Positions 1 to 64,000 of a stretch of DNA of 64,000 nt are shown here, piece after piece. Source of the DNA: Leucobacter musarum subsp. musarum (GTDB lineage Bacteria > Actinomycetota > Actinomycetes > Actinomycetales > Microbacteriaceae); the NCBI RefSeq assembly GCF_001273845.1, contig NZ_JHBW01000069.1, positions 1 to 64,000 on the forward strand, in the 5' to 3' direction. Each line of letters starts with the position of its first letter. Positions within the stretch are counted from its first letter, which is position 1. The notes beneath the pieces were generated by a model. The model was not told where the DNA came from, made no database searches, and saw only the letters and a list, made by a program, of their open reading frames with translations. A program made the translations under genes and the position numbers.

Positions 1-2
1 AC

Positions 3-56
3 GACCACCTGAAACCGCCCGAGGTTTCGATCCGCAATCTGTTGAAACTCCGCTGA
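3..56 (+). CDS. 3' end of an unidentified gene (partial)
   Basis: The first bases can be read as the end of a gene that begins before the window. The open frame ends in residues EVSIRNLLKLR and a TGA stop at 54-56. A strong inverted repeat (95-129) follows, as expected after a gene. The fragment is only 17 codons, so I cannot name it. It could be chance, although the neighbouring gene is convergent and the hairpin would then serve both. Confidence 0.35.
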   Translation, partial: DHLKPPEVSIRNLLKLR

Positions 57-94
57 TTGGGGTGAGATCTGACCCTCGCACGGCGCAGAAACAG

Positions 95-129
95 TTCTGC
101 CCCGCGACCCTGACGGAAGCGGGGCAGAA
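95..129. terminator. Bidirectional terminator hairpin
   Basis: An 11-bp perfect inverted repeat (TTCTGCCCCGC / GCGGGGCAGAA, arms 95-105 and 119-129) has a 13-nt loop. It lies between the end of the left partial frame and the stop of the minus-strand membrane protein. There is no long T tract, so termination may rely on stem strength. Confidence 0.6.
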
Positions 130-145
130 CGGCAATCGAACAGCG

Positions 146-1201
146 TTACTGCTGGTGCGGCGGAAGCGGAGCCCCCGGCACCGAGAAGTCGGGCTGGCCG
201 TCGGCGCCGGCCGGAATCGGCCTACCGTCCGCGAACGTCGGCCATGGGAGCAGCGGCGCCTGACCCGCAGCGGGCGCCGATGACGCGAACGGCTGGGCAG
301 GCTGCGACTGCGCCGGTGACTGCGGCGCCGGGTGCACGCCGGTCTGCGTCTGCAGCTGCTGCGCACGGTGCTGCGTCGGCTGCGACTGGCCGCCCTCGGC
401 ACGGTAGGCCGCGGCAGCGGCGTGCTGCTCAAGCCGGCGCGCACGTGCGGCGTCGCGCTCATCGGCACCGTAGAACCACCGCAGCAGCAGGGTGATCGAC
501 AGGCCGAGCGCGGTCAAGATGAGGATCGCCGTCGCGATCTTCCAGTACATGTCAGGGATGTGCAGGTCGAAAGCGTCGATGCCCACGGGAGCCGTGAACA
601 GAATGCCCGACAGCACGGCAAGCACGCTCGTCACGAAGGCGAATTTCGTGATCGTGTCGGAGTGGCGGGTGCCGACCTTGAGCAGCAGCTGCGCGCACAG
701 AATCACCAGGCGCGTCACCAAGATCACGAAGATCGACTTCCAGAAGATCTCCCACAGCAGGGAGAAGGAGTCGTAGGGCGTCATCCAGATCACGATGAGC
801 AGCAGGCCGAGAATATACGCGTTGGCGATGAGCGCGACCGGCGCGTACCACTCCGACTTCTGCTCGCGGCGCGTATCGAGCGCGGTGAAGAGCACGAACA
901 CGGCGAAAAGGGCGAACGTCGAGAAGACCCGCTCGAACTTGCCCTCGAAGTCGCCGATGAAGAGCAACGAGATCGACGCGATCGTCAGGCCCGCAAGCAA
1001 GATGATGCTGACCTTCAAGAAGGTCGAGAGCTTGCGCTGCGGTGCGGCGGCGTGCGGCGCCGCCTGCTGCGGCAGGGTCGGCGCGGAGACCTGCGCGTGC
1101 TGCTGATCCGGCACCGCCCCCGGCACCGATGCAGTGGGGCCGCCGTCGGGCAGCTGCGGATGTGGCGTCGGATCGGCCGGATGCGTATTCGGATCGCTCA
1201 T
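146..1201 (-). CDS. Polytopic membrane protein with Pro/Gln-rich tails
   Basis: The product has 351 residues if it starts at the ATG at 1201, which has an AGGGGAG-type ribosome site about 9 nt upstream; an in-frame ATG 12 codons earlier lacks one. The N-terminal ~60 residues are rich in Pro, Ala and Gln. About six hydrophobic segments follow (roughly residues 60-260), then an Arg/Glu patch and a low-complexity Gln/Pro/Ala tail ending DFSVPGAPLPPHQQ. I recognise no domain family. The layout suggests an integral membrane protein with cytoplasmic disordered ends. It is divergent from purL with about 200 bp between the starts, and has no obvious functional link to it. Confidence 0.75.
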   Translation of the reverse strand: MSDPNTHPADPTPHPQLPDGGPTASVPGAVPDQQHAQVSAPTLPQQAAPHAAAPQRKLSTFLKVSIILLAGLTIASISLLFIGDFEGKFERVFSTFALFAVFVLFTALDTRREQKSEWYAPVALIANAYILGLLLIVIWMTPYDSFSLLWEIFWKSIFVILVTRLVILCAQLLLKVGTRHSDTITKFAFVTSVLAVLSGILFTAPVGIDAFDLHIPDMYWKIATAILILTALGLSITLLLRWFYGADERDAARARRLEQHAAAAAYRAEGGQSQPTQHRAQQLQTQTGVHPAPQSPAQSQPAQPFASSAPAAGQAPLLPWPTFADGRPIPAGADGQPDFSVPGAPLPPHQQ

Positions 1202-1328
1202 GGTTTCAGTCTCCCCTGATCTCCTGACAAACTCCACCCTAGACCGTCACTTCGCGACACCGCCGGGGCCTGAAATCGCGCCGCACAACCGACCCGCAGC
1301 GCCGGCGTCGAGCGCCGCCGCGAACGCG

Positions 1329-1334
1329 TAGACT
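1329..1334 (+). promoter_or_regulatory. Candidate -10 of purL
   Basis: TAGACT fits the actinobacterial TANNNT -10 pattern and lies in the 197-bp divergent gap between the membrane protein and purL. It would give a leader of about 55-60 nt. No convincing -35 was seen. Confidence 0.35.
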
Positions 1335-1398
1335 GGGCGGGTACGTTCGGCGTCTTTCTGCCGCCGATTCCGATACCGAACCCCGGAGCACATCGAGC

Positions 1399-3729
1399 GT
1401 GACTGATTTCGACGCCACCCAGAGCGGCCCCCGCCCCGACACCGTCGCAGATGCGATCGCGACGCCCGAGAAGGAGCAGCCCTACGGCGCCCTTGGGTTG
1501 AAGCCCGACGAGTACGAGCAGATTCGCGAGATCCTCGGCCGCCGCCCCACCTCGGGCGAGCTGGCGATGTACTCCGTCATGTGGTCGGAGCACTGCTCGT
1601 ACAAGTCGTCGAAGATCTACCTGCGCCAGTTCGGCAAGAAGGTCAACGACAAGATGAAGGAGCGCCTGCTCGTCGGCATGGGCGAGAACGCGGGTGTCAT
1701 CGACATCGGCGAGGGCTGGGCCGTGACCTTCAAGGTCGAGAGCCACAACCACCCCTCGTACATCGAGCCGTTCCAGGGCGCCGCGACCGGCGTCGGCGGC
1801 ATCATCCGCGACATCATCTCGATGGGCGCCCGCCCGGTCGCCGTCATGGACCAGCTGCGCTTTGGCGCGATCGATGACCCCGACACCGCGCGCGTCGTGC
1901 ACGGTGTCGTCTCGGGCATCTCGTCGTACGCGAACTGCCTGGGCCTGCCGAACCTCGGCGGCGAGACCGTGTTCGACGGCGTCTACCAGGCCAACCCGCT
2001 CGTCAACGCCCTTGGCGTGGGCGTGCTGCGCCACGAAGATCTCCACCTCGCGAACGCCTCAGGCACCGGCAACAAGGTCGTGCTCTTCGGTGCGCGCACC
2101 GGCGGCGACGGCATCGGCGGCGCCTCGATTCTCGCCTCCGACAGCTTCAGCGAGGGCGGCCCCACCAAGCGCCCCGCCGTGCAGGTCGGCGACCCGTTCG
2201 CCGAGAAGGTGCTCATCGAGTGCTGCCTCGAGCTGTTCCGCGGCGAGCTGGTCGAGGGCATCCAAGACCTCGGCGCTGCCGGCATCTCGTGCGCGACCTC
2301 CGAGCTCGCGGCCAACGGCGACGGGGGCATGTTCATCGAGCTCGACAGCGTACTGCTGCGCGACCCCTCGCTCACGGCTGAGGAGATCCTCATGTCCGAG
2401 AGCCAGGAGCGCATGATGGCCGTCGTGCACCCCGACAAGCTCGATGCATTCCTCGCGGTCACCGCGAAGTGGGACGTCGAGACCAGCGTGCTCGGTGAGG
2501 TGACCGATACCGGCCGCCTCGTCATCAACTGGCGCGGCGAAGAGATCGTCAACGTCGACCCGTCGACCGTGGCCGTCGACGGCCCGGTGTACGAGCGCCC
2601 TGTCGCCTACCCTGCCTGGATCGACGAGCTGCAGGCCTCGGGCGTCAACGCGTCGGGCCTCGAGCGCTCGGCGGCCGGCGACGACCTGCGGGCGCAGATG
2701 ATCGCCGTCGCGGCGTCGCCGAACCAGGCCGACGTGTCGTGGGTCACCAACCAGTACGACAAATACGTGCTCGGCAACACCGCGCTCGCGTTCCCCGACG
2801 GCGCAGGCATGATCCGCGTCGATGAAGAGAGCGGCCTCGGCGTCGCCATCGCCACCGACGCGAACGGCCGCTACTGCCAGCTCGATCCGTTCGTCGGATC
2901 GCAGCTCGCCCTCGCCGAGGCGTACCGCAACGTGGCGACCTCGGGCGCCGTGCCCACCGCCGTCACCGACTGCCTGAACTTCGGCAGCCCCGAGAACCCC
3001 GAGGTCATGTGGCAGTTCTCGCAGGCCGTCGAAGGCCTCTCTGACGCCTGCCTCGCGCTCGAGGTGCCCGTCACCGGCGGCAACGTGTCGCTCTACAACC
3101 AGACGGGCGACACCCCGATCTACCCGACCCCGGTGGTCGGCGTGCTCGGCATCATCGACGACGTCGCGCGTCGCGTGCCGAGCGGCTGGCAAGATCAAGG
3201 CGAGCACCTCTACCTGCTCGGCACCACCCGCGACGAGCTCGACGGCTCGGCCTGGGCCGAAACCGTGCACGATCACCTCGGCGGTCGCCCGCCGGTGGCC
3301 GTGCTCGACGACGAGCGCGCACTCGCTGAGCTGCTGCACGCCGGCGCACAGGGCGGACTCATCTCGGGCGCCGTCGACCTCTCTGAGGGCGGCCTGGCGC
3401 AGGCGCTGACCGACGGCGCGCTGCGCTTTGGCGTGGGCGCTCGCGTGTGGATCGAAGAGATCATCTCGCGCGACGGCGTCGACGCGACCGCGGCGCTCTT
3501 CTCGGAGTCGCAGGCGCGCGTGCTCGTCGCCGTGCCGCACGAAGAAGAAGTCAAATTCCGCGGGCTGTGCTCGGGACGCGACTTCCCGGTGCTGCGCATC
3601 GGTGTGACCGATGGTGCGGATGCCGATGCGACGATCGAGGTGCAGGATCGCTTCACTCTGCCGCTCTCGGAGCTCGGTGCAGCATCGCGCGCCACGCTTC
3701 CCGACCGCTTTGGCGCCGTCATCGGCTAA
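1399..3729 (+). CDS. purL: Phosphoribosylformylglycinamidine synthase subunit PurL
   Basis: This is FGAM synthase subunit II of de novo purine synthesis. It makes FGAM from FGAR with ATP and ammonia delivered by PurQ, with PurS as partner. At 776 aa it is the small Gram-positive/archaeal type lacking a fused glutaminase domain. Visible signatures are the N-terminal [10 protein letters not shown] segment (His65), the ESHNHPS segment (His116, His118) with a Gly-rich ATP-site stretch after it, and a second AIRS-like half with [11 protein letters not shown] and [12 protein letters not shown]. The GTG start at 1399 follows a weak ribosome site. purS and purQ are not adjacent in this window. The last 15 bp of the gene are copied downstream (see the repeat at 3715-3852). 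Confidence 0.97.
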
Positions 3730-3852
3730 ACGCATCGCGTTTCGCCGGCGACGGCGGTGACGCCTACAGGCGCCAGCCCACGGAGCGAAGCGAGGGGTGG
3801 CCGTCATCGGCTAAACGCATCGCGTTTCGCCGGCGACGGCGGTGGCGCCTAC
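3715..3852 (+). repeat. 53-bp direct duplication of the purL 3' end
   Basis: The segment that includes the last codons and stop of purL (3715-3767) recurs at 3800-3852. The two 53-bp copies differ at one base (3760 versus 3845) and are offset by 85 bp. Each copy contains the small hairpin AAACGC-ATC-GCGTTT. The second copy is non-coding. This looks like a recent tandem duplication or recombination scar. Confidence 0.85.
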
Positions 3853-3867
3853 TTCGGTAGCAGATTC

Positions 3868-3911
3868 GGCTTCGGTGGGAAGATTTCTTGGGAATTCTTC
3901 TCACCGAAGCC
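3868..3911 (+). terminator. Long hairpin downstream of purL
   Basis: A 16-bp stem (arms 3868-3883 and 3896-3911, one mismatch, pairing GGCTTCGGTGGGAAGA with TCTTCTCACCGAAGCC) has a 12-nt loop. It is the best candidate for purL transcript termination. It is followed by GTTTGTG rather than a clear T run. Confidence 0.55.
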
Positions 3912-3990
3912 GTTTGTGCTTCCGAGGGCGCGGCCTCGGCCAGGAACATCGCGAGGCGGTTCGCGCGGCACTGCATGGGATGATCTCTCC

Positions 3991-4578
3991 ATGAGCTTCA
4001 CACGAGTGGTCACGGAGCGGTTGGTGCTGCGTCGACCCGTCGACGCCGATATCGATGCGCTCCATACGATCAACGCTGACCCTGAGGGGTGGCGGTTCTT
4101 CTCGGTGTCTGAGTTCACGCGTCGCGCGGAGACCGAGGCACAGCTGGGGCGCTGGGCTGCGAGCTGGGACGAAACCAGACTCGGAACATGGATCGCGGAA
4201 ACCGTCGATAGCGCTGAAGTCGTGGGTTACGGAGGCTGCACCCGTCTTCTGGGCGACCCTGCGGCAAACGAAACGCGGAATCATGTGGGCGACGTTTGGA
4301 ACCTGGGGTATCGCTTTGCGGTCGATCATCGTGGCCGTGGATTCGCTACGGAGATGTCTCACACAGCCGTTGCGGCGGCGATCGCTGCTGACCCGACGCT
4401 TCCGGTGGTGGCGTTTCTCCTCGAGGGAAATCGCGCTTCCGCAGCGGTGGCCGAAAAGGTTGGGCTTACGCTGCGTCATCGAGCACACGATGCGGGCAAC
4501 CCGGATCCGGCAGCAGTGCGTCGGGTGTACGCCAACCGCACGCTGACCGCGGCGCAGCTCGAGACGACGCTACGCTGA
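3991..4578 (+). CDS. GNAT-family N-acetyltransferase
   Basis: The product of 195 aa begins MSFTRVVTERLVLRRPVDAD, the usual RimJ/RimL-like start (TERLxLRxxxxxD). Later it has the acetyl-CoA loop region (GYRFAVDHRGRGFATEMSHT) and the LEGNRASAAVAEKVGL segment that closes the fold. It transfers an acetyl group from acetyl-CoA to an amine; the substrate is unknown and could be a protein N-terminus or a small molecule. The frame stays open upstream to 3757, but that part runs through the purL-derived repeat and hairpin, so the ATG at 3991 is preferred. It is convergent with tmk. Confidence 0.85.
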   Translation: MSFTRVVTERLVLRRPVDADIDALHTINADPEGWRFFSVSEFTRRAETEAQLGRWAASWDETRLGTWIAETVDSAEVVGYGGCTRLLGDPAANETRNHVGDVWNLGYRFAVDHRGRGFATEMSHTAVAAAIAADPTLPVVAFLLEGNRASAAVAEKVGLTLRHRAHDAGNPDPAAVRRVYANRTLTAAQLETTLR

Positions 4579-4608
4579 GTCTCGGCCACCTGACCGCCCC
4601 GGGTGCGG

Positions 4609-4642
4609 CGGTTCCCCGCTGATCGCTGCAGCGGAGGAACCG
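4609..4642. terminator. Terminator between acetyltransferase and tmk
   Basis: The inverted repeat CGGTTCC (4609-4615) / GGAACCG (4636-4642) has a nested CCGCT/AGCGG pairing. It lies in the 74-bp gap between two convergent genes and could act in both directions. Confidence 0.5.
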
Positions 4643-4652
4643 AAACGAGCGG

Positions 4653-5285
4653 TTACCTGGTCACGAGCGTCGCGAGTCGAGCGATGATCTGCGTGTGGAT
4701 CTGGTCGACCGGCTGCGATGCATCGACGACGAGATACCTGTGCGGCTCCGCCTTCGCGAGCGCGCGGAAGCCATCACGCACCGCGGCGTGGAACTCGATC
4801 GCTTCCGCCTCGAGCCGGTCGGCAGTGCCCCCGCGTGCACGTCGTCGCTCGGCACCGGTGGACGGATCGAGGTCGAGCAGGATCGTCAAGTCGGGCCACA
4901 GACCACCCGCCGCCCACTCGCTGATGGTGCGAATCTCCGAAACATCAAGCACGCGCCCGGCACCCTGATAGGCGAGCGAAGAGTCGATGTACCGGTCTTG
5001 CACCACCGCCGCATCACGTTCGAGCGCCGGTCGCACGACCTTGGCGACGTGCTGTGCGCGATCCGCTGCGTAGAGCAGGGCCTCGGCACGGGCATCGACG
5101 TCGCCGATCTCCTCACCACCGTGCAGCAGCACCCGTCGCAGCTCGGCCCCGAGACGCGTGCCGCCCGGCTCGCGAGTGCGCACGACCTCGCGCCCGCGCT
5201 CCTCGAGCCACTGGCCGAGCAGCTCGGCCTGGGTGCTCTTCCCGGCGCCGTCTCCACCTTCGAGGGTGATGAAGATTCCGGTCAT
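4653..5285 (-). CDS. tmk: Thymidylate kinase
   Basis: This 210-aa enzyme phosphorylates dTMP to dTDP with ATP in the cytoplasm, a step of dTTP supply. The P-loop GGDGAGKS is at residues 10-17. The dTMP-binding/DRX motif QDRYIDSSLAYQGAG is around residues 96-110 (Asp97, Arg98). The lid segment RRRARGGTADRLE follows. It starts 31 bp after the topA stop on the same strand, so co-transcription with topA is likely. In many actinobacteria holB (DNA polymerase III delta') follows tmk; here the next gene is a convergent acetyltransferase instead. Confidence 0.96.
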   Translation of the reverse strand: MTGIFITLEGGDGAGKSTQAELLGQWLEERGREVVRTREPGGTRLGAELRRVLLHGGEEIGDVDARAEALLYAADRAQHVAKVVRPALERDAAVVQDRYIDSSLAYQGAGRVLDVSEIRTISEWAAGGLWPDLTILLDLDPSTGAERRRARGGTADRLEAEAIEFHAAVRDGFRALAKAEPHRYLVVDASQPVDQIHTQIIARLATLVTR

Positions 5286-5316
5286 GCGCTCTTCAACGGT
5301 TGGTCGATCTCAATCA

Positions 5317-8154
5317 CTATTCGGCCTGGGCTGCGGCTTCGGCGGCGGCGCGGTTGGCGGCGCGCGTTGCGGCCGCTTTCTTCGCCGCAGCGGAACGAGC
5401 CGGGTCGACAGCTGTTTTCGCGGTCGATGCCTTCGCAGCCGTCTTCTTGGCCGCGGGCTTCTTTGCAGCCGTCTTCTTTGCTGCGGGCTTGCGCGCCGGT
5501 GCCTTCTTCTTCGCAGGGCCCTTCGCGCGCTTGATCGCGAGGAGTTCAACCGCGCGTTCAAACGTGATGTCTTCGACCGCGTCTCCGCGGGGAATCGTCG
5601 CGTTCGTCTCGCCATCGGTAACGTACGGCCCGAACCGGCCGTCCTTGACCTTGATCGGCTTGCCGCTCACCGGGTCGGCGTCGAATTCTTTCAACGCACT
5701 TGACGCGCGCTTGGCACCGTACTTGGGCTGGGCGAAGAGCTCTTGCGCACCTGCGAGGTCGATTGAGAAGATCGCATCCTCACTCGGCAGCGAGCGCGTG
5801 TCCGTGCCCTTCTTGAGGTAGGGACCGTAGCGGCCATTCTGCGCCGTGATCTCAGCCTCTGACTCGGGGTCAATTCCGACGGTGCGCGGTAGGTCGAGGA
5901 GTGCCACGGCGGAGTCAAGTTCGATGGTCGCCGGGTCCATGGTCTTGAAGAGCGACGCCGTGCGAGGCTTCTGCCCCTTCGGCAGCTCCTCACCTTCGTC
6001 CAGCAACTCCGTGACGTACGGCCCGAATCGGCCGTTCTTCGCCACAATGCGCTTGTTCGTCGTCGGATGAAGCCCGACCACGCGGTCTTCGGCGGGCTCG
6101 GCATCGGCGAGTTCGTGCGCCCGCGCGGGGGTCAATTCGTCGGGAGCGAGGCCATCGGGGATATTGACGCTGCGCGGCTTAAGCACGCCGTCTTCGCCGA
6201 CCTCGCTTTTCTCATCGAAGACTTCGAGGTATGGCCCGTACTTGCCATTGCGCAGCGAGATCTGGTCGTCGATTTTGATCGTGTTGATCGCTCGCGCGTC
6301 GATCTCTCCGAGGTTGTCGACGACGCCGCGCAGGCCCGGGTGAGTGTCGGTACCGAAGTAGAACTCGCCGAGCCACTTGCTGCGGTCGGCGTCACCGGCC
6401 GCAATGCGGTCGAGATCGTTTTCCATCTCAGCGGTGAAGTCGTAGTCGACAAGCGCCGAGAAGTGTTCTTCGAGCAGGCGCACCACCGAGAAGGCGATCC
6501 AGCTGGGAACGAGCGCTTGGCCCTTCTTCGTGACGTATCCGCGGTCCATGATGGTGCTGATGATCGCCGCGTACGTCGAGGGTCGGCCGATGCCGAGCTC
6601 TTCGAGACGCTTCGTCAGGCTGGCCTCGGTGTAGCGCGGCGGCGGGCTGGTCTCGTGACCTTTGGCTTCGGGCTCTTCAACGGTCAGTGGCTGACCTGCG
6701 GAGAGCTGCGGCAACGCGACGTTCTGATCGCCCGACTTGTCACCGCGCTTCTCGTCTTTGCCCTCTTCATAAGCAAGGAGGAAGCCCGGGAACGTGATGA
6801 CCGTACCGCTGGTCGTGAATTCTGCCGCCGTCGCCTGTGCTGAGCCGGCTTCCTTCACTTGAACGGCGAGGGTCACGGTGTCGGTCGAGCCCTTTGCGTC
6901 TGCCATCTGGCTGGCGACCGTGCGCTTCCAGATCAGCTCGTACAGCGCGAACTCGCCCTGCGTGAGTTTGCCCTTCAGCGAGCTGGGCCGCTGGAACGTA
7001 TCGCCGGCCGGACGAATGGCTTCGTGTGCCTCCTGCGCACCCTTAGCCTTGCCGGTGTAGACACGCGGCTTCTCGGGCAAGGTCTGCGCTCCGTACAGCT
7101 CGGCCGCTTGCGACCGGGCCGCCTGAATCGCCTGCTGCGACAGCGTGGGCGAATCGGTTCGCATATAGGTGATGTAGCCGTTCTCGTAGAGCGACTGCGC
7201 GAACGACATCGTCTGACGCGAGCTGTAGCGCAACTTGCGAGACGCTTCTTGCTGCAGCGTCGACGTCGTGAACGGCGCAGCCGGGCGGCGAGTGTGCGGC
7301 TTGGTCTCGACCGAGAGCACCTCGGCACGGCTGCCCGCTGCGAGAAGCGACGCAAGGTGCTCGGCGCGCTGCTGGCCCATAGAAATCACTCCGGCTTTCG
7401 ACGCACGTGCGGTCAGCGCGCCGTCGTCACCGAAGTCGCCGCCGGTCGCGATGCGCTGCGCGTCCAATCGTACGAGTCGGGCTTCGAACGCCGTAAGGTC
7501 GGGCGCGCCAGCATCCGGGCGGAAGGTGGCCGTGAGGTCCCAGTACTCGGCCGAATTGAAGGCCTGCCGCTCGCGCTCACGGTCGACGACCAGACGCGTC
7601 GCCGCAGACTGCACACGGCCTGCGGAGAGCTTCGGCGCAACCTTGCGCCAGAGCACCGGTGAGATGTCGTAACCGTAGAGTCGATCAAGAATGCGACGGG
7701 TCTCTTGCGCATCCACCAGCGCGATATCGAGGTCTCGAGTGTTGCGCTTGGCCGCTTCAATGGCTTCTTGCGTGATCTCGTGGAACACCATGCGGTGCAC
7801 CGGAACCTTCGGCTGCAGTACCTCGAGCAGGTGCCACGCGATGGCTTCACCTTCGCGGTCCTCATCAGTGGCGAGCCACAGCTCGTCCGCTCCCTTGAGT
7901 GCCCGTTTGAGCTCGGAAACCGTCTTCCGTTTGTTGTCGTTGACAACGTAGTAGGGCTGGAAGTTGTTGTCGACGTCAACGGCGAACTTGCCGAACGCGC
8001 CCTTCTTGAGATCCGCGGGCAGAGCCGACGGCTCCGCAAGATCGCGCACATGGCCGACCGACGCGATGACCTCGTAATCGTCGCCGAGGTATCCGCCGAT
8101 CGTCTTCGCCTTGGTCGGTGACTCGACGATAACGAGTTTCTTCGTACCCTTCAC
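5317..8154 (-). CDS. topA: DNA topoisomerase I
   Basis: This type IA topoisomerase of 945 aa relaxes negative supercoils by transient single-strand cleavage. The TOPRIM domain begins LVIVESPTKAKTI (residues 7-19), with the acidic DEDREGE cluster at 97-103. The catalytic Tyr330 is in GYITYMRTDSP. The C-terminal half has repeated topo C units (NGRYGPYL, DGRFGPYV) instead of zinc fingers. It ends in a long Lys/Ala/Pro tail, as in other actinobacterial TopA proteins, where such tails aid DNA binding. The start is a GTG at 8154 preceded by GGAGACCC. tmk follows, probably in one operon. Confidence 0.97.
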   Translation of the reverse strand: MKGTKKLVIVESPTKAKTIGGYLGDDYEVIASVGHVRDLAEPSALPADLKKGAFGKFAVDVDNNFQPYYVVNDNKRKTVSELKRALKGADELWLATDEDREGEAIAWHLLEVLQPKVPVHRMVFHEITQEAIEAAKRNTRDLDIALVDAQETRRILDRLYGYDISPVLWRKVAPKLSAGRVQSAATRLVVDRERERQAFNSAEYWDLTATFRPDAGAPDLTAFEARLVRLDAQRIATGGDFGDDGALTARASKAGVISMGQQRAEHLASLLAAGSRAEVLSVETKPHTRRPAAPFTTSTLQQEASRKLRYSSRQTMSFAQSLYENGYITYMRTDSPTLSQQAIQAARSQAAELYGAQTLPEKPRVYTGKAKGAQEAHEAIRPAGDTFQRPSSLKGKLTQGEFALYELIWKRTVASQMADAKGSTDTVTLAVQVKEAGSAQATAAEFTTSGTVITFPGFLLAYEEGKDEKRGDKSGDQNVALPQLSAGQPLTVEEPEAKGHETSPPPRYTEASLTKRLEELGIGRPSTYAAIISTIMDRGYVTKKGQALVPSWIAFSVVRLLEEHFSALVDYDFTAEMENDLDRIAAGDADRSKWLGEFYFGTDTHPGLRGVVDNLGEIDARAINTIKIDDQISLRNGKYGPYLEVFDEKSEVGEDGVLKPRSVNIPDGLAPDELTPARAHELADAEPAEDRVVGLHPTTNKRIVAKNGRFGPYVTELLDEGEELPKGQKPRTASLFKTMDPATIELDSAVALLDLPRTVGIDPESEAEITAQNGRYGPYLKKGTDTRSLPSEDAIFSIDLAGAQELFAQPKYGAKRASSALKEFDADPVSGKPIKVKDGRFGPYVTDGETNATIPRGDAVEDITFERAVELLAIKRAKGPAKKKAPARKPAAKKTAAKKPAAKKTAAKASTAKTAVDPARSAAAKKAAATRAANRAAAEAAAQAE

Positions 8155-8345
8155 GGGTCTCCATTCGTTGCTTCACGCAGTGTGCGGGCCGCCCGCTCGC
8201 CTTGACGATGGGCTCTGTTCCGACACGATACACAGTCTCTCGTGGGAATCCACCTCCGGAATTCTCCGCGAGTTCACTTCATATTATGTCTGGCGCTCGC
8301 GGGAACATTCGCATCGGACCGCGTTCGACCTCAGAAGCTGCGCCG

Positions 8346-9158
8346 TCACTGCCCGTGTTCCTCACCTATATAGAGGTATGGATTCACATCAGGATGCGTG
8401 TTCCTGGCAGTTGTTGCGAGTGTGAAATGCGTGTGGGGGCCGGAGGTGCATCCGCTCATGCCAGCGAGCGCCACAGCCTGCCCCGCGGTGACGCGCACCC
8501 CCGGAACCAGACCGAGCGCTTCCGATGACCCTGGAGCCACATGATTGTGCGAGCTGTAGAGCACTGCGCCGCGATATTCGTGTCGGATGACCACCACATG
8601 ATTCGGACCGCGCCACCAGTCGGGCTGCGCCGCACACGTTTCCGGGATCCCACCATCGTCGGCTCCGACTCGAATCACGATGCCCGCGTACGGCGCGTAG
8701 AGCGGCGCCCCTTCGGTCGACTGCAAATCGATGGCGTACCCGTCGTGAAACCCCTGCGTGACGCCGGGTGCCGAGCTGGGCCATGCCCAGCCGTTCTCGC
8801 CGACGAACCCGCCGGGAAGCATCGAGATCGGCGGTAAGCCTGCGTGCGCGGATGCGGTGAGCGCACCGAACGGTCCCGAAACTTCCGCACTGACGCGCAC
8901 ATCCGCTCTTCCGGGCTCGAGATCGCATCGCGTCATCGAGCCGTGCGCAGCTTCAATGGTCTGCTGCGCGAGCGCGCACGGCTCCTCCGCTGCGGCCGCG
9001 CCCCCGTACCCTGCCGCCACGTCGGCGGCGGCGAGCGCTGCGGCGTCCGCTGCCGCCGCAGCACGGTGCGCGGCCTCGACATGTGCCGAGGCCGCGATCA
9101 CCGGTACCCCGAGACAGAGCGCAACCACCGCGCACGCGAACGTTGCTGACGAACTCAT
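8346..9158 (-). CDS. TadE-like minor pilin domain fused to an M23 (LytM) peptidase
   Basis: The product of 270 aa starts at the ATG at 9158, which overlaps the stop of the preceding TadE gene (ATGA). Residues 1-110 match the pattern of the Rv3654c-type TadE-like proteins of actinobacterial tad loci: one N-terminal membrane helix (about residues 6-24), then an Ala-rich helix AHRAAAAADAAALAAADVAA, and two cysteines (Cys61, Cys78). Residues ~113-265 are an M23 metallopeptidase domain with His138 and Asp144 in FHDGYAIDLQS, a conserved His in YSSHNH, and the closing PHTHF (His242, His244), all needed for zinc binding and catalysis. It would be a membrane-anchored, wall-facing peptidoglycan hydrolase. 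In other loci known to me the TadE-like protein ends after its first 110 residues, so the fusion is unusual. It is the last gene of the tad operon. Confidence 0.85.
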   Translation of the reverse strand: MSSSATFACAVVALCLGVPVIAASAHVEAAHRAAAAADAAALAAADVAAGYGGAAAAEEPCALAQQTIEAAHGSMTRCDLEPGRADVRVSAEVSGPFGALTASAHAGLPPISMLPGGFVGENGWAWPSSAPGVTQGFHDGYAIDLQSTEGAPLYAPYAGIVIRVGADDGGIPETCAAQPDWWRGPNHVVVIRHEYRGAVLYSSHNHVAPGSSEALGLVPGVRVTAGQAVALAGMSGCTSGPHTHFTLATTARNTHPDVNPYLYIGEEHGQ

Positions 9159-9511
9159 GCAGTCGCTCCCATTCCGGTGAGAGCCGCACAGGACCGCGCA
9201 GCGATCTGCACCACCGAGAGGGGGCCACGGCCTGGGCGGTCGCGAGCGGTCAGACACAGGATCTGCCCCGACGTGTCGCGTTCGATGCGTGCTCGATCAC
9301 TGAGCTGCGCGAGGACGCCGGCCGCGGCGTCGGTATCGCCGCGAGCCTCCAGCCGTGTTGCATCGGCAACGATCGACACGAGGGCGATACGGTGCGCAGC
9401 AATCGATACTCCACCGATCACGAGACCGAGCACGACGAGCACCGCAGGAATGACGATCGCGAATTCGGCGGTGACCGTGCCGCGATCGTCATTCCGCAGC
9501 GCCGGCCGCAT
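9155..9511 (-). CDS. TadE-family pilus assembly protein
   Basis: The product of 118 aa has the TadE hallmark DRGTVTAEFAIVIP followed by a single hydrophobic helix; the remainder would lie outside the membrane. TadE proteins are pseudopilins or minor pilus components of the Tad (Flp) secretion system. The ATG at 9511 overlaps the stop of the pilin gene (TGATG), and its own stop overlaps the start of the next gene (ATGA), so the three are translationally coupled. An in-frame TTG one codon earlier is less likely as the start. It corresponds by position and type to the Rv3655c-like gene of the mycobacterial locus. Confidence 0.85.
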   Translation of the reverse strand: MRPALRNDDRGTVTAEFAIVIPAVLVVLGLVIGGVSIAAHRIALVSIVADATRLEARGDTDAAAGVLAQLSDRARIERDTSGQILCLTARDRPGRGPLSVVQIAARSCAALTGMGATA

Positions 9512-9885
9512 CAATTCACCGAGCCGAGCGCATTTTGCACCAGCTGCACCAGCATTTCTCGGATCTCGCCTGATCGCATGATCGCGACGAGCAGCCCGGC
9601 AAACGCTACCGCCGCCAATATGACAATCGCATATTCCGCCGTGACCGCTCCTCGCTCGTCGGCAAGGAGTTCGCGGGCCGCGGCCCGGTCGCGCCGGCGG
9701 TGCATGCGTCGTCGGTGCACGAGAAACGGCGCCAGACCGATCATTCCTGCGACCGCGGGTTCACGCGTCGTCTCGCTATGGTCTGCGCCGCTCTCGAGCT
9801 CGGGGCGCGTCTCATCCGCAGAACGGCATTCCGCGTCTACGGTCTGCGTCGAGCGATCGGACACCAGATGAAGGGTGGACTGCAT
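9511..9885 (-). CDS. Flp-type pilin (DUF4244 family) with a long leader
   Basis: The product of 124 aa resembles the DUF4244/Rv3656c-type small pilins. The pilin core DERGAVTAEYAIVILAAVAF starts near residue 77 and is followed by one hydrophobic helix and a short tail ending in QNALGSVN. The first ~75 residues are hydrophilic, with a His/Arg-rich patch (about residues 57-71), which is long for a prepilin leader. The ATG at 9885 has AAGGAG seven nt upstream. Cleavage before the TAEYA helix by a prepilin peptidase is expected from the family, but no such peptidase is encoded in this window. It lies 195 bp after the TadB/C-like gene, leaving room for a separate promoter, which I could not define. 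Confidence 0.8.
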   Translation of the reverse strand: MQSTLHLVSDRSTQTVDAECRSADETRPELESGADHSETTREPAVAGMIGLAPFLVHRRRMHRRRDRAAARELLADERGAVTAEYAIVILAAVAFAGLLVAIMRSGEIREMLVQLVQNALGSVN

Positions 9886-10080
9886 GGGATTTCTCCTTGG
9901 CCTCGCACGGCCCCGGCGGCTGCCGGTGCGTCAATCCTCGCGCTTTCCGTAATGCCGGTCTGTCCGGTTCGCCAGGATTGGGGATATCTCACTGAAATGC
10001 GCCCGGTGTCCATCTCTGTGTAAAACACGCACCAGTTTGGAACCTTCACGGACCGGAATCGACCCGTGCCGCACCTGCAT

Positions 10081-11079
10081 TTACACCGCACCGAACATCG
10101 AGAGCAGCACCGGCAGCACACCGAGCACGATGAAGGCCGGCAAAATACACACCCCAAGGGGAATCAGAATGCGCACCCCCAACCGTTCCGCGTCGCGCTC
10201 GAGGTCGGCGAGTGCCACTGCCCGCACGGCGCTCCCCTGTTCGAGCAGCAACGGTCCGATCGCGATACCGGCTCGCGCAGCGGCCGCAATCGAGGCCATC
10301 AGCGCGCCACCCTCGCGGAAGGCGGCGAACGACACCCATTCTGCCCCGAAACGATCCACCATTCCGATGACCTTGCGACAGGCTTGCTCTGCCGGCGCGC
10401 CACCGCCGAGCGCGATCCAGACCAATTCGTACTCAAGCCCTGCCACGTGATCGAGCGCCGCGACGCGACGCTGCAATGCTCGCGACCACGCGATTCCCCC
10501 GGCGAGCAGACCGAGCCCGAGGCTACCGAGCAGCGCACCCACCGGGCTCACCAGCACCGGAATCGGATCAAACCCGAGCAGCAAACTGAGCACGAGCGCC
10601 AACACGGGCAGCGCGGTGACCATCTTGACGGTCGCACGGGGCCCGGCGAGGAGCACGCTGCGTCGTTCGCGCATTCGAGCGAGCTCACGGAGGGCCGACG
10701 CCATTCGATGCAGCGCGGGCGCGATCGGCGACCCACTGGCCTCGGCGAGACACCAGCTGACCGCCACGACGCGCCAAGCGGCAGTATCTGCGTGGGCGAT
10801 CGCTTCACCGCTCGGCATCCCGGCCGCAGCCTCAGCTGCGATCCTCGCCAATCCGGGGTCAACAGCGGTCCCCTCCGCGTCGCACGCATCCGCCATAACG
10901 ATGCCGATGACGCGCGCGGGTGGCACGCCGCCCCCGAGGAGCGCAGCAAGTCGCTCCACGATCGGGGCAGGGTCCGCCGCAGGTGCGTCCGCCGCACGTC
11001 GCAGCATGCGCTGCCCCAGTTGCTTGATGTGATCAGCGCAGCCTCGCGCACCGGTGCGAGTGCGACCGATGCCGCTCAT
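10081..11079 (-). CDS. Type II/IV secretion F-like membrane protein (TadB/TadC equivalent)
   Basis: The product of 332 aa appears to carry two F-type cytoplasmic helical modules in one chain. The first is about residues 80-155, followed by two hydrophobic segments (TALPVLALVLSLLLGF and a Gly/Leu-rich stretch). The second is about residues 215-300, followed by a C-terminal hydrophobic segment (IPLGVCILPAFIVLGVLPVLL). TadB and TadC are the paired inner-membrane platform proteins of Tad pili, and in M. tuberculosis they are separate genes (Rv3658c, Rv3657c). Here one gene sits in their place. Its ATG overlaps the tadA stop (ATGA). Confidence 0.8.
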   Translation of the reverse strand: MSGIGRTRTGARGCADHIKQLGQRMLRRAADAPAADPAPIVERLAALLGGGVPPARVIGIVMADACDAEGTAVDPGLARIAAEAAAGMPSGEAIAHADTAAWRVVAVSWCLAEASGSPIAPALHRMASALRELARMRERRSVLLAGPRATVKMVTALPVLALVLSLLLGFDPIPVLVSPVGALLGSLGLGLLAGGIAWSRALQRRVAALDHVAGLEYELVWIALGGGAPAEQACRKVIGMVDRFGAEWVSFAAFREGGALMASIAAAARAGIAIGPLLLEQGSAVRAVALADLERDAERLGVRILIPLGVCILPAFIVLGVLPVLLSMFGAV

Positions 11080-12140
11080 GTGGGCAGCCTCTGCATCCTC
11101 AAGAGACGGTCGTCATCGAGCGCGAGCGTTCCCAGCGCACGCACCTGCGGCCCCGCGCCGCCTCGCACCACGTGCACAATGAGATGCAGAGCGCCGACGG
11201 CTTGGCGTGCCAGCGCCTCGGCGCTCCACCCGGCGAGCGCTCCCAGCGCTTCGAGGCGCATGGGTACGTCTTCAAGACGACTCGCATGCAACGTGCCGGC
11301 TCCGCCGTCATGGCCGGTGTTCAATGCGGCAAGCAGTGTCGCGATCTCGGCGCCGCGACACTCCCCCAACACGATGCGGTCGGGGCGCATGCGCAACGCC
11401 TCCCGCAGCAACCGATCGAGCCCGATCTCGCCGACGCCCTCGGCGCTCGCCTGCCTCGCCTCCAGCGACACCACATGCGGGTGATTCAGTCGGAGCTCCG
11501 CAACATCCTCAATGGTCAAGATGCGTTCCTCCGGTGCCGCGAGGTCGAGCAGCGCGGCGAGCAGCGTCGTCTTTCCACTGCCGGTACCGCCGGTGATGAG
11601 CAAATTGCGGCGTTGCGCGATCGCCTCGCGCAACGCCTGCAGCGCCCGACCCGATGCGAGCCCGTGTGCTGCGAGGTTCTCAAAGCTCACGGGCGTCACT
11701 CGCGGCAGCCGAATGGACACCGCCGCCCCGCCCACGGCGATCGGCGGAAGCATCGCGTGGACGCGAATGCCATCACCGAGCCGCACATCGGTGCACGGGT
11801 GCAACTCGTCAATGTGTCTCCCGCCGGCCGCGATCAATGCGGTCGCGAGTCGATGCACGGCGTCAGGCCCAGCCTCCCATCCCGGTACACGCTGCAAGGT
11901 GCCAGAACGGTCGAGCCAGAGTTGTGCTGCGCCGTCGCGCACGTGCACCACGAGATCCCTGAGCTCAGGGTCGTCGAGCAGTGGGAGCAACCCGCCCAGT
12001 GCGCGTTTTGCCGCGCGGGTCAGCGCGTCGCTTCGCGGGGCCACACGGTCGGCGGCGCGCACAGTTGCCACGCCCCCGGACACCCCCGGCGGTGCGCCGC
12101 TCGGCGCTCGGTGATCCGGCATCTGCACCTCGGTCGACAT
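11076..12140 (-). CDS. tadA: TadA/CpaF-family pilus assembly ATPase
   Basis: The product of 354 aa is the secretion ATPase that powers assembly of Flp/Tad pili at the inner membrane. It has Walker A GGTGSGKT (184-191), the Asp-box-like TIEDVAEL (209-216), and Walker B RIVLGE with Glu260. A C-terminal segment contains conserved His (NTGHDGGAGTLHASR), typical of the CpaF/TadA branch. It starts at an ATG at 12140 and is the first gene of the operon tadA - tadB/C - pilin - tadE - tadE/M23. The upstream CpaE/Ssd-like gene found in mycobacteria is absent; acs lies divergently upstream. Confidence 0.93.
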   Translation of the reverse strand: MSTEVQMPDHRAPSGAPPGVSGGVATVRAADRVAPRSDALTRAAKRALGGLLPLLDDPELRDLVVHVRDGAAQLWLDRSGTLQRVPGWEAGPDAVHRLATALIAAGGRHIDELHPCTDVRLGDGIRVHAMLPPIAVGGAAVSIRLPRVTPVSFENLAAHGLASGRALQALREAIAQRRNLLITGGTGSGKTTLLAALLDLAAPEERILTIEDVAELRLNHPHVVSLEARQASAEGVGEIGLDRLLREALRMRPDRIVLGECRGAEIATLLAALNTGHDGGAGTLHASRLEDVPMRLEALGALAGWSAEALARQAVGALHLIVHVVRGGAGPQVRALGTLALDDDRLLRMQRLPT

Positions 12141-12230
12141 GCGCCCATCTCAGCAGCGCGCGAGCACTTGAACGCCGCCTCAATTCGGAATTGGGTGCAA
12201 CTGGTGCGCAACGTCATCATGTCGCGAAGT

Positions 12231-12258
12231 GTGAGCGGACCATCGCGCACGGTATAGC
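12231..12258 (+). promoter_or_regulatory. Candidate acs promoter
   Basis: GTGAGC (12231-12236) and TATAGC (12253-12258) are separated by 16 bp and would give a leader of roughly 85 nt. A small palindrome, CAATTCGGAATTG (12181-12193), lies upstream between the divergent tadA and acs genes and could be a regulator site. Confidence 0.35.
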
Positions 12259-12348
12259 CTGGTGCTGCATTTCCGGAGTGTTTCACCGCGGAAACGAATT
12301 GGCACTGTCGCCTGCGGGCGCAGCAATCGATCAAGGATAAGGGCGTCA

Positions 12349-14337
<1,989 letters not shown>

Positions 14338-14351
14338 TTTCCCGTGAAACG

Positions 14352-14392
14352 GCGTGAGGCCGGGATCGCATCAGCGAATCCCGGCCTCACGC
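14352..14392. terminator. Bidirectional terminator acs / ridA
   Basis: A 15-bp perfect inverted repeat (arms 14352-14366 and 14378-14392, GCGTGAGGCCGGGAT and its complement) sits between the stops of the two convergent genes. Confidence 0.8.
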
Positions 14393-14409
14393 ATGCGAGC
14401 GGTGAACGA

Positions 14410-14886
14410 TCAGTCTTCGACCTTGAACACGAACTCGATCTCGACCGGGGCATCGAGCGGCAGCACCGCGACGCCGACCGCCGAGCGCACGTGGATGCCC
14501 AGGTCGCCGAAGACGCGACCCAGGAACACCGACGCGCCGTTCGCGACGCCCGGCTGGCCGGTGAACGAAGGGTCAGATGCGACGAACGCGGTGACCTTCA
14601 CGACCTGGGTGATCTTGTCGAGCGACCCGATGACGCCACGCACCGCAGCGAGGGCGTTGAGCGCGCAGAGGCGCGCGAGCTCCTCGGCCTGCTCAGCTGA
14701 GACGAGAGCTTCGCCCTCACCAACCTTGCCGGTTGCCGGGAGCGCACCGTTCACGAACGGAAGCTGCCCCGCCGTGTAGACGTAGTTGCCGTCACGCAGC
14801 GCCGGCACGTAGGCGGCCACCGCTGCGGCCACCTCCGGAATCTCGTAGCCGAGCTCGTGCAGCCGATCTTCAATCACCGATGCCAT
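14410..14886 (-). CDS. RidA family (YjgF) protein
   Basis: The product of 158 aa resembles RidA enamine/imine deaminases, which clear reactive 2-aminoacrylate and similar intermediates made by PLP enzymes. It carries the YVYTAGQLPFVNGALP region and the ending HVRSAVGVAVLPLDAPVEIEF, where the Arg before SA is the conserved substrate-carboxylate-binding residue. It belongs to the longer (~150 aa) actinobacterial subgroup found next to the acs/ponA region. It lies one base after the DUF4177 gene, so the two are probably co-transcribed. Confidence 0.88.
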   Translation of the reverse strand: MASVIEDRLHELGYEIPEVAAAVAAYVPALRDGNYVYTAGQLPFVNGALPATGKVGEGEALVSAEQAEELARLCALNALAAVRGVIGSLDKITQVVKVTAFVASDPSFTGQPGVANGASVFLGRVFGDLGIHVRSAVGVAVLPLDAPVEIEFVFKVED

Positions 14887-14887
14887 G

Positions 14888-15061
14888 TCAGGCCTTCCTC
14901 TTCTTCATGTACGCCACATTGCCGCCAGCGGGACCCTCGATGATCTGCACGAGTTCCCACCCTTGAGCGCCCCAGTTATTCAGAATCTGCGCTTCGTTGT
15001 GCAGCAGCAACGGTGTGACGAAATATTCCCACTGCGGCGCAGTTTCGGCGGATTCACTCAC
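14888..15061 (-). CDS. DUF4177-like small protein
   Basis: The product of 57 aa, starting at the GTG at 15061 preceded by GGGAGA, has the WEYFVTPLL...ILNNWGAQGWELV pattern typical of DUF4177 proteins and ends in a basic YMKKRKA. The function of this family is not established. It precedes ridA and is divergent from the penicillin-binding protein gene. Confidence 0.75.
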   Translation of the reverse strand: MSESAETAPQWEYFVTPLLLHNEAQILNNWGAQGWELVQIIEGPAGGNVAYMKKRKA

Positions 15062-15158
15062 GTGCGGGTCTCCCTCGGTTGACGGTCGCCTGCGCAAAAA
15101 TCGGGGGTTCCCGGAAGCGCGCAGTCGGGCGCGTTGCTGTTTTGTCAGCTACGTCGCT

Positions 15159-15164
15159 TACCCT
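15159..15164 (+). promoter_or_regulatory. Candidate -10 of the PBP gene, leaderless
   Basis: TACCCT lies 7 nt before the ATG at 15172, with no ribosome site in between and a TTGCTG box upstream (15134-15139). Transcription would start at or next to the start codon. Confidence 0.4.
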
Positions 15165-15171
15165 AGATTCT

Positions 15172-17829
15172 ATGACCCGTCAGACATCACCTTCTTCGCG
15201 CGTGCGCTCGCAGAAGCCCCGCACCGCAGGAGGCGCCCTCGGGGGCATCATCGGAGCGGTCGCTATGAGCGTCATTGCCGGTGTGCTCGTCACCGCCGCG
15301 GTGACCCCGGTCGTCGCATTGAGCGGCACCGCCACGAAGTCCGCAGTCACGATCTTCGAGAACCTGCCCGACCATATCGACCCGGGCAAGCTCGCCGAGC
15401 CGTCGACAATCTATGCGACCGGCGCAGACACGACCGTGTATGAGATCGCGACCTTCTACGATCAGGATCGCGAGACGGTCAAATGGGATCAGATCTCGCA
15501 GTTCGTGAAAGATGCTGCTGTCGCGGAGGAGGATCCGCGTTTCTACACCCATGGCGGTGTCGACGTACTCGCCACGGCGCGCGCGGTGATGCAGAACGCG
15601 GCCGGGCAAAACCTCTCGGGTGCGTCAACCATCACGATGCAGTACGTGCGCAACGTGCTGATTCAAGACGCCATCGCGATTCCCGACAAGGAAGAGCAGA
15701 AGAAGGCGTACGAGAACGCCATGCGGCAAGACACCGACCGCAAACTCAAGGAGATGAAGTATGCGATCTCCATCGAGAAGAAGTTCCCCAAGGACGACAT
15801 TCTGCTCGGGTACCTCAATATCGCGCTCTACGGACGGCAAATCTACGGCATCGAGTCTGCGGCGCAGTACTACTACGGGAAGTCCGCCTCTGACGTCACG
15901 CTTGCCGAGGCCGCCAGCCTCGTCGCGATCGTGAACAACCCGTCGAAGCTCCAGATCGACGTGCCTGAGAACATTCCGGCGAACAAGGAGCGTCGCGACA
16001 AGATTCTCGGCAGCATGCTGAACCACGGCAAGATCACGCAGGCGCAGTACGACGAGGCTGTGGCATCTGAGATCGTGACGAAGATCACCCCGCGCGAAGC
16101 GGGTTGCAACATCGCTGAAAGAAACTTTGGGCTGGGCCACTTCTGCGACTATGTGCAGCGCTACATCAAAGCCGACCCCAGTTTCGGTGACACCCCTGAA
16201 GAGCGCGAGTTCAACTTCAGCCGCGGTGGGTACAAGATCTACACCACTATCGACCTGGACATGCAGGCAGCTGGCAACGAGGCGACTCGCAATACCGTTC
16301 CGAGCCTTATGGACGGCATCGACGTCGGGTCGGCATCGAGCAGTGTCGAAGTCGGGACTGGCCGAGTGCTCTCAATGGTGCAGAATAGGCCGTTTAACAA
16401 CGCCGAAGATTTCCTCGCCTCCAACCCTGGTTATACGACGGTGAACTACAACACCGACTATGAAATGGGGGGCTCAAGCGGCTTCCAGGTCGGTTCGACG
16501 TTCAAGCCCATTACACTCGCTGAGTGGATCAAAGAGGGCCACTCGGTCAATGAGGCCGTCAACGTGAACAGCCGCAAGGGCGTACCCCTGCAGTCATTCT
16601 CCGCATCGTGTCTCACCGACGGCGTCTACGGCTACGGCACCTTCGACTTCTCGAACGATAACGAAGGCATCAAGGGCAACCAGTCCGTCATGACCGTCAT
16701 CGCGAACTCGATCAACGGCGGCATCGTCTCGATGCAGCAGAAGTTGGATCTCTGCGGCACGTTCCAGACGGCGCAATCTCTCGGCATTCATCGTGCTTCA
16801 GATCTCCCCCGCGATGAGAATGGCAACTTCAGCGTGCCCACGCTGAATGGAAACCCCCGCGATCTCTCGATGGTGCCCTCAAACACGTACGGCGGAGTCG
16901 ATGAGATCGCCCCCATCACGATGGCAGCCGCATATGCTGCGTTCGCCGGTGACGGCAGCGTCTGTACCCCAGTTCCCATTGATCAGATTCTCGACGACGA
17001 TGGAAATCAAGTCCCTTTCACCAAGAGCAAATGCTCTCAGGCGATCGATCCCAACGTCGCGGCAGGCGTTGCGTATGCTCTGCAGAACGCCGTCGAGCGG
17101 GGTCTCGCAGACCACGCACGTTCTTGGGTAGGCACTCCGCACCTCGCGAAGACCGGAACCACCGATGATGTAGTAGACAACTGGACCGTCGGTGGCAGCA
17201 CAAAAGTGACGACCGCCACCTGGGTGGGCAATGCAGGCCCAGTGCAGCTCGCAGATGGGTCATGGAGTCGCGTGTCCACGATGGGCTTCGGGAACCTGAT
17301 GTATGCCGATCAAACCATTTGGCCGTCGATTATGAACGCCGCCGATAATCGCTACGGCGGCGACGCGTTCCCGCAGCCGGATGCGGCCGCGACCCGCATC
17401 ACTATGCAGACCGTGCCGGATCTGAAGGGCAAGTCCTTCGAAGAGGCAAGCGCTGCGCTGACCCAGCTTGGGTTCAATGTGAGCGACGGCGGCGAAGCCG
17501 ATTCGTCGGTGGCACAGGGGATGGTCGCGAGCACCGACCCGGCTGGCGGATCGTCGGTGCAAGCCGGCTCGAATGTGACCATTTTCCGCAGCAACGGTAA
17601 GGCGTCGAAGATTCCGGACGGCCTCGTCGGTTCCTCTGGAAATGACGCCGAGTCTGCGCTGAAGAGTGCTGGATTCTCGAATATCGACTTCACCTGTGCC
17701 ACGGGCAACAAGGTCGATAAGAAGAAGAAGGTGAGCGCCGTCAGCCCCGATAGTGGAGCCGAGGCGAACACCGGTGGCACCGTCACCGTGGCACTCGAGT
17801 GCGCGACCGATAAGAAGAAGGACGACTGA
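15172..17829 (+). CDS. Class A penicillin-binding protein with PASTA domains (PonA-type)
   Basis: This 885-aa bifunctional peptidoglycan synthase is anchored by one N-terminal membrane helix (about residues 20-50). The glycosyltransferase domain has catalytic Glu120 in AEEDPRFYTHGG and the GASTITMQ motif at ~150-157. The transpeptidase domain has Ser442-T-F-Lys445, the SxN motif Ser513-I-Asn515 and Lys660-T-G. Two PASTA repeats follow (about 745-810 and 815-880), which usually sense muropeptides or beta-lactams. The tail is rich in lysine. By position and architecture it matches PonA2-type proteins of actinobacteria. The ATG at 15172 lacks a ribosome site and may be leaderless. The next gene starts 5 bp after its stop. 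Confidence 0.95.
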   Translation: MTRQTSPSSRVRSQKPRTAGGALGGIIGAVAMSVIAGVLVTAAVTPVVALSGTATKSAVTIFENLPDHIDPGKLAEPSTIYATGADTTVYEIATFYDQDRETVKWDQISQFVKDAAVAEEDPRFYTHGGVDVLATARAVMQNAAGQNLSGASTITMQYVRNVLIQDAIAIPDKEEQKKAYENAMRQDTDRKLKEMKYAISIEKKFPKDDILLGYLNIALYGRQIYGIESAAQYYYGKSASDVTLAEAASLVAIVNNPSKLQIDVPENIPANKERRDKILGSMLNHGKITQAQYDEAVASEIVTKITPREAGCNIAERNFGLGHFCDYVQRYIKADPSFGDTPEEREFNFSRGGYKIYTTIDLDMQAAGNEATRNTVPSLMDGIDVGSASSSVEVGTGRVLSMVQNRPFNNAEDFLASNPGYTTVNYNTDYEMGGSSGFQVGSTFKPITLAEWIKEGHSVNEAVNVNSRKGVPLQSFSASCLTDGVYGYGTFDFSNDNEGIKGNQSVMTVIANSINGGIVSMQQKLDLCGTFQTAQSLGIHRASDLPRDENGNFSVPTLNGNPRDLSMVPSNTYGGVDEIAPITMAAAYAAFAGDGSVCTPVPIDQILDDDGNQVPFTKSKCSQAIDPNVAAGVAYALQNAVERGLADHARSWVGTPHLAKTGTTDDVVDNWTVGGSTKVTTATWVGNAGPVQLADGSWSRVSTMGFGNLMYADQTIWPSIMNAADNRYGGDAFPQPDAAATRITMQTVPDLKGKSFEEASAALTQLGFNVSDGGEADSSVAQGMVASTDPAGGSSVQAGSNVTIFRSNGKASKIPDGLVGSSGNDAESALKSAGFSNIDFTCATGNKVDKKKKVSAVSPDSGAEANTGGTVTVALECATDKKKDD

Positions 17830-17834
17830 CCTTC

Positions 17835-18779
17835 ATGTCGCGCCCCACCCGCACGGCGGCTGCTCTCGGAGCTGCCGCCGTCGGCGTACTCACCTGGTCC
17901 ACACTCATCGAGCGACTACTCTTCACCGTGCGACGCCACACACTGCCGGTGCTCGCAGCGGGTCACGCGCCGATTCGCGTGCTGCAGTTGTCCGATCTAC
18001 ATCTCGCGCCCTGGCAGGCCCGCAAGATCGACTGGGTACGCTCGCTCGCCGATCTGCGCCCTGATCTCGTCGTGCTCACCGGTGACCTCATGGGGCACCT
18101 CGAGGCTCGACCCGGCCTGCTGCACGCGCTGCGGCCGCTGACCGAGACCGCCCAGACGGTCTTTGTGCACGGCTCGAACGACTACTACGGCCCGAAGTTC
18201 AAGAACCCGATCAAGTACCTGCTCGAACCGAGTCGTAAGAGCACGCGGGAGCCCGACATCGACAATGTCGCACTCACTCAGGGCCTCGAAGCGTTGGGGG
18301 CCATCAACCTCAACAATTCGGCCACCCGCATCGAGTTGCGCGGCACCACGGTCGAGCTGCTCGGCCTGAACGACCCCCACATTCGCTACGACGACATCGA
18401 CCGCATGCAAGCGGCCGCGGCAAGCCTGCGGGGTGCCACGCACGACCTCAGCGACGAAGCACGCGCAGCAGACAACGTGCTCCGCCTCGGCGTCGTGCAT
18501 GCGCCATACCAAGAGCCGCTCGGGGCGCTACTGCGCGAAGGCGCCGACGTGCTGCTCGCCGGGCACACCCACGGCGGCCAGGTGCGCGTACCGGGCGTTG
18601 GAGCGCTGACCTCGAATTGCGACCTGCCGGTCGGTCAAGCCCGTGGCCTGAGCGTTTGGTACGACGCGCACCGGGCCGCGTTCTTGAACGTCAGTGCCGG
18701 TCTCGGCAACTCGATCTACGCGCCGGTGCGATTTGCGTGCCGCCCCGAAGCTTCGCTGCTGACGCTCGAATCGGCCTGA
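17835..18779 (+). CDS. Membrane-anchored metallophosphoesterase
   Basis: This 314-aa calcineurin-like phosphoesterase has an N-terminal hydrophobic segment. Metal-site motifs in order are LSDLHLAPWQ, LTGDLMGH, HGSNDYYGP and LAGHTHGGQ. Asn replaces His in the usual GNH(D/E) block (GSND), a common variation. The substrate is unknown; such genes regularly follow ponA-type PBPs in actinobacteria (the Rv3683 position), suggesting a cell-envelope role. Because it starts 5 bp after the PBP stop, they are almost certainly one transcript, ended by the hairpin at 18812-18857. Confidence 0.9.
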   Translation: MSRPTRTAAALGAAAVGVLTWSTLIERLLFTVRRHTLPVLAAGHAPIRVLQLSDLHLAPWQARKIDWVRSLADLRPDLVVLTGDLMGHLEARPGLLHALRPLTETAQTVFVHGSNDYYGPKFKNPIKYLLEPSRKSTREPDIDNVALTQGLEALGAINLNNSATRIELRGTTVELLGLNDPHIRYDDIDRMQAAAASLRGATHDLSDEARAADNVLRLGVVHAPYQEPLGALLREGADVLLAGHTHGGQVRVPGVGALTSNCDLPVGQARGLSVWYDAHRAAFLNVSAGLGNSIYAPVRFACRPEASLLTLESA

Positions 18780-18811
18780 GATACGTCGGCGGCGTGACTG
18801 GCGCCGGTGTC

Positions 18812-18857
18812 ACGCAGAACGCCCCGGATTCCGTGAGGAGCCCGGGGCGTTCTGCGT
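18812..18857. terminator. Bidirectional terminator (metallophosphoesterase / asd)
   Basis: A perfect 16-bp stem (arms 18812-18827 and 18842-18857, ACGCAGAACGCCCCGG and its complement) with a 14-nt loop lies between two convergent genes. Confidence 0.85.
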
Positions 18858-18872
18858 GGTGCGAAGAAGTGC

Positions 18873-19976
<1,104 letters not shown>

Positions 19977-20495
19977 TTAGCGGCCGGTGCCCGCGTAGAC
20001 CGTCGCCTCGGTATCGGCGTCGAGGCCGAACGCCGTGTGCAGTACCCGCACGGCCTTGTCGAGCAGGTCGGCGCGCGTCACGACGGAGATGCGAATCTCT
20101 GAGGTCGAGATCATCTCGATGTTGATGTCCGCCTCGTACAGGGCACGGAAGAGCTGCGCGGAGACGCCAGTGCTCGTGCGCATGCCTGCGCCGACGACCG
20201 CGAGCTTCGCGATCTGATCGTCGTACTGCAGGTTCTCGAACCCGAGCGCCTCGCGCTCCGCTTCGAGCGCTTCGATGACCCGGCGGCCTTCGCCGAGGGG
20301 CACGGTGAACGAGATATCAGTGCGGTTGGTCTGCGCCGCCGAGACGTTCTGCACAATCATGTCGATGTTGGCGTTGGCCTTGGCCACAATCTCGAAGATC
20401 TGCGCGGCCTTGCCGGGAATGTCTGGCACTCCCCCGACGGTGACCTTTGCTTCGCTCTTCTCTGCAGCGATACCAGTGATGATCGGCTCTTCCAC
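19977..20495 (-). CDS. Internal in-frame start for a regulatory LysC beta subunit
   Basis: A GTG at 20495, in frame with lysC, is preceded by AAGGGAG with a 5-nt spacer. Initiation here would yield a 172-aa protein made only of the ACT domains, as in alpha2-beta2 aspartate kinases. Seen directly: the start codon and ribosome site. Inferred: that it is used. Confidence 0.6.
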
Positions 20496-21254
20496 CTGAT
20501 CTCCCTTCGGATGCCCCTGCTCGGGGTTGTAAACGATGGTGCCCGGCGCATCGGAGAACGATGAGCGGACGTGCAGCACGACGCCGTGCCGGCGGGCGTA
20601 CTCGACAGCGCGCAGGTGCAGCACCTTGGCGCCGGATGCCGCGAGCTCAAGCATTTCTTCCGCGGTGATCGCGTCGATCTTGCGTGCAAGCGGCACGACG
20701 CGGGGGTCCATGGTAAAGATGCCATCGACGTCGGTGTAGATTTCGCAGACGTCGGCGCCGAGGGCGGCGGCGAGGGCAACTGCGGTCGTGTCGGATCCGC
20801 CGCGACCCAGTGTGGTGATGTCGCGTGAGTCACGGCTGAAGCCCTGGAACCCGGCAACGATGGCGACCGCACCCTGGTCGAGTGCTTCACGCACGCGGCC
20901 CGGGGTCACATCGACGATTTTCGCCGAACCGTGCTCGGCGGTGGTGATCATTCCGGCCTGGCTGCCGGTAAACGACAGCGCTTCGATACCCATGCCCTTG
21001 ATGGTCATGGCGAGCAGCGCCATCGAGATGCGCTCACCCGCGGTGAGGAGCATATCGAGCTCACGCGGAGCAGGGATCGGCGTGCACTCGGCGGCGAGAT
21101 CGAGCAGTTCGTCGGTGGTGTCGCCCATCGCGCTCACGGCGACGACGACCTCGTTACCCGCGCGACGCGCTTCGACAATGCGCTTCGCTACACGCTTGAT
21201 GCTCTCGGCATCAGCAACTGACGAGCCCCCGAACTTCTGCACAATCAATGCCAC
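19977..21254 (-). CDS. lysC: Aspartate kinase (alpha subunit, with internal beta start)
   Basis: The product of 425 aa phosphorylates aspartate, the first step of the aspartate family pathway. It starts [18 protein letters not shown] at a GTG preceded by AGGAGG. The kinase core is followed by two ACT domains (about residues 265-425) that bind lysine/threonine for feedback control. An in-frame GTG with its own Shine-Dalgarno sequence (20495) begins [17 protein letters not shown] after its Val and matches the position of the LysC-beta start known from Corynebacterium glutamicum. asd is the next gene. Confidence 0.96.
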
Positions 21255-21332
21255 GCGGGTTCCTCCTGAATATCCGAGCCGAATGCTCAGTCTACCGGAA
21301 CCGCCCGGCGTGTTGCGCGTGTGGCCCGTCCG

Positions 21333-21929
21333 CTACTCGACGGTGCGGCGGCCCTCGAATGCGCGGCCGAGCGTGACCTCATCGGCGAATTCGAGGTCAC
21401 CGCCGACCGGAAGCCCCGATGCGAGGCGTGAGACCGGCACCTCAATGCTCTTGAGTAGGCGCGACAGGTATGCGGCCGTCGCCTCCCCCTCGAGGTTCGG
21501 GTCGGTCGCGATGATGACCTCGTGCACGTCGCCCTCGCCCAGGCGTCGCATGAGCGACGGAATGCTGAGGTCGTCGGGGCCGATGCCATCGATCGGGCTG
21601 ATGGCTCCACCGAGCACGTGGTAGAGCCCCCGGTATTGACGGGTGCGTTCGATCGCGACGACGTCTTTCGGCTCTTCGACCACACAGATGAGTGATGCGT
21701 CACGACGCGGGTCGCGGCAGATCGAGCACTGCTCTTGCTCGGTGATATTGCCGCAGACGTCGCAGAAGCGCACTTTTTCACGAATATCTGAGAGCAGTTC
21801 GGCAAGCCGTGTGACATCGAAATTCTGCGTTTGCAGAATGTGGAAGGCGATGCGCTGGGCCGACTTCGGGCCGATGCCGGGGAGACGCCCGAACTCGTCG
21901 ATCAAGTCTTGAACGATGCCGTCGTACAC
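21333..21929 (-). CDS. recR: Recombination mediator RecR
   Basis: RecR (198 aa) acts with RecO (and RecF) to load RecA on gapped DNA. It has an N-terminal helix-hairpin-helix ([19 protein letters not shown]), a four-cysteine zinc finger (Cys56, 59, 68, 71), and a TOPRIM domain containing CVVEEPKDV. The GTG start at 21929 has GAGGAGG upstream. It lies 96 bp after dnaX on the same strand; no ybaB gene is found between them, unlike in many bacteria. Confidence 0.96.
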
Positions 21930-22025
21930 GGTGCTGCCTCCTCATGATGCGGCGACGCAAGCGCCGCTCTGCACACACCCTAGTCGTGATCAGGGCGGGT
22001 GGGTGGGTATGGGGTGAGTCTTCGG

Positions 22026-24881
22026 CTACCGCGGGGGCAGCGGACGCTCCTCGACGAATCGTGCCCCGAGCACTTCGCGCACCACCGCTTCCCCGTACCG
22101 GGTGAAAGCCGGCTTCGCAGTCTTCGGCGCATCTGGCGACCCCGCGGGCGCTGGGCTGGGTGCCGCAGAAGAAGCGATCGCAGCGGACTCAGTCGTCACC
22201 GCAGCGGTGCCGGTCGGCACCCCAGACGCCACCCCGTCTGACGCAACGGACGGTGCCGGTGCCGTGCGGGGAGCGGCTGGTCGCGACATCGAAGATCGAG
22301 GCGCGGCGTAGGGGTCGCCCTCTTCATCGTCTGGAGCCTCACCCGCATCGTCGGCATACGGGTCACCAAAGTCTGCCGGGTCGGCATACGGCGTCGCCGA
22401 AGCTTCGGGGTCGCGAGTGGTCGCGGCAGACGGTGCGGGATCACCGCTCGCCGGGGGCTCGGAGCTTGACTCCGAATTCGCTTCTATGGTGGCAGCCGCG
22501 GTTTCGGCCAACACTTCTGCCGCCGATGGAATCGGACCCGCGCTGACCGCTGCGGCCTGCGCCGGAGTGCCAGGCTGCGGGTCGGCCCAGGCCGGTGCGG
22601 CGAGCGCCGGCCCGAGCCCGCTCAATCGGGCCGCGGCGCGGGCCATCGGATCGTCGGCCTCTGGTTCGGAGGGTGCAGCGGGCGCATTCGGGAGGTCGGC
22701 TGACCCCGCCCGATGAGGCTCCTCTGCGTCGGCGGCGGAACCGGGTTCCCGTGCCCCACCCTGCGCGCCCGGAGCCGAACCGGCGGGCATGCGCTTCGGC
22801 TGGTACTTCACGCTGATGCCGACCGACGAGAGGATCGCTTCTCGAAGTGGACCCGCACCCGACGTTTTGAACGCCGCCAGATCGGATTCCGACGCAAGCC
22901 CCACAGTGAGCACGTCATCGACGAGGTCGAGCGGCGCAATGACCCGTACGGCATTCCAGGCATCTCGATCGCGCTCGAGAATCTCTTCGAGCAGGTCGGG
23001 CCAGAGCTCGAGCAGATCGTCGTACCCGCCGGACTCGGCAACCGGCACCGCCGTCTCGTCGTCATGGGCGTCTGCGGCATCGGGCTCGGCAGAGACCGAT
23101 GCTTCGGGCCCGACGACGGAAGCAGGAACGGACTCAGCGGGCCGCTGCGCGGCCGATGCGTCTGAGGCACCGTTCGCAGGCGGCGTTACCGGCTGGGCCG
23201 GCGCAGACGATGCAGCGGGCGTCGACGTCGGCTCCGAACCGATGCTTGCAATCTGAGCGGCGCTCAGCACCGCGGAAATCGGCCGACCGAATGTCGCTGC
23301 GCCCTCGTTCGGATGCGGCGCACCCCCGTCGGCGTTGCCTGGCGCAGATGACTGAGCTGCAGGTGCCGGTGCAGCAGCGGGTGCCGGCGCGGCAATCGGC
23401 TCAGCCGCAGGCGCTGCCGCTGGAGCGTCGTCGGACTCGTTCAAGAACTCGCGAATTGATGCCGCCGTCTGCGCAGCATTCGGGGCGGGTGCGGTATTCG
23501 GGGCGGGTGCCGCAGCGGGTACCGGCGCCGCTTGGGCAGCTTGCGGCGTGCGAGCGGGCGCTTCCGGTGCAGTGGCCGCGCTGCGCGCTGCGGCGAGCGC
23601 CGCCAGCGGGTCGGGCTTCGGCTCGGGCGGCGTCTGCGGCGCGACCGATCGCGGTGCCGATGCGCCTGGGCGTTGACCGTTGCCCTGAGCCACGGGCTGC
23701 TGGCCGAACTGCTGCGGCGTCTGCGGGGCGCCTGCCGACGGTGCACCAGCCGCTGGAACCGACTGCTGAGGCTGGGCAGCACTCTGCACGAGGGCGCGCG
23801 CGATCATCAGTTCGAGTTGCAGCCGGGGCGCGGTTGCTCCGGCCATCTTGTCGAGGGCGGCGCTCACCACGTCGGCGATGCGCGAGACCTCGCCGGGGCC
23901 GAACGACTGGGCCTGCTCGAACATGCGGGTGAGCTGATCTTGCGGCACCCCTCGAAACACTGCTGCGGCGCCGTCGACGGTGGTCGCGTTGACCACGATG
24001 AGGTCGCGGAGTCGCTCGAGCAGGTCTTCCACGAAGCGGCGCGGATCTTGACCCGTCTGCACCACTCGGTCGGTGGCGCGGAACGCGGCCGCGGGGTCAT
24101 GCGCGCCGAAGGCGGCCACCACGTCGTCGAGCAGTTCGGCGTGGGTGAAGCCGAGCAGCCCCGCGGCGCGCTCTGCCGTCACGAGATCGCCTTCGGAGCC
24201 GGCAATAAGCTGGTCGAGGATCGACAGGGTGTCGCGTGCCGACCCGCCGCCGGCTCGCACGACGAGCGGCAATACGCCCGGCTCGACCTTGACTCCCTCG
24301 CTGTCGCAGAGCGACTGCACGTAGTCGATGAGCGTGCCCGGTGCGATAAGGCGGAACGGGTAGTGATGGGTGCGCGAGCGGATCGTGCCGATGACTTTGT
24401 CGGGCTCGGTCGTGGCGAACACGAACTTCACGTGCGGCGGCGGCTCTTCGACGATCTTGAGCAGTGCGTTGAACCCGCCGGGCGTCACCATGTGCGCCTC
24501 GTCGATGATGAAGATCTTGAAACGATCGCGGGCAGGGGCGAACACCGCGCGCTCGCGCAGGTCGCGTGCGTCGTCGACGCCACCGTGGCTCGCGGCGTCG
24601 ATCTCGACGACGTCCAGTGATCCGCCGCCGTCTCGACTCAGCTCGATGCAACTCGGGCACACACCACACGGAGTGTCGGTCGGGCCCTCGGCGCAGTTCA
24701 AGCAGCGCGCCAGAATACGGGCCGAGGTCGTCTTGCCGCAGCCGCGCGGGCCACTGAACAAATAGGCGTGACCGATACGACCGGTGCGCAGGGCCGTCAT
24801 CAGGGGTTCGGTCACCTGCGACTGCCCGATCATCTCGGAAAAAGCGTCTGGCCGATAACGGCGATAAAGAGCGGCAACCAC
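22026..24881 (-). CDS. dnaX: DNA polymerase III subunit gamma/tau
   Basis: The clamp-loader ATPase of the replisome, 951 aa. It has the P-loop GPRGCGKT (44-51), a zinc-binding set Cys60, 63, 72, 75 and 78, and DEAHMVT. The AAA+ core ends around residue 370. The rest is a long Ala/Pro/Glu-rich region typical of actinobacterial tau, with one conserved island (about residues 620-710, YDDLLELWPDLLEEI...) that probably contacts polymerase alpha, and a short conserved C-terminus. The start is the GTG at 24881, six nt after a TAGCAT box, so the transcript may be leaderless. I saw no obvious slippery site for a gamma frameshift product. Confidence 0.96.
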   Translation of the reverse strand: MVAALYRRYRPDAFSEMIGQSQVTEPLMTALRTGRIGHAYLFSGPRGCGKTTSARILARCLNCAEGPTDTPCGVCPSCIELSRDGGGSLDVVEIDAASHGGVDDARDLRERAVFAPARDRFKIFIIDEAHMVTPGGFNALLKIVEEPPPHVKFVFATTEPDKVIGTIRSRTHHYPFRLIAPGTLIDYVQSLCDSEGVKVEPGVLPLVVRAGGGSARDTLSILDQLIAGSEGDLVTAERAAGLLGFTHAELLDDVVAAFGAHDPAAAFRATDRVVQTGQDPRRFVEDLLERLRDLIVVNATTVDGAAAVFRGVPQDQLTRMFEQAQSFGPGEVSRIADVVSAALDKMAGATAPRLQLELMIARALVQSAAQPQQSVPAAGAPSAGAPQTPQQFGQQPVAQGNGQRPGASAPRSVAPQTPPEPKPDPLAALAAARSAATAPEAPARTPQAAQAAPVPAAAPAPNTAPAPNAAQTAASIREFLNESDDAPAAAPAAEPIAAPAPAAAPAPAAQSSAPGNADGGAPHPNEGAATFGRPISAVLSAAQIASIGSEPTSTPAASSAPAQPVTPPANGASDASAAQRPAESVPASVVGPEASVSAEPDAADAHDDETAVPVAESGGYDDLLELWPDLLEEILERDRDAWNAVRVIAPLDLVDDVLTVGLASESDLAAFKTSGAGPLREAILSSVGISVKYQPKRMPAGSAPGAQGGAREPGSAADAEEPHRAGSADLPNAPAAPSEPEADDPMARAAARLSGLGPALAAPAWADPQPGTPAQAAAVSAGPIPSAAEVLAETAAATIEANSESSSEPPASGDPAPSAATTRDPEASATPYADPADFGDPYADDAGEAPDDEEGDPYAAPRSSMSRPAAPRTAPAPSVASDGVASGVPTGTAAVTTESAAIASSAAPSPAPAGSPDAPKTAKPAFTRYGEAVVREVLGARFVEERPLPPR

Positions 24882-24887
24882 GGGTCC

Positions 24888-24893
24888 ATGCTA
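24888..24893 (-). promoter_or_regulatory. Candidate leaderless -10 of dnaX
   Basis: TAGCAT ends six bases before the GTG start codon and no ribosome site fits between them. This is the arrangement of actinobacterial leaderless promoters. Confidence 0.5.
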
Positions 24894-24940
24894 CCCGCGG
24901 ACCACCGACATTTCGCCGTCTCCGTCTTCCATCACGAGGT

Positions 24941-24946
24941 TAGACT
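24941..24946 (+). promoter_or_regulatory. Candidate leaderless -10 of the Lrp/AsnC gene
   Basis: TAGACT is followed by GACTTC and then the ATG at 24953. The 6-nt spacing mirrors that of the divergent dnaX gene. Confidence 0.5.
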
Positions 24947-24952
24947 GACTTC

Positions 24953-25468
24953 ATGGACGTGGCCGCCGGAGGAGATGACCAGCTGCTTGATGACGCGGAT
25001 CGCGACATCATCGATCAGCTCCGCGTCGACGGCCGAATGTCGTTTTCGGAGATTGGCCGGCGACTCGGGTACTCCGAGCCGACCATCCGTCAACGGTACA
25101 ATCGGCTGGTCTCACTGGGCATCATCTACGTTGCCGGGATGTACGACGAGACGAAGATCGGCGGCATCGCGGCGCACGTCGGTTTGCGCGTCGCCGAAGT
25201 GCCCGTTGCGCGCGTGGCCGAGCAGCTGGCCGATCACCCGCAGATCAAATACGTCGCCTGCGCGCTCGGGTACTACGACATCATTTTGGACGTAGTCGCG
25301 GAGGATGCGCAGGCGCTCGGGCGCATCGTGCTGCAAGATCTCCGCCGCATCCGGGGCATCTCAGAGGTCGAAACACTGACGGTGCTCGAGGTGCAGAAAG
25401 ACACCTACCTCTGGCAAGGATTCCGTGAGCCGTCCCCGCGCAGCGCCGCACGAGGCGTTGCCGGCTGA
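24953..25468 (+). CDS. Lrp/AsnC-family transcriptional regulator
   Basis: The product of 171 aa has an N-terminal winged helix-turn-helix (about residues 14-60: DRDIIDQLRVDGRMSFSEIG...SEPTIRQRYNRL) and a C-terminal RAM/ligand domain with the LGYYDIILDVVAED segment. Such regulators form octamers and respond to amino acids. It is divergent from dnaX. It lies tail to tail with a second Lrp/AsnC gene and near the potBCDA-nitrilase operon, so a role in controlling that operon is a reasonable guess but not shown. Confidence 0.9.
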   Translation: MDVAAGGDDQLLDDADRDIIDQLRVDGRMSFSEIGRRLGYSEPTIRQRYNRLVSLGIIYVAGMYDETKIGGIAAHVGLRVAEVPVARVAEQLADHPQIKYVACALGYYDIILDVVAEDAQALGRIVLQDLRRIRGISEVETLTVLEVQKDTYLWQGFREPSPRSAARGVAG

Positions 25469-25483
25469 GTTTCCACGAACCGC

Positions 25484-25960
25484 TCAGCCGTTCGGATCGC
25501 TGATGCTTTGCCCGGCGGTGCCACGCAGGCCTTCCCAGGTGTAATCTTTCGCCAGCGAGGTCACGATGATCGGCTGGATTGAGGCGACCCCCGGGTGCCG
25601 GCGAATCTCGTCCATCAAGTCGATGAGTCGCGGTTGGTCGCGACACGTCGCCTCGAGGTAGATGTCGTGCGAGCCGGCGACCAGCGCGATGTGATTGATC
25701 TGGTTGATGCCCGACAGGCTGTCGGCGACCGAACGCGGGGTCAGATTGCGGACGCGCAGGAGCAGACGCACGACCTGATGCCCGAGCAGCAGCGCGTTGC
25801 AGAGCGCCACGATCGTGATGACGTCATCGTCCTCGAGCTTCGCGAGGCGCGTGCGCACCGTGGACTGCGCGATCCCGAGCTCCTCGGAGAGCGATGCGAA
25901 CGAGCGTCGCCCGTCGCGTGCAAGCAGCTCGATCAGTCGCCGATCCAGATCATCTACCAC
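25484..25960 (-). CDS. Second Lrp/AsnC-family transcriptional regulator
   Basis: The product of 158 aa starts at the GTG at 25960, which has a perfect GGAGGT six nt upstream; the frame stays open further up but without a start signal. It has an N-terminal HTH (LDRRLIELLARDGRRSFASLSEELG) and a C-terminal ligand domain with the VAGSHDIYLEATCRD segment. It lies directly after the catabolic operon ending at 26086 and is separated from it by a terminator. It is the better positional candidate for regulating that operon. It differs clearly in sequence from the other Lrp/AsnC gene, so this is not a recent duplication. Confidence 0.88.
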   Translation of the reverse strand: MVDDLDRRLIELLARDGRRSFASLSEELGIAQSTVRTRLAKLEDDDVITIVALCNALLLGHQVVRLLLRVRNLTPRSVADSLSGINQINHIALVAGSHDIYLEATCRDQPRLIDLMDEIRRHPGVASIQPIIVTSLAKDYTWEGLRGTAGQSISDPNG

Positions 25961-26015
25961 GCGCGCACCTCCGGGTTCCTCTTCGAGGGTAGCGCGCCAC
26001 CCCCTCCGCACACGG

Positions 26016-26048
26016 CGAACGTCCCGAGAAGCATTCCCGGGACGTTCG
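26016..26048 (-). terminator. Terminator of the pot-nitrilase-BKACE operon
   Basis: An 11-bp perfect stem (CGAACGTCCCG / CGGGACGTTCG, 26016-26026 and 26038-26048) lies 38 bp after the stop of the last operon gene and before the Lrp/AsnC start. Confidence 0.65.
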
Positions 26049-26085
26049 TCTGGAGCGACGGATCGCTCGAGCACGCGAAGACGCG

Positions 26086-26811
26086 TCAGGCCGCTTCGAG
26101 GGCCCGCACCGCGCGCACCAACTCGGCATTGTCGACGGGTGCCGATCCGTCAGGCAGCGTCACGCCGTCTTCGAACCCGATGCGGGTCTCGCACCCGTCG
26201 GCGATCGCCGCTTCCACGACGGGCCAGACCGTCTCGTCGTACCCGTGATAGAGAATCGGTGCGGTGACGCCGGCCTCGCGCAGCACCGCCGAGATCTCGC
26301 GGCACTGGGCCACTGCGAGCTCCGGGTCTTCGGTCTCGGGCTCGATCAGCACGCGAACGTTGCGGTGCAGCGTCGACGAAGCGAGCAGCGCGGGCACGTC
26401 ATCCATCGACCACACGGCTGACTCGAGAATCATGCCGCGCTCGAGCACGAGTTCGGCGGCCTCGGCCGCGCCCTCCTCGCAGAACGCCACAGAAGCGAAA
26501 TCGGGCAGCGCGTCTGCCGGCCAGGCCGCAACGTGCGCCATGCGCTCAGCGTGGGAATCGACGGTCCAGAGCCCAGTCGTCGTGCCGATGACGAGCTCGG
26601 GGCGTGCGGCGCGCACCGCGCGCACCCACTCGCCGATGGCATCGGGGTGGATGGTCTGCCCGCCCTCGGCCGTGATGACGTGCGCGTGCACGACGTCGGC
26701 ACCGGCGTCGACAGCGGCAATCGATGCCGCGACGATCTCTGCGGTGGTCTGGGGCACCGCGGGGTGCTCGGTGCGGGGTCGCCCGCCGTTGATCGCTGCT
26801 TTCAGGAGCAT
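26086..26811 (-). CDS. Beta-keto acid cleavage enzyme (BKACE, DUF849)
   Basis: The product of 241 aa belongs to the 3-keto-5-aminohexanoate cleavage enzyme superfamily. Members condense a beta-keto acid with acetyl-CoA to give acetoacetate and a new CoA ester. The N-terminus KAAINGGRPRTEHPAVPQT and metal-site ADVVHAHV (His42, His44) are typical, as is the later RIGFEDG containing the metal-binding Glu. At 241 aa it is shorter than the classical Kce (about 275-310 aa), so it belongs to a compact subgroup of unknown substrate. It is the last gene of the pot operon, next to the RraA-like and nitrilase-like genes. Confidence 0.85.
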   Translation of the reverse strand: MLLKAAINGGRPRTEHPAVPQTTAEIVAASIAAVDAGADVVHAHVITAEGGQTIHPDAIGEWVRAVRAARPELVIGTTTGLWTVDSHAERMAHVAAWPADALPDFASVAFCEEGAAEAAELVLERGMILESAVWSMDDVPALLASSTLHRNVRVLIEPETEDPELAVAQCREISAVLREAGVTAPILYHGYDETVWPVVEAAIADGCETRIGFEDGVTLPDGSAPVDNAELVRAVRALEAA

Positions 26812-26904
26812 GGAAGAAGTGCCTTTCGTTGAGATTTTGGGCGCGCTCGACCACGCCGGCGTAGGATCGCCGACGAGGCCGAGTGCGGTGTGCGGGCCCG
26901 GGGG

Positions 26905-27591
26905 CTACTGCGGGGTGTCGCTCGCGAGCAGTGCGGCGGCGGTCGCGCTCGCACCGGTCAGATCACCGAGGCGCTTGCCCGCGCGCAGGTCGTCGACGAG
27001 CTCGGGCTCCTCCGCGTCGTCGGCGAGCGCGATGTCCACGATGCGTTCGAGGGTGTCGAGCGGTACCACGAGCACGCCGTTGGCGTCGGCAAGCACCACG
27101 TCGCCGGGGTGCACCACGGCGCCTCCGCAGGTGACGGGCAGGTTGACGCCGCCGGCGTCGATCCCGTGCAACTTGGTCGTGAGCATGCTCGTGCCCCGCG
27201 CATGCACCGCGAGCCCCAGCTCGGCGATCTCGTCAGTATCGGTGACGACACCATCGACGACGGCGCCCGCCGCGCCGCGCACCACGAGCTGCGCGGCGAC
27301 GACCTCGCCGAGCGGCGCGTGGCGAACGTCGCCACCGGTGTCGAGGACGAGCACGTGCCCGGGCTCGACCAGACCTGCCGCGTGGTGCAGCGCAGTCGAG
27401 TCGGTTGCGGTGGTGCGCACCGTGAACGCGGTGCCGATGGTGCGGGAGCCGGAATCGACGATGCGGCGCACCGCGGGCTCGACAAAGCCCTCCTCAAGGT
27501 AGTGGCCGAGCGTCGGGAAGCTCAGACGTTCGAGCTTCTCGCGCAGCTCTGCGCTCAGTACGGGGGGCACCTGACCGGTCTGGAAGAACAT
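26905..27591 (-). CDS. RraA-like protein (HMG/CHA aldolase superfamily)
   Basis: The product of 228 aa has the RraA fold signature: VLVLDTGGDVRHAPLGEVVAA, GAVVDGVVTDTDEI and PGDVVLADANGVLVVP. Members are either RNase E regulators or divalent-metal aldolases/decarboxylases of 4-hydroxy-4-methyl-2-oxoglutarate and oxaloacetate. In the active enzymes the DGxxRD motif supplies an Arg that binds the pyruvyl carboxylate; here it reads DGVVTD, so the Asp is kept but the Arg is Thr. It may use a different substrate or have lost aldolase activity. It lies between a nitrilase-like amidase and a BKACE, so a catabolic role is more likely than RNase regulation. Confidence 0.8.
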   Translation of the reverse strand: MFFQTGQVPPVLSAELREKLERLSFPTLGHYLEEGFVEPAVRRIVDSGSRTIGTAFTVRTTATDSTALHHAAGLVEPGHVLVLDTGGDVRHAPLGEVVAAQLVVRGAAGAVVDGVVTDTDEIAELGLAVHARGTSMLTTKLHGIDAGGVNLPVTCGGAVVHPGDVVLADANGVLVVPLDTLERIVDIALADDAEEPELVDDLRAGKRLGDLTGASATAAALLASDTPQ

Positions 27592-27602
27592 GGATTCTCT
27601 CT

Positions 27603-28403
27603 CTAGCTGATGGCGTATTCGAGGACAATGCGACGGTTGTCGAGCGCGGGGAGCATCTGACGGGCGCGCGCGAGGCGCACCGCGTCGATGTCGGCGATGA
27701 GTAGCGACTCGTCATGGGCATTGGATTCGGCGACGACGACGCCGAGGGGATCGATCACCCGGCTGAGCCCCACGGAATCGTCGCCGACCGTTCCGGCCGC
27801 GAGGAACCAGCTCACATTCTCAATTGCGCGTGCCCGGGTGAGCACCGACCAGTGCTGTTCCTTGCCCTTGCCCGAGACCCAGGCCGCCGACAACGAGATG
27901 ATGTCGACACCGCGATCGGCGAAGCTTCGGAAGAGTTCGGGAAAACGCACGTCGTAACAGTTCGCGATGCCCACGCGCAGCCCGTCGACCTCGATGATCG
28001 GCGGCAACAGCGACCCGCGGGTCACGTACGCGCTTTCCTGATAGGCGAAGGCGTCGTAAGTGTGCACCTTGTGGTAGCGGGCGAGCTCGGTCCCTTCGGG
28101 GCTCACCGCGAGGATCGTGTTGTAGGGCAGCGCCGACCCGTTCGGCTCATAGCCCCCCGCGATCACCGTAATGCCGTGCTCGCGGGCGAGGTCAGCCAAC
28201 AGGGCCTCGAATTTCGGCCAGATCTCGCTGAGGAGTTCGGGGAAACGGGGCTTGATCACGTCATCCGCGAGCAACATCGCCTCTTCGGGAAAAACCACGA
28301 GCCGGGCGCCGGCTGCGGCGGCCTGCGCGGTGTAGGTCGAGATGGTCTCGAAGTTGACGGCGGGGTCGATGCCCGGTGAGGTCTGCGCGACGGCGACTTT
28401 CAT
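27603..28403 (-). CDS. Nitrilase-superfamily carbon-nitrogen hydrolase
   Basis: The product of 266 aa begins MKVAVAQTSPGIDPAVNFET at the ATG at 28403, with AAGGAA upstream. The catalytic triad is visible as Glu40 (VVFPEEA), Lys112 (YHKVHTY) and Cys149 (GIANCYDVRFPE). The cytosolic enzyme would hydrolyse an amide, or release ammonia from a carbamoyl or nitrile-like group. The gene order with a spermidine/putrescine-type importer suggests an amide or carbamoyl derivative of an amine, but the substrate cannot be read from sequence. It is followed by the RraA-like gene with an 11-bp gap. Confidence 0.9.
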   Translation of the reverse strand: MKVAVAQTSPGIDPAVNFETISTYTAQAAAAGARLVVFPEEAMLLADDVIKPRFPELLSEIWPKFEALLADLAREHGITVIAGGYEPNGSALPYNTILAVSPEGTELARYHKVHTYDAFAYQESAYVTRGSLLPPIIEVDGLRVGIANCYDVRFPELFRSFADRGVDIISLSAAWVSGKGKEQHWSVLTRARAIENVSWFLAAGTVGDDSVGLSRVIDPLGVVVAESNAHDESLLIADIDAVRLARARQMLPALDNRRIVLEYAIS

Positions 28404-28434
28404 GTGCGGTTCCTTGTCTCGCGACGAGCGGTGT

Positions 28435-29526
<1,092 letters not shown>

Positions 29527-29564
29527 GCTCGTGATCTCGCTTGTCGTTCGTGTCGGACCGGGGG

Positions 29565-30623
29565 TCAGGAAGCCTTCACCCGCGTCCAGCCGTCCTGGTA
29601 GAACGACATGGCGGATCCGGGATCGACGATGAAGTCGGCGTTCGCGACCTGCTCGTCTGAGGCGTACACGGCCGCGTTGGAGAGCAAGCCCTGATCATCG
29701 ACGTGCTCCTGCGCATCGGCGTTGGCGCTCGCGAGACCGCCGTCGTTCGTCGCCATGGCCGCGATGTCGGGGCGGAGCAGGAAGTTGATGAAGGCGTACG
29801 CGGCGTCGCTGTGCGGAGCACCCTTGGCGATCGACAGGCCGTCGACCCACAGGCTGCCGCCCTCCTCGGGAAGCACGTAGTGCACATCGTCGTTCTCGGC
29901 GACGATCTTCGCGGTGCTCGTGCCACCCCACGCCTCGGAGATGCACACGTCGCCGTTCGCGACCAGCTCGCCGTAGTTCGTCGAGTTGTATCCGGCGAGC
30001 AGCGGCTTCTGCGCGATGAGCGAATCCGTCGCCTCGCCGATCTCAGCCTCGTCGGTGCTGTCCGCGTCGAAACCGTTCACCTGCAGACCGGCAATGTAGG
30101 ACGCCAGCATGTTGTCCAGCATGTTGATCTTGCCCGACCACTTCTTGTCGAACAGCGACTTCCAGCTCGTGATCTCTTCGCCGCCGGTGCAGGTCGAGTT
30201 GTAGAGCAGGCCCGTGGTGCCCCAGACCCACGGCACGGAGTAGGCGTTGTCGGGGTCGTAGCTCGGGTTCACGAACTTGTCGGCGATGCCGTCAAAGCCT
30301 TCGATCTGGTCGTGGTCGAGGGGCTCCAGCAGCTCCTGGCCGACGAGCTGCTGCACGGCGTACTGACTCGGCTCGACGATGTCGTACCCCGAGTTGCCTG
30401 CGGCCAGCTTCGAGATCATCGTCTCGTTGCTGTCGAAGTTGTCGACGTTGACCTTGATACCGGTCTCCTCGGTGAAGGCATCGAACACCGACTGAGGAAT
30501 CTCGTCGGCCCACGCATAGACGTTGAGCTCGGTGGAGGGGCCGTCATTGCCGGATGCGCTGCAGGAGGTGAGTGCGAGTGCGGCAACAATGCCGACCGCT
30601 GCGAGGGTGATCTTCTTCGTCAT
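29565..30623 (-). CDS. ABC importer substrate-binding lipoprotein, PotD type
   Basis: The product of 352 aa starts at the ATG at 30623. The signal peptide MTKKITLAAVGIVAALALTSC ends in a lipobox with Cys21, so the mature protein is lipid-anchored outside the membrane. The sequence then has the PotD/PotF-type start (LNVYAWADEIPQSVFDAFTEETG) and the internal SWKSLFDKKW, ISEAWGG and YAFINFLLRPDIAA segments of polyamine-binding proteins. The true ligand could be a polyamine or another cationic or amide compound. It is encoded between the permease genes and the ATPase gene. Confidence 0.9.
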   Translation of the reverse strand: MTKKITLAAVGIVAALALTSCSASGNDGPSTELNVYAWADEIPQSVFDAFTEETGIKVNVDNFDSNETMISKLAAGNSGYDIVEPSQYAVQQLVGQELLEPLDHDQIEGFDGIADKFVNPSYDPDNAYSVPWVWGTTGLLYNSTCTGGEEITSWKSLFDKKWSGKINMLDNMLASYIAGLQVNGFDADSTDEAEIGEATDSLIAQKPLLAGYNSTNYGELVANGDVCISEAWGGTSTAKIVAENDDVHYVLPEEGGSLWVDGLSIAKGAPHSDAAYAFINFLLRPDIAAMATNDGGLASANADAQEHVDDQGLLSNAAVYASDEQVANADFIVDPGSAMSFYQDGWTRVKAS

Positions 30624-30679
30624 GGAAGGATCCTTTCGATGTGGGGAACTGCGAATGTGAAGTGGGATCGCGCCAGCGT

Positions 30680-31462
30680 TCAGCCGCGCGACTCCACGAG
30701 GATGCGTCGCATCTGGGTGACGCCGACGGCGAGCACGATGACAAGCGTGAGCAGGATCAGCAGCGCGCCGAGGGCGTTGATGCTGGGGGTCAATCCGGTC
30801 TTCAGGCTCGAGTAGATCTTCAGCGGGAGCGTGGTCGACCCCACACCGCTCAAGAACGTCGACATCACGATGTTGCTGAAGGAGGTCGTGAAGCTCAGGA
30901 GCCAGGCTGCGACGACCGCGGGCCGAAGGAGCGGAAGATACACACGGGTGAAGGTCTGCCAGGGGTTGCACCCGAGATCGGTGGCGGCTTCGGGCAGGCT
31001 CGGGTCGAGCATCGCCGCCGAGCTCATGATGACGAGCGTGGCCAGCGGCAGAGACACGATGAGGTGCCCGAGCACGAGGGTGACGATGCCGAGCGGCAGG
31101 TGCGTCGCGCTGAATACACTGAGCAGCGCGACACCGAGCACGATTTCGGGAACGATGAGGGGAAGCGCGATCATACCGATCAGCGCCGTCTTTCCACGGC
31201 CCCGGTAGCGCGATATTCCGAGCGAGAACAGGATGCCGATGATCGCGGCGACGGTTGCCGTGATGACCGCGACGATGGCGCTCGTTCGCAGCGTCTGCAT
31301 CAGCGCCGCGTCCTGGAACAGGTCGATGTACCACTGGAGGGTGAGTCCCTCGAAACGGGTGTTGGTGCCCGCAGCATTGAATGAGTACACGATCACCGCA
31401 ATGATCGGGATGTAGAGGAAGACGAACACCGCTCGGGCGATGTTGTTCACGAGCCGATCCAT
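30680..31462 (-). CDS. ABC importer permease, PotC type
   Basis: The product of 260 aa has about six membrane helices and the cytoplasmic EAA loop (PEAATDLGCNPWQTFTRVYLP), which contacts the ATPase. It is the second of two permeases of the importer and follows the PotB-type gene by 4 bp. The family moves spermidine, putrescine and related solutes inward. Confidence 0.92.
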   Translation of the reverse strand: MDRLVNNIARAVFVFLYIPIIAVIVYSFNAAGTNTRFEGLTLQWYIDLFQDAALMQTLRTSAIVAVITATVAAIIGILFSLGISRYRGRGKTALIGMIALPLIVPEIVLGVALLSVFSATHLPLGIVTLVLGHLIVSLPLATLVIMSSAAMLDPSLPEAATDLGCNPWQTFTRVYLPLLRPAVVAAWLLSFTTSFSNIVMSTFLSGVGSTTLPLKIYSSLKTGLTPSINALGALLILLTLVIVLAVGVTQMRRILVESRG

Positions 31463-31466
31463 GAGA

Positions 31467-32354
31467 TCACGCCCCCTTCGGCTTGCTCGGGCGACGGCGC
31501 ATCGCGAGTCCGACGAGCGCCATGGAAATCAGCATCAGAACCAGCAGCACCATCGAGACGGCCGCACCCATCGGCTGATTGCGGAACTCGGTGTACAGCG
31601 TCACGATCAAGTTGCCGACGAGCGGATCCTTGCCGCCGCCGAGCAGCACCGGGATCACGAATACGCCCATCGTGGGAATGAAGGTGAGCAGTGCGGCGCC
31701 CAGGATGCCCGGGCTACTGAGGGGCAGGATCACCCGACGGTGCACGCCCCACCAGCTGCAGCCGAGGTCCGTCGCAGCCTCTTTGAGCGAACCGTCGATC
31801 GAACGCATGGAGGCGTAGATCGGGAAGATCGCGGTGGGCAGGAACGAGTAGAGGAGGCCGAGCACCACCGCCACGTTGCTGGGGATCATCGAGAATCCGG
31901 CGATCCCGAATATGCCGAGGATGCCGGCGATCGGGCCGCCCGAACTCAGGATCGTGATCCAGGCGAACGTGCGCACGAGGAAGTCCGTCCAGAACGGGAT
32001 GATGATCAGAAGCAGCAGCAGGCCCTGGCGCCCCTCGGGACGCGACACGATGTAGTACGACGTGAGATACCCGATGATGAGGCAGACGACCGTGTTCAGG
32101 AGCCCCAACCCAATGGAGTAAAGCATCGTCTTGGAGTAGACGGGGTCGAACAGCTTGATGTAGTTGTCGAACGTGAACCCGCCGACGATACCGCCGTAGT
32201 TGTCAGCGAGCGCGAAGCTGTTTCGCGCCACGATGAAGAGCGGCAGAATGCCGAGCAGCACCACGGTCGCAATTCCGGGCACGAGCAGCAGTAGCGCGCC
32301 CCGCTTGGGCCGCTCCTTGCGGCCGGTGTGGATCACCCGTGTCGTCGATGTCAC
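31467..32354 (-). CDS. ABC importer permease, PotB type
   Basis: The product of 295 aa has about six membrane helices and the EAA loop KEAATDLGCSWWGVHRRVILP. Two starts are possible. The GTG at 32354 has a perfect AAGGAG with 5-nt spacing and is preferred; an ATG 14 codons upstream at 32396 has only a weak ribosome site. It is the first gene of the operon potB-potC-potD-potA-nitrilase-RraA-BKACE, all on one strand and spaced by 4 to 93 bp. The 273-bp region upstream must hold the operon promoter, which I could not pinpoint; it contains a doubled TCAGCCGTGCAG near 32612-32640. Confidence 0.9.
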   Translation of the reverse strand: MTSTTRVIHTGRKERPKRGALLLLVPGIATVVLLGILPLFIVARNSFALADNYGGIVGGFTFDNYIKLFDPVYSKTMLYSIGLGLLNTVVCLIIGYLTSYYIVSRPEGRQGLLLLLIIIPFWTDFLVRTFAWITILSSGGPIAGILGIFGIAGFSMIPSNVAVVLGLLYSFLPTAIFPIYASMRSIDGSLKEAATDLGCSWWGVHRRVILPLSSPGILGAALLTFIPTMGVFVIPVLLGGGKDPLVGNLIVTLYTEFRNQPMGAAVSMVLLVLMLISMALVGLAMRRRPSKPKGA

Positions 32355-32627
32355 GTCGCTCCTTCGCAATCGCCTCTGGCTGGTGTCTGCATTCATCTTC
32401 GCCTTCCCCGATCATCGAGATCGGTGCTCGAGCCGCCGAATCCGTCGCGCTCCGAACCAATACCCACGCACATCGCAGAGGGTCATCGGTGCGCGGGCGA
32501 ATGCTCCCGGAATCTCCACGGTGCAATCGGCATGCGCGGGCGAAGCGCGACCGAGCCACCCTACCGACGAGAGGTTTCGCGGACGTGTCGTGTACGGGGA
32601 AACCCGCGCAGGTTCAGCCGTGCAGGA

Positions 32628-34118
32628 TCAGCCGTGCAGCCCGAGCTCGGGCGCGGGCAGGCCGAATTCGTGGCGCAGCGCCGACTGCGCCGCGTACCAG
32701 CCCGACAGACCGTGGACGCCGGGGCCGGGTGGCGCCGATGACGAGGCGAGGTAGATTCCCCGCGACGGGGTGCGCCACGGATCGGTCGAGAGCGTCGGGC
32801 GCGCCACGAGCTGCGGCAGCGTGATGGCTCCGGCGCTGAAGTCGCCGCCGTGGTAATTGCGGTTGTAGCGCGACAGCTCTTCGGCGGTGGTGACGCGCAC
32901 CGCGCGGATGCGATCACGGAACCCGGGGGCGAAGCGCTCGATCTGCGCGATCACCTGCCTCGACACATCGACCGTCGAGCCGCTCGGCACGTGCGTGTAG
33001 CTCCAGATCGCGTGCACGCCGGGGGCGTTGCGACTCGGATCGAACTCAGTGGTCTGCGCGAGTAGCACGTAGGGGCGCTCGGGGTGCAGACCGCGTGAGA
33101 CCTCGCGCTCCGCTGCTGCGACCTCCGGTCGGCTCCCCCCGACATGCACGGTCGGCGCCTGGGCCACCCGCGGGTCGCGCCACGGGATCGGGCCATCGAG
33201 CACGAAATCGACCTTGGTGGCGGCATCGCCGTACGAGAACCGACGCAGCGCGCGACGGTACCGCGCGGGCAGCACGGAGCCGGCGATGCGCTCAAGACCG
33301 CGGGCCGACGTGTCGAAGAGCTTCACCCGGTGTTTGGCGAGCTCGCGCACGTCGTCGATCGCGTGCGACGTCTCAATGCGTCCGCCGTGTGCGAGCAGGT
33401 CGGCCGCGAGTGCATCGGAAATGGCGCGGGATCCCCCCACCGGCACCGGCCACCCCGCCGCGTGGGCGAGCGCGCCGAGCACCACGCCGACGCCCGCCGT
33501 CGCAAGGTTCGGCAGCGTGCCGATGCTGTGGGCCGCAACTCCACCGAGGAGCGCCGGGGCAGCGGCCTCGCGGAATCTCAGATTCCAGAGCGGCGTTCCC
33601 TGTTCGAGCACGCGCAGCCCGGTGACGAGCGCCGCGAGCGGATCACCCGGCCACCGCAGCATCCCTCCCCCGAGCGAGAAATCGACGACACCGTCGAGGC
33701 GTTGCAGCACCGGCCGGAAATAGCGCCCGTAGGCGGTGCCGTCGCGGCCGAGTTCGGCGACCGTGCGCTCGAGGTCGCGGTAGGCGATGGCTGCGCGATC
33801 CGGCGCAGCACCGCGCCCCAGTGACGCGGCGGCACCGTCGAGCGGATTCGCATACGACGCCTCGGGAATCACGAACTCCATGCGACGCTCGATCTCGAAC
33901 GCCCGGAAGAACCCGGTCGCGAGCGCCATGGGGTGAATCGCGGAGCACACATCGTGCAGCACGCCCGGCTCGACGAGTTCGGTCGTGCGCGTGCCGCCGC
34001 CGATCGTCTCTGCGGCCTCGTAGACCGTGACCGGCACACCGGCGCGCGCCAGCGTCACCGCTGCGGCAAGCCCGTTGGGCCCCGCTCCGATGACCGCTGC
34101 ACCGTCGGAAGACTGCAT
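32628..34118 (-). CDS. FAD-dependent NAD(P)-binding oxidoreductase (phytoene-desaturase-like)
   Basis: The product of 496 aa starts MQSSDGAAVIGAGPNGLAAA, where GxGxNG marks the FAD-binding Rossmann fold, followed by YEAAETIGGGTRT (the GG doublet motif). Central and C-terminal parts fit the CrtI/PYROXD2-like amine oxidase superfamily, including the closing IYLASSSAPPGPGVHGLSGW. The redox substrate is unknown. There are no carotenoid genes nearby, so carotenoid desaturation is unlikely. It has no obvious operon partner and appears to be transcribed alone from a leaderless promoter 6 nt upstream. Confidence 0.88.
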   Translation of the reverse strand: MQSSDGAAVIGAGPNGLAAAVTLARAGVPVTVYEAAETIGGGTRTTELVEPGVLHDVCSAIHPMALATGFFRAFEIERRMEFVIPEASYANPLDGAAASLGRGAAPDRAAIAYRDLERTVAELGRDGTAYGRYFRPVLQRLDGVVDFSLGGGMLRWPGDPLAALVTGLRVLEQGTPLWNLRFREAAAPALLGGVAAHSIGTLPNLATAGVGVVLGALAHAAGWPVPVGGSRAISDALAADLLAHGGRIETSHAIDDVRELAKHRVKLFDTSARGLERIAGSVLPARYRRALRRFSYGDAATKVDFVLDGPIPWRDPRVAQAPTVHVGGSRPEVAAAEREVSRGLHPERPYVLLAQTTEFDPSRNAPGVHAIWSYTHVPSGSTVDVSRQVIAQIERFAPGFRDRIRAVRVTTAEELSRYNRNYHGGDFSAGAITLPQLVARPTLSTDPWRTPSRGIYLASSSAPPGPGVHGLSGWYAAQSALRHEFGLPAPELGLHG

Positions 34119-34124
34119 ACTGCG

Positions 34125-34130
34125 ATGGTA
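34125..34130 (-). promoter_or_regulatory. Candidate leaderless -10 of the oxidoreductase
   Basis: TACCAT is followed by six bases and then the ATG at 34118. No ribosome site is present. Confidence 0.45.
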
Positions 34131-34160
34131 GCGGCGAAGCGCGCTCCCCCGCTCGGGCAT

Positions 34161-34253
34161 AAAAATACTCCCCACGCACCCGCTAGAGCCCGAGTACCCT
34201 TGCTTCGTTTCCGACCTGGGGGAGTTCCTCGAGATAGCGCCACGTGGGGAGCC
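34161..34253 (-). ncRNA. ffs: Signal recognition particle RNA, small bacterial (4.5S) type
   Basis: On the minus strand the conserved domain IV hairpin is seen as CAGGTCGGAAACGAAGCA (about 34203-34220), with the GGAA loop and the asymmetric AGCA side that binds Ffh. The outer stem is formed by CTCCCCACG...GCGCTA at the 5' side and TAGCGGG...CGTGGGGAG at the 3' side (near 34251 and 34168). A TATTTTT run (34161-34167) follows as terminator. The molecule would be about 85-90 nt with no Alu domain, as in other actinobacteria. Confidence 0.88.
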
Positions 34254-34261
34254 AGACCAGC

Positions 34262-35164
34262 CTACCGGACGTTTGCACCCGCTGCGACCACGGCGGCGTC
34301 AGCGCACCAACCGTCGAGCCGTACCTGCCCCTCGGTGCGCCCCAGCTCCCAGCGCGCCTCGGGGTGCGCGCAGTACCAGCGCAGCGCGGAGTACAGCGCC
34401 GACGTCGGCACCGTGTACCGCTCGGCGGGAATGATCTGCAGGCGATTCGATACCCCGCTCTGCGGGACGAGTTGGATGAGGATCACCGCGACGTGCTCGC
34501 GCCGCCCCAACCGAGAGACCTGCGCGCGCACGCTCACCACGTCGTTCCACGCGAACTCCGCGTCTCGCCCCGGCACGCGCACGCTGAGCGTCTCCGGGCC
34601 GAACACCACACCGCTCGGCCGCGCCCCGAACCTGCCGTTGCGCACGCTGCGCCAGATCATCAGCCATGCGACCCCGGCCGTCACCAGGCCGAGAGCGCCC
34701 ATCGCGAGCATGCCGAGAAAGAGACCGCCGTCGCTCGCCGTTGCACTCACGATCGGCACGGCTCCGAACACCTGCAGGCCCGCAAACACCGACATGCTGA
34801 GGAAGCCGAGCGCGGCGATCACTGCTGCCGAGACGAACTGCCAGCGGTATGCCCGAGTCGGCGCCACGTGCACCCACGAATCGATCGGCGCGCGCTCAGC
34901 GCGGGTCATCACCACGTGGTTCAGCAGGCGGAAGCGCGCACGCGGCGGCGACTGCGGCGCCAAACCAAAGCAGGTGAGCGCCAGCACCCCGCCGAACAAC
35001 ACGGTGAGCACCGCCTGCAGCGTCTCCCCCGCGCGAGCATTCGCTACGCCTACGTACAGCGCCGCGAGGGCGATGAGCGAACCCGACGCAATCGCGCCAG
35101 CCCGGCTCAAGCCCCCGCGGCCGCCACGCGGAAACGGGTAGGGTTCGAACCCCGCACTGCTCAC
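34262..35164 (-). CDS. Membrane protein of unknown function, coupled to the ABC exporter
   Basis: The product of 300 aa starts at a GTG at 35164 that overlaps the stop of the exporter gene (GTGA). It has about four hydrophobic segments (near residues 22-45, 52-70, 108-135 and 148-172) and a C-terminal soluble part of ~125 residues (VVFGPETLSVRVPGRDAEFAW...), which looks like a compact beta-rich domain. I do not recognise a family. Translational coupling suggests it works with, or modulates, the ABC exporter. The SRP RNA gene begins just after its stop. Confidence 0.75.
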   Translation of the reverse strand: MSSAGFEPYPFPRGGRGGLSRAGAIASGSLIALAALYVGVANARAGETLQAVLTVLFGGVLALTCFGLAPQSPPRARFRLLNHVVMTRAERAPIDSWVHVAPTRAYRWQFVSAAVIAALGFLSMSVFAGLQVFGAVPIVSATASDGGLFLGMLAMGALGLVTAGVAWLMIWRSVRNGRFGARPSGVVFGPETLSVRVPGRDAEFAWNDVVSVRAQVSRLGRREHVAVILIQLVPQSGVSNRLQIIPAERYTVPTSALYSALRWYCAHPEARWELGRTEGQVRLDGWCADAAVVAAGANVR

Positions 35165-37281
35165 GCGGTCGGCGGTGCTTCCGGCTGCCCGCCTGACCCG
35201 GCCGCGGCGTCGCCCGTAGCCGCACCGGGCAGGGTCACCGCACCGGTTTCGGCAGGAGCTCCCCCGGCGAAGATCTCTTCGGCGTGCGCCTCCGCATCCT
35301 CGCCAGCGAACTGCGCCTGGTACAGGGCGTAATAGGCGCCTCGACGAGCCAGCAACTCCTCGTGCGAGCCCTGCTCAACGATGCGGCCGCTTTCCATCAT
35401 GAGGATGGTGTCGGCGTCGCGGATCGTCGAGAGGCGGTGCGCAATGACGAACGACGTGCGGTCGGAGCGCAGCGCGCGCATGGCCTGCTGCACGAGCACC
35501 TCGGTGCGGGTATCGACCGAGGAGGTCGCCTCATCGAGAATCAGCAGCGACGGGTTCGCGATGAACGCGCGCGCGATCGTCAGCAGCTGCCGCTCGCCTG
35601 CGGAGAGCGATGAGCCGTTCTCGCTGATGACCGTGTCGTACCCCTCGGGCAGCTGGCGCACGAAGCGATCGACCATCGTCGCCTCGGCGGCCGCGATCAC
35701 CTCGTCATCGGTCGCGTCGAGGCGACCGTACCGAATGTTCTCGCGGATCGATCCGTCGAAGAGCCAGGCGTCTTGCAGCACCATGCCGACCTGGCTGCGC
35801 AGTTCAGCGCGCGTCAGGTGGGTGATGTCGACGTCGTCGAGCAGAATGCGCCCACCGCTCAGCTCGTAGAACCGCATGACGAGGTTCACGAGCGTCGTCT
35901 TGCCGGCGCCCGTCGGCCCGACAATCGCGACCGTGTGCCCGGGGCGAGCTTCGAGCGAGAGGCCCGCGATGAGCGGCTGATCCGGATCGTAACTGAACGA
36001 CACGTTGTCGAACTCGACGTGGCCGTTCGTGCGCGCGGGGAGCTGCTCCGTGGCCGAATCGGCCTGCTGCTCTTCGGCGTCGAGCAGCTCGAACGTACGC
36101 TCGGCCGACGCGACACCCGACTGCAGCATGTTGGCCATGCCCGCCATCTGCCCGATCGGCTGCGAGAACTCGCGCGAGTACTGGATGAACGCGGTGACAT
36201 CGCCGAGGGTCATCTGGCCAGCGGTAACGCGCAGCGCGCCCGCGACAGCGATGAGCACGTAGCTGAGGTACTGCACGAACTGCATCGCCGGCATGATGGT
36301 GCCCGAGAGCGCCTGCGCGCGGTACGACGCGTCGAAGAGTCCCTCGTTGCGGCGGTCGAACTCCTCGACCATTTCGGCGTCGCGGTTGAAGATGCGCACC
36401 AGCTCGTGGCCGGTGAACGACTCCTCGATGTGCCCGTTGAGATCGCCCGTGTTCTTCCACTGCGCGACGAACAGCTTCTGCGCACGCGAACCCACCACGC
36501 CCGCGATGATGCCCGAAAGCGGCAGTGCGATGAGCGCGATCAGGGCGAGCTGCCACGACACGATGAACATCATCGCGGCGATGCCGATCACGGTGAGCAG
36601 CGACTGCACCAGCTGCGACAGCGCCTGCTGCAGCGCCTGCTGAATGTTGTCGACATCATTCGTGACGCGCGACAGCACGTCGCCGCGCTGACGGCCATCG
36701 AAGTAGCTCAGCGGCAGACGGTTGATCTTCGCCTCGATATCGGCGCGCAGATCAAAGACCACGTCCATGACGAGCCGGTTCAAGATGAATCCCTGCAGCC
36801 ACATGAGCACGGAGGCCACGAGGTAGAGGGAGAGCACGATGAGGATCAGCCGACCGAGCAGACCGAAGTCGATCCCTTCACCCGGAACGATCTTCGATCC
36901 CGAGAGCACATCGGCAAACTGGTCATTGCCCGAATCGCGGGCCGCCTGCACGGCCTGCTCGAGCGTCACGCCCTGCGGCAGCTGCTTGCCGAGGATGCCG
37001 TTGAAGATGACATCCATCGCCTGGCCGAGAATCTTCGGCGCGATGACCGTGAGCACCACGGACGCCACCACGAGCACCACGACGAACGAGAACTGCCACT
37101 TGTGCGGCGCCAGCAGGCCGACCAGTCGCTTCGCCGCGGGCCAGAAGTGCTTGGCCTTCTTCGTCGCCTGACCGCCGAACCAGTCGTCGCCGTCGGGCTG
37201 GTAGTCATCGGGCAGCTCGAACTCCGCCGTGTCGGTCGAAGCCGCGGCCCCGCGCTTTCCGCGCTGTTTCTCGCGTGCCAT
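35161..37281 (-). CDS. ABC exporter half-transporter, catalytic-site subunit
   Basis: The product of 706 aa has an ~55-residue hydrophilic N-terminal extension, a six-helix exporter membrane domain (about residues 60-400) and an ATPase domain with Walker A GPTGAGKT, signature LSAGERQLLTIARA, Walker B LLILDEATSSVD and H-loop IAHRLSTI, all intact. It is the active partner of the preceding half-transporter. The ATG at 37281 overlaps the stop of that gene (TAATG), so the two are made in equal amounts and probably form a heterodimer for drug or lipid export. Confidence 0.93.
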   Translation of the reverse strand: MAREKQRGKRGAAASTDTAEFELPDDYQPDGDDWFGGQATKKAKHFWPAAKRLVGLLAPHKWQFSFVVVLVVASVVLTVIAPKILGQAMDVIFNGILGKQLPQGVTLEQAVQAARDSGNDQFADVLSGSKIVPGEGIDFGLLGRLILIVLSLYLVASVLMWLQGFILNRLVMDVVFDLRADIEAKINRLPLSYFDGRQRGDVLSRVTNDVDNIQQALQQALSQLVQSLLTVIGIAAMMFIVSWQLALIALIALPLSGIIAGVVGSRAQKLFVAQWKNTGDLNGHIEESFTGHELVRIFNRDAEMVEEFDRRNEGLFDASYRAQALSGTIMPAMQFVQYLSYVLIAVAGALRVTAGQMTLGDVTAFIQYSREFSQPIGQMAGMANMLQSGVASAERTFELLDAEEQQADSATEQLPARTNGHVEFDNVSFSYDPDQPLIAGLSLEARPGHTVAIVGPTGAGKTTLVNLVMRFYELSGGRILLDDVDITHLTRAELRSQVGMVLQDAWLFDGSIRENIRYGRLDATDDEVIAAAEATMVDRFVRQLPEGYDTVISENGSSLSAGERQLLTIARAFIANPSLLILDEATSSVDTRTEVLVQQAMRALRSDRTSFVIAHRLSTIRDADTILMMESGRIVEQGSHEELLARRGAYYALYQAQFAGEDAEAHAEEIFAGGAPAETGAVTLPGAATGDAAAGSGGQPEAPPTA

Positions 37282-39017
37282 TACGCCGCCTCCGCCTCTT
37301 CGAGCTGCGACCGCACGATCTCGCGGTACACCTCGCTCGTTTCCAGCAATGTGTCGTGGGTGCCGCGGTCGACGATCTCGCCGTCTTCCACGACCAGAAT
37401 CTGATCGGCCTCCGTAATCGTGGAGACGCGCTGCGCCACGATGATGGTGGTCGCGCCCGCCGTCGCGCTCGGCAGCGCCGCACGGAGTCGAGCGTCGGTC
37501 GCCACATCGAGTGCCGAGAACGAGTCGTCGAACAGGTAGACGCGCGGCTTCGCAACGAGGGCTCGCGCGATCGAGAGTCGCTGGCGCTGGCCGCCCGACA
37601 CGCTCGTGCCGCCCTGGGAAACGGGCTCGTCGAGTCCTTTCTCCTTCTCGCGCACGAAGTCCTCGCCCTGGGCGACGCGCAGCGCTTCCCACAGTTCCGC
37701 TTCGGTGGCGTCGGATCGGCCGAACCGCAGATTCGAACCGATCGTGCCCGAGAACAGGTACGGGCGCTGCGGCACGAGGCTCAACGTCTCCGAGAGCTGC
37801 TCGCGCGTGAGCTGCGACACCTCGGCGCCGTCGACGGTGATGGAACCCGACTGCGGGTCGTACAGACGCAGCATGAGGTTGAGCAGCACGGTCTTGCCGG
37901 CGCCGGTCGATCCGATGATCGCCGTCGTCTTGCCGGGCTCGGCGACGAAGCTCGCGTCACGGATGACGGGCTTCTCCGCCCCGGGGAACCCGAACGTGAC
38001 ACCCGAGAACTCGACGCGGCCGGCCTGCGGGGTCGGCGCTGAGGCCTGCTCCGGGAACGCCAGCGTCGACTCCGTATCGAGCAGCTCGCGGATACGCTCC
38101 GCGCACACCACGGCGCGCGGAATCATCATGGTCATGAAGACGCCCATCATCACGGCCATCAGGATCTGCAGCAGGTACTGCAGGAACGCGGTGAGCGAGC
38201 CGACCTCGACGAGCCCCTCGTCGACCCGGTGCCCGCCGAACCACAGCACTGCGGCGGTGGCGAAGTGCAGCACCATCATGATGACGGGGAACATCAGCAC
38301 GAAGACCTGGCCGACCTTGACCGAGACCTCGGTGATGTTGCGGTTGGCGACCTCGTAGCGGTCGCTCTCGAAGTTCTCGCGCACGAAGGCGCGCACGACG
38401 CGAATGCCCATGATCTGCTCGCGCAGCACGCTGTTGATCGCATCAACGCGGGTCTGCATCGTACGGAAGAGCGGCAGCAGGAACCAGACGAGGAAGCTCA
38501 CGATGACGGCGAGCACCGCGACCGACACCCAGACGAGCCACGACATTCCAGCGTCTTCGCGCAGCGCCATGATGATGCCGCCGATCGCCATGATGGGCGC
38601 GGTGACCATGAAGTTCAGGGTCATCAGCACGAGCATCTGGACCTGCTGCACATCGTTCGTGCCGCGCGTGATCAGCGTGCCGGCGCCGAACTTCGTCGCC
38701 TCGAGCGTGCTCAGCGAATCGACCTTGCGGTACACCTCTCGCCGCAGATCGCGGCCGATGCCCATCGACGTGCGCGCTCCGAAATACACGGCCGCGATGG
38801 CCGTGATGACTTGACCGAGCGACACGATCAGCATCATGCCGCCGGTGCTCCAGATGAACGCGGTGTCGCCCTGGGCGATGCCTTGATCGATGATCTGCGC
38901 GTTCAGACTCGGAAGCGCGAGCGCGGCGATGGTCGACAGCAACTGCAACACCAGCACCGCGGCGACGAACGGCCAGTACCGTTTCGCGTGTCGGAGTGTC
39001 AGAGCGATGAGGGCCAC
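37281..39017 (-). CDS. ABC exporter half-transporter, degenerate-site subunit
   Basis: The product of 578 aa starts at a GTG at 39017 with AAAGGA upstream. It has six membrane helices (about residues 1-310), then an ATPase domain with Walker A GSTGAGKT and signature VSGGQRQRLSIARA. The catalytic Glu after Walker B is Asp (YLFDDSFSALD) and the H-loop His is Gln (VAQRVSTI). These two changes are the mark of the inactive site in heterodimeric exporters such as TM287/288 and BmrCD. It pairs with the next gene. Confidence 0.93.
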   Translation of the reverse strand: MALIALTLRHAKRYWPFVAAVLVLQLLSTIAALALPSLNAQIIDQGIAQGDTAFIWSTGGMMLIVSLGQVITAIAAVYFGARTSMGIGRDLRREVYRKVDSLSTLEATKFGAGTLITRGTNDVQQVQMLVLMTLNFMVTAPIMAIGGIIMALREDAGMSWLVWVSVAVLAVIVSFLVWFLLPLFRTMQTRVDAINSVLREQIMGIRVVRAFVRENFESDRYEVANRNITEVSVKVGQVFVLMFPVIMMVLHFATAAVLWFGGHRVDEGLVEVGSLTAFLQYLLQILMAVMMGVFMTMMIPRAVVCAERIRELLDTESTLAFPEQASAPTPQAGRVEFSGVTFGFPGAEKPVIRDASFVAEPGKTTAIIGSTGAGKTVLLNLMLRLYDPQSGSITVDGAEVSQLTREQLSETLSLVPQRPYLFSGTIGSNLRFGRSDATEAELWEALRVAQGEDFVREKEKGLDEPVSQGGTSVSGGQRQRLSIARALVAKPRVYLFDDSFSALDVATDARLRAALPSATAGATTIIVAQRVSTITEADQILVVEDGEIVDRGTHDTLLETSEVYREIVRSQLEEAEAA

Positions 39018-39321
39018 GAGGATCCTTTCTCCACTTTGCACCGAATTTCCGGGCACGCGGAGCGTGCTCGACGGAACGGCGCAGCCGAAACACAGTACCA
39101 AGCGCATTGCAGAAGCGCTAGTATACCGACCCTAACTTCGGTCTGCTGACCCTGGTTCGAGGTCCCGCAGCACCCGCGCACCGCCACATCCCCCTAAGTT
39201 CCTGCCGAAAGCACCCCTTCGCTTCGAGTGCACCAGAGAATCACACGCGATCTCGAGCCAAACCGGTGCACTCGGCGAAGTGGGAGCCGAGTCGGGGGCG
39301 CCGGGAGGGCGCGGGCGCACC
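39018..39321. other. Intergenic region upstream of the ABC exporter
   Basis: No gene is seen in these ~300 bases. A TATACT box on the minus strand (39120-39125) could be the -10 of the exporter operon and would give a leader of about 95 nt. No convincing -35, operator or attenuator was found. Confidence 0.35.
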
Positions 39322-39362
39322 AAAAAAGGAGGGCAGGATCACCTCAGGTGATCCTGCCCTCC
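39322..39362 (-). terminator. Rho-independent terminator of rplJ-rplL
   Basis: A perfect 16-bp stem (39328-39343 and 39347-39362, GGAGGGCAGGATCACC and its complement) with a 3-nt loop is followed on the minus strand by six T (39322-39327). This is a textbook intrinsic terminator, 40 bp after the rplL stop. Confidence 0.95.
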
Positions 39363-39402
39363 CGACAATGCAGCTCAGCGAGTGAGCCTCATCGAAAAAA
39401 AC

Positions 39403-39783
39403 TTAGACGAGCTTGACGCCCGCGCCTGCCTCTTCGAGCTTTGCCTTCGCCTCTTCAGCGGCTTCCTTCTTCGCGCCCTCGAGCACGTTCTTGGGAGCCT
39501 CCTCGACGAGAGCCTTTGCCTCGCCCAGGCCCAGGCCGGTCAGCTCGCGCACAACCTTGATGACCTGGATCTTCTTGTCGCCAGCCGACTCGAGGACGAC
39601 GTCGAACTCGTCCTTCTCCTCGACAGCCTCAGCAGCGCCGGCAGCCGGAGCAGCAGCAACTGCGACGGGAGCAGCAGCGGAAACGTCGAAGGTCTCCTCG
39701 AACGCCTTGACGAACTCCGAGAGCTCGATGAGGGTGAGCTCCTTGAACTGTGCGAGCAGCTCTTCGGTGGAAAGCTTAGCCAT
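39403..39783 (-). CDS. rplL: Ribosomal protein bL12 (L7/L12)
   Basis: The product of 126 aa forms the flexible stalk of the large subunit that recruits translation factors. It has an N-terminal dimerisation helix region ([26 protein letters not shown]), an Ala/Gly-rich hinge around residues 55-65 and the C-terminal factor-binding domain ([21 protein letters not shown]). The ATG has AAGGAG upstream. It follows rplJ by 77 bp in the usual operon. Confidence 0.98.
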
Positions 39784-39860
39784 GATGTATCTCCTTGATG
39801 TGTGCCCGCACGCGGTGCGTACGAGCGGGTTTTTTCAACCGATCCGGCGTGAGCCGAGTC

Positions 39861-40370
39861 TTAAGCGTCCTGCTTCTCCTGCAGCGCGCCGAAGCCGCGA
39901 GCGGCCTTAGCGGGCAGGGCGGCGAACAGCTGTGCAGCACCGACCAGAGCAGCCTGCATAGCGCCGGCGGCCTTAGCCAACAGCACCTCGCGGCTCTCGA
40001 GATCGGCAAGCTTGCCTACCTCAGCGGCGGTCAGGGCGTTGCCATCGAAGTAGCCCGCCTTCACCACCAAAAGAGGGTGTGCCTTGGCGAAGTCACGCAG
40101 CGACTTTGCGACCGCAACGGTGTCACCGTGCACGAAGGCGAGAGCCGAAGGACCGGCCAGCTCGTCATCGAATGCGGTGATCCCGGCGTTGTTAGCCGCA
40201 ATCTTCGTCAGCGTGTTCTTCGCCACAGCGTACGTCGCGTGCTCACGGATGCTGTTGCGGAGTTCCCGCAGTTCAGCAACCGAAAGACCGCGGTACTCAG
40301 TCAGCAGAACGGCGCTCGACTCTTCAAACTTCTGCTGAAGATCGGCGACCGTAGCGTCCTTCGTAGCCAT
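39861..40370 (-). CDS. rplJ: Ribosomal protein uL10
   Basis: The product of 169 aa anchors the L7/L12 dimers on the ribosome and binds its own mRNA leader for autoregulation. Its N-terminus, MATKDATVADLQQKFEESSA, and the YRGLSVAELRELR segment are typical. The C-terminal helix that binds L12 is the Ala-rich end (AALPAKAARGFGALQEK). The ATG at 40370 has AGGGAGC upstream. Expression is probably controlled by the L10 leader and hairpin just upstream. Confidence 0.97.
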   Translation of the reverse strand: MATKDATVADLQQKFEESSAVLLTEYRGLSVAELRELRNSIREHATYAVAKNTLTKIAANNAGITAFDDELAGPSALAFVHGDTVAVAKSLRDFAKAHPLLVVKAGYFDGNALTAAEVGKLADLESREVLLAKAAGAMQAALVGAAQLFAALPAKAARGFGALQEKQDA

Positions 40371-40472
40371 GGCGCTCCCTAGCTTGTCGTACCCAAGCGA
40401 CGGACGTCGCTCGGGGGCCGCGCCGCACAGAGCTTTCAGTCGGGGCTTCCACATGAGAAGCCACCAGAAACC

Positions 40473-40503
40473 AAAAAAGCTCCGGCGCGCACGCACGGAG
40501 CTT
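40473..40503 (-). terminator. Attenuator-like hairpin before rplJ
   Basis: On the minus strand, AAGCTCCG (40503-40496) pairs with CGGAGCTT (40484-40477) and runs into a tract of six T (40478-40473). It stands about 100 nt before rplJ and downstream of the L10-binding leader. It can therefore act as a premature terminator in L10-dependent attenuation. Confidence 0.7.
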
Positions 40504-40529
40504 CAGAAGTTCAGGATCGGGATCCGTCA

Positions 40530-40620
40530 CTCAAGGAGATCTGCACCTGCGCTGGTCTCCGCTTACGCGGACGTTCTGGATTCCTTGCGGAATCTACCGG
40601 CGGTCTTGGGCCGTGGGAAA
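40530..40620 (-). ncRNA. L10 leader (ribosomal protein autoregulatory mRNA element)
   Basis: The minus strand reads CCCAAGACCGCCGGTAGATT followed by the hairpins GATTCCGCAAGGAATC and GTCCGCGTAAGCGGAGAC. The AGACCGCCGG kink-turn-like segment and the paired hairpins are the pattern of the bacterial L10 leader bound by L10-(L12)4. It lies between the presumed promoter and the attenuator-like hairpin. The family call rests on this pattern, not on a covariance search. Confidence 0.7.
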
Positions 40621-40625
40621 CTCTA
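40620..40625 (-). promoter_or_regulatory. Candidate -10 of rplJ-rplL
   Basis: TAGAGT on the minus strand would start transcription a few bases before the L10 leader. With an 18-bp spacer the -35 position (40644-40649) falls on TTTGCG, at the edge of the palindromic element. Confidence 0.45.
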
Positions 40626-40638
40626 CCATTCGTCTCTT

Positions 40639-40756
40639 GGGAACGCAAAGGCGGGCGTGAGGGTCGCGATGTGCATCCAGTACCTGCGGCTTCGCCGCGG
40701 GTACTTGCCAGACCCAGCCAGCACATCGCGACCCTCACGCCCGCCTTTGCGGGAAC
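40639..40756. mobile_element. MITE-like palindromic element with flanking 6-bp direct repeats
   Basis: Two perfect 30-bp inverted arms (40645-40674 and 40721-40750) begin GCAAAGGCGGGCGTGAGGGT. They enclose a 46-bp centre that itself folds (GTACCTGCGGC / GCCGCGGGTAC around a TTC loop). The 106-bp unit is flanked on both sides by GGGAAC (40639-40644 and 40751-40756), as a target-site duplication would be. It carries no gene. It lies between the response regulator terminator and the rplJ leader. I saw no other copy in this window. Confidence 0.65.
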
Positions 40757-40786
40757 ACTCAAGCAGAGTGGGTTCCTTCAACGCTG

Positions 40787-40830
40787 CGCGCGAGCGCTGC
40801 TCGCGCGATGCTCAAGCCACTGGCTTGAGC
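40787..40830 (-). terminator. Tandem hairpins ending the response regulator gene
   Basis: The stem CGCGCGAGC / GCTCGCGCG (40787-40795 and 40799-40807) with a GCT loop follows the stop codon. A second 10-bp palindrome (GCTCAAGCCA / TGGCTTGAGC, 40810-40830) overlaps the last codons and the stop. Confidence 0.65.
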
Positions 40831-41534
40831 ATGTAGCCCGCGCCACGCACCGTGTGGAGCATCGGGTCGCGACCCGAATCGATCTTCTTGCGCAGGTACG
40901 AGATGTAGAGCTCGACGACGGTCGACTTGCCGGTGAAGTCGTACGCCCAGACCCGATCCAGAATCTGCGCCTTCGACAGCACGCGGTTCGGATTGCGCAT
41001 GAGATAGCGCAGCAGCTCGAACTCGGTGTTCGTCACCGTGATGCTCGCGCCGGCGCGCTCGACCTCGTAGCTGTCTTCGTTGAGCGTGAGATCGCCGACC
41101 CGCAGCACCGGATCGGGGTTCTGCGACAGGGTGAGCTGCGAGCGGCGCACGAGCCCACGAAGGCGGGCGATGAGTTCTTCCAAGCTGAACGGCTTGACGA
41201 CGTAATCGTCACCGCCGGCGGTCAGTCCGTTCACCCGGTCCTCGACTGAGTCGAGCGCGGTCAAGAAGAGCACCGGGAACATCTCCCCCGAGGTGCGAAT
41301 GCGCGAGAGCAACTGCATGCCGTCAAAATCGGGCAGCATGATGTCGAGTACGGCGACATCGGGGTTGAACGTGCGAATCTTCTCGAACGCGTCTTGCCCA
41401 GTGCCGGCTGTCTCGACTTCCCAGCCCTCATAGCGCAGCGCCATCGCGACCAGTTGCGTGATCGATTCTTCATCGTCGACCACGAGCGCGCGGATTTTTC
41501 CCCCATCAGCGCGCGTCAGTTGTTGTGCGTCCAT
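40812..41534 (-). CDS. OmpR/PhoB-type response regulator (orphan)
   Basis: The product of 240 aa has a receiver domain with the acidic pair Asp20-Asp21, phospho-acceptor Asp64 (VAVLDIMLP) and Lys114 (VVKPF). It also has an OmpR winged-helix DNA-binding domain ending VVELYISYLRKKIDSGRDP...GAGYMLKP. The ATG at 41534 is the likely start; the frame runs further upstream but without start features. It resembles PrrA/TcrA-like regulators. No sensor kinase gene is adjacent on either side, so its partner must be encoded elsewhere. Confidence 0.92.
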   Translation of the reverse strand: MDAQQLTRADGGKIRALVVDDEESITQLVAMALRYEGWEVETAGTGQDAFEKIRTFNPDVAVLDIMLPDFDGMQLLSRIRTSGEMFPVLFLTALDSVEDRVNGLTAGGDDYVVKPFSLEELIARLRGLVRRSQLTLSQNPDPVLRVGDLTLNEDSYEVERAGASITVTNTEFELLRYLMRNPNRVLSKAQILDRVWAYDFTGKSTVVELYISYLRKKIDSGRDPMLHTVRGAGYMLKPVA

Positions 41535-41763
41535 TCCTTCGGAATGCTCCTTTCGATCGATAACCCCGCGCACCCGGCGGAACAGGTGACTTTCACGACG
41601 CTTCGATTTCGTTTCCCCAGAATCTGCCCCAACTTTTCCGCAGATCACAGCAGATATCTCTCTGAGGAGGGTACTCCCATCGTCTGGGTGTTCGCAGTCT
41701 CCAAACCTCTGCGAACAATGCTTTTCTTTTCAGTTTTCTGTGATTCTGCACACCGTCCGATGA

Positions 41764-42435
41764 ATGCGAACGTCGCTCGAACGCCGCTCAACGGGCGCGA
41801 TCGGCGCGCTGCACGCGCACCTCCGAGACGCGTGCGAGACTGGAGTGGTGTCCACCCTCGCTCCGGCTTATTTGCAACGCATCGTGACCGATGGCACGGA
41901 TCGCACGGCCTGGATGCGCGCACGCGCACGCGGCATCACCGCAACCGATGTCGCCAAGCTGTCAACGCCGCGCTCCATCGAGGCCGCCGCGCATGAGAAG
42001 CTGCACGGCAGCCGATTCTCAGGCAATGCGTTCACCGACCACGGCAAGCGTCGCGAGCCCGAGATCGCGGCTTGGGTGCTGCGCGAGCACGAGATTTCTC
42101 CGAGCCAGGCACTCTTCCACGCCGAGCGCGATCTCAGACACCTCGCCACCCCCGACGGCCTCGCCTTCCGCGCGTCGGGCGCGGTCGAGCTGGCCGAGAT
42201 CAAGACGACGAACAAGGAATGGCGCAGCATTCCGCGCAACTACCTGCGGCAAGTGTGGTGGCAGCAGTACGTGCTCGGCGCCGAGCGCACCCTCATGGTG
42301 TGGGAGCGGCACGAGAACTTCGTGCCGGTCGGTGACCCGGAGTGCCGTTGGATTGATCGCGACGACAGCGAGATCGAGCAGCTCGTCACGCTCGCGAGTC
42401 GTCTGATCGACGTGCTCATCACGCGCACGACCTGA
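41764..42435 (+). CDS. YqaJ-type exonuclease/recombinase-like protein
   Basis: The product has 223 aa from the ATG at 41764; GTG codons at 41845 and 41848 are alternative starts. The sequence fits the YqaJ/lambda-exonuclease fold: RARARGITATDVAKL (the GIGGSD-like motif), HGKRREPEIAAW (catalytic Glu), ATPDGL (catalytic Asp), VELAEIKTT (ExK) and YLRQVWWQQYVLGA. Such nucleases usually pair with a phage annealing protein. Here it stands alone between a response regulator and a PH-domain gene, with no phage genes, so it is probably a resident DNA-processing enzyme of unknown role. Confidence 0.85.
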   Translation: MRTSLERRSTGAIGALHAHLRDACETGVVSTLAPAYLQRIVTDGTDRTAWMRARARGITATDVAKLSTPRSIEAAAHEKLHGSRFSGNAFTDHGKRREPEIAAWVLREHEISPSQALFHAERDLRHLATPDGLAFRASGAVELAEIKTTNKEWRSIPRNYLRQVWWQQYVLGAERTLMVWERHENFVPVGDPECRWIDRDDSEIEQLVTLASRLIDVLITRTT

Positions 42436-42452
42436 CCTCGACGCGCCTCCCG

Positions 42453-43064
42453 CTACAAATCGGCGAAGCGGGTCGTCGCGTTGGGCGCAACAGTCAGCAC
42501 AGCCGGCGGAACAGTCGCGGCAGGCGGTGCGGTGCGGCTCGCGTGCGCGTAGTTGCGCTCGACCAGCTCTTGGATCGCATCAGCCGTTGCGGCGACCGCC
42601 GGGACATCGTGCAGCACCGTGCGCTCCGCACCGATGGAGAGGTCGATCTCGCCTGCACCGCACATGCGTTGCAGCAGACCGCGCCGAGTGCGCACTTCTC
42701 GCACACGCAGCAGTGCCACTTCTGAGCGCTGGCGTGAAAAAATGCCACGGCGCAGGATCACCCGGCGCGACGTCACGGTCACGCGCTGGGTCAGCCACCC
42801 GAGCACCGGCAGTAGCCCGAGCACAACGCCGAGCACGACTGCCGCAATGGCCGCCGTCACGTTCTGCCAGCCCTCGGCGAACGCGCCCACCCAGTAGCCG
42901 GCGAGGCCGGCGAGCACGACCATGCAGATCACCGGGAGCAGCAACCGACGACCGTGCCGACGGAAGCGCAGCACGATGACCTCGGGCTGAGCGTAGTCGG
43001 TCGGCGCCGGGCCGAGCACCGACTCGACCTCCGAGGTCAACGACTGAGAGCGGCGAGCGGACAT
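42453..43064 (-). CDS. Membrane protein with bacterial PH domain
   Basis: The product of 203 aa starts at the ATG at 43064. Two hydrophobic helices (about residues 40-60 and 70-95) precede a PH-like domain (TQRVTVTSRRVILRRGIFSRQRSEVALLRVREVRTRRGLLQRM), as in YdbS/YdbT-type proteins, including the (V/L)T(S/N)RR(V/L) motif. A Pro/Ala tail follows. The function is unknown; it is often linked to membrane or cell-envelope processes. It is on the same strand as the flotillin gene, separated from it by a terminator. Confidence 0.85.
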   Translation of the reverse strand: MSARRSQSLTSEVESVLGPAPTDYAQPEVIVLRFRRHGRRLLLPVICMVVLAGLAGYWVGAFAEGWQNVTAAIAAVVLGVVLGLLPVLGWLTQRVTVTSRRVILRRGIFSRQRSEVALLRVREVRTRRGLLQRMCGAGEIDLSIGAERTVLHDVPAVAATADAIQELVERNYAHASRTAPPAATVPPAVLTVAPNATTRFADL

Positions 43065-43135
43065 GCTCCTATTCTGCACCGCGCCTCATGCAAATCGGGC
43101 GGGGAGACACTCGACACATCGTGGCGCACGGAAAA

Positions 43136-43177
43136 CGCCGCAGCCCCGGTCTCCCGAAGGAGCCCGGGGCTGCGGCG
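43136..43177 (-). terminator. Terminator of the nfeD-flotillin operon
   Basis: A perfect 14-bp stem (43136-43149 and 43164-43177, CGCCGCAGCCCCGG and its complement) lies 17 bp after the flotillin stop. Confidence 0.8.
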
Positions 43178-43193
43178 TGTCGCATCCGGCGCG

Positions 43194-44957
43194 CTATTGC
43201 GAGCCGGCCCCGAACCCGTTGATCTGGTCGGTGACATTGGCTCCGGTGCGCTGAGCCGCGGCTCCCGCGGCCCGCGCAGCCTCGGTTGCCGCATCGGCTG
43301 CGGCGCTGGCGGCGTCAGCCGCCGCCGTTGCCGTGCCCGCTGCCGAACCGGCAAGATCACGAGCGCTGTCGGTCACACCACCGACGGACGAACGATCGGC
43401 GGTACCCGAAGTTGCGTGCGAGATTCCGTAGTCACCGGTCTCGGCCGTCGCAACGTCCGCGCGCCCCTCGGTGATGCCACGACGCTCGGACCGCTCCGAG
43501 CGCTCGCCGCGCACTGCGTCACGGTCTGAGCGGCGCCCGCGATCGGACTCCTCGCGCGACGCGCGCCCGGCTGCCGCACCCGCGGCTCCGCCCGACACCG
43601 CGCCATTCAGCATTCCCGCGAGGTCGATGCCCACCGTGTCTTTCGCCATCTCGAGCAGGCCCTTGATGTTGCCCATCGCTTCGCCGGCCACCTTCGAGGT
43701 GCCGTCTGCCGAGACGACGGTCATGTGCTCGATCGCCCCGATGGCGCGGGCGTATTCGGCCGCGATCTCGGGGAGCAGGTGGATGAGCTCCTGCGCGAGC
43801 ACCGCCTGCGACTGCGTCTCGAGAGCCCGCGCGCGTGCGTCGATCGCGGCGGCCTCGGCCGTGCCCTTCGCCTCGAGCGCTGCGGCTTCGGCGCGACCCT
43901 CGGCCTCGACGGCTTCAGCAGCGGCGATACGGGCGATGCGGCTTGCCGCACCCTCGCGCTCAACTGCGGTTGCGCGGCCCTCGGCGGCCGAGATCGACGC
44001 TGCGGCCTCTGCCTTCGCAATCTGCTCGACGCGATAGGCGTCTGCCTCGGCCACGGCACGCACGTCGGCGTTCAGCTTCTCGGTGCGCAGCGCGACTTCC
44101 TTCTGCGCGGTGATGCGCTGCTGCTCGACGATCGCCTGCTGCTGGATCGCATCTTCCAGGGGTTGCGCGGCCGAGGCCTGCGCAGTCGCCTTATCGGTCT
44201 CGACCTGAATCTCGGCCTGGCGCAGCTTGAGCTCGCGGTTGCGGTCGAGCAGCACGCGCTCGGCGGCAATCTTCGCTTCTTGCGATGCCTGATAGGCGTT
44301 GGTTTCGGCGATGTCGGCCTGCTGGCGCACCTTGGCGGCCTCGGGGCGACCGATGTTCGAGATGTAGTCGGCGCCGTCGCGGATCTCCTGGATCTGCAGC
44401 GTATCGACGACGAGGCCCTGCTTCGTCAGCGCTTCTTCGGCAGCCTCGAGCACGCTCTGCGCGACGACAGCGCGGTCGCGGATGATCTGGAGCACCGTCA
44501 GGCCACCGATGATCGAACGGAGCGAACCCGAGAGCACCTCCTGCGTCGACTCGTCGATCTCGTCGGAGTTCGAGAGGAAGCGCTGCGCGGCCGCGCGAAT
44601 CATTTCTTGAGTGCCGCCGACCTTGACGACGGCGACAGCCTGGGCCTGCATGGTGATGCCGTCGGTCGTCTGCGCCTCGGTCGTGATCGAGAGACGGCGC
44701 GAGCGCAGCGAGATCGTGAACGATTTCTGCACGAACGGAACGACGAAGACACCGCCGCCAGTAACGACCTTCTGGCCCGACAGGTCGCGGCTCTTGTTGC
44801 CCGCCGCGTCGACCACTTCCTTGCCCTTGCCACCGGTCACGATGATCGCCTCGTCGGGCTTCGCGATTCGGTAGCGCTTGATGATGACAAGGGCGATCAG
44901 CACGAGTGCGATCACCGCGCCGAATATGCCGACGATCGCCGGGCTTGCGAGGAACAT
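43194..44957 (-). CDS. Flotillin-like SPFH-domain protein
   Basis: The product of 587 aa has one N-terminal membrane helix (residues ~4-26), an SPFH/PHB domain (about 30-200), and a long Ala/Glu/Gln-rich coiled coil (about 200-430) as in flotillins. The C-terminal tail is rich in Arg, Ser, Thr and Ala and is longer than usual. Flotillins organise membrane microdomains. Its ATG overlaps the stop of the upstream NfeD gene (TAATG), the classical partnership. Confidence 0.93.
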   Translation of the reverse strand: MFLASPAIVGIFGAVIALVLIALVIIKRYRIAKPDEAIIVTGGKGKEVVDAAGNKSRDLSGQKVVTGGGVFVVPFVQKSFTISLRSRRLSITTEAQTTDGITMQAQAVAVVKVGGTQEMIRAAAQRFLSNSDEIDESTQEVLSGSLRSIIGGLTVLQIIRDRAVVAQSVLEAAEEALTKQGLVVDTLQIQEIRDGADYISNIGRPEAAKVRQQADIAETNAYQASQEAKIAAERVLLDRNRELKLRQAEIQVETDKATAQASAAQPLEDAIQQQAIVEQQRITAQKEVALRTEKLNADVRAVAEADAYRVEQIAKAEAAASISAAEGRATAVEREGAASRIARIAAAEAVEAEGRAEAAALEAKGTAEAAAIDARARALETQSQAVLAQELIHLLPEIAAEYARAIGAIEHMTVVSADGTSKVAGEAMGNIKGLLEMAKDTVGIDLAGMLNGAVSGGAAGAAAGRASREESDRGRRSDRDAVRGERSERSERRGITEGRADVATAETGDYGISHATSGTADRSSVGGVTDSARDLAGSAAGTATAAADAASAAADAATEAARAAGAAAQRTGANVTDQINGFGAGSQ

Positions 44958-45535
44958 TACGTCTCCGTTCGGTCTAACGGTTGGGCGTGGTCTTCGGGGA
45001 GTACGAGCTCGACGCGCACGGACGTCGAGGTCACAGTCTGGGTGATGCGCACGGCGGAACCGCGCGGGATCGGGGCATCGGCGGTTGCGGAGAGCGAGAT
45101 GCGCTCACCGTGACGCACGACGGCGACTTCGCCGAGCCCGTTTTCGGGAATCGCGAGCACGACGGCTCCGGTCGAACCGATGAGGTCGTCGCCGCTGACC
45201 GCTGTGTTCGATTCGGCGTTTCTGATCGCGCGGGAAAGCCACCAGGCCGCGGCCGCTCCCACAAGGCCGGAGAGCGCGCCGACAATTGTCGCCATCGGGG
45301 TCGACATGCCGGCGCCGACCCCGGCGAACGCCGCGAACCCGAAGATAGCAGTGAACGCGGCGATCGTCGTGAGGCTCAGCGGGCCGTCGCCGAAGTCGAA
45401 CGCGTCGAAGATGCCGTCGAGCAGCAGCGAAATCAGCAGCAGCACGCCGCCCACGATGCCGATGATCAAGAAGATGCCACCGGCGAACAGCGAGCCGTCG
45501 AGCAACCGCTCGATCCAGTTCATGATGCCGTCCAT
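44957..45535 (-). CDS. NfeD-like membrane protein
   Basis: The product of 192 aa has three hydrophobic segments within the first ~105 residues and a C-terminal OB-fold-like domain (LIGSTGAVVLAIPENGLGEVAVVRHGERISLSATADAPIPRGSAVRI), as in NfeD proteins that accompany flotillins. It is translationally coupled to the flotillin gene. An in-frame ATG four codons downstream is an alternative start. Confidence 0.88.
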   Translation of the reverse strand: MDGIMNWIERLLDGSLFAGGIFLIIGIVGGVLLLISLLLDGIFDAFDFGDGPLSLTTIAAFTAIFGFAAFAGVGAGMSTPMATIVGALSGLVGAAAAWWLSRAIRNAESNTAVSGDDLIGSTGAVVLAIPENGLGEVAVVRHGERISLSATADAPIPRGSAVRITQTVTSTSVRVELVLPEDHAQPLDRTET

Positions 45536-45620
45536 GGGCGTCGTCCCTTCGATGAGCTGTTACTGGCAGCGTACCAAGTGCGCACAATGCGGGCGCAAGG
45601 GCGAGAGACCGAACGCGGGT

Positions 45621-48179
45621 TCAGTTGCCGTCGGATTGATTCGGCATCCTCGGCACCGATGAAAGCAACTCGCGCCCGTATGCGGTGCGCGGAGCGGTGA
45701 AGAACTCGGCGCCTCCGCGCTCCACGACCTCTCCTGAGCGCATCACGAGCACACGGTCGCAGAGCGCATGCACGACGGCCAGATCGTGCGAGACGAACAC
45801 GAGCGCCAGCCCGAGTTCGCGTCGCAGATGCTGCAGCAGGTCGACGATGCCGGCCTGCACCGAGACGTCAAGCGCGGAGGTGGGCTCGTCGGCGACGAGC
45901 ACTCGGGGTTCTGCGGCGAGCGCGCGGGCGATCGCCACCCGCTGCCGCTGCCCGCCCGAGAGCTGGTCGGGGGTTGCCGATGCGAGTGCCGGGTCGAGTC
46001 GCACGAGTCTCAGTAGCTCAGCGACGCGGGCGCGCCGCTCCTCCGGGGAGTGCGGGGCCGCCGACTGAGCACGATCGACGGCGCGCAGCACCTCGGCGAT
46101 GACGCTGCCGACCGGGCGGCGCGGGGTCAACGACGATCCGGGATCCTGCGGCACGAGTTGCACGGCGCGAAGCCCAGTGGCGGATCGCCGAGCGCTCACG
46201 CGCACCGCTCCGTCGAGCAGAATGTCGCCGCTCGCAAGCAGCACCTGGCCGACGATGGCTCGGGCGAGCGATGTCTTGCCCGAACCGGATTCTCCGACGA
46301 TGCCGATCGCATCGCCGGCGGCGAGAGCGAGCGAAGCTCCGTGTACCGCGGTGAACGCGCCGTAGCGTACGACGGCGTCGCGGACTTCGAGCACGGGTGG
46401 CGCGGTGCCCTCGGGCGTCGCGGAGGCCTTCGACGTCGAGGCATCGAGGTGCGGTAGGTGCGGCACGGCGTCGACGAGTGCGCGGGTCTCGGCGGCGCGG
46501 GGGTGCCGGATCACCGCACGCGTGGCCCCTCGTTCCACGACGGTGCCCTGGGACATGACGATGATCTCGTCGCACATCTGCGAGACCACCGCGAGGTCGT
46601 GCGATACGAACACGAGCGTCATGCCGCGGCGGGCGCGCAGTTCTCGCAGCAACAAGAGCACGTCGCACTGCACGGTGACGTCGAGCGCGGTGGTGGGTTC
46701 GTCGCAGAGGAGCACCGCCGGATCGCCGGCGAGCGCCAGCGCGATCACGACGCGCTGCCGCTGACCGCCCGAGAGTTCGTGCGGGTACGAGCGAGCGATA
46801 CGGGATGCGTCGTGGAGGTGCACGTCCGCGAGCAGTGCGCGCACCCGTTCGTGCACGGCAGTTCGCGAGAGGCGCGGCTGGGCCGCGGCGACGGCTTCGC
46901 GCAGCAACCCGCCGACGCGGGTGAGCGGGTCGAGCGCGGTCAGCGGATCTTGGAACACCATGCCGATGGCCCCGCCGACACGCACCGGCGATGCGGTGCT
47001 CGGCACGGCCGAATCCGCGGAGGTCGCGACGACGCCGCCCGGCAACAGCCCGAGGACGGCCCGCAGCGTCAGGCTCTTGCCGCTGCCCGATTCGCCGACG
47101 ATGCCGAGTGCCCCGCCCGGTTCGACGGTGAAACCGACCCCGTCGACGAGCACGCGCCCGCTTGTCTGCGTGATGCGGAGGTCACGCACCTGCACGGCAC
47201 CGCGCGGCGCCTGCGTCTCGGGAGATTTGCGGGGTGCCGTGTGTTCGGCGACACCACCCGTGGTGCCGCGGCCACCGCGGCGCCCGGTGATCCCGCGCCG
47301 CTCGGCACTCGCGCGCCCACGACGCACGCCCAGGCCGCTGCGGCGCCCGTCACTCGGCGCACCGGTGACGCGGCGGGCGTCGGCGAGCCCGTCACCGAGC
47401 AGCGACAGTGCGATGCCGGTGAGCACCACGGCGAACCCGGGGAAAGCGGCGAGCCACCAGTGCGTGGTGATGAACTGCTGCGCATCCGCGATCATCGTGC
47501 CCCAGTCGGGGGTCGGCGGGCGGATGCCGAGGCCGAGATACCCCAGGGTGACGATGGCGACCATGATGAGCGCAATTTCGGTGGCGAGCAGCACGATGGC
47601 CTGTGGCAGCACGTTCGGCAGCACGTGCCGCACGAGCACGCGCGCATGAGACAGCCCGCTGCCTCGTGCGCTGCGCACCCATCCTGCGTCGCGCAGCGCG
47701 GCCGTCATTGCGCGAAGCACGCGCGCATAGCCGACCCACCCGACCAGCGCGAACGCGACGACAATGCCCCCTGCCCCGGCACCGAGCGCGAACACGAGTG
47801 CGATCACGATGACGTAGAACGGGAAGGCGATGACGGTGTCGGTGATGCGTGACGCCACCCAGTCGACGGCACCTCCGAAGTATCCGGAGACGAGGCCGAC
47901 GGTCACACCGACGACAAAGGGCGCGATCGACGCCAGTACCGCGATGCCGAGATCGGTGCGCGCGGCGAAGAGCATGCGCGAGAGCACGTCGCGCCCGAGT
48001 TGGTCGGTGCCGAACCAGTGCTCGGGCGACGGCGGCAGGAGGCCGGCGGTGAGTTGCTGATCCGTCGGCGAGTGGGGAGCGATCACCGGTGCCGCCAGTG
48101 CGACCAGCAGCAAGAGTGCGGTGAGTGTCGCCCCTGCGACGAAGGCCGGCGACCGCAGGGCGCGACGCAGCGTCGTCAT
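45621..48179 (-). CDS. Fused peptide-type ABC importer: permease + two ATPase domains
   Basis: The product of 852 aa is a natural fusion of DppC, DppD and DppF. Residues ~1-270 are a DppC-like permease (FGTDQLGRDVLSRMLF motif, five to six helices). An Arg/Gly-rich linker (about 270-325) follows. The first ATPase (~330-590) has GESGSGKS, LSGGQRQRV and LLCDEPTTALD. The second (~600-850) has GESGSGKT, LSGGQRQRVAIARAL and LVADEPTSALD. These parts are usually separate genes, as in the second cluster at 56-61 kb. The ATG overlaps the stop of the DppB gene (ATGA). The transported solute is probably an oligopeptide or a small metal or nickel complex. Confidence 0.92.
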   Translation of the reverse strand: MTTLRRALRSPAFVAGATLTALLLLVALAAPVIAPHSPTDQQLTAGLLPPSPEHWFGTDQLGRDVLSRMLFAARTDLGIAVLASIAPFVVGVTVGLVSGYFGGAVDWVASRITDTVIAFPFYVIVIALVFALGAGAGGIVVAFALVGWVGYARVLRAMTAALRDAGWVRSARGSGLSHARVLVRHVLPNVLPQAIVLLATEIALIMVAIVTLGYLGLGIRPPTPDWGTMIADAQQFITTHWWLAAFPGFAVVLTGIALSLLGDGLADARRVTGAPSDGRRSGLGVRRGRASAERRGITGRRGGRGTTGGVAEHTAPRKSPETQAPRGAVQVRDLRITQTSGRVLVDGVGFTVEPGGALGIVGESGSGKSLTLRAVLGLLPGGVVATSADSAVPSTASPVRVGGAIGMVFQDPLTALDPLTRVGGLLREAVAAAQPRLSRTAVHERVRALLADVHLHDASRIARSYPHELSGGQRQRVVIALALAGDPAVLLCDEPTTALDVTVQCDVLLLLRELRARRGMTLVFVSHDLAVVSQMCDEIIVMSQGTVVERGATRAVIRHPRAAETRALVDAVPHLPHLDASTSKASATPEGTAPPVLEVRDAVVRYGAFTAVHGASLALAAGDAIGIVGESGSGKTSLARAIVGQVLLASGDILLDGAVRVSARRSATGLRAVQLVPQDPGSSLTPRRPVGSVIAEVLRAVDRAQSAAPHSPEERRARVAELLRLVRLDPALASATPDQLSGGQRQRVAIARALAAEPRVLVADEPTSALDVSVQAGIVDLLQHLRRELGLALVFVSHDLAVVHALCDRVLVMRSGEVVERGGAEFFTAPRTAYGRELLSSVPRMPNQSDGN

Positions 48180-49165
48180 CGGATCACCTCGACCGCGGAC
48201 CGGGTCTCAGACGGACTGCCCACGCGCAGGCGCGGATCGACGGCGCTCGCCAGCACCCCAGCCAGTGTCGTCACCAGCACGACGACGATTGCGCAATAGA
48301 GCGTCACGCCCTGCACCACCGGGAAGTCGCGGTTGCCGATCGATTGAAAGAGCAGCGAGCCGATGCCGTTGATACCGAAGACCCGCTCGACGACGAGGGT
48401 GCCGCCGATGAGATACGCCGTGTTGACGCTCAGCAGCGTGAGCGTCGGCAACGACGCGCTGCGCATGACGTGCCTCCACAGGATGCGCCGCTGCGGAATG
48501 CGGGCGGCCCGCAGGGTCGTCACGAAGTCGGCCTCGAGCGTCTCGATCAGCTGCGCCCGCAGCGAGCGGATCAGCGGCGGAGCCACGCCGAGCGCAACTG
48601 CGAGTGCGGGCAGAAACAGGCTGCGCAGCGGGTCGCCCGGGCCCGCACCGACACCGCCCACCGGAAACCAGCCCAGGTGCACCGCGAAGACGATGATCAG
48701 CAGGAGCCCGATCCAGAACAGGGGCATGCCCAACGCAACCGCGGGCAGGATGCGGATCAGGTGATCCGCCCAGCCGTCTTGACGCAGTGCCGCTACAAGC
48801 GCGAGCGGCACCGCGATGACCACGGCGAGGAGCACTGCGAGACCCACGATGCCGAGGCTCACGGGCGCCTTCGCCAGCACGAGTTCACGGGTTGAGACGC
48901 CCGAGACCAGCGATGACCCCGTGTCAAGATGGAAGACCACCTGCCCGAGAAAGTCGGTGAACTGACGCCACAGCGGCTGATCGAGACCGAGCTGGCTGCG
49001 CAGCGCAGCGAGCGCATCGGGCGTCGCGCGCTCGCCCAGGATCATCGCGGCAGGGTCGCCCGGCACCAGTCGCAGCAGAAAGAACACGGCGATGACGACG
49101 CCGAGCATGACCGGCACGACGCGCGCGATCACGCGGCCCGCGGCCCGCAGCGTTCGTCTCAGCAC
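48176..49165 (-). CDS. Peptide-type ABC importer permease, DppB type
   Basis: The product of 329 aa has an N-terminal helix followed by RLVPGDPAAMILGERATPDALAALRSQLGLDQPL, the hallmark of DppB/OppB permeases. Five more helices follow, with the EAA-like loop containing ETLEADFVTTLRAARIPQRRIL. It is separated from the binding-protein gene by 71 bp that hold a strong hairpin, and is coupled to the fused permease-ATPase gene. Confidence 0.93.
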   Translation of the reverse strand: MLRRTLRAAGRVIARVVPVMLGVVIAVFFLLRLVPGDPAAMILGERATPDALAALRSQLGLDQPLWRQFTDFLGQVVFHLDTGSSLVSGVSTRELVLAKAPVSLGIVGLAVLLAVVIAVPLALVAALRQDGWADHLIRILPAVALGMPLFWIGLLLIIVFAVHLGWFPVGGVGAGPGDPLRSLFLPALAVALGVAPPLIRSLRAQLIETLEADFVTTLRAARIPQRRILWRHVMRSASLPTLTLLSVNTAYLIGGTLVVERVFGINGIGSLLFQSIGNRDFPVVQGVTLYCAIVVVLVTTLAGVLASAVDPRLRVGSPSETRSAVEVIR

Positions 49166-49186
49166 GTGCTCACCCTACTGCGCTCA

Positions 49187-49232
49187 GCGGGCGGTGGCCG
49201 GCGACGACTGCTGCGCGCCGGCCACCGCCCGC
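49187..49232 (-). terminator. Strong intercistronic hairpin between binding protein and permease
   Basis: A perfect 17-bp stem (49187-49203 and 49216-49232, GCGGGCGGTGGCCGGCG and its complement) begins 5 bp after the binding-protein stop. It may act as a partial terminator or 3'-end stabiliser that keeps the binding protein in excess over the membrane subunits. Confidence 0.65.
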
Positions 49233-49236
49233 TCGA

Positions 49237-50814
49237 TCACTGCGCCGCAGCGTCGACCCACGTGTCTTGGAACCGCACGCTGCCGTTCGGCAGCACGGTG
49301 AAGCCGTGCACATCGTCGCGGGTCGCCTTCAGGTTCGACGGGAAGAAAAGCGGAATGTAGGGCACGTCATCGGCCAGGATCTGCTGAATCTCGGCGTAGA
49401 TCTTCGTGCGGTCGGCGCCTTCGGCAGTCGTGCGGCCCTGCTGCATCAACTGCGTCACGCGATCGTTGGTGTAGTGGGTCCAGTACGACTTGCTGAACCC
49501 ATCCGGGTCGGCCTGGAATGTGATGAACCCATTCGGGTCGGGCGCATCGGACTGACCGCTGTTGAGCATGAAATCGAAGTCGTAGGCGAAGAACCGCTCA
49601 CGGAACACGGCGATGTCGAGCTGCTCGATCTCCACGGTGATGCCGATCTTCGCGAGCGACTCCTGCACGATCTGCGCGATCTGCGCGCGCTGGGAATCGC
49701 CGCTCGCCAGCGACAGCGTGATCGAGAAGCCGTCGGGGTACTTCGACTTCGCGAGCTCTTTCTTGGCGGCGTCGACATCGAACTCGAGCGGCTGCACGGT
49801 GTCGTTCGCAGAGTCGACGATGGTCGGCGGCAGCAGCGCGTTCGCGACCTCGGCCGTGCCGAAGGTGGTGGCCTGGGTGATTCCGTCGCGGTCGAGCGCC
49901 AGCGCGATCGCCCGCCGCACGTGCGTGTCGGCGAACTGCTCGCGCTGCGTGTTGAAGAACACCTGCTCGGTCGACCAGCCGGCCGTCTGCGACAGCGCCG
50001 TGCCCTCGGCCGAATCGACCTGCGCGGCATTCGCGGCCGGCACGTCGTCGATGGCGCCGAGCTGACCCGCCGTGAGCTGCTGCTGCAGCTGCGTGTCGTC
50101 GGTGACGAGCTTGTAGACGAGCTGGTCGAGGTAGGGCTTGCCCTCCTGCCAGTAGTGCTCGTTCTTCACGAACGTGAGGTCGCCATTCGGATCCCACGTA
50201 TCGACGACGAACGGGCCGGTGCCGATCGGCTTCGCGAAGAAGTCTGCCTCGCTCGCGCCGCTGAAGTTGTTCGGGAAGATGCCGTTCGAGAAGCTCGCGA
50301 GTTCGGAGAGGAACGGCGTGTACGGGGCGGTCAGGGTGATGGTGACCTCGTGGTCGCCCGTCGCCGTGATCGCATCGATCGGCGCTTCGAGCGGCAGCGG
50401 GCCGCCGACCTGCCGGTGACGCTCGAGCGAGAACACGACGTCGTCGGGGGTGACCGCATCGCCGTTCGAGAACTGCAGCCCGTCGTGCAGCGTGAAGGTG
50501 TAGGTCAGGCCGTCGCTTGAGGCGTCGAAGTCGGCTAGCCAGGGGATCAGCTTGCCGTTCTCATCGAAACTCACGAGCGGTTCGAAGATCTTGTCGATCG
50601 CGAACGCGTTGTTGGCGGTGATCTGCTGGTTGAGGTCGAGATCGGTCACAGCAGCCACGCGGCCGAACTCGAGCGTGCCGCCGCTGACGGGCTCGCCGGC
50701 GGCATCGGCGCCACCGGTCGAAGTCGAGCCGCCGGCGCACGCGCTGAGCAGCAGTGCGGCGCTGAGCGCGGCCGCGGCGAGACCGAGGCGGCGAGAAGTG
50801 CGAGTGGTGGTCAC
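49237..50814 (-). CDS. Peptide-type ABC importer substrate-binding lipoprotein (family 5)
   Basis: The product of 525 aa starts at a GTG at 50814 that overlaps the amidohydrolase stop (GTGA), with AAAGGA upstream. The signal peptide ends in LLLSAC, a lipobox. Family 5 features follow (VSGGTLEFGRV..., NEHYWQEGKPYLDQLVYKL, ALDRDGIT). Ligands of this family are di- and oligopeptides, nickel chelates or opines. The amidohydrolase upstream hints at a peptide- or amide-like ligand. Confidence 0.92.
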   Translation of the reverse strand: MTTTRTSRRLGLAAAALSAALLLSACAGGSTSTGGADAAGEPVSGGTLEFGRVAAVTDLDLNQQITANNAFAIDKIFEPLVSFDENGKLIPWLADFDASSDGLTYTFTLHDGLQFSNGDAVTPDDVVFSLERHRQVGGPLPLEAPIDAITATGDHEVTITLTAPYTPFLSELASFSNGIFPNNFSGASEADFFAKPIGTGPFVVDTWDPNGDLTFVKNEHYWQEGKPYLDQLVYKLVTDDTQLQQQLTAGQLGAIDDVPAANAAQVDSAEGTALSQTAGWSTEQVFFNTQREQFADTHVRRAIALALDRDGITQATTFGTAEVANALLPPTIVDSANDTVQPLEFDVDAAKKELAKSKYPDGFSITLSLASGDSQRAQIAQIVQESLAKIGITVEIEQLDIAVFRERFFAYDFDFMLNSGQSDAPDPNGFITFQADPDGFSKSYWTHYTNDRVTQLMQQGRTTAEGADRTKIYAEIQQILADDVPYIPLFFPSNLKATRDDVHGFTVLPNGSVRFQDTWVDAAAQ

Positions 50815-52127
50815 AGAGGGGTCCTTTCGGAGGGGCTGAGAGGTGACGAGTGTGGGGGCTGTGCGGCCGCGAGAGTTGGCGACGGTGCGGGAACAGGCGG
50901 TGCAGGATCGATCCAGCGCCCGGCGAGCAGCACCCCGACGATGGCGGTGGGGTCTGAGAGTGCGCCCCGCTCGCGCGGGTCGCGGCGCAGCACGACTGCG
51001 TCGGCGACCGCACCGTCGGCGATCACCCCCGGCGCGACGTGTGGTTGGCCGCTCGAACCAGCGTCGGGCACCTCGGGTACCTCGGGTGCCTCGGGCGCTG
51101 CTCGCGCGAGGAGTGCGGCGCCCCCGCGGGTCGCCGCGAGCAGCGCTTCGTGCGGCGCCAGGCCGGCGTCGACGAGCGCGTCGAATTCGAGTCGATTGGT
51201 GCCGTGCTGATCGACCGTGCCGTAGTCGGTGCCGAGCGCGATGGCGAATCCCGCATCTCGAGCCGCGCAAACGGCGGCGGGATGCCGGGCGATCGCTTCG
51301 TCGACGCGCGCCGCGAACTGCGCGGGCAACGTGCCGTTCGAGATCATGTCGCGCACGAGCCGGTAGATGCGCAGCGTCGGCACAAAGGTCGCCCCGACCT
51401 CGGCACCGTGTCGCGCCTGATCAGGCGTGAGGTACATGCCGTGCTCGATGCTCGCGACGCCGGCATCCAGTGCATGATCGATCGCCGGGCCACCCCAGGC
51501 GTGCACCATCACGGCGGCTCCCACCGCTGACGCCCGATCGGTCGCGATGCGGAACTCGTCCGCGGTGAAGTGCGCATCGAGCGTGGCACCCGCAGGGGCT
51601 GCGACGCCGGCCGTCGCAACGAGCTTCACCCAGCGCGCACCAGACTCGAGCACGGCATCGACCGCCGCGGCGATGCCGCCCGCCGCATCGGCACGCGCTC
51701 GGTCGATCATGGCGATGGAGTGCGCGATCCGCGGTCTCACGAGCGCGCCGTCGGAGGCGTGAGTACTGCCCGGTTCGTGAGCCTCCGGCGGTTCGACGGC
51801 GAGACCACCGGCGTCGCGCACGCTCGTGAATCCGGCGCGCAACGTACGGTCGAGCCCCGCTGCGGTGAGGCGCCGGGTGTCAACGACAGAGAGGCGCGCG
51901 CGATCGGCGGCGTCGAATGCGTGCCACGCGGCGTGGACGTGCGCGTCGACCAGCCCCGGAAGCAGCCAGGCGCCATCGAGCCGGCGATCCGCCCCCGTCA
52001 CCGGCGACCCGGTGAGCTCTCGATGGGCCGCCTCACCGAGTGAGAACCGGCCTGACTCCCATGAGACGCGCATCGGTGCGGTGAAGCCCCCGGCCTCCGT
52101 GAACACGCGCAACAGCGGGGCGGTCAT
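50811..52127 (-). CDS. Amidohydrolase-family metal-dependent hydrolase
   Basis: The product of 438 aa has metal-site motifs of the amidohydrolase superfamily: LVDAHVHAAWH, the candidate carbamylated Lys in RWVKLVA, His in MVHAWGG and IEHGMY, and Asp in GTDYGTVD. It resembles imidazolonepropionase/prolidase-like cytoplasmic hydrolases that cleave cyclic or dipeptide-like amides; the substrate is unknown. A nine-base repeat near 51069-51097 encodes APEVPEVPD in a low-complexity stretch that may be a linker or a lineage-specific insert. It is the first gene of the operon ahead of the binding protein, permease and permease-ATPase fusion. Confidence 0.85.
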   Translation of the reverse strand: MTAPLLRVFTEAGGFTAPMRVSWESGRFSLGEAAHRELTGSPVTGADRRLDGAWLLPGLVDAHVHAAWHAFDAADRARLSVVDTRRLTAAGLDRTLRAGFTSVRDAGGLAVEPPEAHEPGSTHASDGALVRPRIAHSIAMIDRARADAAGGIAAAVDAVLESGARWVKLVATAGVAAPAGATLDAHFTADEFRIATDRASAVGAAVMVHAWGGPAIDHALDAGVASIEHGMYLTPDQARHGAEVGATFVPTLRIYRLVRDMISNGTLPAQFAARVDEAIARHPAAVCAARDAGFAIALGTDYGTVDQHGTNRLEFDALVDAGLAPHEALLAATRGGAALLARAAPEAPEVPEVPDAGSSGQPHVAPGVIADGAVADAVVLRRDPRERGALSDPTAIVGVLLAGRWIDPAPPVPAPSPTLAAAQPPHSSPLSPSERTPL

Positions 52128-52194
52128 GGCGGGTTCCGATCTGTCAGTGGGCGGGCGTGCGGGGGTGGTCCACTGGGTAACGATAATCCGGGAA

Positions 52195-52200
52195 TGTCAA
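52195..52200 (-). promoter_or_regulatory. Candidate -35 of the amidohydrolase/ABC operon
   Basis: A consensus TTGACA lies on the minus strand 68 bp before the start codon. A TACCCA sequence 15 bp downstream is only a weak -10. Confidence 0.35.
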
Positions 52201-52218
52201 GTAGACCAGTTTGGATGC

Positions 52219-52254
52219 GCAGACGTAGACCATCGGTCGCAGGTACACGTCTGC
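52219..52254. repeat. Spaced inverted repeat in the divergent promoter region
   Basis: GCAGACGT (52219-52226) and ACGTCTGC (52247-52254) are perfect inverted copies separated by 20 bp. GTAGACCA also occurs twice (52201-52208 and 52225-52232). They lie between the divergent amidohydrolase and DUF2568 genes and could be regulator half-sites. Confidence 0.35.
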
Positions 52255-52272
52255 CCCACTCGCCAGCCCGGG

Positions 52273-52278
52273 TAGACT
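52273..52278 (+). promoter_or_regulatory. Candidate leaderless -10 of the DUF2568 gene
   Basis: TAGACT is followed by GGGTCG and then the GTG start at 52285, with no room for a ribosome site. Confidence 0.5.
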
Positions 52279-52284
52279 GGGTCG

Positions 52285-52653
52285 GTGACCAGTAGTACGC
52301 CTGACGCCGCCCCGCACGCCCCGAGCCCGATTCTGCTCCTCGCTCGTGGGCTCTTCCAGCTGGCGGCCGTCGTCACCGTCACCGTCTGGGGCTTCCTCGC
52401 CTGGCCGCTGCCCTTCCCCGGAATCTTCACCGGCCTCGGCCTGCTCGCGCTCTGCGTGCTGCTGTGGGCGCTCTTCCTGTCGCCGCGCCCGGTACTGCGC
52501 GTCGATCGCTTCGCCCAGGCCCTCTTCGAGCTCTGCCTCTTCGCAGCGGCGGTCGCCGCCCTGCTCGCAATCGGCGTGTTCTGGGTGTGGCCCGTCGCCC
52601 TCGGCGTCGTCGGTGCCGCAGTCGGGTTCATCACGTCGAGCCGCTCGGAATAG
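52285..52653 (+). CDS. YrdB-like (DUF2568) small membrane protein
   Basis: The product of 122 aa has four hydrophobic helices spaced over its length. The pattern WGFLAWPLPFPGIFTG...SPRPVLRVDRFAQALFELCLFAAAVAALLAIG fits the DUF2568/YrdB family. The function is unknown. It starts at a GTG, probably from a leaderless transcript, and is followed by a flavin-dependent oxidoreductase gene 28 bp later on the same strand. Confidence 0.78.
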   Translation: MTSSTPDAAPHAPSPILLLARGLFQLAAVVTVTVWGFLAWPLPFPGIFTGLGLLALCVLLWALFLSPRPVLRVDRFAQALFELCLFAAAVAALLAIGVFWVWPVALGVVGAAVGFITSSRSE

Positions 52654-52681
52654 CAACGGGCTCTGCCGCGTTCTCACCGGC

Positions 52682-53749
52682 ATGACCCCGCTTCGCGCCG
52701 TTGCCGGCGCCACCCCCGAACAGCTCATCCTCGGCCTTGACACGTTCGGCGACCTCACGCTCGACGCGTCGGGCGGCCGCTCAACGCATGCGCAGGTGCT
52801 GCGCGATGTCGTGGAGCAGGCCGTGCTGGCCGATCAGCTCGGCGTCGACGCCATCACTCTGGGCGAGCATCACCGCGACGACTTCGCGCTCACTTCCCCC
52901 GAGATCGTGCTCGCAACGATCGCGGGCCGCACCGAGCGCATGCTGCTCGGCACCGGCGTGACCGTGCTCTCGAGCGATGACCCGGTGCGCGTCTACGAGC
53001 GGTTCGCCACGCTCGACGCCGTCAGCTCCGGGCGCGCCGAGGTCGTGCTCGGCCGCGGATCGTTCATCGAGTCGTTCCCGCTCTTCGGGTATGAGTTGGG
53101 CGACTACGAAGCGCTCTTCACCGAGAAGCTCGACCTCTTCACGAAACTGCGCGCCGAGGGGCCGATCACCTGGTCGGGTCAGCATCGTGCCGCACTGGTC
53201 GATCAAGAAGTCTTCCCGAAGACCGAGCAGCCCGATGGCGTGCGCGCCTGGGTCGGCGTGGGCGGCAGCCCCGAATCGGTCGTGCGCTCGGTGCAGACCG
53301 GCATCCCGATGATGCTCGCGATCATCGGCGGCGACCCCGCCCGCTTCGCACCGTTCGCGAACCTCTACCGCCAAGCGCAGCAGGAGCTCGACCGCGACCC
53401 CATGCCGCTCGGCGTGCACTCCCCCGGGCACGTCGCCGCGACCGACGCCGAGGCGCGCGATCAGCTGTGGCCCCACTTCGAGGCGAACCGCAACCGTATC
53501 GGCGCCGAGCGCGGGTGGCCGGCGACGACGCGTGCCGAGTTCGAGCGCGAAGCCGACGGCGGGTCCTTGTACGTCGGATCACCCGAGACCGTCGCCCGCA
53601 AGATCGCCGCCACGGTGCGCACCCTGAGCGCCGACCGCTTCGACCTCAAGTACGCGAACGGCACGATGCCGCACGCCCAGCTCATGCAGAGCATCGAGCT
53701 CTACGCCGGCGAGGTGATCCCGCGCGTGCGAGCACTGCTCGCCGAGTAG
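52682..53749 (+). CDS. Luciferase-like (LLM class) flavin-dependent oxidoreductase
   Basis: The product of 355 aa has the TIM-barrel pattern of LLM enzymes: ILGLDTFGDL, ADQLGVDAITLGEHHRDDFALTSPEIVLATIAGRTERMLLGTGV, GRAEVVLGRGSF and a C-terminal GSPETVARKIA. The GEHH segment is typical of the FMN-binding bacterial luciferase-like monooxygenases. The substrate is unknown. The ATG lacks a clear ribosome site; translation may couple to the upstream DUF2568 gene, whose stop is 28 bp before. Confidence 0.9.
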   Translation: MTPLRAVAGATPEQLILGLDTFGDLTLDASGGRSTHAQVLRDVVEQAVLADQLGVDAITLGEHHRDDFALTSPEIVLATIAGRTERMLLGTGVTVLSSDDPVRVYERFATLDAVSSGRAEVVLGRGSFIESFPLFGYELGDYEALFTEKLDLFTKLRAEGPITWSGQHRAALVDQEVFPKTEQPDGVRAWVGVGGSPESVVRSVQTGIPMMLAIIGGDPARFAPFANLYRQAQQELDRDPMPLGVHSPGHVAATDAEARDQLWPHFEANRNRIGAERGWPATTRAEFEREADGGSLYVGSPETVARKIAATVRTLSADRFDLKYANGTMPHAQLMQSIELYAGEVIPRVRALLAE

Positions 53750-53787
53750 ACACCTGGCGCTCGCCCAGCGGAGCGCGCTGCCGTTGC

Positions 53788-53864
53788 CCAGCGACACCTC
53801 TTTGACCTTGAGACACCACTTTTCGGGTGAACCTGTATGTCTTTCGTCGAATAGGTGTCGCTGG
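53788..53864. repeat. 12-bp inverted repeat pair, possible mobile-element remnant
   Basis: CCAGCGACACCT (53788-53799) and AGGTGTCGCTGG (53853-53864) are perfect inverted copies around 53 bp of lower-GC DNA, in the gap between two convergent genes. The right arm could also serve as part of a terminator. No open frame lies between the arms. Confidence 0.45.
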
Positions 53865-53890
53865 ACAAATGCGTATCAGGGCGATGTACC

Positions 53891-55027
53891 TCACCCGAAG
53901 CGGCGCGCGCCCTCCTGAGCCATCACCGAGGGCGCGCCCGGGAAGTACTCGAGCACCCCGTCGGCGAGGTCGAAGCCGACCGTGAGCAGGGTGGTCCACT
54001 GCTCGTGGAGGGGCTCTGCCGCATCGGGGCGGAAGCAGACCGGTGCTTCGGCGCCGTCGGCGCCGCACATCCCCGCAGCACGGCGCTCCATCGGCTGCCC
54101 CGCCATGCGTTCGCGCTGCGCACGGACGTGCGCGAGACGCACATACGTGGTCGACTTGTCGCGCGTCGCCTCCCCCGGCAGCTGCGACTCCGCGATGAAG
54201 TTGTTCGTGTGCACGAGCCACCCGTCGGCGTCGGGTCGCACCGCGGCGACGCGCTCCGGTGAGATCTCGAAGCACGCGGCGCGGTGCTCGGCGTCGGCAG
54301 CCGCAACGACGGTGAGCACCGTCGAAGCGCTCGCGGGCGCCGACGCGATGATCGCCTCGGCCTCGTCGACCGTGGTCGCCTCGTCGAGCACCCGCCGCGC
54401 GATCGCGTGCACGGGCACCCCGTTCACCCCGCGGTCGCTGGCGTGATGCAGGATGTTGAAGTGCACCCCGATGCCGGCGTCGTTGACCCCGATCTTGCCG
54501 AGCACGCCGAGCTCCGTGAACATCGTCACGCGGCCAACACGGCGCTGCGCCTCAGCAACGTCGCCGCCGCGCAGCGGCGCATCCGGCACATCCGGCACAT
54601 CCGGCGCATACGACATGATGAGCCCGACCCGGCAGAGGTGCGCGTGCCAGTCCCAGGTCTGGATCGTCTCGGGCAGCCCGGCCCCGCCCGGCGCGAACAC
54701 CGCGGTCGAGCATTCCCCCTCGGTGTCGGGTGCCACGACGGCGAGCACCTCGGTGCGGGCGTTGAGTGCGGCCAGCTGCCACAGCGGTACCGTCGCAGCC
54801 TCGGCGGTCGCCGAGAGTTCGGCCGCGAGGTTGGGCGCCCAGGCTTCAAGCGCCGCGAAGCAGCTCAGCGCGATCTCGCGCACGCGATCCTGGTCGACCC
54901 CGCGAATCTCGAAGAACCCGAGGTACCCGGCGACGCACTCGCGGATCTCGACCGCGAAGCGCGACCCGATCTCGGCGCCGCGCTCCGCGGGCCCGGGGCC
55001 GGAAACGGTGGTGGTGATGATGTCCAA
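53891..55027 (-). CDS. C45-family autoproteolytic Ntn-hydrolase / acyltransferase
   Basis: The product of 378 aa resembles the C45 peptidase family (acyl-CoA:6-aminopenicillanic acid acyltransferase-like). These are made as inactive precursors that cleave themselves before a Cys, which becomes the N-terminal nucleophile. Here the likely nucleophile is Cys106 in TEGECSTAVFAPGG, followed by the conserved TWDWH (about 124-128), and later GKIGVNDAGIGVHFNIL and VHTNNF. It probably hydrolyses or transfers acyl groups on amide bonds. A short repeat (DVPDVPDAP) interrupts the chain near residue 143. It is the last gene of the importer-peptidase operon, 12 bp after the P1 peptidase gene. A homologue lies at 63405-64000. 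Confidence 0.87.
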   Translation of the reverse strand: MDIITTTVSGPGPAERGAEIGSRFAVEIRECVAGYLGFFEIRGVDQDRVREIALSCFAALEAWAPNLAAELSATAEAATVPLWQLAALNARTEVLAVVAPDTEGECSTAVFAPGGAGLPETIQTWDWHAHLCRVGLIMSYAPDVPDVPDAPLRGGDVAEAQRRVGRVTMFTELGVLGKIGVNDAGIGVHFNILHHASDRGVNGVPVHAIARRVLDEATTVDEAEAIIASAPASASTVLTVVAAADAEHRAACFEISPERVAAVRPDADGWLVHTNNFIAESQLPGEATRDKSTTYVRLAHVRAQRERMAGQPMERRAAGMCGADGAEAPVCFRPDAAEPLHEQWTTLLTVGFDLADGVLEYFPGAPSVMAQEGARRFG

Positions 55028-55039
55028 CGCGTATGTTCC

Positions 55040-56127
55040 TTACTTCGCCGCTTCGAGCAGCGCGTCCCACATGACTTCCGAGGCGATCGCTCCGAGCGCG
55101 GTCGCGTTGACCGACAGCCGCCCGCGCGACGTTGCCGGCGAGACGGGCAGGTCGATCTCATCGGTGGTCACGGCGAACAGGGTGTCGCCGTCCATATCAG
55201 TGTGGAACGGCTGGATGCCGCGGTGCATGGAGCTGTGCACCTGCTTCGCGAACTGGTTCAGCTCGACCGTGTTCATCTTCACGTTCGTGACGAGCGCGCT
55301 GATCGTGGTGTTGCCCGCCTGCGTCTCGGCGGCGCGCTGCTCGGCGAACGCCTCGGCGTAGTCGTATACGGGGTGGCGTCGCTCGCCGGTGGCGGCGTCG
55401 TAGTTGCCGCGCACCACTTCGCCCGCACGGTTCATGATCACGCCGACCGGGTTGGGCACGACCACGGCGAGGATGCGCACGTCGCCGATCTGCCGGAACG
55501 CCGCCCCCTGACCGGTGAGCTCGGTGCGCTCCCAATCGACCTTGCCGGCCGAAGCACTCATGCCTGCGCCGGCTCGCCCCTGGGCGAACTCGCCCTCGAC
55601 AGCCCAGTCGAGCGCCGCACGACCGAGTTCGCGGTCGGGGTAGACGGAGGTCGAACGCGCCGAGAAGTCGTAGATGATCGCGGACGAGACGAGCTGCAGT
55701 TCGGCGAACCCGGTGCGGTTGTCGAAGCGCTCGAGCAGCGCGTCGCCGACGCCGGCTCCCGCTTCGAGCCCGTAGACGGAACCGCCCGCGAGGCATATGG
55801 CGTGGTTGAAGTCGTATCCGCCGGCGAGGCCGACCGCTCCGCCGCGCGCGTCGACGGCGGTGCGCGCGCCAGCAGGGAGGTGGATCACCGTCGCGCCCGT
55901 GGGGCCCTCCTCGTAGTGCGCGGATCCGACGCGCACGCCCGGAAAGTCGAACTGCAGCCGCTCACGACCTTCGCTGCGCACTGGCTGCAGCGTGAAGTCG
56001 GCATTGCCCGGCCCCCCGAAGACGGGGGCACCGGCGAGCCGGGGCTCGGGGGTGATCGCGAGGCCGGGGTCGATGTCGGCGAGGGCGTGGGTCGGCACGG
56101 GGCGGGTGCCGTGCTCAGGCGAAGTGG

Positions 56128-56131
<4 letters not shown>
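55040..56131 (-). CDS. P1-family (DmpA-type) self-processing aminopeptidase
   Basis: The product of 363 aa belongs to the P1 peptidase family (DmpA, BapA). Members cut themselves into two chains and release N-terminal D-amino acids, beta-amino acids or amides from small peptides. The predicted autocleavage site is in AGNTTISALVTN, with Thr275 (or Thr276) as nucleophile. The Gly-rich LAGGYDFNHAICLAGGSVYGLEAGAG region and MSASAGKV fit the family. The GTG start overlaps the stop of the DppF-type ATPase (GTGA), tying it to the importer. It would act in the cytosol on the imported peptide. Confidence 0.9.
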
Positions 56132-56897
<766 letters not shown>

Positions 56898-56901
<4 letters not shown>

Positions 56902-57719
56902 CGGGTCTCCTCCGTTGCGGTGCGCTGCGGCCGCTCTCGACCGGGGATCGCGGCGACGAGCACTTTCGTGTACTCCGCTTCAGGGGCGTCGAGCACCCGC
57001 GTGGTCGGGCCGGCCTCGACGATGGCGCCGCGGTGCATCACGACGACGCGATCGCACCAGCGGCGCACGGCTCCGAGGTCGTGACTGATCCAGATCAGGC
57101 TCGCACCGCTGCGTCGCACGAAACTGACGATGAGGTCGAGAATCTCGTCGCGCACCTGCGCATCGAGCGAGGCGGTGGGCTCATCGGCGATCAAGATCCG
57201 CGGTTCGCGCGCCATGGTCAGCGCGATGGCAATGCGCTGCGCCATGCCGCCCGACACCTCGTGCGGGAAGAGCCGCAGCACGCGTTCGGGTTCGAGGATC
57301 TTGACGCTCTCGAGCAGCGCGATGAGCGACGCGGCATCGGTCGGGCGACCGAGCGGACGGAGCGCGAGTTCGAGCTGGCGCTGCACCCGCATGGTGGGGT
57401 TGAGCGAGGCGATGGGATCCTGCGGAATGAATCCCAGCGACTCGCGTCGCACCGTGCGGATCGCATCGGGTCCGAGCGCCGCGAGATCTTGGCCGAGCAC
57501 GCTGACCGTGCCCGCGGTGATGTGGCAGGCACGCGGCAACAGGCGCCCGATGGCCTGCGACACGGTCGATTTGCCCGATCCCGATTCCCCGACGATCGCC
57601 ACGAGCTCTCCGGGCGCGATGTCGAGTGAAACGTCGTCGAGTGCGCGCGTGATCCCGAGGCGGGTGCGGTACTCGGCGCTCAGGCCGCTGATCGAGACGG
57701 CGGGATGGTGCGCAGTCAT
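56898..57719 (-). CDS. Peptide-type ABC importer ATPase, DppD type
   Basis: The product of 273 aa has Walker A GESGSGKS, the Q-loop region GFIPQDPIASLNPTM, a signature in which the usual LSGG reads VSGGMAQRIAIALTM, and Walker B ILIADEPTASLD. The ATG at 57719 overlaps the permease stop (ATGA). It pairs with the DppF-type ATPase. Confidence 0.93.
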
Positions 57720-58588
57720 ACGAGGCTCCTCGTCTCGCGGGGATCGAGTCGATCCCGCAGGGTGTCGCCGATGAGATTGATCGCGAGGATCGCGACAACC
57801 AGCACCGACGCGGGGGCGAAGAGCAACCAAGGCGCCTGCACCATGTAGCTCGCACCCTCCTGAATCAGCAGGCCGAGCGACGACTGCGGCAGCTGCACGC
57901 CGTACCCGAGGAAGCTCAGGCCGCCCTCGACGAGGATGCCGACGGAGAGCGCGTATGTACCCTGCACCGCGATGGTGCCGCTGATGTTGGGGAGCAGGTG
58001 CCGCACCAGGATCACCGGCGCAGATACCCCGCTGATTTTCGCGGTCGTGACGAAGTCGCGCTTCGCCACGGCCATCGATGCGGCACTGACCATGCGCGTC
58101 ATGAGCGGCACGGTGACGAGCACGATGCTCGCGAGCGCGGCGAGCTGCCCGGGGCCGACGACGGCGGCGATGAGGATCGCCAGCACGATCGACGGGAACG
58201 AGTAGAGCACGTCGACGAATCGCATGACGCCCTCGCGAGTCCAGCCGCCGAGGTAGCCGGCGACCATGCCAAGCAGCACGCTGATCACAGCGGTGCAGAG
58301 CACGGCGATCGCCGACAGCACGAGGGTCGTACCGATGCCTTCGAGCAGGCGGGCGAGCACGGAGCGGCCCAACGCGTCGGTGCCGAGCAGGTACGCGGTC
58401 GACGGCGGGCTGAGGCGCGGGCCCACGATCTTCGCGGGCTCACCCGCGAACGGCACCACGGCCGCGACGATGGCGACACCGACGATGACGGCGAGTGCGG
58501 TGACCGCGGTGACGAAGAGCGCGTCGCGCGGAGGCCGCGGGGCCGTCGGCCGCTTGCGCCGCACGAGCGGCAGCGAATAGGTCGTCAT
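57716..58588 (-). CDS. Peptide-type ABC importer permease, DppC type
   Basis: The product of 290 aa has a short cytoplasmic N-terminus, a first helix near residues 24-48, the LGTDALGRSVLARLLEG motif and the EAA-like loop around KRDFVTTAKISGVSAPVILVRHLLPN. It is coupled to the DppB gene (ATGA) and to the DppD gene (ATGA). Confidence 0.93.
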   Translation of the reverse strand: MTTYSLPLVRRKRPTAPRPPRDALFVTAVTALAVIVGVAIVAAVVPFAGEPAKIVGPRLSPPSTAYLLGTDALGRSVLARLLEGIGTTLVLSAIAVLCTAVISVLLGMVAGYLGGWTREGVMRFVDVLYSFPSIVLAILIAAVVGPGQLAALASIVLVTVPLMTRMVSAASMAVAKRDFVTTAKISGVSAPVILVRHLLPNISGTIAVQGTYALSVGILVEGGLSFLGYGVQLPQSSLGLLIQEGASYMVQAPWLLFAPASVLVVAILAINLIGDTLRDRLDPRETRSLV

Positions 58589-59556
58589 GAGCTGGCCTTC
58601 CCGGTGACGGCGACGCGCGGATCGAGCGCGCTAGTGATGAGGTCGAGCACGAGGCTGACCACGATGAACACGGTGGCGGCGAACAGCACGGACGCCTGCA
58701 CAACGGCGAAGTCGCGGCGGTCGAGGCCCGTCACCATGAAGGAGCCAAGCCCGGGCACGTTGAAAATCGTCTCGACGATCACGGCGCCACCGAGCAAATA
58801 GGCAGTGATGGTGGCGAGCAGGGTCAGGATCGGGATGCCCGCGTTGCGGATCACGTGGTGCCGCACGATGTGCCACGGTGTCTCCCCGCGCGCCACCGCC
58901 GCGGCGATGTGCGGCTCGACGAGCACGTTCATCACGGCGTCTCGGGTGGTGCGCGCCGAGGCGGCGACGCAGAACACGGAGAGCACGATCGCCGGGAGCA
59001 GCAGGGCCTGGAACGTCGGGCCGAACCCGGTGCCGATGTTCGAGAACCCGCCGACCTGAATGCCAAGCGCGAGTCGCGAGAACACGAAGACCACGACGCT
59101 GCCGAGCACGAACTCGGGCACGCTGATGCCGATGCCCGACACGAGGCGCCCGACGGCTCCGCCCTGCTTGGCTCCGGATCGCACCCCCGTCCAGATACCG
59201 AGCGGAATGCCGATGAGCAGCGTGATGACGAGCGCCATCACGGTCAGCAGCGAGGTCACGGGGATGCGCTTCGCGAGTTCGTCGACGACGGGATTCTGGG
59301 TGACGAAGGACGTGCCGAGGTCACCGGTGACGATCTGCCCGATCCAGGCGAAGTACTGGATCACGATGGGCTGATCCAACCCGTACGCCGCGGCGAGCGC
59401 CGCACGCTCCTCGGGCGAAGCGAGCGGTCCCAGGATGATGTCTTCGTAGCTGCCCGGCATGAGCCGCACGGCGGCGAAAATCAGGATGGACACGCCGAGC
59501 AGGGTGATGAGCGCGCTCACCACCCGCCCGGCGGACCAGCGAAGTGTCTGCAGCAT
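58585..59556 (-). CDS. Peptide-type ABC importer permease, DppB type
   Basis: The product of 323 aa starts with one helix followed by RLMPGSYEDIILGPLASPEERAALAAAYGLDQP, the DppB hallmark. About five more helices follow, including LLGGAVIVETIFNVPGLGSFMVTGLDRRDF near the end. It begins 6 bp after the binding-protein stop and overlaps the DppC gene. Confidence 0.93.
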   Translation of the reverse strand: MLQTLRWSAGRVVSALITLLGVSILIFAAVRLMPGSYEDIILGPLASPEERAALAAAYGLDQPIVIQYFAWIGQIVTGDLGTSFVTQNPVVDELAKRIPVTSLLTVMALVITLLIGIPLGIWTGVRSGAKQGGAVGRLVSGIGISVPEFVLGSVVVFVFSRLALGIQVGGFSNIGTGFGPTFQALLLPAIVLSVFCVAASARTTRDAVMNVLVEPHIAAAVARGETPWHIVRHHVIRNAGIPILTLLATITAYLLGGAVIVETIFNVPGLGSFMVTGLDRRDFAVVQASVLFAATVFIVVSLVLDLITSALDPRVAVTGKASS

Positions 59557-59562
59557 GCGCGA

Positions 59563-61203
59563 TTACTCGCCCGCGATCCGGTACTCCGCGATGTTGCGGA
59601 GGATGTCGCCGTAGCCCTCATTGCTCTGAATGGTGGGGCTCACGCTCGCGGTGTCGAACCCGATAATCGAGGGCCGGTGCACGAGCGGCACGATCTCGGA
59701 GTACTCGTCGGCGGTGGCGCAGAGGTCGGTGAGTACCTCGGCGCGCTCATCGGCGTCGGTGGTCTCGGCGCCGCGCTGGATCAGCTGGTTGAGATCGTCG
59801 TGCACGCCTGTGAAGCCGACGTTGAAGCCCGCCTGCTCGGGGTTCCACCACTTCGTCACCATCGACGGGTCGACGTAGCCCGCGAACCAGCCAAGCGAGA
59901 GATCGAAGTCTCCCGGCTGCGCGGTGAAGACCCGGGCGTTGTAGGTCGCCGTGTCGTACTGCTCGATCTCAACGGTGACCCCGATCTCGGCGAGCTGCTG
60001 CTGCACGAGCTGGGCGATCTGGCCCATCACGGGTTCCGACGTGTACACGAGCAGGCTCAGCTTCGTGTCGCCGGCTCCTGACTGCTCGATGATCTGCTTG
60101 GCGTCATCGAGGCTCGCCTGTTCGGAGGGCAGGCTGTCGACCGCGCACGCTCCCGGCAGGTTCGAGGGGGTGACGCCGGTGGGGCTCGTCTGCCCGGCGA
60201 ACACGATGTCGGCGATGGCCTGGCGGTCGATCGCGGTGTTGATCGCGAACCGCACGTCTTGATCTTGCAGCGGCGAATCGGCGACCTGCGAGTTCACGTT
60301 GAGGTAGTAGAAGTCGCTCTGGGTCTGGTTGACGACTTTGACGTTGCTCGCATCGCCGAGCTGCGTTAACGCGTCGATGCTCACGAAGTTCGCGAGCCCG
60401 GCGCTGCCTTCGCGGAGCGCCGCCTGACGCGTCGTCTCTTGATCGACGATCTGCAGGTCGAGCGTCTGCACCGCGAGGTCGTCGCCGCCGTGCCAGTCGG
60501 GGTTCGCGGTGAACGTCCACGACTCGTCTTGCCGGTGATCGCCGACCACGTAGGGGCCGGTGCCGAGCATCGTCGTCTTCAGGTCGAGGCTGCCGTCGGT
60601 CACCTCTTGCATGGGCAGGATCGCCGCGGGCGTGTTGGCGAGCGCCGCGAGGAAGGGCGCGTACGGGCTCGACAGCTTGACCGTCACCTGGTCGTCACCG
60701 GTCGCGGTGATCGATTCGACCGGCCCCATCTGCCCCGACCACACGCTCATGCTGTCGATCTGCCGCTGCAGGCTGCCCACGACGTCGGCCGGAGTCAGCG
60801 CGCGCCCGTTGGAGAAGGTGGCGTCCGTGTCGATCGTGAAGACGTAGGTCGTGTCGTCGGGCTGCTCCCACGACGTGGCGAGCTGCGGCGTGATCTCGAA
60901 GTTCTCGTCGGTGGTCACGAGCGTTTCGTAGACGAGGCCCATGATGCTCCAGGAGCGCGCGGTCTGCGCGGTCGCGGGATCGAGGCCGTCGGCCTCGCTC
61001 GTGTCGTAGTCGAGCTGCACGGTGAGCTCTCCCTGATCGGTCAGCGCGTCATCGGCGACGGCGAGGAACCCGGGTGCGGCTTCTTCCTGCTCGGTCTGGC
61101 CTGCTCCGGCCTCGGGTGCGGCGCACGAGCTGAGCACGCAGGCCAGGCCCAGTGCGAGCGCGGCGCCGGCGGCTCCCCGCGTTCGGGTACGTGAGAGTTT
61201 CAT
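59563..61203 (-). CDS. Peptide-type ABC importer substrate-binding lipoprotein (family 5)
   Basis: The product of 546 aa starts at the ATG at 61203, with GAAGGAG about 12 nt upstream. The signal peptide ends LACVLSSCAAPE, so a lipoprotein anchored through Cys. The mature part has family 5 features (SWSIMGLVYETLVTTDENFEITPQLATSWEQ, FSNGRALTPADVV, NPDWHGGDDLAVQTLDLQIV). It is the first gene of the second importer operon, divergent from the LacI-type regulator. The promoter between them carries candidate LacI-type operators. Confidence 0.93.
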   Translation of the reverse strand: MKLSRTRTRGAAGAALALGLACVLSSCAAPEAGAGQTEQEEAAPGFLAVADDALTDQGELTVQLDYDTSEADGLDPATAQTARSWSIMGLVYETLVTTDENFEITPQLATSWEQPDDTTYVFTIDTDATFSNGRALTPADVVGSLQRQIDSMSVWSGQMGPVESITATGDDQVTVKLSSPYAPFLAALANTPAAILPMQEVTDGSLDLKTTMLGTGPYVVGDHRQDESWTFTANPDWHGGDDLAVQTLDLQIVDQETTRQAALREGSAGLANFVSIDALTQLGDASNVKVVNQTQSDFYYLNVNSQVADSPLQDQDVRFAINTAIDRQAIADIVFAGQTSPTGVTPSNLPGACAVDSLPSEQASLDDAKQIIEQSGAGDTKLSLLVYTSEPVMGQIAQLVQQQLAEIGVTVEIEQYDTATYNARVFTAQPGDFDLSLGWFAGYVDPSMVTKWWNPEQAGFNVGFTGVHDDLNQLIQRGAETTDADERAEVLTDLCATADEYSEIVPLVHRPSIIGFDTASVSPTIQSNEGYGDILRNIAEYRIAGE

Positions 61204-61299
61204 CACCGTTCTGACTCCTTCGACAACTGTGGCGAGCGCGGGCCGCTGCAGTGCGGCTGCGCCGGGACGACGCAGCGATGCGGAGCGTCCTGGGTCATC

Positions 61300-61328
61300 A
61301 ACGTACAGACACAAATCGTTTTATGCAA
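61300..61328 (-). promoter_or_regulatory. Promoter of the second importer-peptidase operon, with operator in the spacer
   Basis: On the minus strand TTGCAT (61328-61323) and TACGTT (61305-61300) are separated by exactly 17 bp. The spacer contains AAAACGATTTGTG (61322-61310), one of four similar motifs around the lacI-type gene. Binding there would block RNA polymerase. Confidence 0.6.
61310..61322 (-). promoter_or_regulatory. Candidate LacI-type operator O1
   Basis: AAAACGATTTGTG, centred on CG as is usual for LacI-family sites (near-palindrome AAAACG/ATTT), lies within the importer promoter spacer. Confidence 0.6.
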
Positions 61329-61333
61329 TCTCG

Positions 61334-61343
61334 TAATCGAATT
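61334..61343. promoter_or_regulatory. Candidate LacI-type operator O2 (weaker)
   Basis: TAATCGAATT keeps the central TCGA of the other sites. Its centre is 21 bp from that of O1, two helical turns, which would favour cooperative binding. Confidence 0.4.
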
Positions 61344-61359
61344 GTCATCGAATGCGCAT

Positions 61360-61372
61360 TAATCGATTTGTG
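61360..61372 (+). promoter_or_regulatory. Candidate LacI-type operator O3
   Basis: TAATCGATTTGTG contains the perfect palindrome AATCGATT and shares CGATTTGTG with O1. It overlaps the -35 region expected for the regulator gene itself (candidate -10 TAGTGT at 61387-61392), suggesting autoregulation. Confidence 0.55.
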
Positions 61373-61417
61373 CCCCGATTTCGCGCTAGTGTCGTGAGCG
61401 GATCTCAAGGAGGAAGC

Positions 61418-62437
61418 ATGGCCGGTCGCCGCAACGTCACGATCAAGGACGTCGCCGCACGCGCGGGGGTCTCGATCACCGCGGTCTCGCACGCTCTCAA
61501 CGACAAGGGCACCCTCTCTGACGAGACCCGGGCACGGGTGCAGCGGGTCGCCCTCGAGATGGGGTACCAGGCAGACGCGCTCGCTCGCGGACTCCGGCGA
61601 TCCCCCATCGGCGTGATCGGCATCGTGCTGCGCCCGCTCGACGCGCTCGCGAACTACAGCCCGCCCGGCGTTGACTACTTCCTCCGTTTTTCGGGCGCGG
61701 CCGCCGTCAGCGCACTCGATCACGGGCTCAGCCTCATGCAGGTCGCCGACCTCGTGAAGGGGCCCGTCACGCCACTCGCGTTCTCGCTCGACGGCTACGT
61801 CGTCACTGACCCGGTGCGCAACGATCCCGTCGTCGAACTCCTCGAGAACCGCAGCATCCCCTACGTGACGCTCGGCCGCGACCCCGGCAAACCCGACGCC
61901 GAGAATTGGGTCGCCTCCGACGACACTGCGGCCACGCGACTCGCGCTCGATCACCTCGCCGCGGAGGGGGCGCGCAGCGTCGCCTTCGTCGGCGGTACCG
62001 ACGACAACTCATGGAACTCCGATGCCGAGGCGGCCTACCTGGCCTGGTGCGCCGAGCGGGGCGACTCCCCCCGCATCTCCCGGGTCGCCGAGGGGCTGGG
62101 CGAAGCCGGCGGGCGATCACTCGTTCCGTCGCTGCTCGCAGACGGGGCCCCCGACGCGATCTACTCGCTCACCGGCCGGCACGCCGCCGGCATTCAAGAG
62201 GCGATGCGCGAGCACGGACTCATCGCTCCGACGCACTATCTGCTCGCGTGCGGCACGGATGCCGCTCAGACACGCACGGCCGAGCCACCCATCACCGCGA
62301 TCGACCTGCGACCCGAGACGCTCGCTCGCGAGACCGTCGCGCTCCTCGCGCAGATCACCCGAGGGGAACAGCCCGAGGGGCGCCGACTCGTGCCGTCGGA
62401 GTTGATCGTGCGACGCTCATCACAGCGCGACGCGTGA
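61418..62437 (+). CDS. LacI-family transcriptional regulator
   Basis: The product of 339 aa starts at the ATG at 61418 with AAGGAGG five nt upstream; the frame extends further up but without a start signal. It has an N-terminal LacI HTH (VTIKDVAARAGVSITAVSHALN, about residues 7-28) and hinge (QADALARGLRRSPIGVIGIV). The periplasmic-binding-protein-like ligand domain ends with VPSELIVRRSS. The ligand-domain variant has no close hint of a sugar. Divergence from a peptide importer-peptidase operon and the shared operator motif suggest it represses that operon until the imported compound or a product binds. Confidence 0.93.
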   Translation: MAGRRNVTIKDVAARAGVSITAVSHALNDKGTLSDETRARVQRVALEMGYQADALARGLRRSPIGVIGIVLRPLDALANYSPPGVDYFLRFSGAAAVSALDHGLSLMQVADLVKGPVTPLAFSLDGYVVTDPVRNDPVVELLENRSIPYVTLGRDPGKPDAENWVASDDTAATRLALDHLAAEGARSVAFVGGTDDNSWNSDAEAAYLAWCAERGDSPRISRVAEGLGEAGGRSLVPSLLADGAPDAIYSLTGRHAAGIQEAMREHGLIAPTHYLLACGTDAAQTRTAEPPITAIDLRPETLARETVALLAQITRGEQPEGRRLVPSELIVRRSSQRDA

Positions 62438-62447
62438 GATCTGCGCG

Positions 62448-63104
62448 CTAACCACGCGTCCCCTCGGGGCATGTCACGCCGACCTCACCCATCAGGTCGG
62501 CCACGTCGGGGTGGCGGTGATCCCCCTCCCGCAAATCGCGCTGCACTCGGGCGTGCACGTCGGTCGGCATGTCTTGACTCAGCTTGAACATCGCCGACTC
62601 GGTCTCGATATCGATGGTGAACGACACGACGCCCGTCAGGATCTTCTCGAACACGTGCCTCGATTCCGCAGGATCCCACGGCTTCGCGCGCGCACCCTCG
62701 AGCTGCGCGACGGTCCGCTCGACCACCGCAAGGTTCTCGGCCGGCTCCTCGAGCACCGTCACGCGCCCGGTGAGGTGCACGGTGGCGTAGTCGAGCGTCG
62801 GCACTGCGGGGGTGAACTCGTACGCGCTGGGCGAGACGTACGCGTGCGACGAGGCGAAGACGAGCAGCACCTGCGGCTGCTCGGCGAAGAGCTTCCAGTG
62901 CTCGTTCGCTCGCCCGATATGCCCCCACAGGCGCGTACCGACCAGCGTCTCCCCCGCTTCGACGCCCGGCGGAAACACGATGGGTGTGTGGGTCGCGAGC
63001 GGCGCCCCAGCGGTCGAGGTGGTGACGACGGCGAAGGGGTGATCCCGAACGAACTCGGCGATCGCGTGCCCGGACGGTGCGAGGTAACTGGGGTAGGTGT
63101 GCAT
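62448..63104 (-). CDS. PaiB-like FMN-binding protein
   Basis: The product of 218 aa begins MHTYPSYLAPSGHAIAEFVR and contains THTPIVFPPGVEAGETLVGTRLWGHIGRANEHWK, the pattern of PaiB-type FMN-binding negative regulators, which share a split-barrel flavin fold. In Bacillus, PaiB works with the acetyltransferase PaiA in control of degradative enzymes. The ATG has AAGGAG upstream. Its promoter carries an operator motif nearly identical to the one in front of the importer operon. It is convergent with the lacI-type gene (10-bp gap). Confidence 0.87.
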   Translation of the reverse strand: MHTYPSYLAPSGHAIAEFVRDHPFAVVTTSTAGAPLATHTPIVFPPGVEAGETLVGTRLWGHIGRANEHWKLFAEQPQVLLVFASSHAYVSPSAYEFTPAVPTLDYATVHLTGRVTVLEEPAENLAVVERTVAQLEGARAKPWDPAESRHVFEKILTGVVSFTIDIETESAMFKLSQDMPTDVHARVQRDLREGDHRHPDVADLMGEVGVTCPEGTRG

Positions 63105-63404
63105 GCGGCGACTCCTTGCGGGCGGGCGCGAGCACCGGGCTCGTCCCTGAGCGTGAAAACTGCGGTGTGCCAGTCAGCCTAGGGAAGTAAAACGATTTAT
63201 GCCAGCCCGAGACGGATCGATGTGGCGACCCAGCCTCGTCACGTGCACCGAAGCGCGGAGATTCAGGAACTTGCGGACCGATTCGCTCAATTCCGTCCGC
63301 GATCCCCGGAATCCCCGCTGTTCAGGCAGCTGGCGCAGCCAGGTCAATGGGCGCAGCCAGGCCAACACGTGTAGCGAGGGGCGGATCGCCCCCACCCGCA
63401 CCCT
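63105..63404. other. Intergenic region with PaiB promoter and operator
   Basis: No convincing gene is seen in this 300-bp gap. It holds the PaiB promoter and operator (63176-63205), a GCGCAGCCAGG direct repeat (63333-63343 and 63351-63361), an inverted pair GCGGAC/GTCCGC (63271-63276 and 63293-63298) and a short stem GGGGCG-GAT-CGCCCC (63378-63392), which could end the C45 gene at 63405. Confidence 0.4.
63176..63205 (-). promoter_or_regulatory. Promoter of the PaiB-like gene, with LacI-type operator O4
   Basis: On the minus strand CTGGCA (63205-63200) and TAGGCT (63181-63176) are separated by 18 bp. The plus strand reads AAAACGATTTATG (63189-63201), 12 of 13 bases identical to O1. As in the importer promoter, it lies between the -35 and -10 boxes. 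Confidence 0.55.
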
Positions 63405-64000
63405 CTACGCGGTGAGCACGCGCCACTCGCCGTGCTCTGCTTCGGGCGGCATGCCGTCGAAAATGCGGATGGTGCGCACATCGGGATCGGTCACCACCGT
63501 GGCGAGTGTCGCCCACCGGTCGCCGTACCCCTTCGACATGTCTGGCACGCAGGTGAGCGGCGGCTGCCCTGCGTCCGAAAGCAGCAGACGCACGAGTTCT
63601 GCCGCCGACTGCGGTACGGCGTCAGCAAGTCGCTCGCGCACCAGCGCGAGACGCTCCGATGAATCGGGCTCGTAGAGAGCCGTCTTCTGTCGAGACAGTG
63701 GCTCGGCAGCCTGGAAATGGTTCGTGCGCTGCACGGAGCCCGCGACTTCGTCAATCTCGAAGACGCCCACGGGGCTGATTTCGAGCGAGACGGCACGGGC
63801 CCCGTCGAGCAGCGTGAACGACGACGACGACCCGATGGGGGCAGCGCGCACCAGCGCGATGGCGTCGTCGACGGTCGCGCACTCAGAGAGAACGACGCTG
63901 GAGAGCAGGTGCATGGGCACTCCGTCGGGTCCGTCGGCCTCGTGCCCGAGAATGTTGAAGTGGAGAGCGAGCCCCGCTTCGTTCACACCGATCTTCGAGA
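63405..64000 (-). CDS. C45-family Ntn-hydrolase paralog (partial, cut by the window edge)
   Basis: The last ~198 residues of a second C45-type enzyme are present. SKIGVNEAGLALHFNILGHEADGPDGVPMHLL matches the block GKIGVNDAGIGVHFNILHHASDRGVNGVPVHAI of the gene at 53891-55027. The later VQRTNHFQAAEPLSRQKT block has the Thr-Asn-His/Asn segment of that protein. The N-terminal part, with the catalytic Cys, lies outside the window. It is transcribed toward the PaiB-like gene, so it may belong to the same functional group. Sequence divergence from the first paralog is high, so this is not a recent duplication. Confidence 0.85.
   Translation of the reverse strand, partial: SKIGVNEAGLALHFNILGHEADGPDGVPMHLLSSVVLSECATVDDAIALVRAAPIGSSSSFTLLDGARAVSLEISPVGVFEIDEVAGSVQRTNHFQAAEPLSRQKTALYEPDSSERLALVRERLADAVPQSAAELVRLLLSDAGQPPLTCVPDMSKGYGDRWATLATVVTDPDVRTIRIFDGMPPEAEHGEWRVLTA

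What the first reader, a model, noticed from the sequence alone, without database searches (positions are those of the whole stretch)
61300..63205. Shared LacI-type operator motif links a peptide importer-peptidase operon, its regulator and a PaiB-like gene
Four related motifs centred on CG are present: AAAACGATTTGTG (61310-61322, minus), TAATCGAATT (61334-61343), TAATCGATTTGTG (61360-61372) and AAAACGATTTATG (63189-63201). O1 and O4 differ at one base in 13, and both lie in the spacer of a candidate promoter (TTGCAT-17-TACGTT and CTGGCA-18-TAGGCT). O3 overlaps the likely -35 of the lacI-type gene. The inference is a small regulon comprising an importer, two self-processing amide hydrolases, a flavin protein and the regulator.
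Basis: partly seen in the sequence, partly recalled or inferred. Interest (0 to 1): 0.72.

Follow-up and report, generated by a model that had tools for sequence, protein, structure and literature searches.

The report
Repressor switch for nylonase-type operon
A Leucobacter bacterium carries a chromosomal set of genes that look able to import and cut amide-linked oligomers, including a close relative of the nylon-oligomer enzyme NylC, and a neighbouring repressor gene with matching DNA sites probably turns the set on and off.

Summary
Three of the four motifs hold up. O1 (61310-61325), O3 (61357-61372) and O4 (63186-63201) are 16-bp CG-centred palindromes, CAYAAAWCGWTTTRTG; O2 is not one, but lies in a different conserved repeat. 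Of 54 Leucobacter genomes, 10 have a LacI1 orthologue, and all 10 have the palindrome at the lacI1/importer promoter. The 8 whose PaiB-like gene stands apart have it there too; the 2 with that gene inside the operon do not. An eleventh genome with a divergent regulator has a changed palindrome at both promoters. In the LacI1 genomes the operator lies exactly 4 nt before a TANNNT -10 at 18 of 18 of these promoters; O3 lies 14 nt before lacI1's -10 in 7 of 10. Exact sites occur in 8 of 54 genomes, all with LacI1. The regulon is well supported by comparison (no binding assay). This looks like a native, LacI-controlled NylC operon. Inducer and natural substrate are unknown.

The parts
61310..61325 (-). 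Operator O1 (CATAAAACGATTTGTG), inside the importer promoter
   Evidence: 0 mismatches to CAYAAAWCGWTTTRTG; present in 10 of 10 LacI1 genomes; 4 nt from a TANNNT in 10 of 10
61300..61305 (-). Candidate -10 (TACGTT) of the importer operon
   Evidence: TANNNT at offset 4 after the operator in 10 of 10 LacI1 genomes
61323..61328 (-). Candidate -35 (TTGCAT) of the importer operon, overlapping O1
   Evidence: sequence; TTGCAT or TTGTAT in 8 of 11 aligned promoters
61333..61348 (+). Direct repeat GTNAY-N6-GTNAY that contains O2; candidate site of a second, unidentified regulator
   Evidence: 6 of 10 LacI1 genomes at 6-7 nt from O1, and in opposite orientation in G019; 7 of 1298 background 60-nt windows; pattern chosen after seeing it
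61357..61372 (+). Operator O3 (CATTAATCGATTTGTG), over the likely -35 of lacI1: autoregulation
   Evidence: 1 mismatch; second site 14 nt before lacI1's TANNNT in 7 of 10 LacI1 genomes (scores 12-15 of 16), 6 nt in one, none in two
61387..61392 (+). Candidate -10 (TAGTGT) of lacI1
   Evidence: conserved register with O3
63186..63201 (-). Operator O4 (CATAAATCGTTTTACT), inside the PaiB-like promoter
   Evidence: 2 mismatches; site in 8 of 8 stand-alone PaiB-like genes of LacI1 genomes, absent in 2 of 2 inside the operon
63176..63181 (-). Candidate -10 (TAGGCT) of the PaiB-like gene
   Evidence: TANNNT at offset 4 in 8 of 8 LacI1 genomes; offset 3 in G019
61418..62437 (+). lacI1, LacI-family repressor (339 aa)
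   Evidence: PF00356 and PF13377; orthologues 60-86% in 9 further Leucobacter
59563..61203 (-). Extracellular solute-binding lipoprotein (SBP_bac_5)
   Evidence: PF00496; lipobox LSSC in the translation
58585..59556 (-). ABC permease 1 (Opp/Nik type)
   Evidence: PF00528, PF19300
57716..58588 (-). ABC permease 2
   Evidence: PF00528; overlaps the previous gene by 4 nt
56898..57719 (-). ABC ATPase 1 (start taken at the ATG overlapping the permease stop)
   Evidence: PF00005 on the longer frame 56898-57830; start region read
56128..56901 (-). ABC ATPase 2
   Evidence: PF00005
55040..56131 (-). NylC-type endo-hydrolase (family S58), likely self-cleaving at Asn274/Thr275
   Evidence: E 5.9e-194 to PDB 5xyg; 82.9% identity over 351 aa, K189, N219, N266/T267 equivalents kept
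53891..55027 (-). C45 autoproteolytic acyltransferase/hydrolase, likely nucleophile Cys106
   Evidence: NF040521 217 bits, cut-off 85; ECST motif in the 10 of 10 rows I aligned
62448..63104 (-). PaiB-like FMN-binding protein
   Evidence: PF04299, E 2e-39; inside the operon between nylC and C45 genes in L078, L079, L088, L171

Best explanation
LacI1 (61418-62437) is a local repressor. As a dimer it binds 16-bp CG-centred palindromes in the spacer of two promoters (O1 for the seven-gene importer-nylC-C45 operon, O4 for the PaiB-like gene) and over the -35 of its own promoter (O3), blocking RNA polymerase. A molecule that enters through the importer, or a product of the NylC-type and C45 hydrolases, most likely releases it, so that uptake and cleavage of amide-linked oligomers is substrate-induced. 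Shown by comparison: the sites, their register, their co-inheritance with LacI1 and the operon. Inferred: binding, repression as the sign, the inducer, the substrate. The confidence is for the regulon (LacI1 acting at O1, O3 and O4); the inducer step is nearer 0.6.
For: Site at the lacI1/importer promoter in 10 of 10 LacI1 genomes, 0 of 300 dinucleotide shuffles reaching the score in each. Stand-alone PaiB-like gene: site in 8 of 8 (0 of 300 each); PaiB-like gene inside the operon: none in 2 of 2 (212 and 294 of 300). Fixed register, operator + 4 nt + TANNNT, at 18 of 18 promoters of LacI1 genomes; O3 14 nt before lacI1's -10 in 7 of 10. Exact pattern in 8 of 54 genomes, all 8 with LacI1, all 10 places in this locus; reversed control 0 in 54. 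NylC-type gene in 11 of 54 genomes: the 10 with LacI1 plus G019. CG-centred 16-nt palindromes and autoregulation are normal for LacI factors (PMC4052901, passages).
Against: No binding or expression data. The scoring pattern was drawn from the same loci and widened once after seeing them (CRY...RYG), so the shuffle counts are not independent of it. G032 and G052 have LacI1 but no exact match and no O3-like site. Close relatives share promoter sequence by descent, which inflates the 10 of 10. G019's importer site does not stand out under the LacI1 pattern (34 of 300 shuffles reach it); it counts only as a changed palindrome, and its -10 register differs (a TATAAT at 2 nt, with a TAATCT at 4; PaiB at 3). 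O4 departs from the palindrome at one outer end. In G010 the contig ends just past the promoter, so the importer beside lacI1 is not seen there.
Confidence: 0.87

Rival explanations
1. The sites belong to the neighbouring paralogue LacI2 (G000:C98:70053-71072, outside the window) or are shared by both, because LacI2's own operator CCCAAAACGNTTTGTG shares the half ATTTGTG.
Against: In the 22 genomes whose best regulator is of the 39-46% class (G019 among them), none has an exact LacI1-type site. In the LacI1 genomes seen the two loci keep distinct flanks (CAY and CCC). Partial cross-talk is not excluded.
Confidence: 0.07
2. The palindromes are real LacI1 operators but LacI1 is an activator or dual regulator of some targets.
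For: LacI factors can be dual, as predicted for PckR (PMC4052901, passages).
Against: The operator sits inside the -35/-10 spacer, 4 nt from the -10, at 18 of 18 promoters of LacI1 genomes, a blocking position.
Confidence: 0.04
3. Motif likeness is a by-product of AT-rich promoter cores and shared descent, with no LacI regulator involved.
For: Sites lie in the AT-rich core of promoters in a GC-rich genome, and the genomes are close relatives.
Against: Presence and absence follows the regulator and the position of the PaiB-like gene, and both sites differ together in G019.
Confidence: 0.02

Closest known systems
LacI-family local regulons (survey with 1,303 LacI factors, Ravcheev et al. 2014, PMC4052901; passages seen)
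   Same: CG-centred even palindromes of 16 nt and more, local regulons, frequent autoregulation.
   Different: The effectors named in the passages I saw are sugars and derivatives, nucleobases, nucleosides and HPr; 'peptid' occurs 0 times in that main text. Here the target is an oligopeptide-type importer with two amide hydrolases.
nylC region of plasmid pOAD2 and of Agromyces
   Same: opp (oligopeptide importer) genes lie in the same region as nylB and nylC in both Arthrobacter and Agromyces (PMC7019077, passages and a figure legend); the solved NylC is 83% identical to the window's and 93% to L. celer's.
   Different: The Leucobacter locus is in large chromosomal contigs and has lacI1, C45 and PaiB-like genes and operators. 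Whether pOAD2 keeps a regulator or operator could not be read: no close NylC was found in the plasmid collection (best 60.6%).
LacI2-importer-C45 unit next door and LacI-C45-MFS loci in other actinobacteria
   Same: A LacI1-like regulator near a C45 gene: 55 of 77 fetched loci.
   Different: 49 of those 55 loci show no NylC-type gene (some are cut short); in L080, L106 and L130 the frame next to the C45 gene is an MFS transporter.

Membership tests
LacI-family repressor | N-terminal LacI HTH and periplasmic-binding-protein-like domain | tested here: met
   PF00356 52.9 bits, PF13377 81.5 bits, both over cut-off
LacI-family repressor | CG-centred even palindrome at target promoters | tested here: met
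LacI-family repressor | specific binding to the operator and release by an effector | not testable with these tools
   needs protein
[quoted passage not shown]
   82.9% over 351 aa, E 5.9e-194; no NCBIfam model matched it
[quoted passage not shown]
   N274/T275, K197, N227 in the window protein
[quoted passage not shown]
   needs enzyme assay
C45 autoproteolytic acyltransferase/hydrolase | NF040521 match and nucleophile Cys at the processing site | tested here: met
   ECST in the 10 of 10 rows aligned
PaiB (Bacillus) function | regulatory role recalled for B. subtilis PaiB | not tested
   only the FMN_bind_2 domain was shown

The most novel reading that the evidence does not exclude
This locus is the native form of the nylon-oligomer hydrolase system: the plasmid nylC (and probably its opp genes) was taken from a Leucobacter-type LacI-controlled operon, and LacI1 is a natural sensor of nylon-like, omega-amino-acid amide oligomers or their products.
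Probability: 0.3. Interest if true: 0.87.

Novelty: new variant of a known kind. Interest (0 to 1): 0.68.

Why it matters
NylC enzymes are lead biocatalysts for breaking down nylon (PMC13343204, abstract in the listing), yet I did not find their ordinary cellular role or control described (search listings; passages). This locus gives a NylC-type enzyme a chromosomal operon, an importer, two partner proteins and a regulator with defined operators. That makes its natural substrate testable (what releases LacI1?), offers a candidate sensor for polyamide oligomers, and points to Leucobacter as a possible source of the plasmid gene. It would also put a LacI factor in charge of amide-oligomer uptake rather than sugars.

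Tried and rejected
O2 (61334-61343) as a LacI1 operator: rejected, 10 of 16. On re-checking, its surroundings turned out to be conserved as a direct repeat in 6 of 10 LacI1 genomes, so it is not meaningless sequence; the pattern was chosen after seeing it. Shared control by LacI2: considered, not favoured (rivals). A count-only argument for O4: rejected, because with the wider pattern at 2 mismatches the control is nearly as frequent in the own genome. A sigma-70 consensus scan gave nothing. Reading the pOAD2 neighbourhood: not possible, no close NylC in the plasmid collection, and no LacI1 orthologue there (best 45.9%). An order sample of 396 genomes searched for NylC at E <= 1e-80 found 2 beside the own genome, 53-54%, with at most 5 candidates scored per genome in the rows shown. 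Of these, G165 shows the same gene order with PaiB inside, a 31% LacI and a different palindrome, GCCGGAACGTTCCGGC; G188 has a 31% LacI facing the NylC relative and only a weak palindrome. Frames next to the C45 gene in C45-only loci: MFS in 3 of the 5 scanned, no family in 2. Helical phasing of O1 and O3: spacings of 34-36, 47-48 and 60 bp give no single phase.

The tree claim is bounded. With 35 rows, the branches joining solved NylC with P0009, G005 and G050 are starred. With five long rows dropped (P0063, P0069, P0022, P0024, P0042) the four-row group stays at 100/97, and the two inside it fall to 87/83 and 94/96. An AU test against keeping solved NylC and P0009 outside the other 19 rows gave p 0.0126, but the group was chosen after seeing the tree. 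That 5xyg is plasmid NylC rests on four residues (D36, D122, H130, E263) inferred from the mutation names in PMC6021441.

Full report
WHAT IS THERE. From 61203 down to 53891 on the minus strand run seven tightly packed genes: solute-binding lipoprotein, two permeases, two ATPases, a family S58 hydrolase and a C45 hydrolase. Four junctions overlap by 4 nt; the other two are 6 and 12 nt apart. lacI1 (61418-62437, plus) is divergent. The PaiB-like FMN-binding gene (62448-63104, minus) lies tail to tail with it.

THE MOTIFS. O1, O3 and O4 are at the coordinates given. As 16-mers they fit CAYAAAWCGWTTTRTG with 0, 1 and 2 mismatches and are the only places in the own genome at 2 or fewer. The pattern came from a first look at the orthologues, and counts with a slightly wider pattern do not by themselves set O4 apart from chance (4/3 against 3/2). 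O2 is weak as a palindrome (10 of 16).

FOOTPRINTING. Of 54 Leucobacter genomes searched with LacI1, 10 (own included) have an orthologue at 60% identity or more. The importer operon is seen beside lacI1 in 9 of them; in G010 the contig ends just past the promoter and the rest of the operon is on another contig. All 10 carry the site at the lacI1/importer promoter, with 0 of 300 dinucleotide shuffles of the upstream 250 bases reaching the score in each. In 8 of the 10 the PaiB-like gene stands on the far side of lacI1, as in the window, and all 8 have a site in its upstream 200 bases (0 of 300 each). In the other 2 (G007, G052) it lies inside the operon between nylC and the C45 gene and has no site of its own (212 and 294 of 300 shuffles reach its score). 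PaiB inside the operon is also the order in Sediminivirga (L088) and in G165 of another family (L171), so it is probably the older arrangement; the gene that stands apart has the same operator.

CO-VARIATION. The eleventh genome with a NylC-type gene, G019, has a LacI only 43-45% identical beside the same importer operon. Its importer promoter carries TTTAAAACGTTTTAAA and its separate PaiB-like gene TTTAAAACGATTTAAA. Both sites differ from the LacI1 sites in the same outer bases, as a shared regulator requires. Under the LacI1 pattern itself this importer site does not stand out (34 of 300 shuffles).

REGISTER. In the LacI1 genomes a TANNNT begins exactly 4 nt after the operator in 10 of 10 importer promoters and 8 of 8 PaiB promoters. 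In G019 the importer promoter has TATAAT at 2 nt (and TAATCT at 4), and the PaiB promoter TACACT at 3. Over offsets 0 to 29 the only TANNNT not yet named is one at 15 in the PaiB set. O1 and O4 therefore cover the spacer and part of the -35. On the lacI1 side a second site (12-15 of 16) ends 14 nt before lacI1's TANNNT in 7 of 10 LacI1 genomes, 6 nt before in G007, and is missing in G032 and G052. This places O3 over lacI1's -35 and supports autoregulation, though less uniformly.

SPECIFICITY. The exact pattern CRYAAAWCGWTTTRYG (widened after seeing G007 and G010) occurs in 8 of 54 genomes, all with LacI1, and all 10 places are in this locus; the reversed control occurs in none. G032 and G052 have LacI1 but only near-matches. 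The paralogue LacI2 (G000:C98:70053-71072; 45%) has its own tandem palindromes with CCC/GGG flanks. The 22 genomes whose best regulator is of that 39-46% class, G019 among them, have no exact LacI1-type site. Some cross-binding through the shared half-site remains possible.

A SECOND ELEMENT. O2 lies in GTAATCGAATTGTCAT (61333-61348), a direct repeat GTNAY-N6-GTNAY just upstream of the importer's -35. It recurs 6-7 nt from O1 in 6 of 10 LacI1 genomes (G000, G002, G009, G010, G007, G052) and in opposite orientation in G019, against 7 of 1298 background 60-nt windows; it is absent upstream of 8 of 8 PaiB sites. The 11-bp period and place suggest an activator. From memory only, it resembles the repeats bound by GlnR-type nitrogen regulators; this was not tested, and the pattern was made after seeing the sequences.

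WHAT THE OPERON IS. The S58 protein matches NylC, the nylon-6 oligomer endo-hydrolase, over nearly its whole length, with 82.9% identity over 351 residues and the autocleavage pair and presumed catalytic Lys and Asn kept (residues named in PMC6021441, passages). NylC-type genes are in 11 of 54 Leucobacter genomes at E <= 1e-60, but in only 2 others of an order sample of 396 (own included) at E <= 1e-80, at 53-54%. The protein database also holds NylC-like proteins in other genera, for example 77% in Microbacterium maritypicum, so the family is not confined to Leucobacter. The solved chain 5xyg is 93.2% identical to G005 (L. celer) and 92.0% to G050 (contig length of L. triazinivorans), and nests with them in the tree. 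PMC7019077 (passages) reports opp genes in the same region as nylC on the Arthrobacter plasmid and in Agromyces, which fits the importer here. No paper in the held library has nylC together with Leucobacter or with LacI.

WIDER SETTING. Of 77 loci fetched with the LacI1/LacI2 alignment (best 80 kept of 352 confirmed), 55 have a C45 gene near the regulator: 6 with a NylC-type gene, 30 with importer and C45, 19 with C45 but without both permeases. Two have importer only and 20 none of these. Short loci can miss genes: L075 is cut before its nylC operon, which one search shows in G010. Many carry AAAACGTTTT-type palindromes upstream, some none. The C45 hydrolase is thus the steadiest partner of this regulator branch, and NylC looks like an addition.

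MECHANISM AND LIMITS. The best reading is a substrate-induced repressor acting by steric block at three promoters. The sign, the inducer and the substrate are inferred. The NylC and C45 families cut amide bonds after self-cleavage (family knowledge) and the importer is of the Opp/Nik type, so the substrate is likely an oligoamide; whether it resembles nylon, a natural omega-amino-acid amide or an unusual peptide cannot be said from sequence.

Noticed in passing
G000:C98:63405-71072 (partly beyond the window; L009 13405-20000, L010 1-2072): A second, paralogous unit: LacI2, divergent importer and C45 gene, with two adjoining CG-centred palindromes (AAAACGGTTTGTT, AAAACGTTTTGGG) in its promoter; in G000, G002, G005, G009, G010 and G050 the two lacI genes stand 8.6-9.5 kb apart.
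   Followed up: partly
window 61333-61348: Direct repeat GTNAY-N6-GTNAY upstream of the importer -35, conserved in 6 of 10 LacI1 genomes; possible site of a second regulator, perhaps nitrogen control (recalled resemblance).
   Followed up: partly
L080, L106, L130: In Streptomyces, Microbacterium and Kocuria a LacI1-like regulator lies by a C45 gene followed by an MFS transporter frame instead of the ABC importer.
   Followed up: partly
L014 about 2556-2631 (G010); L012 and L013 equivalents: Around the O3 position these genomes hold CATG-N-ATCG-like copies 12 bp apart (three in G010, two in G002 and G009), as if the operator region is expanding.
   Followed up: no
L164 13390-15200 (G019): In L. 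komagatae about 1.8 kb between nylC and two C45 genes matched none of the query proteins; by eye it looks like an amidohydrolase frame (untested).
   Followed up: no
window 50811-52127 (-) and 52346-53749 (+): An amidohydrolase gene (PF01979) and a convergent gene whose product I took by eye for a luciferase-like flavin oxidoreductase (not scanned) lie past the operon's downstream end; relatives of the latter turn up in 11 of the 77 loci.
   Followed up: no
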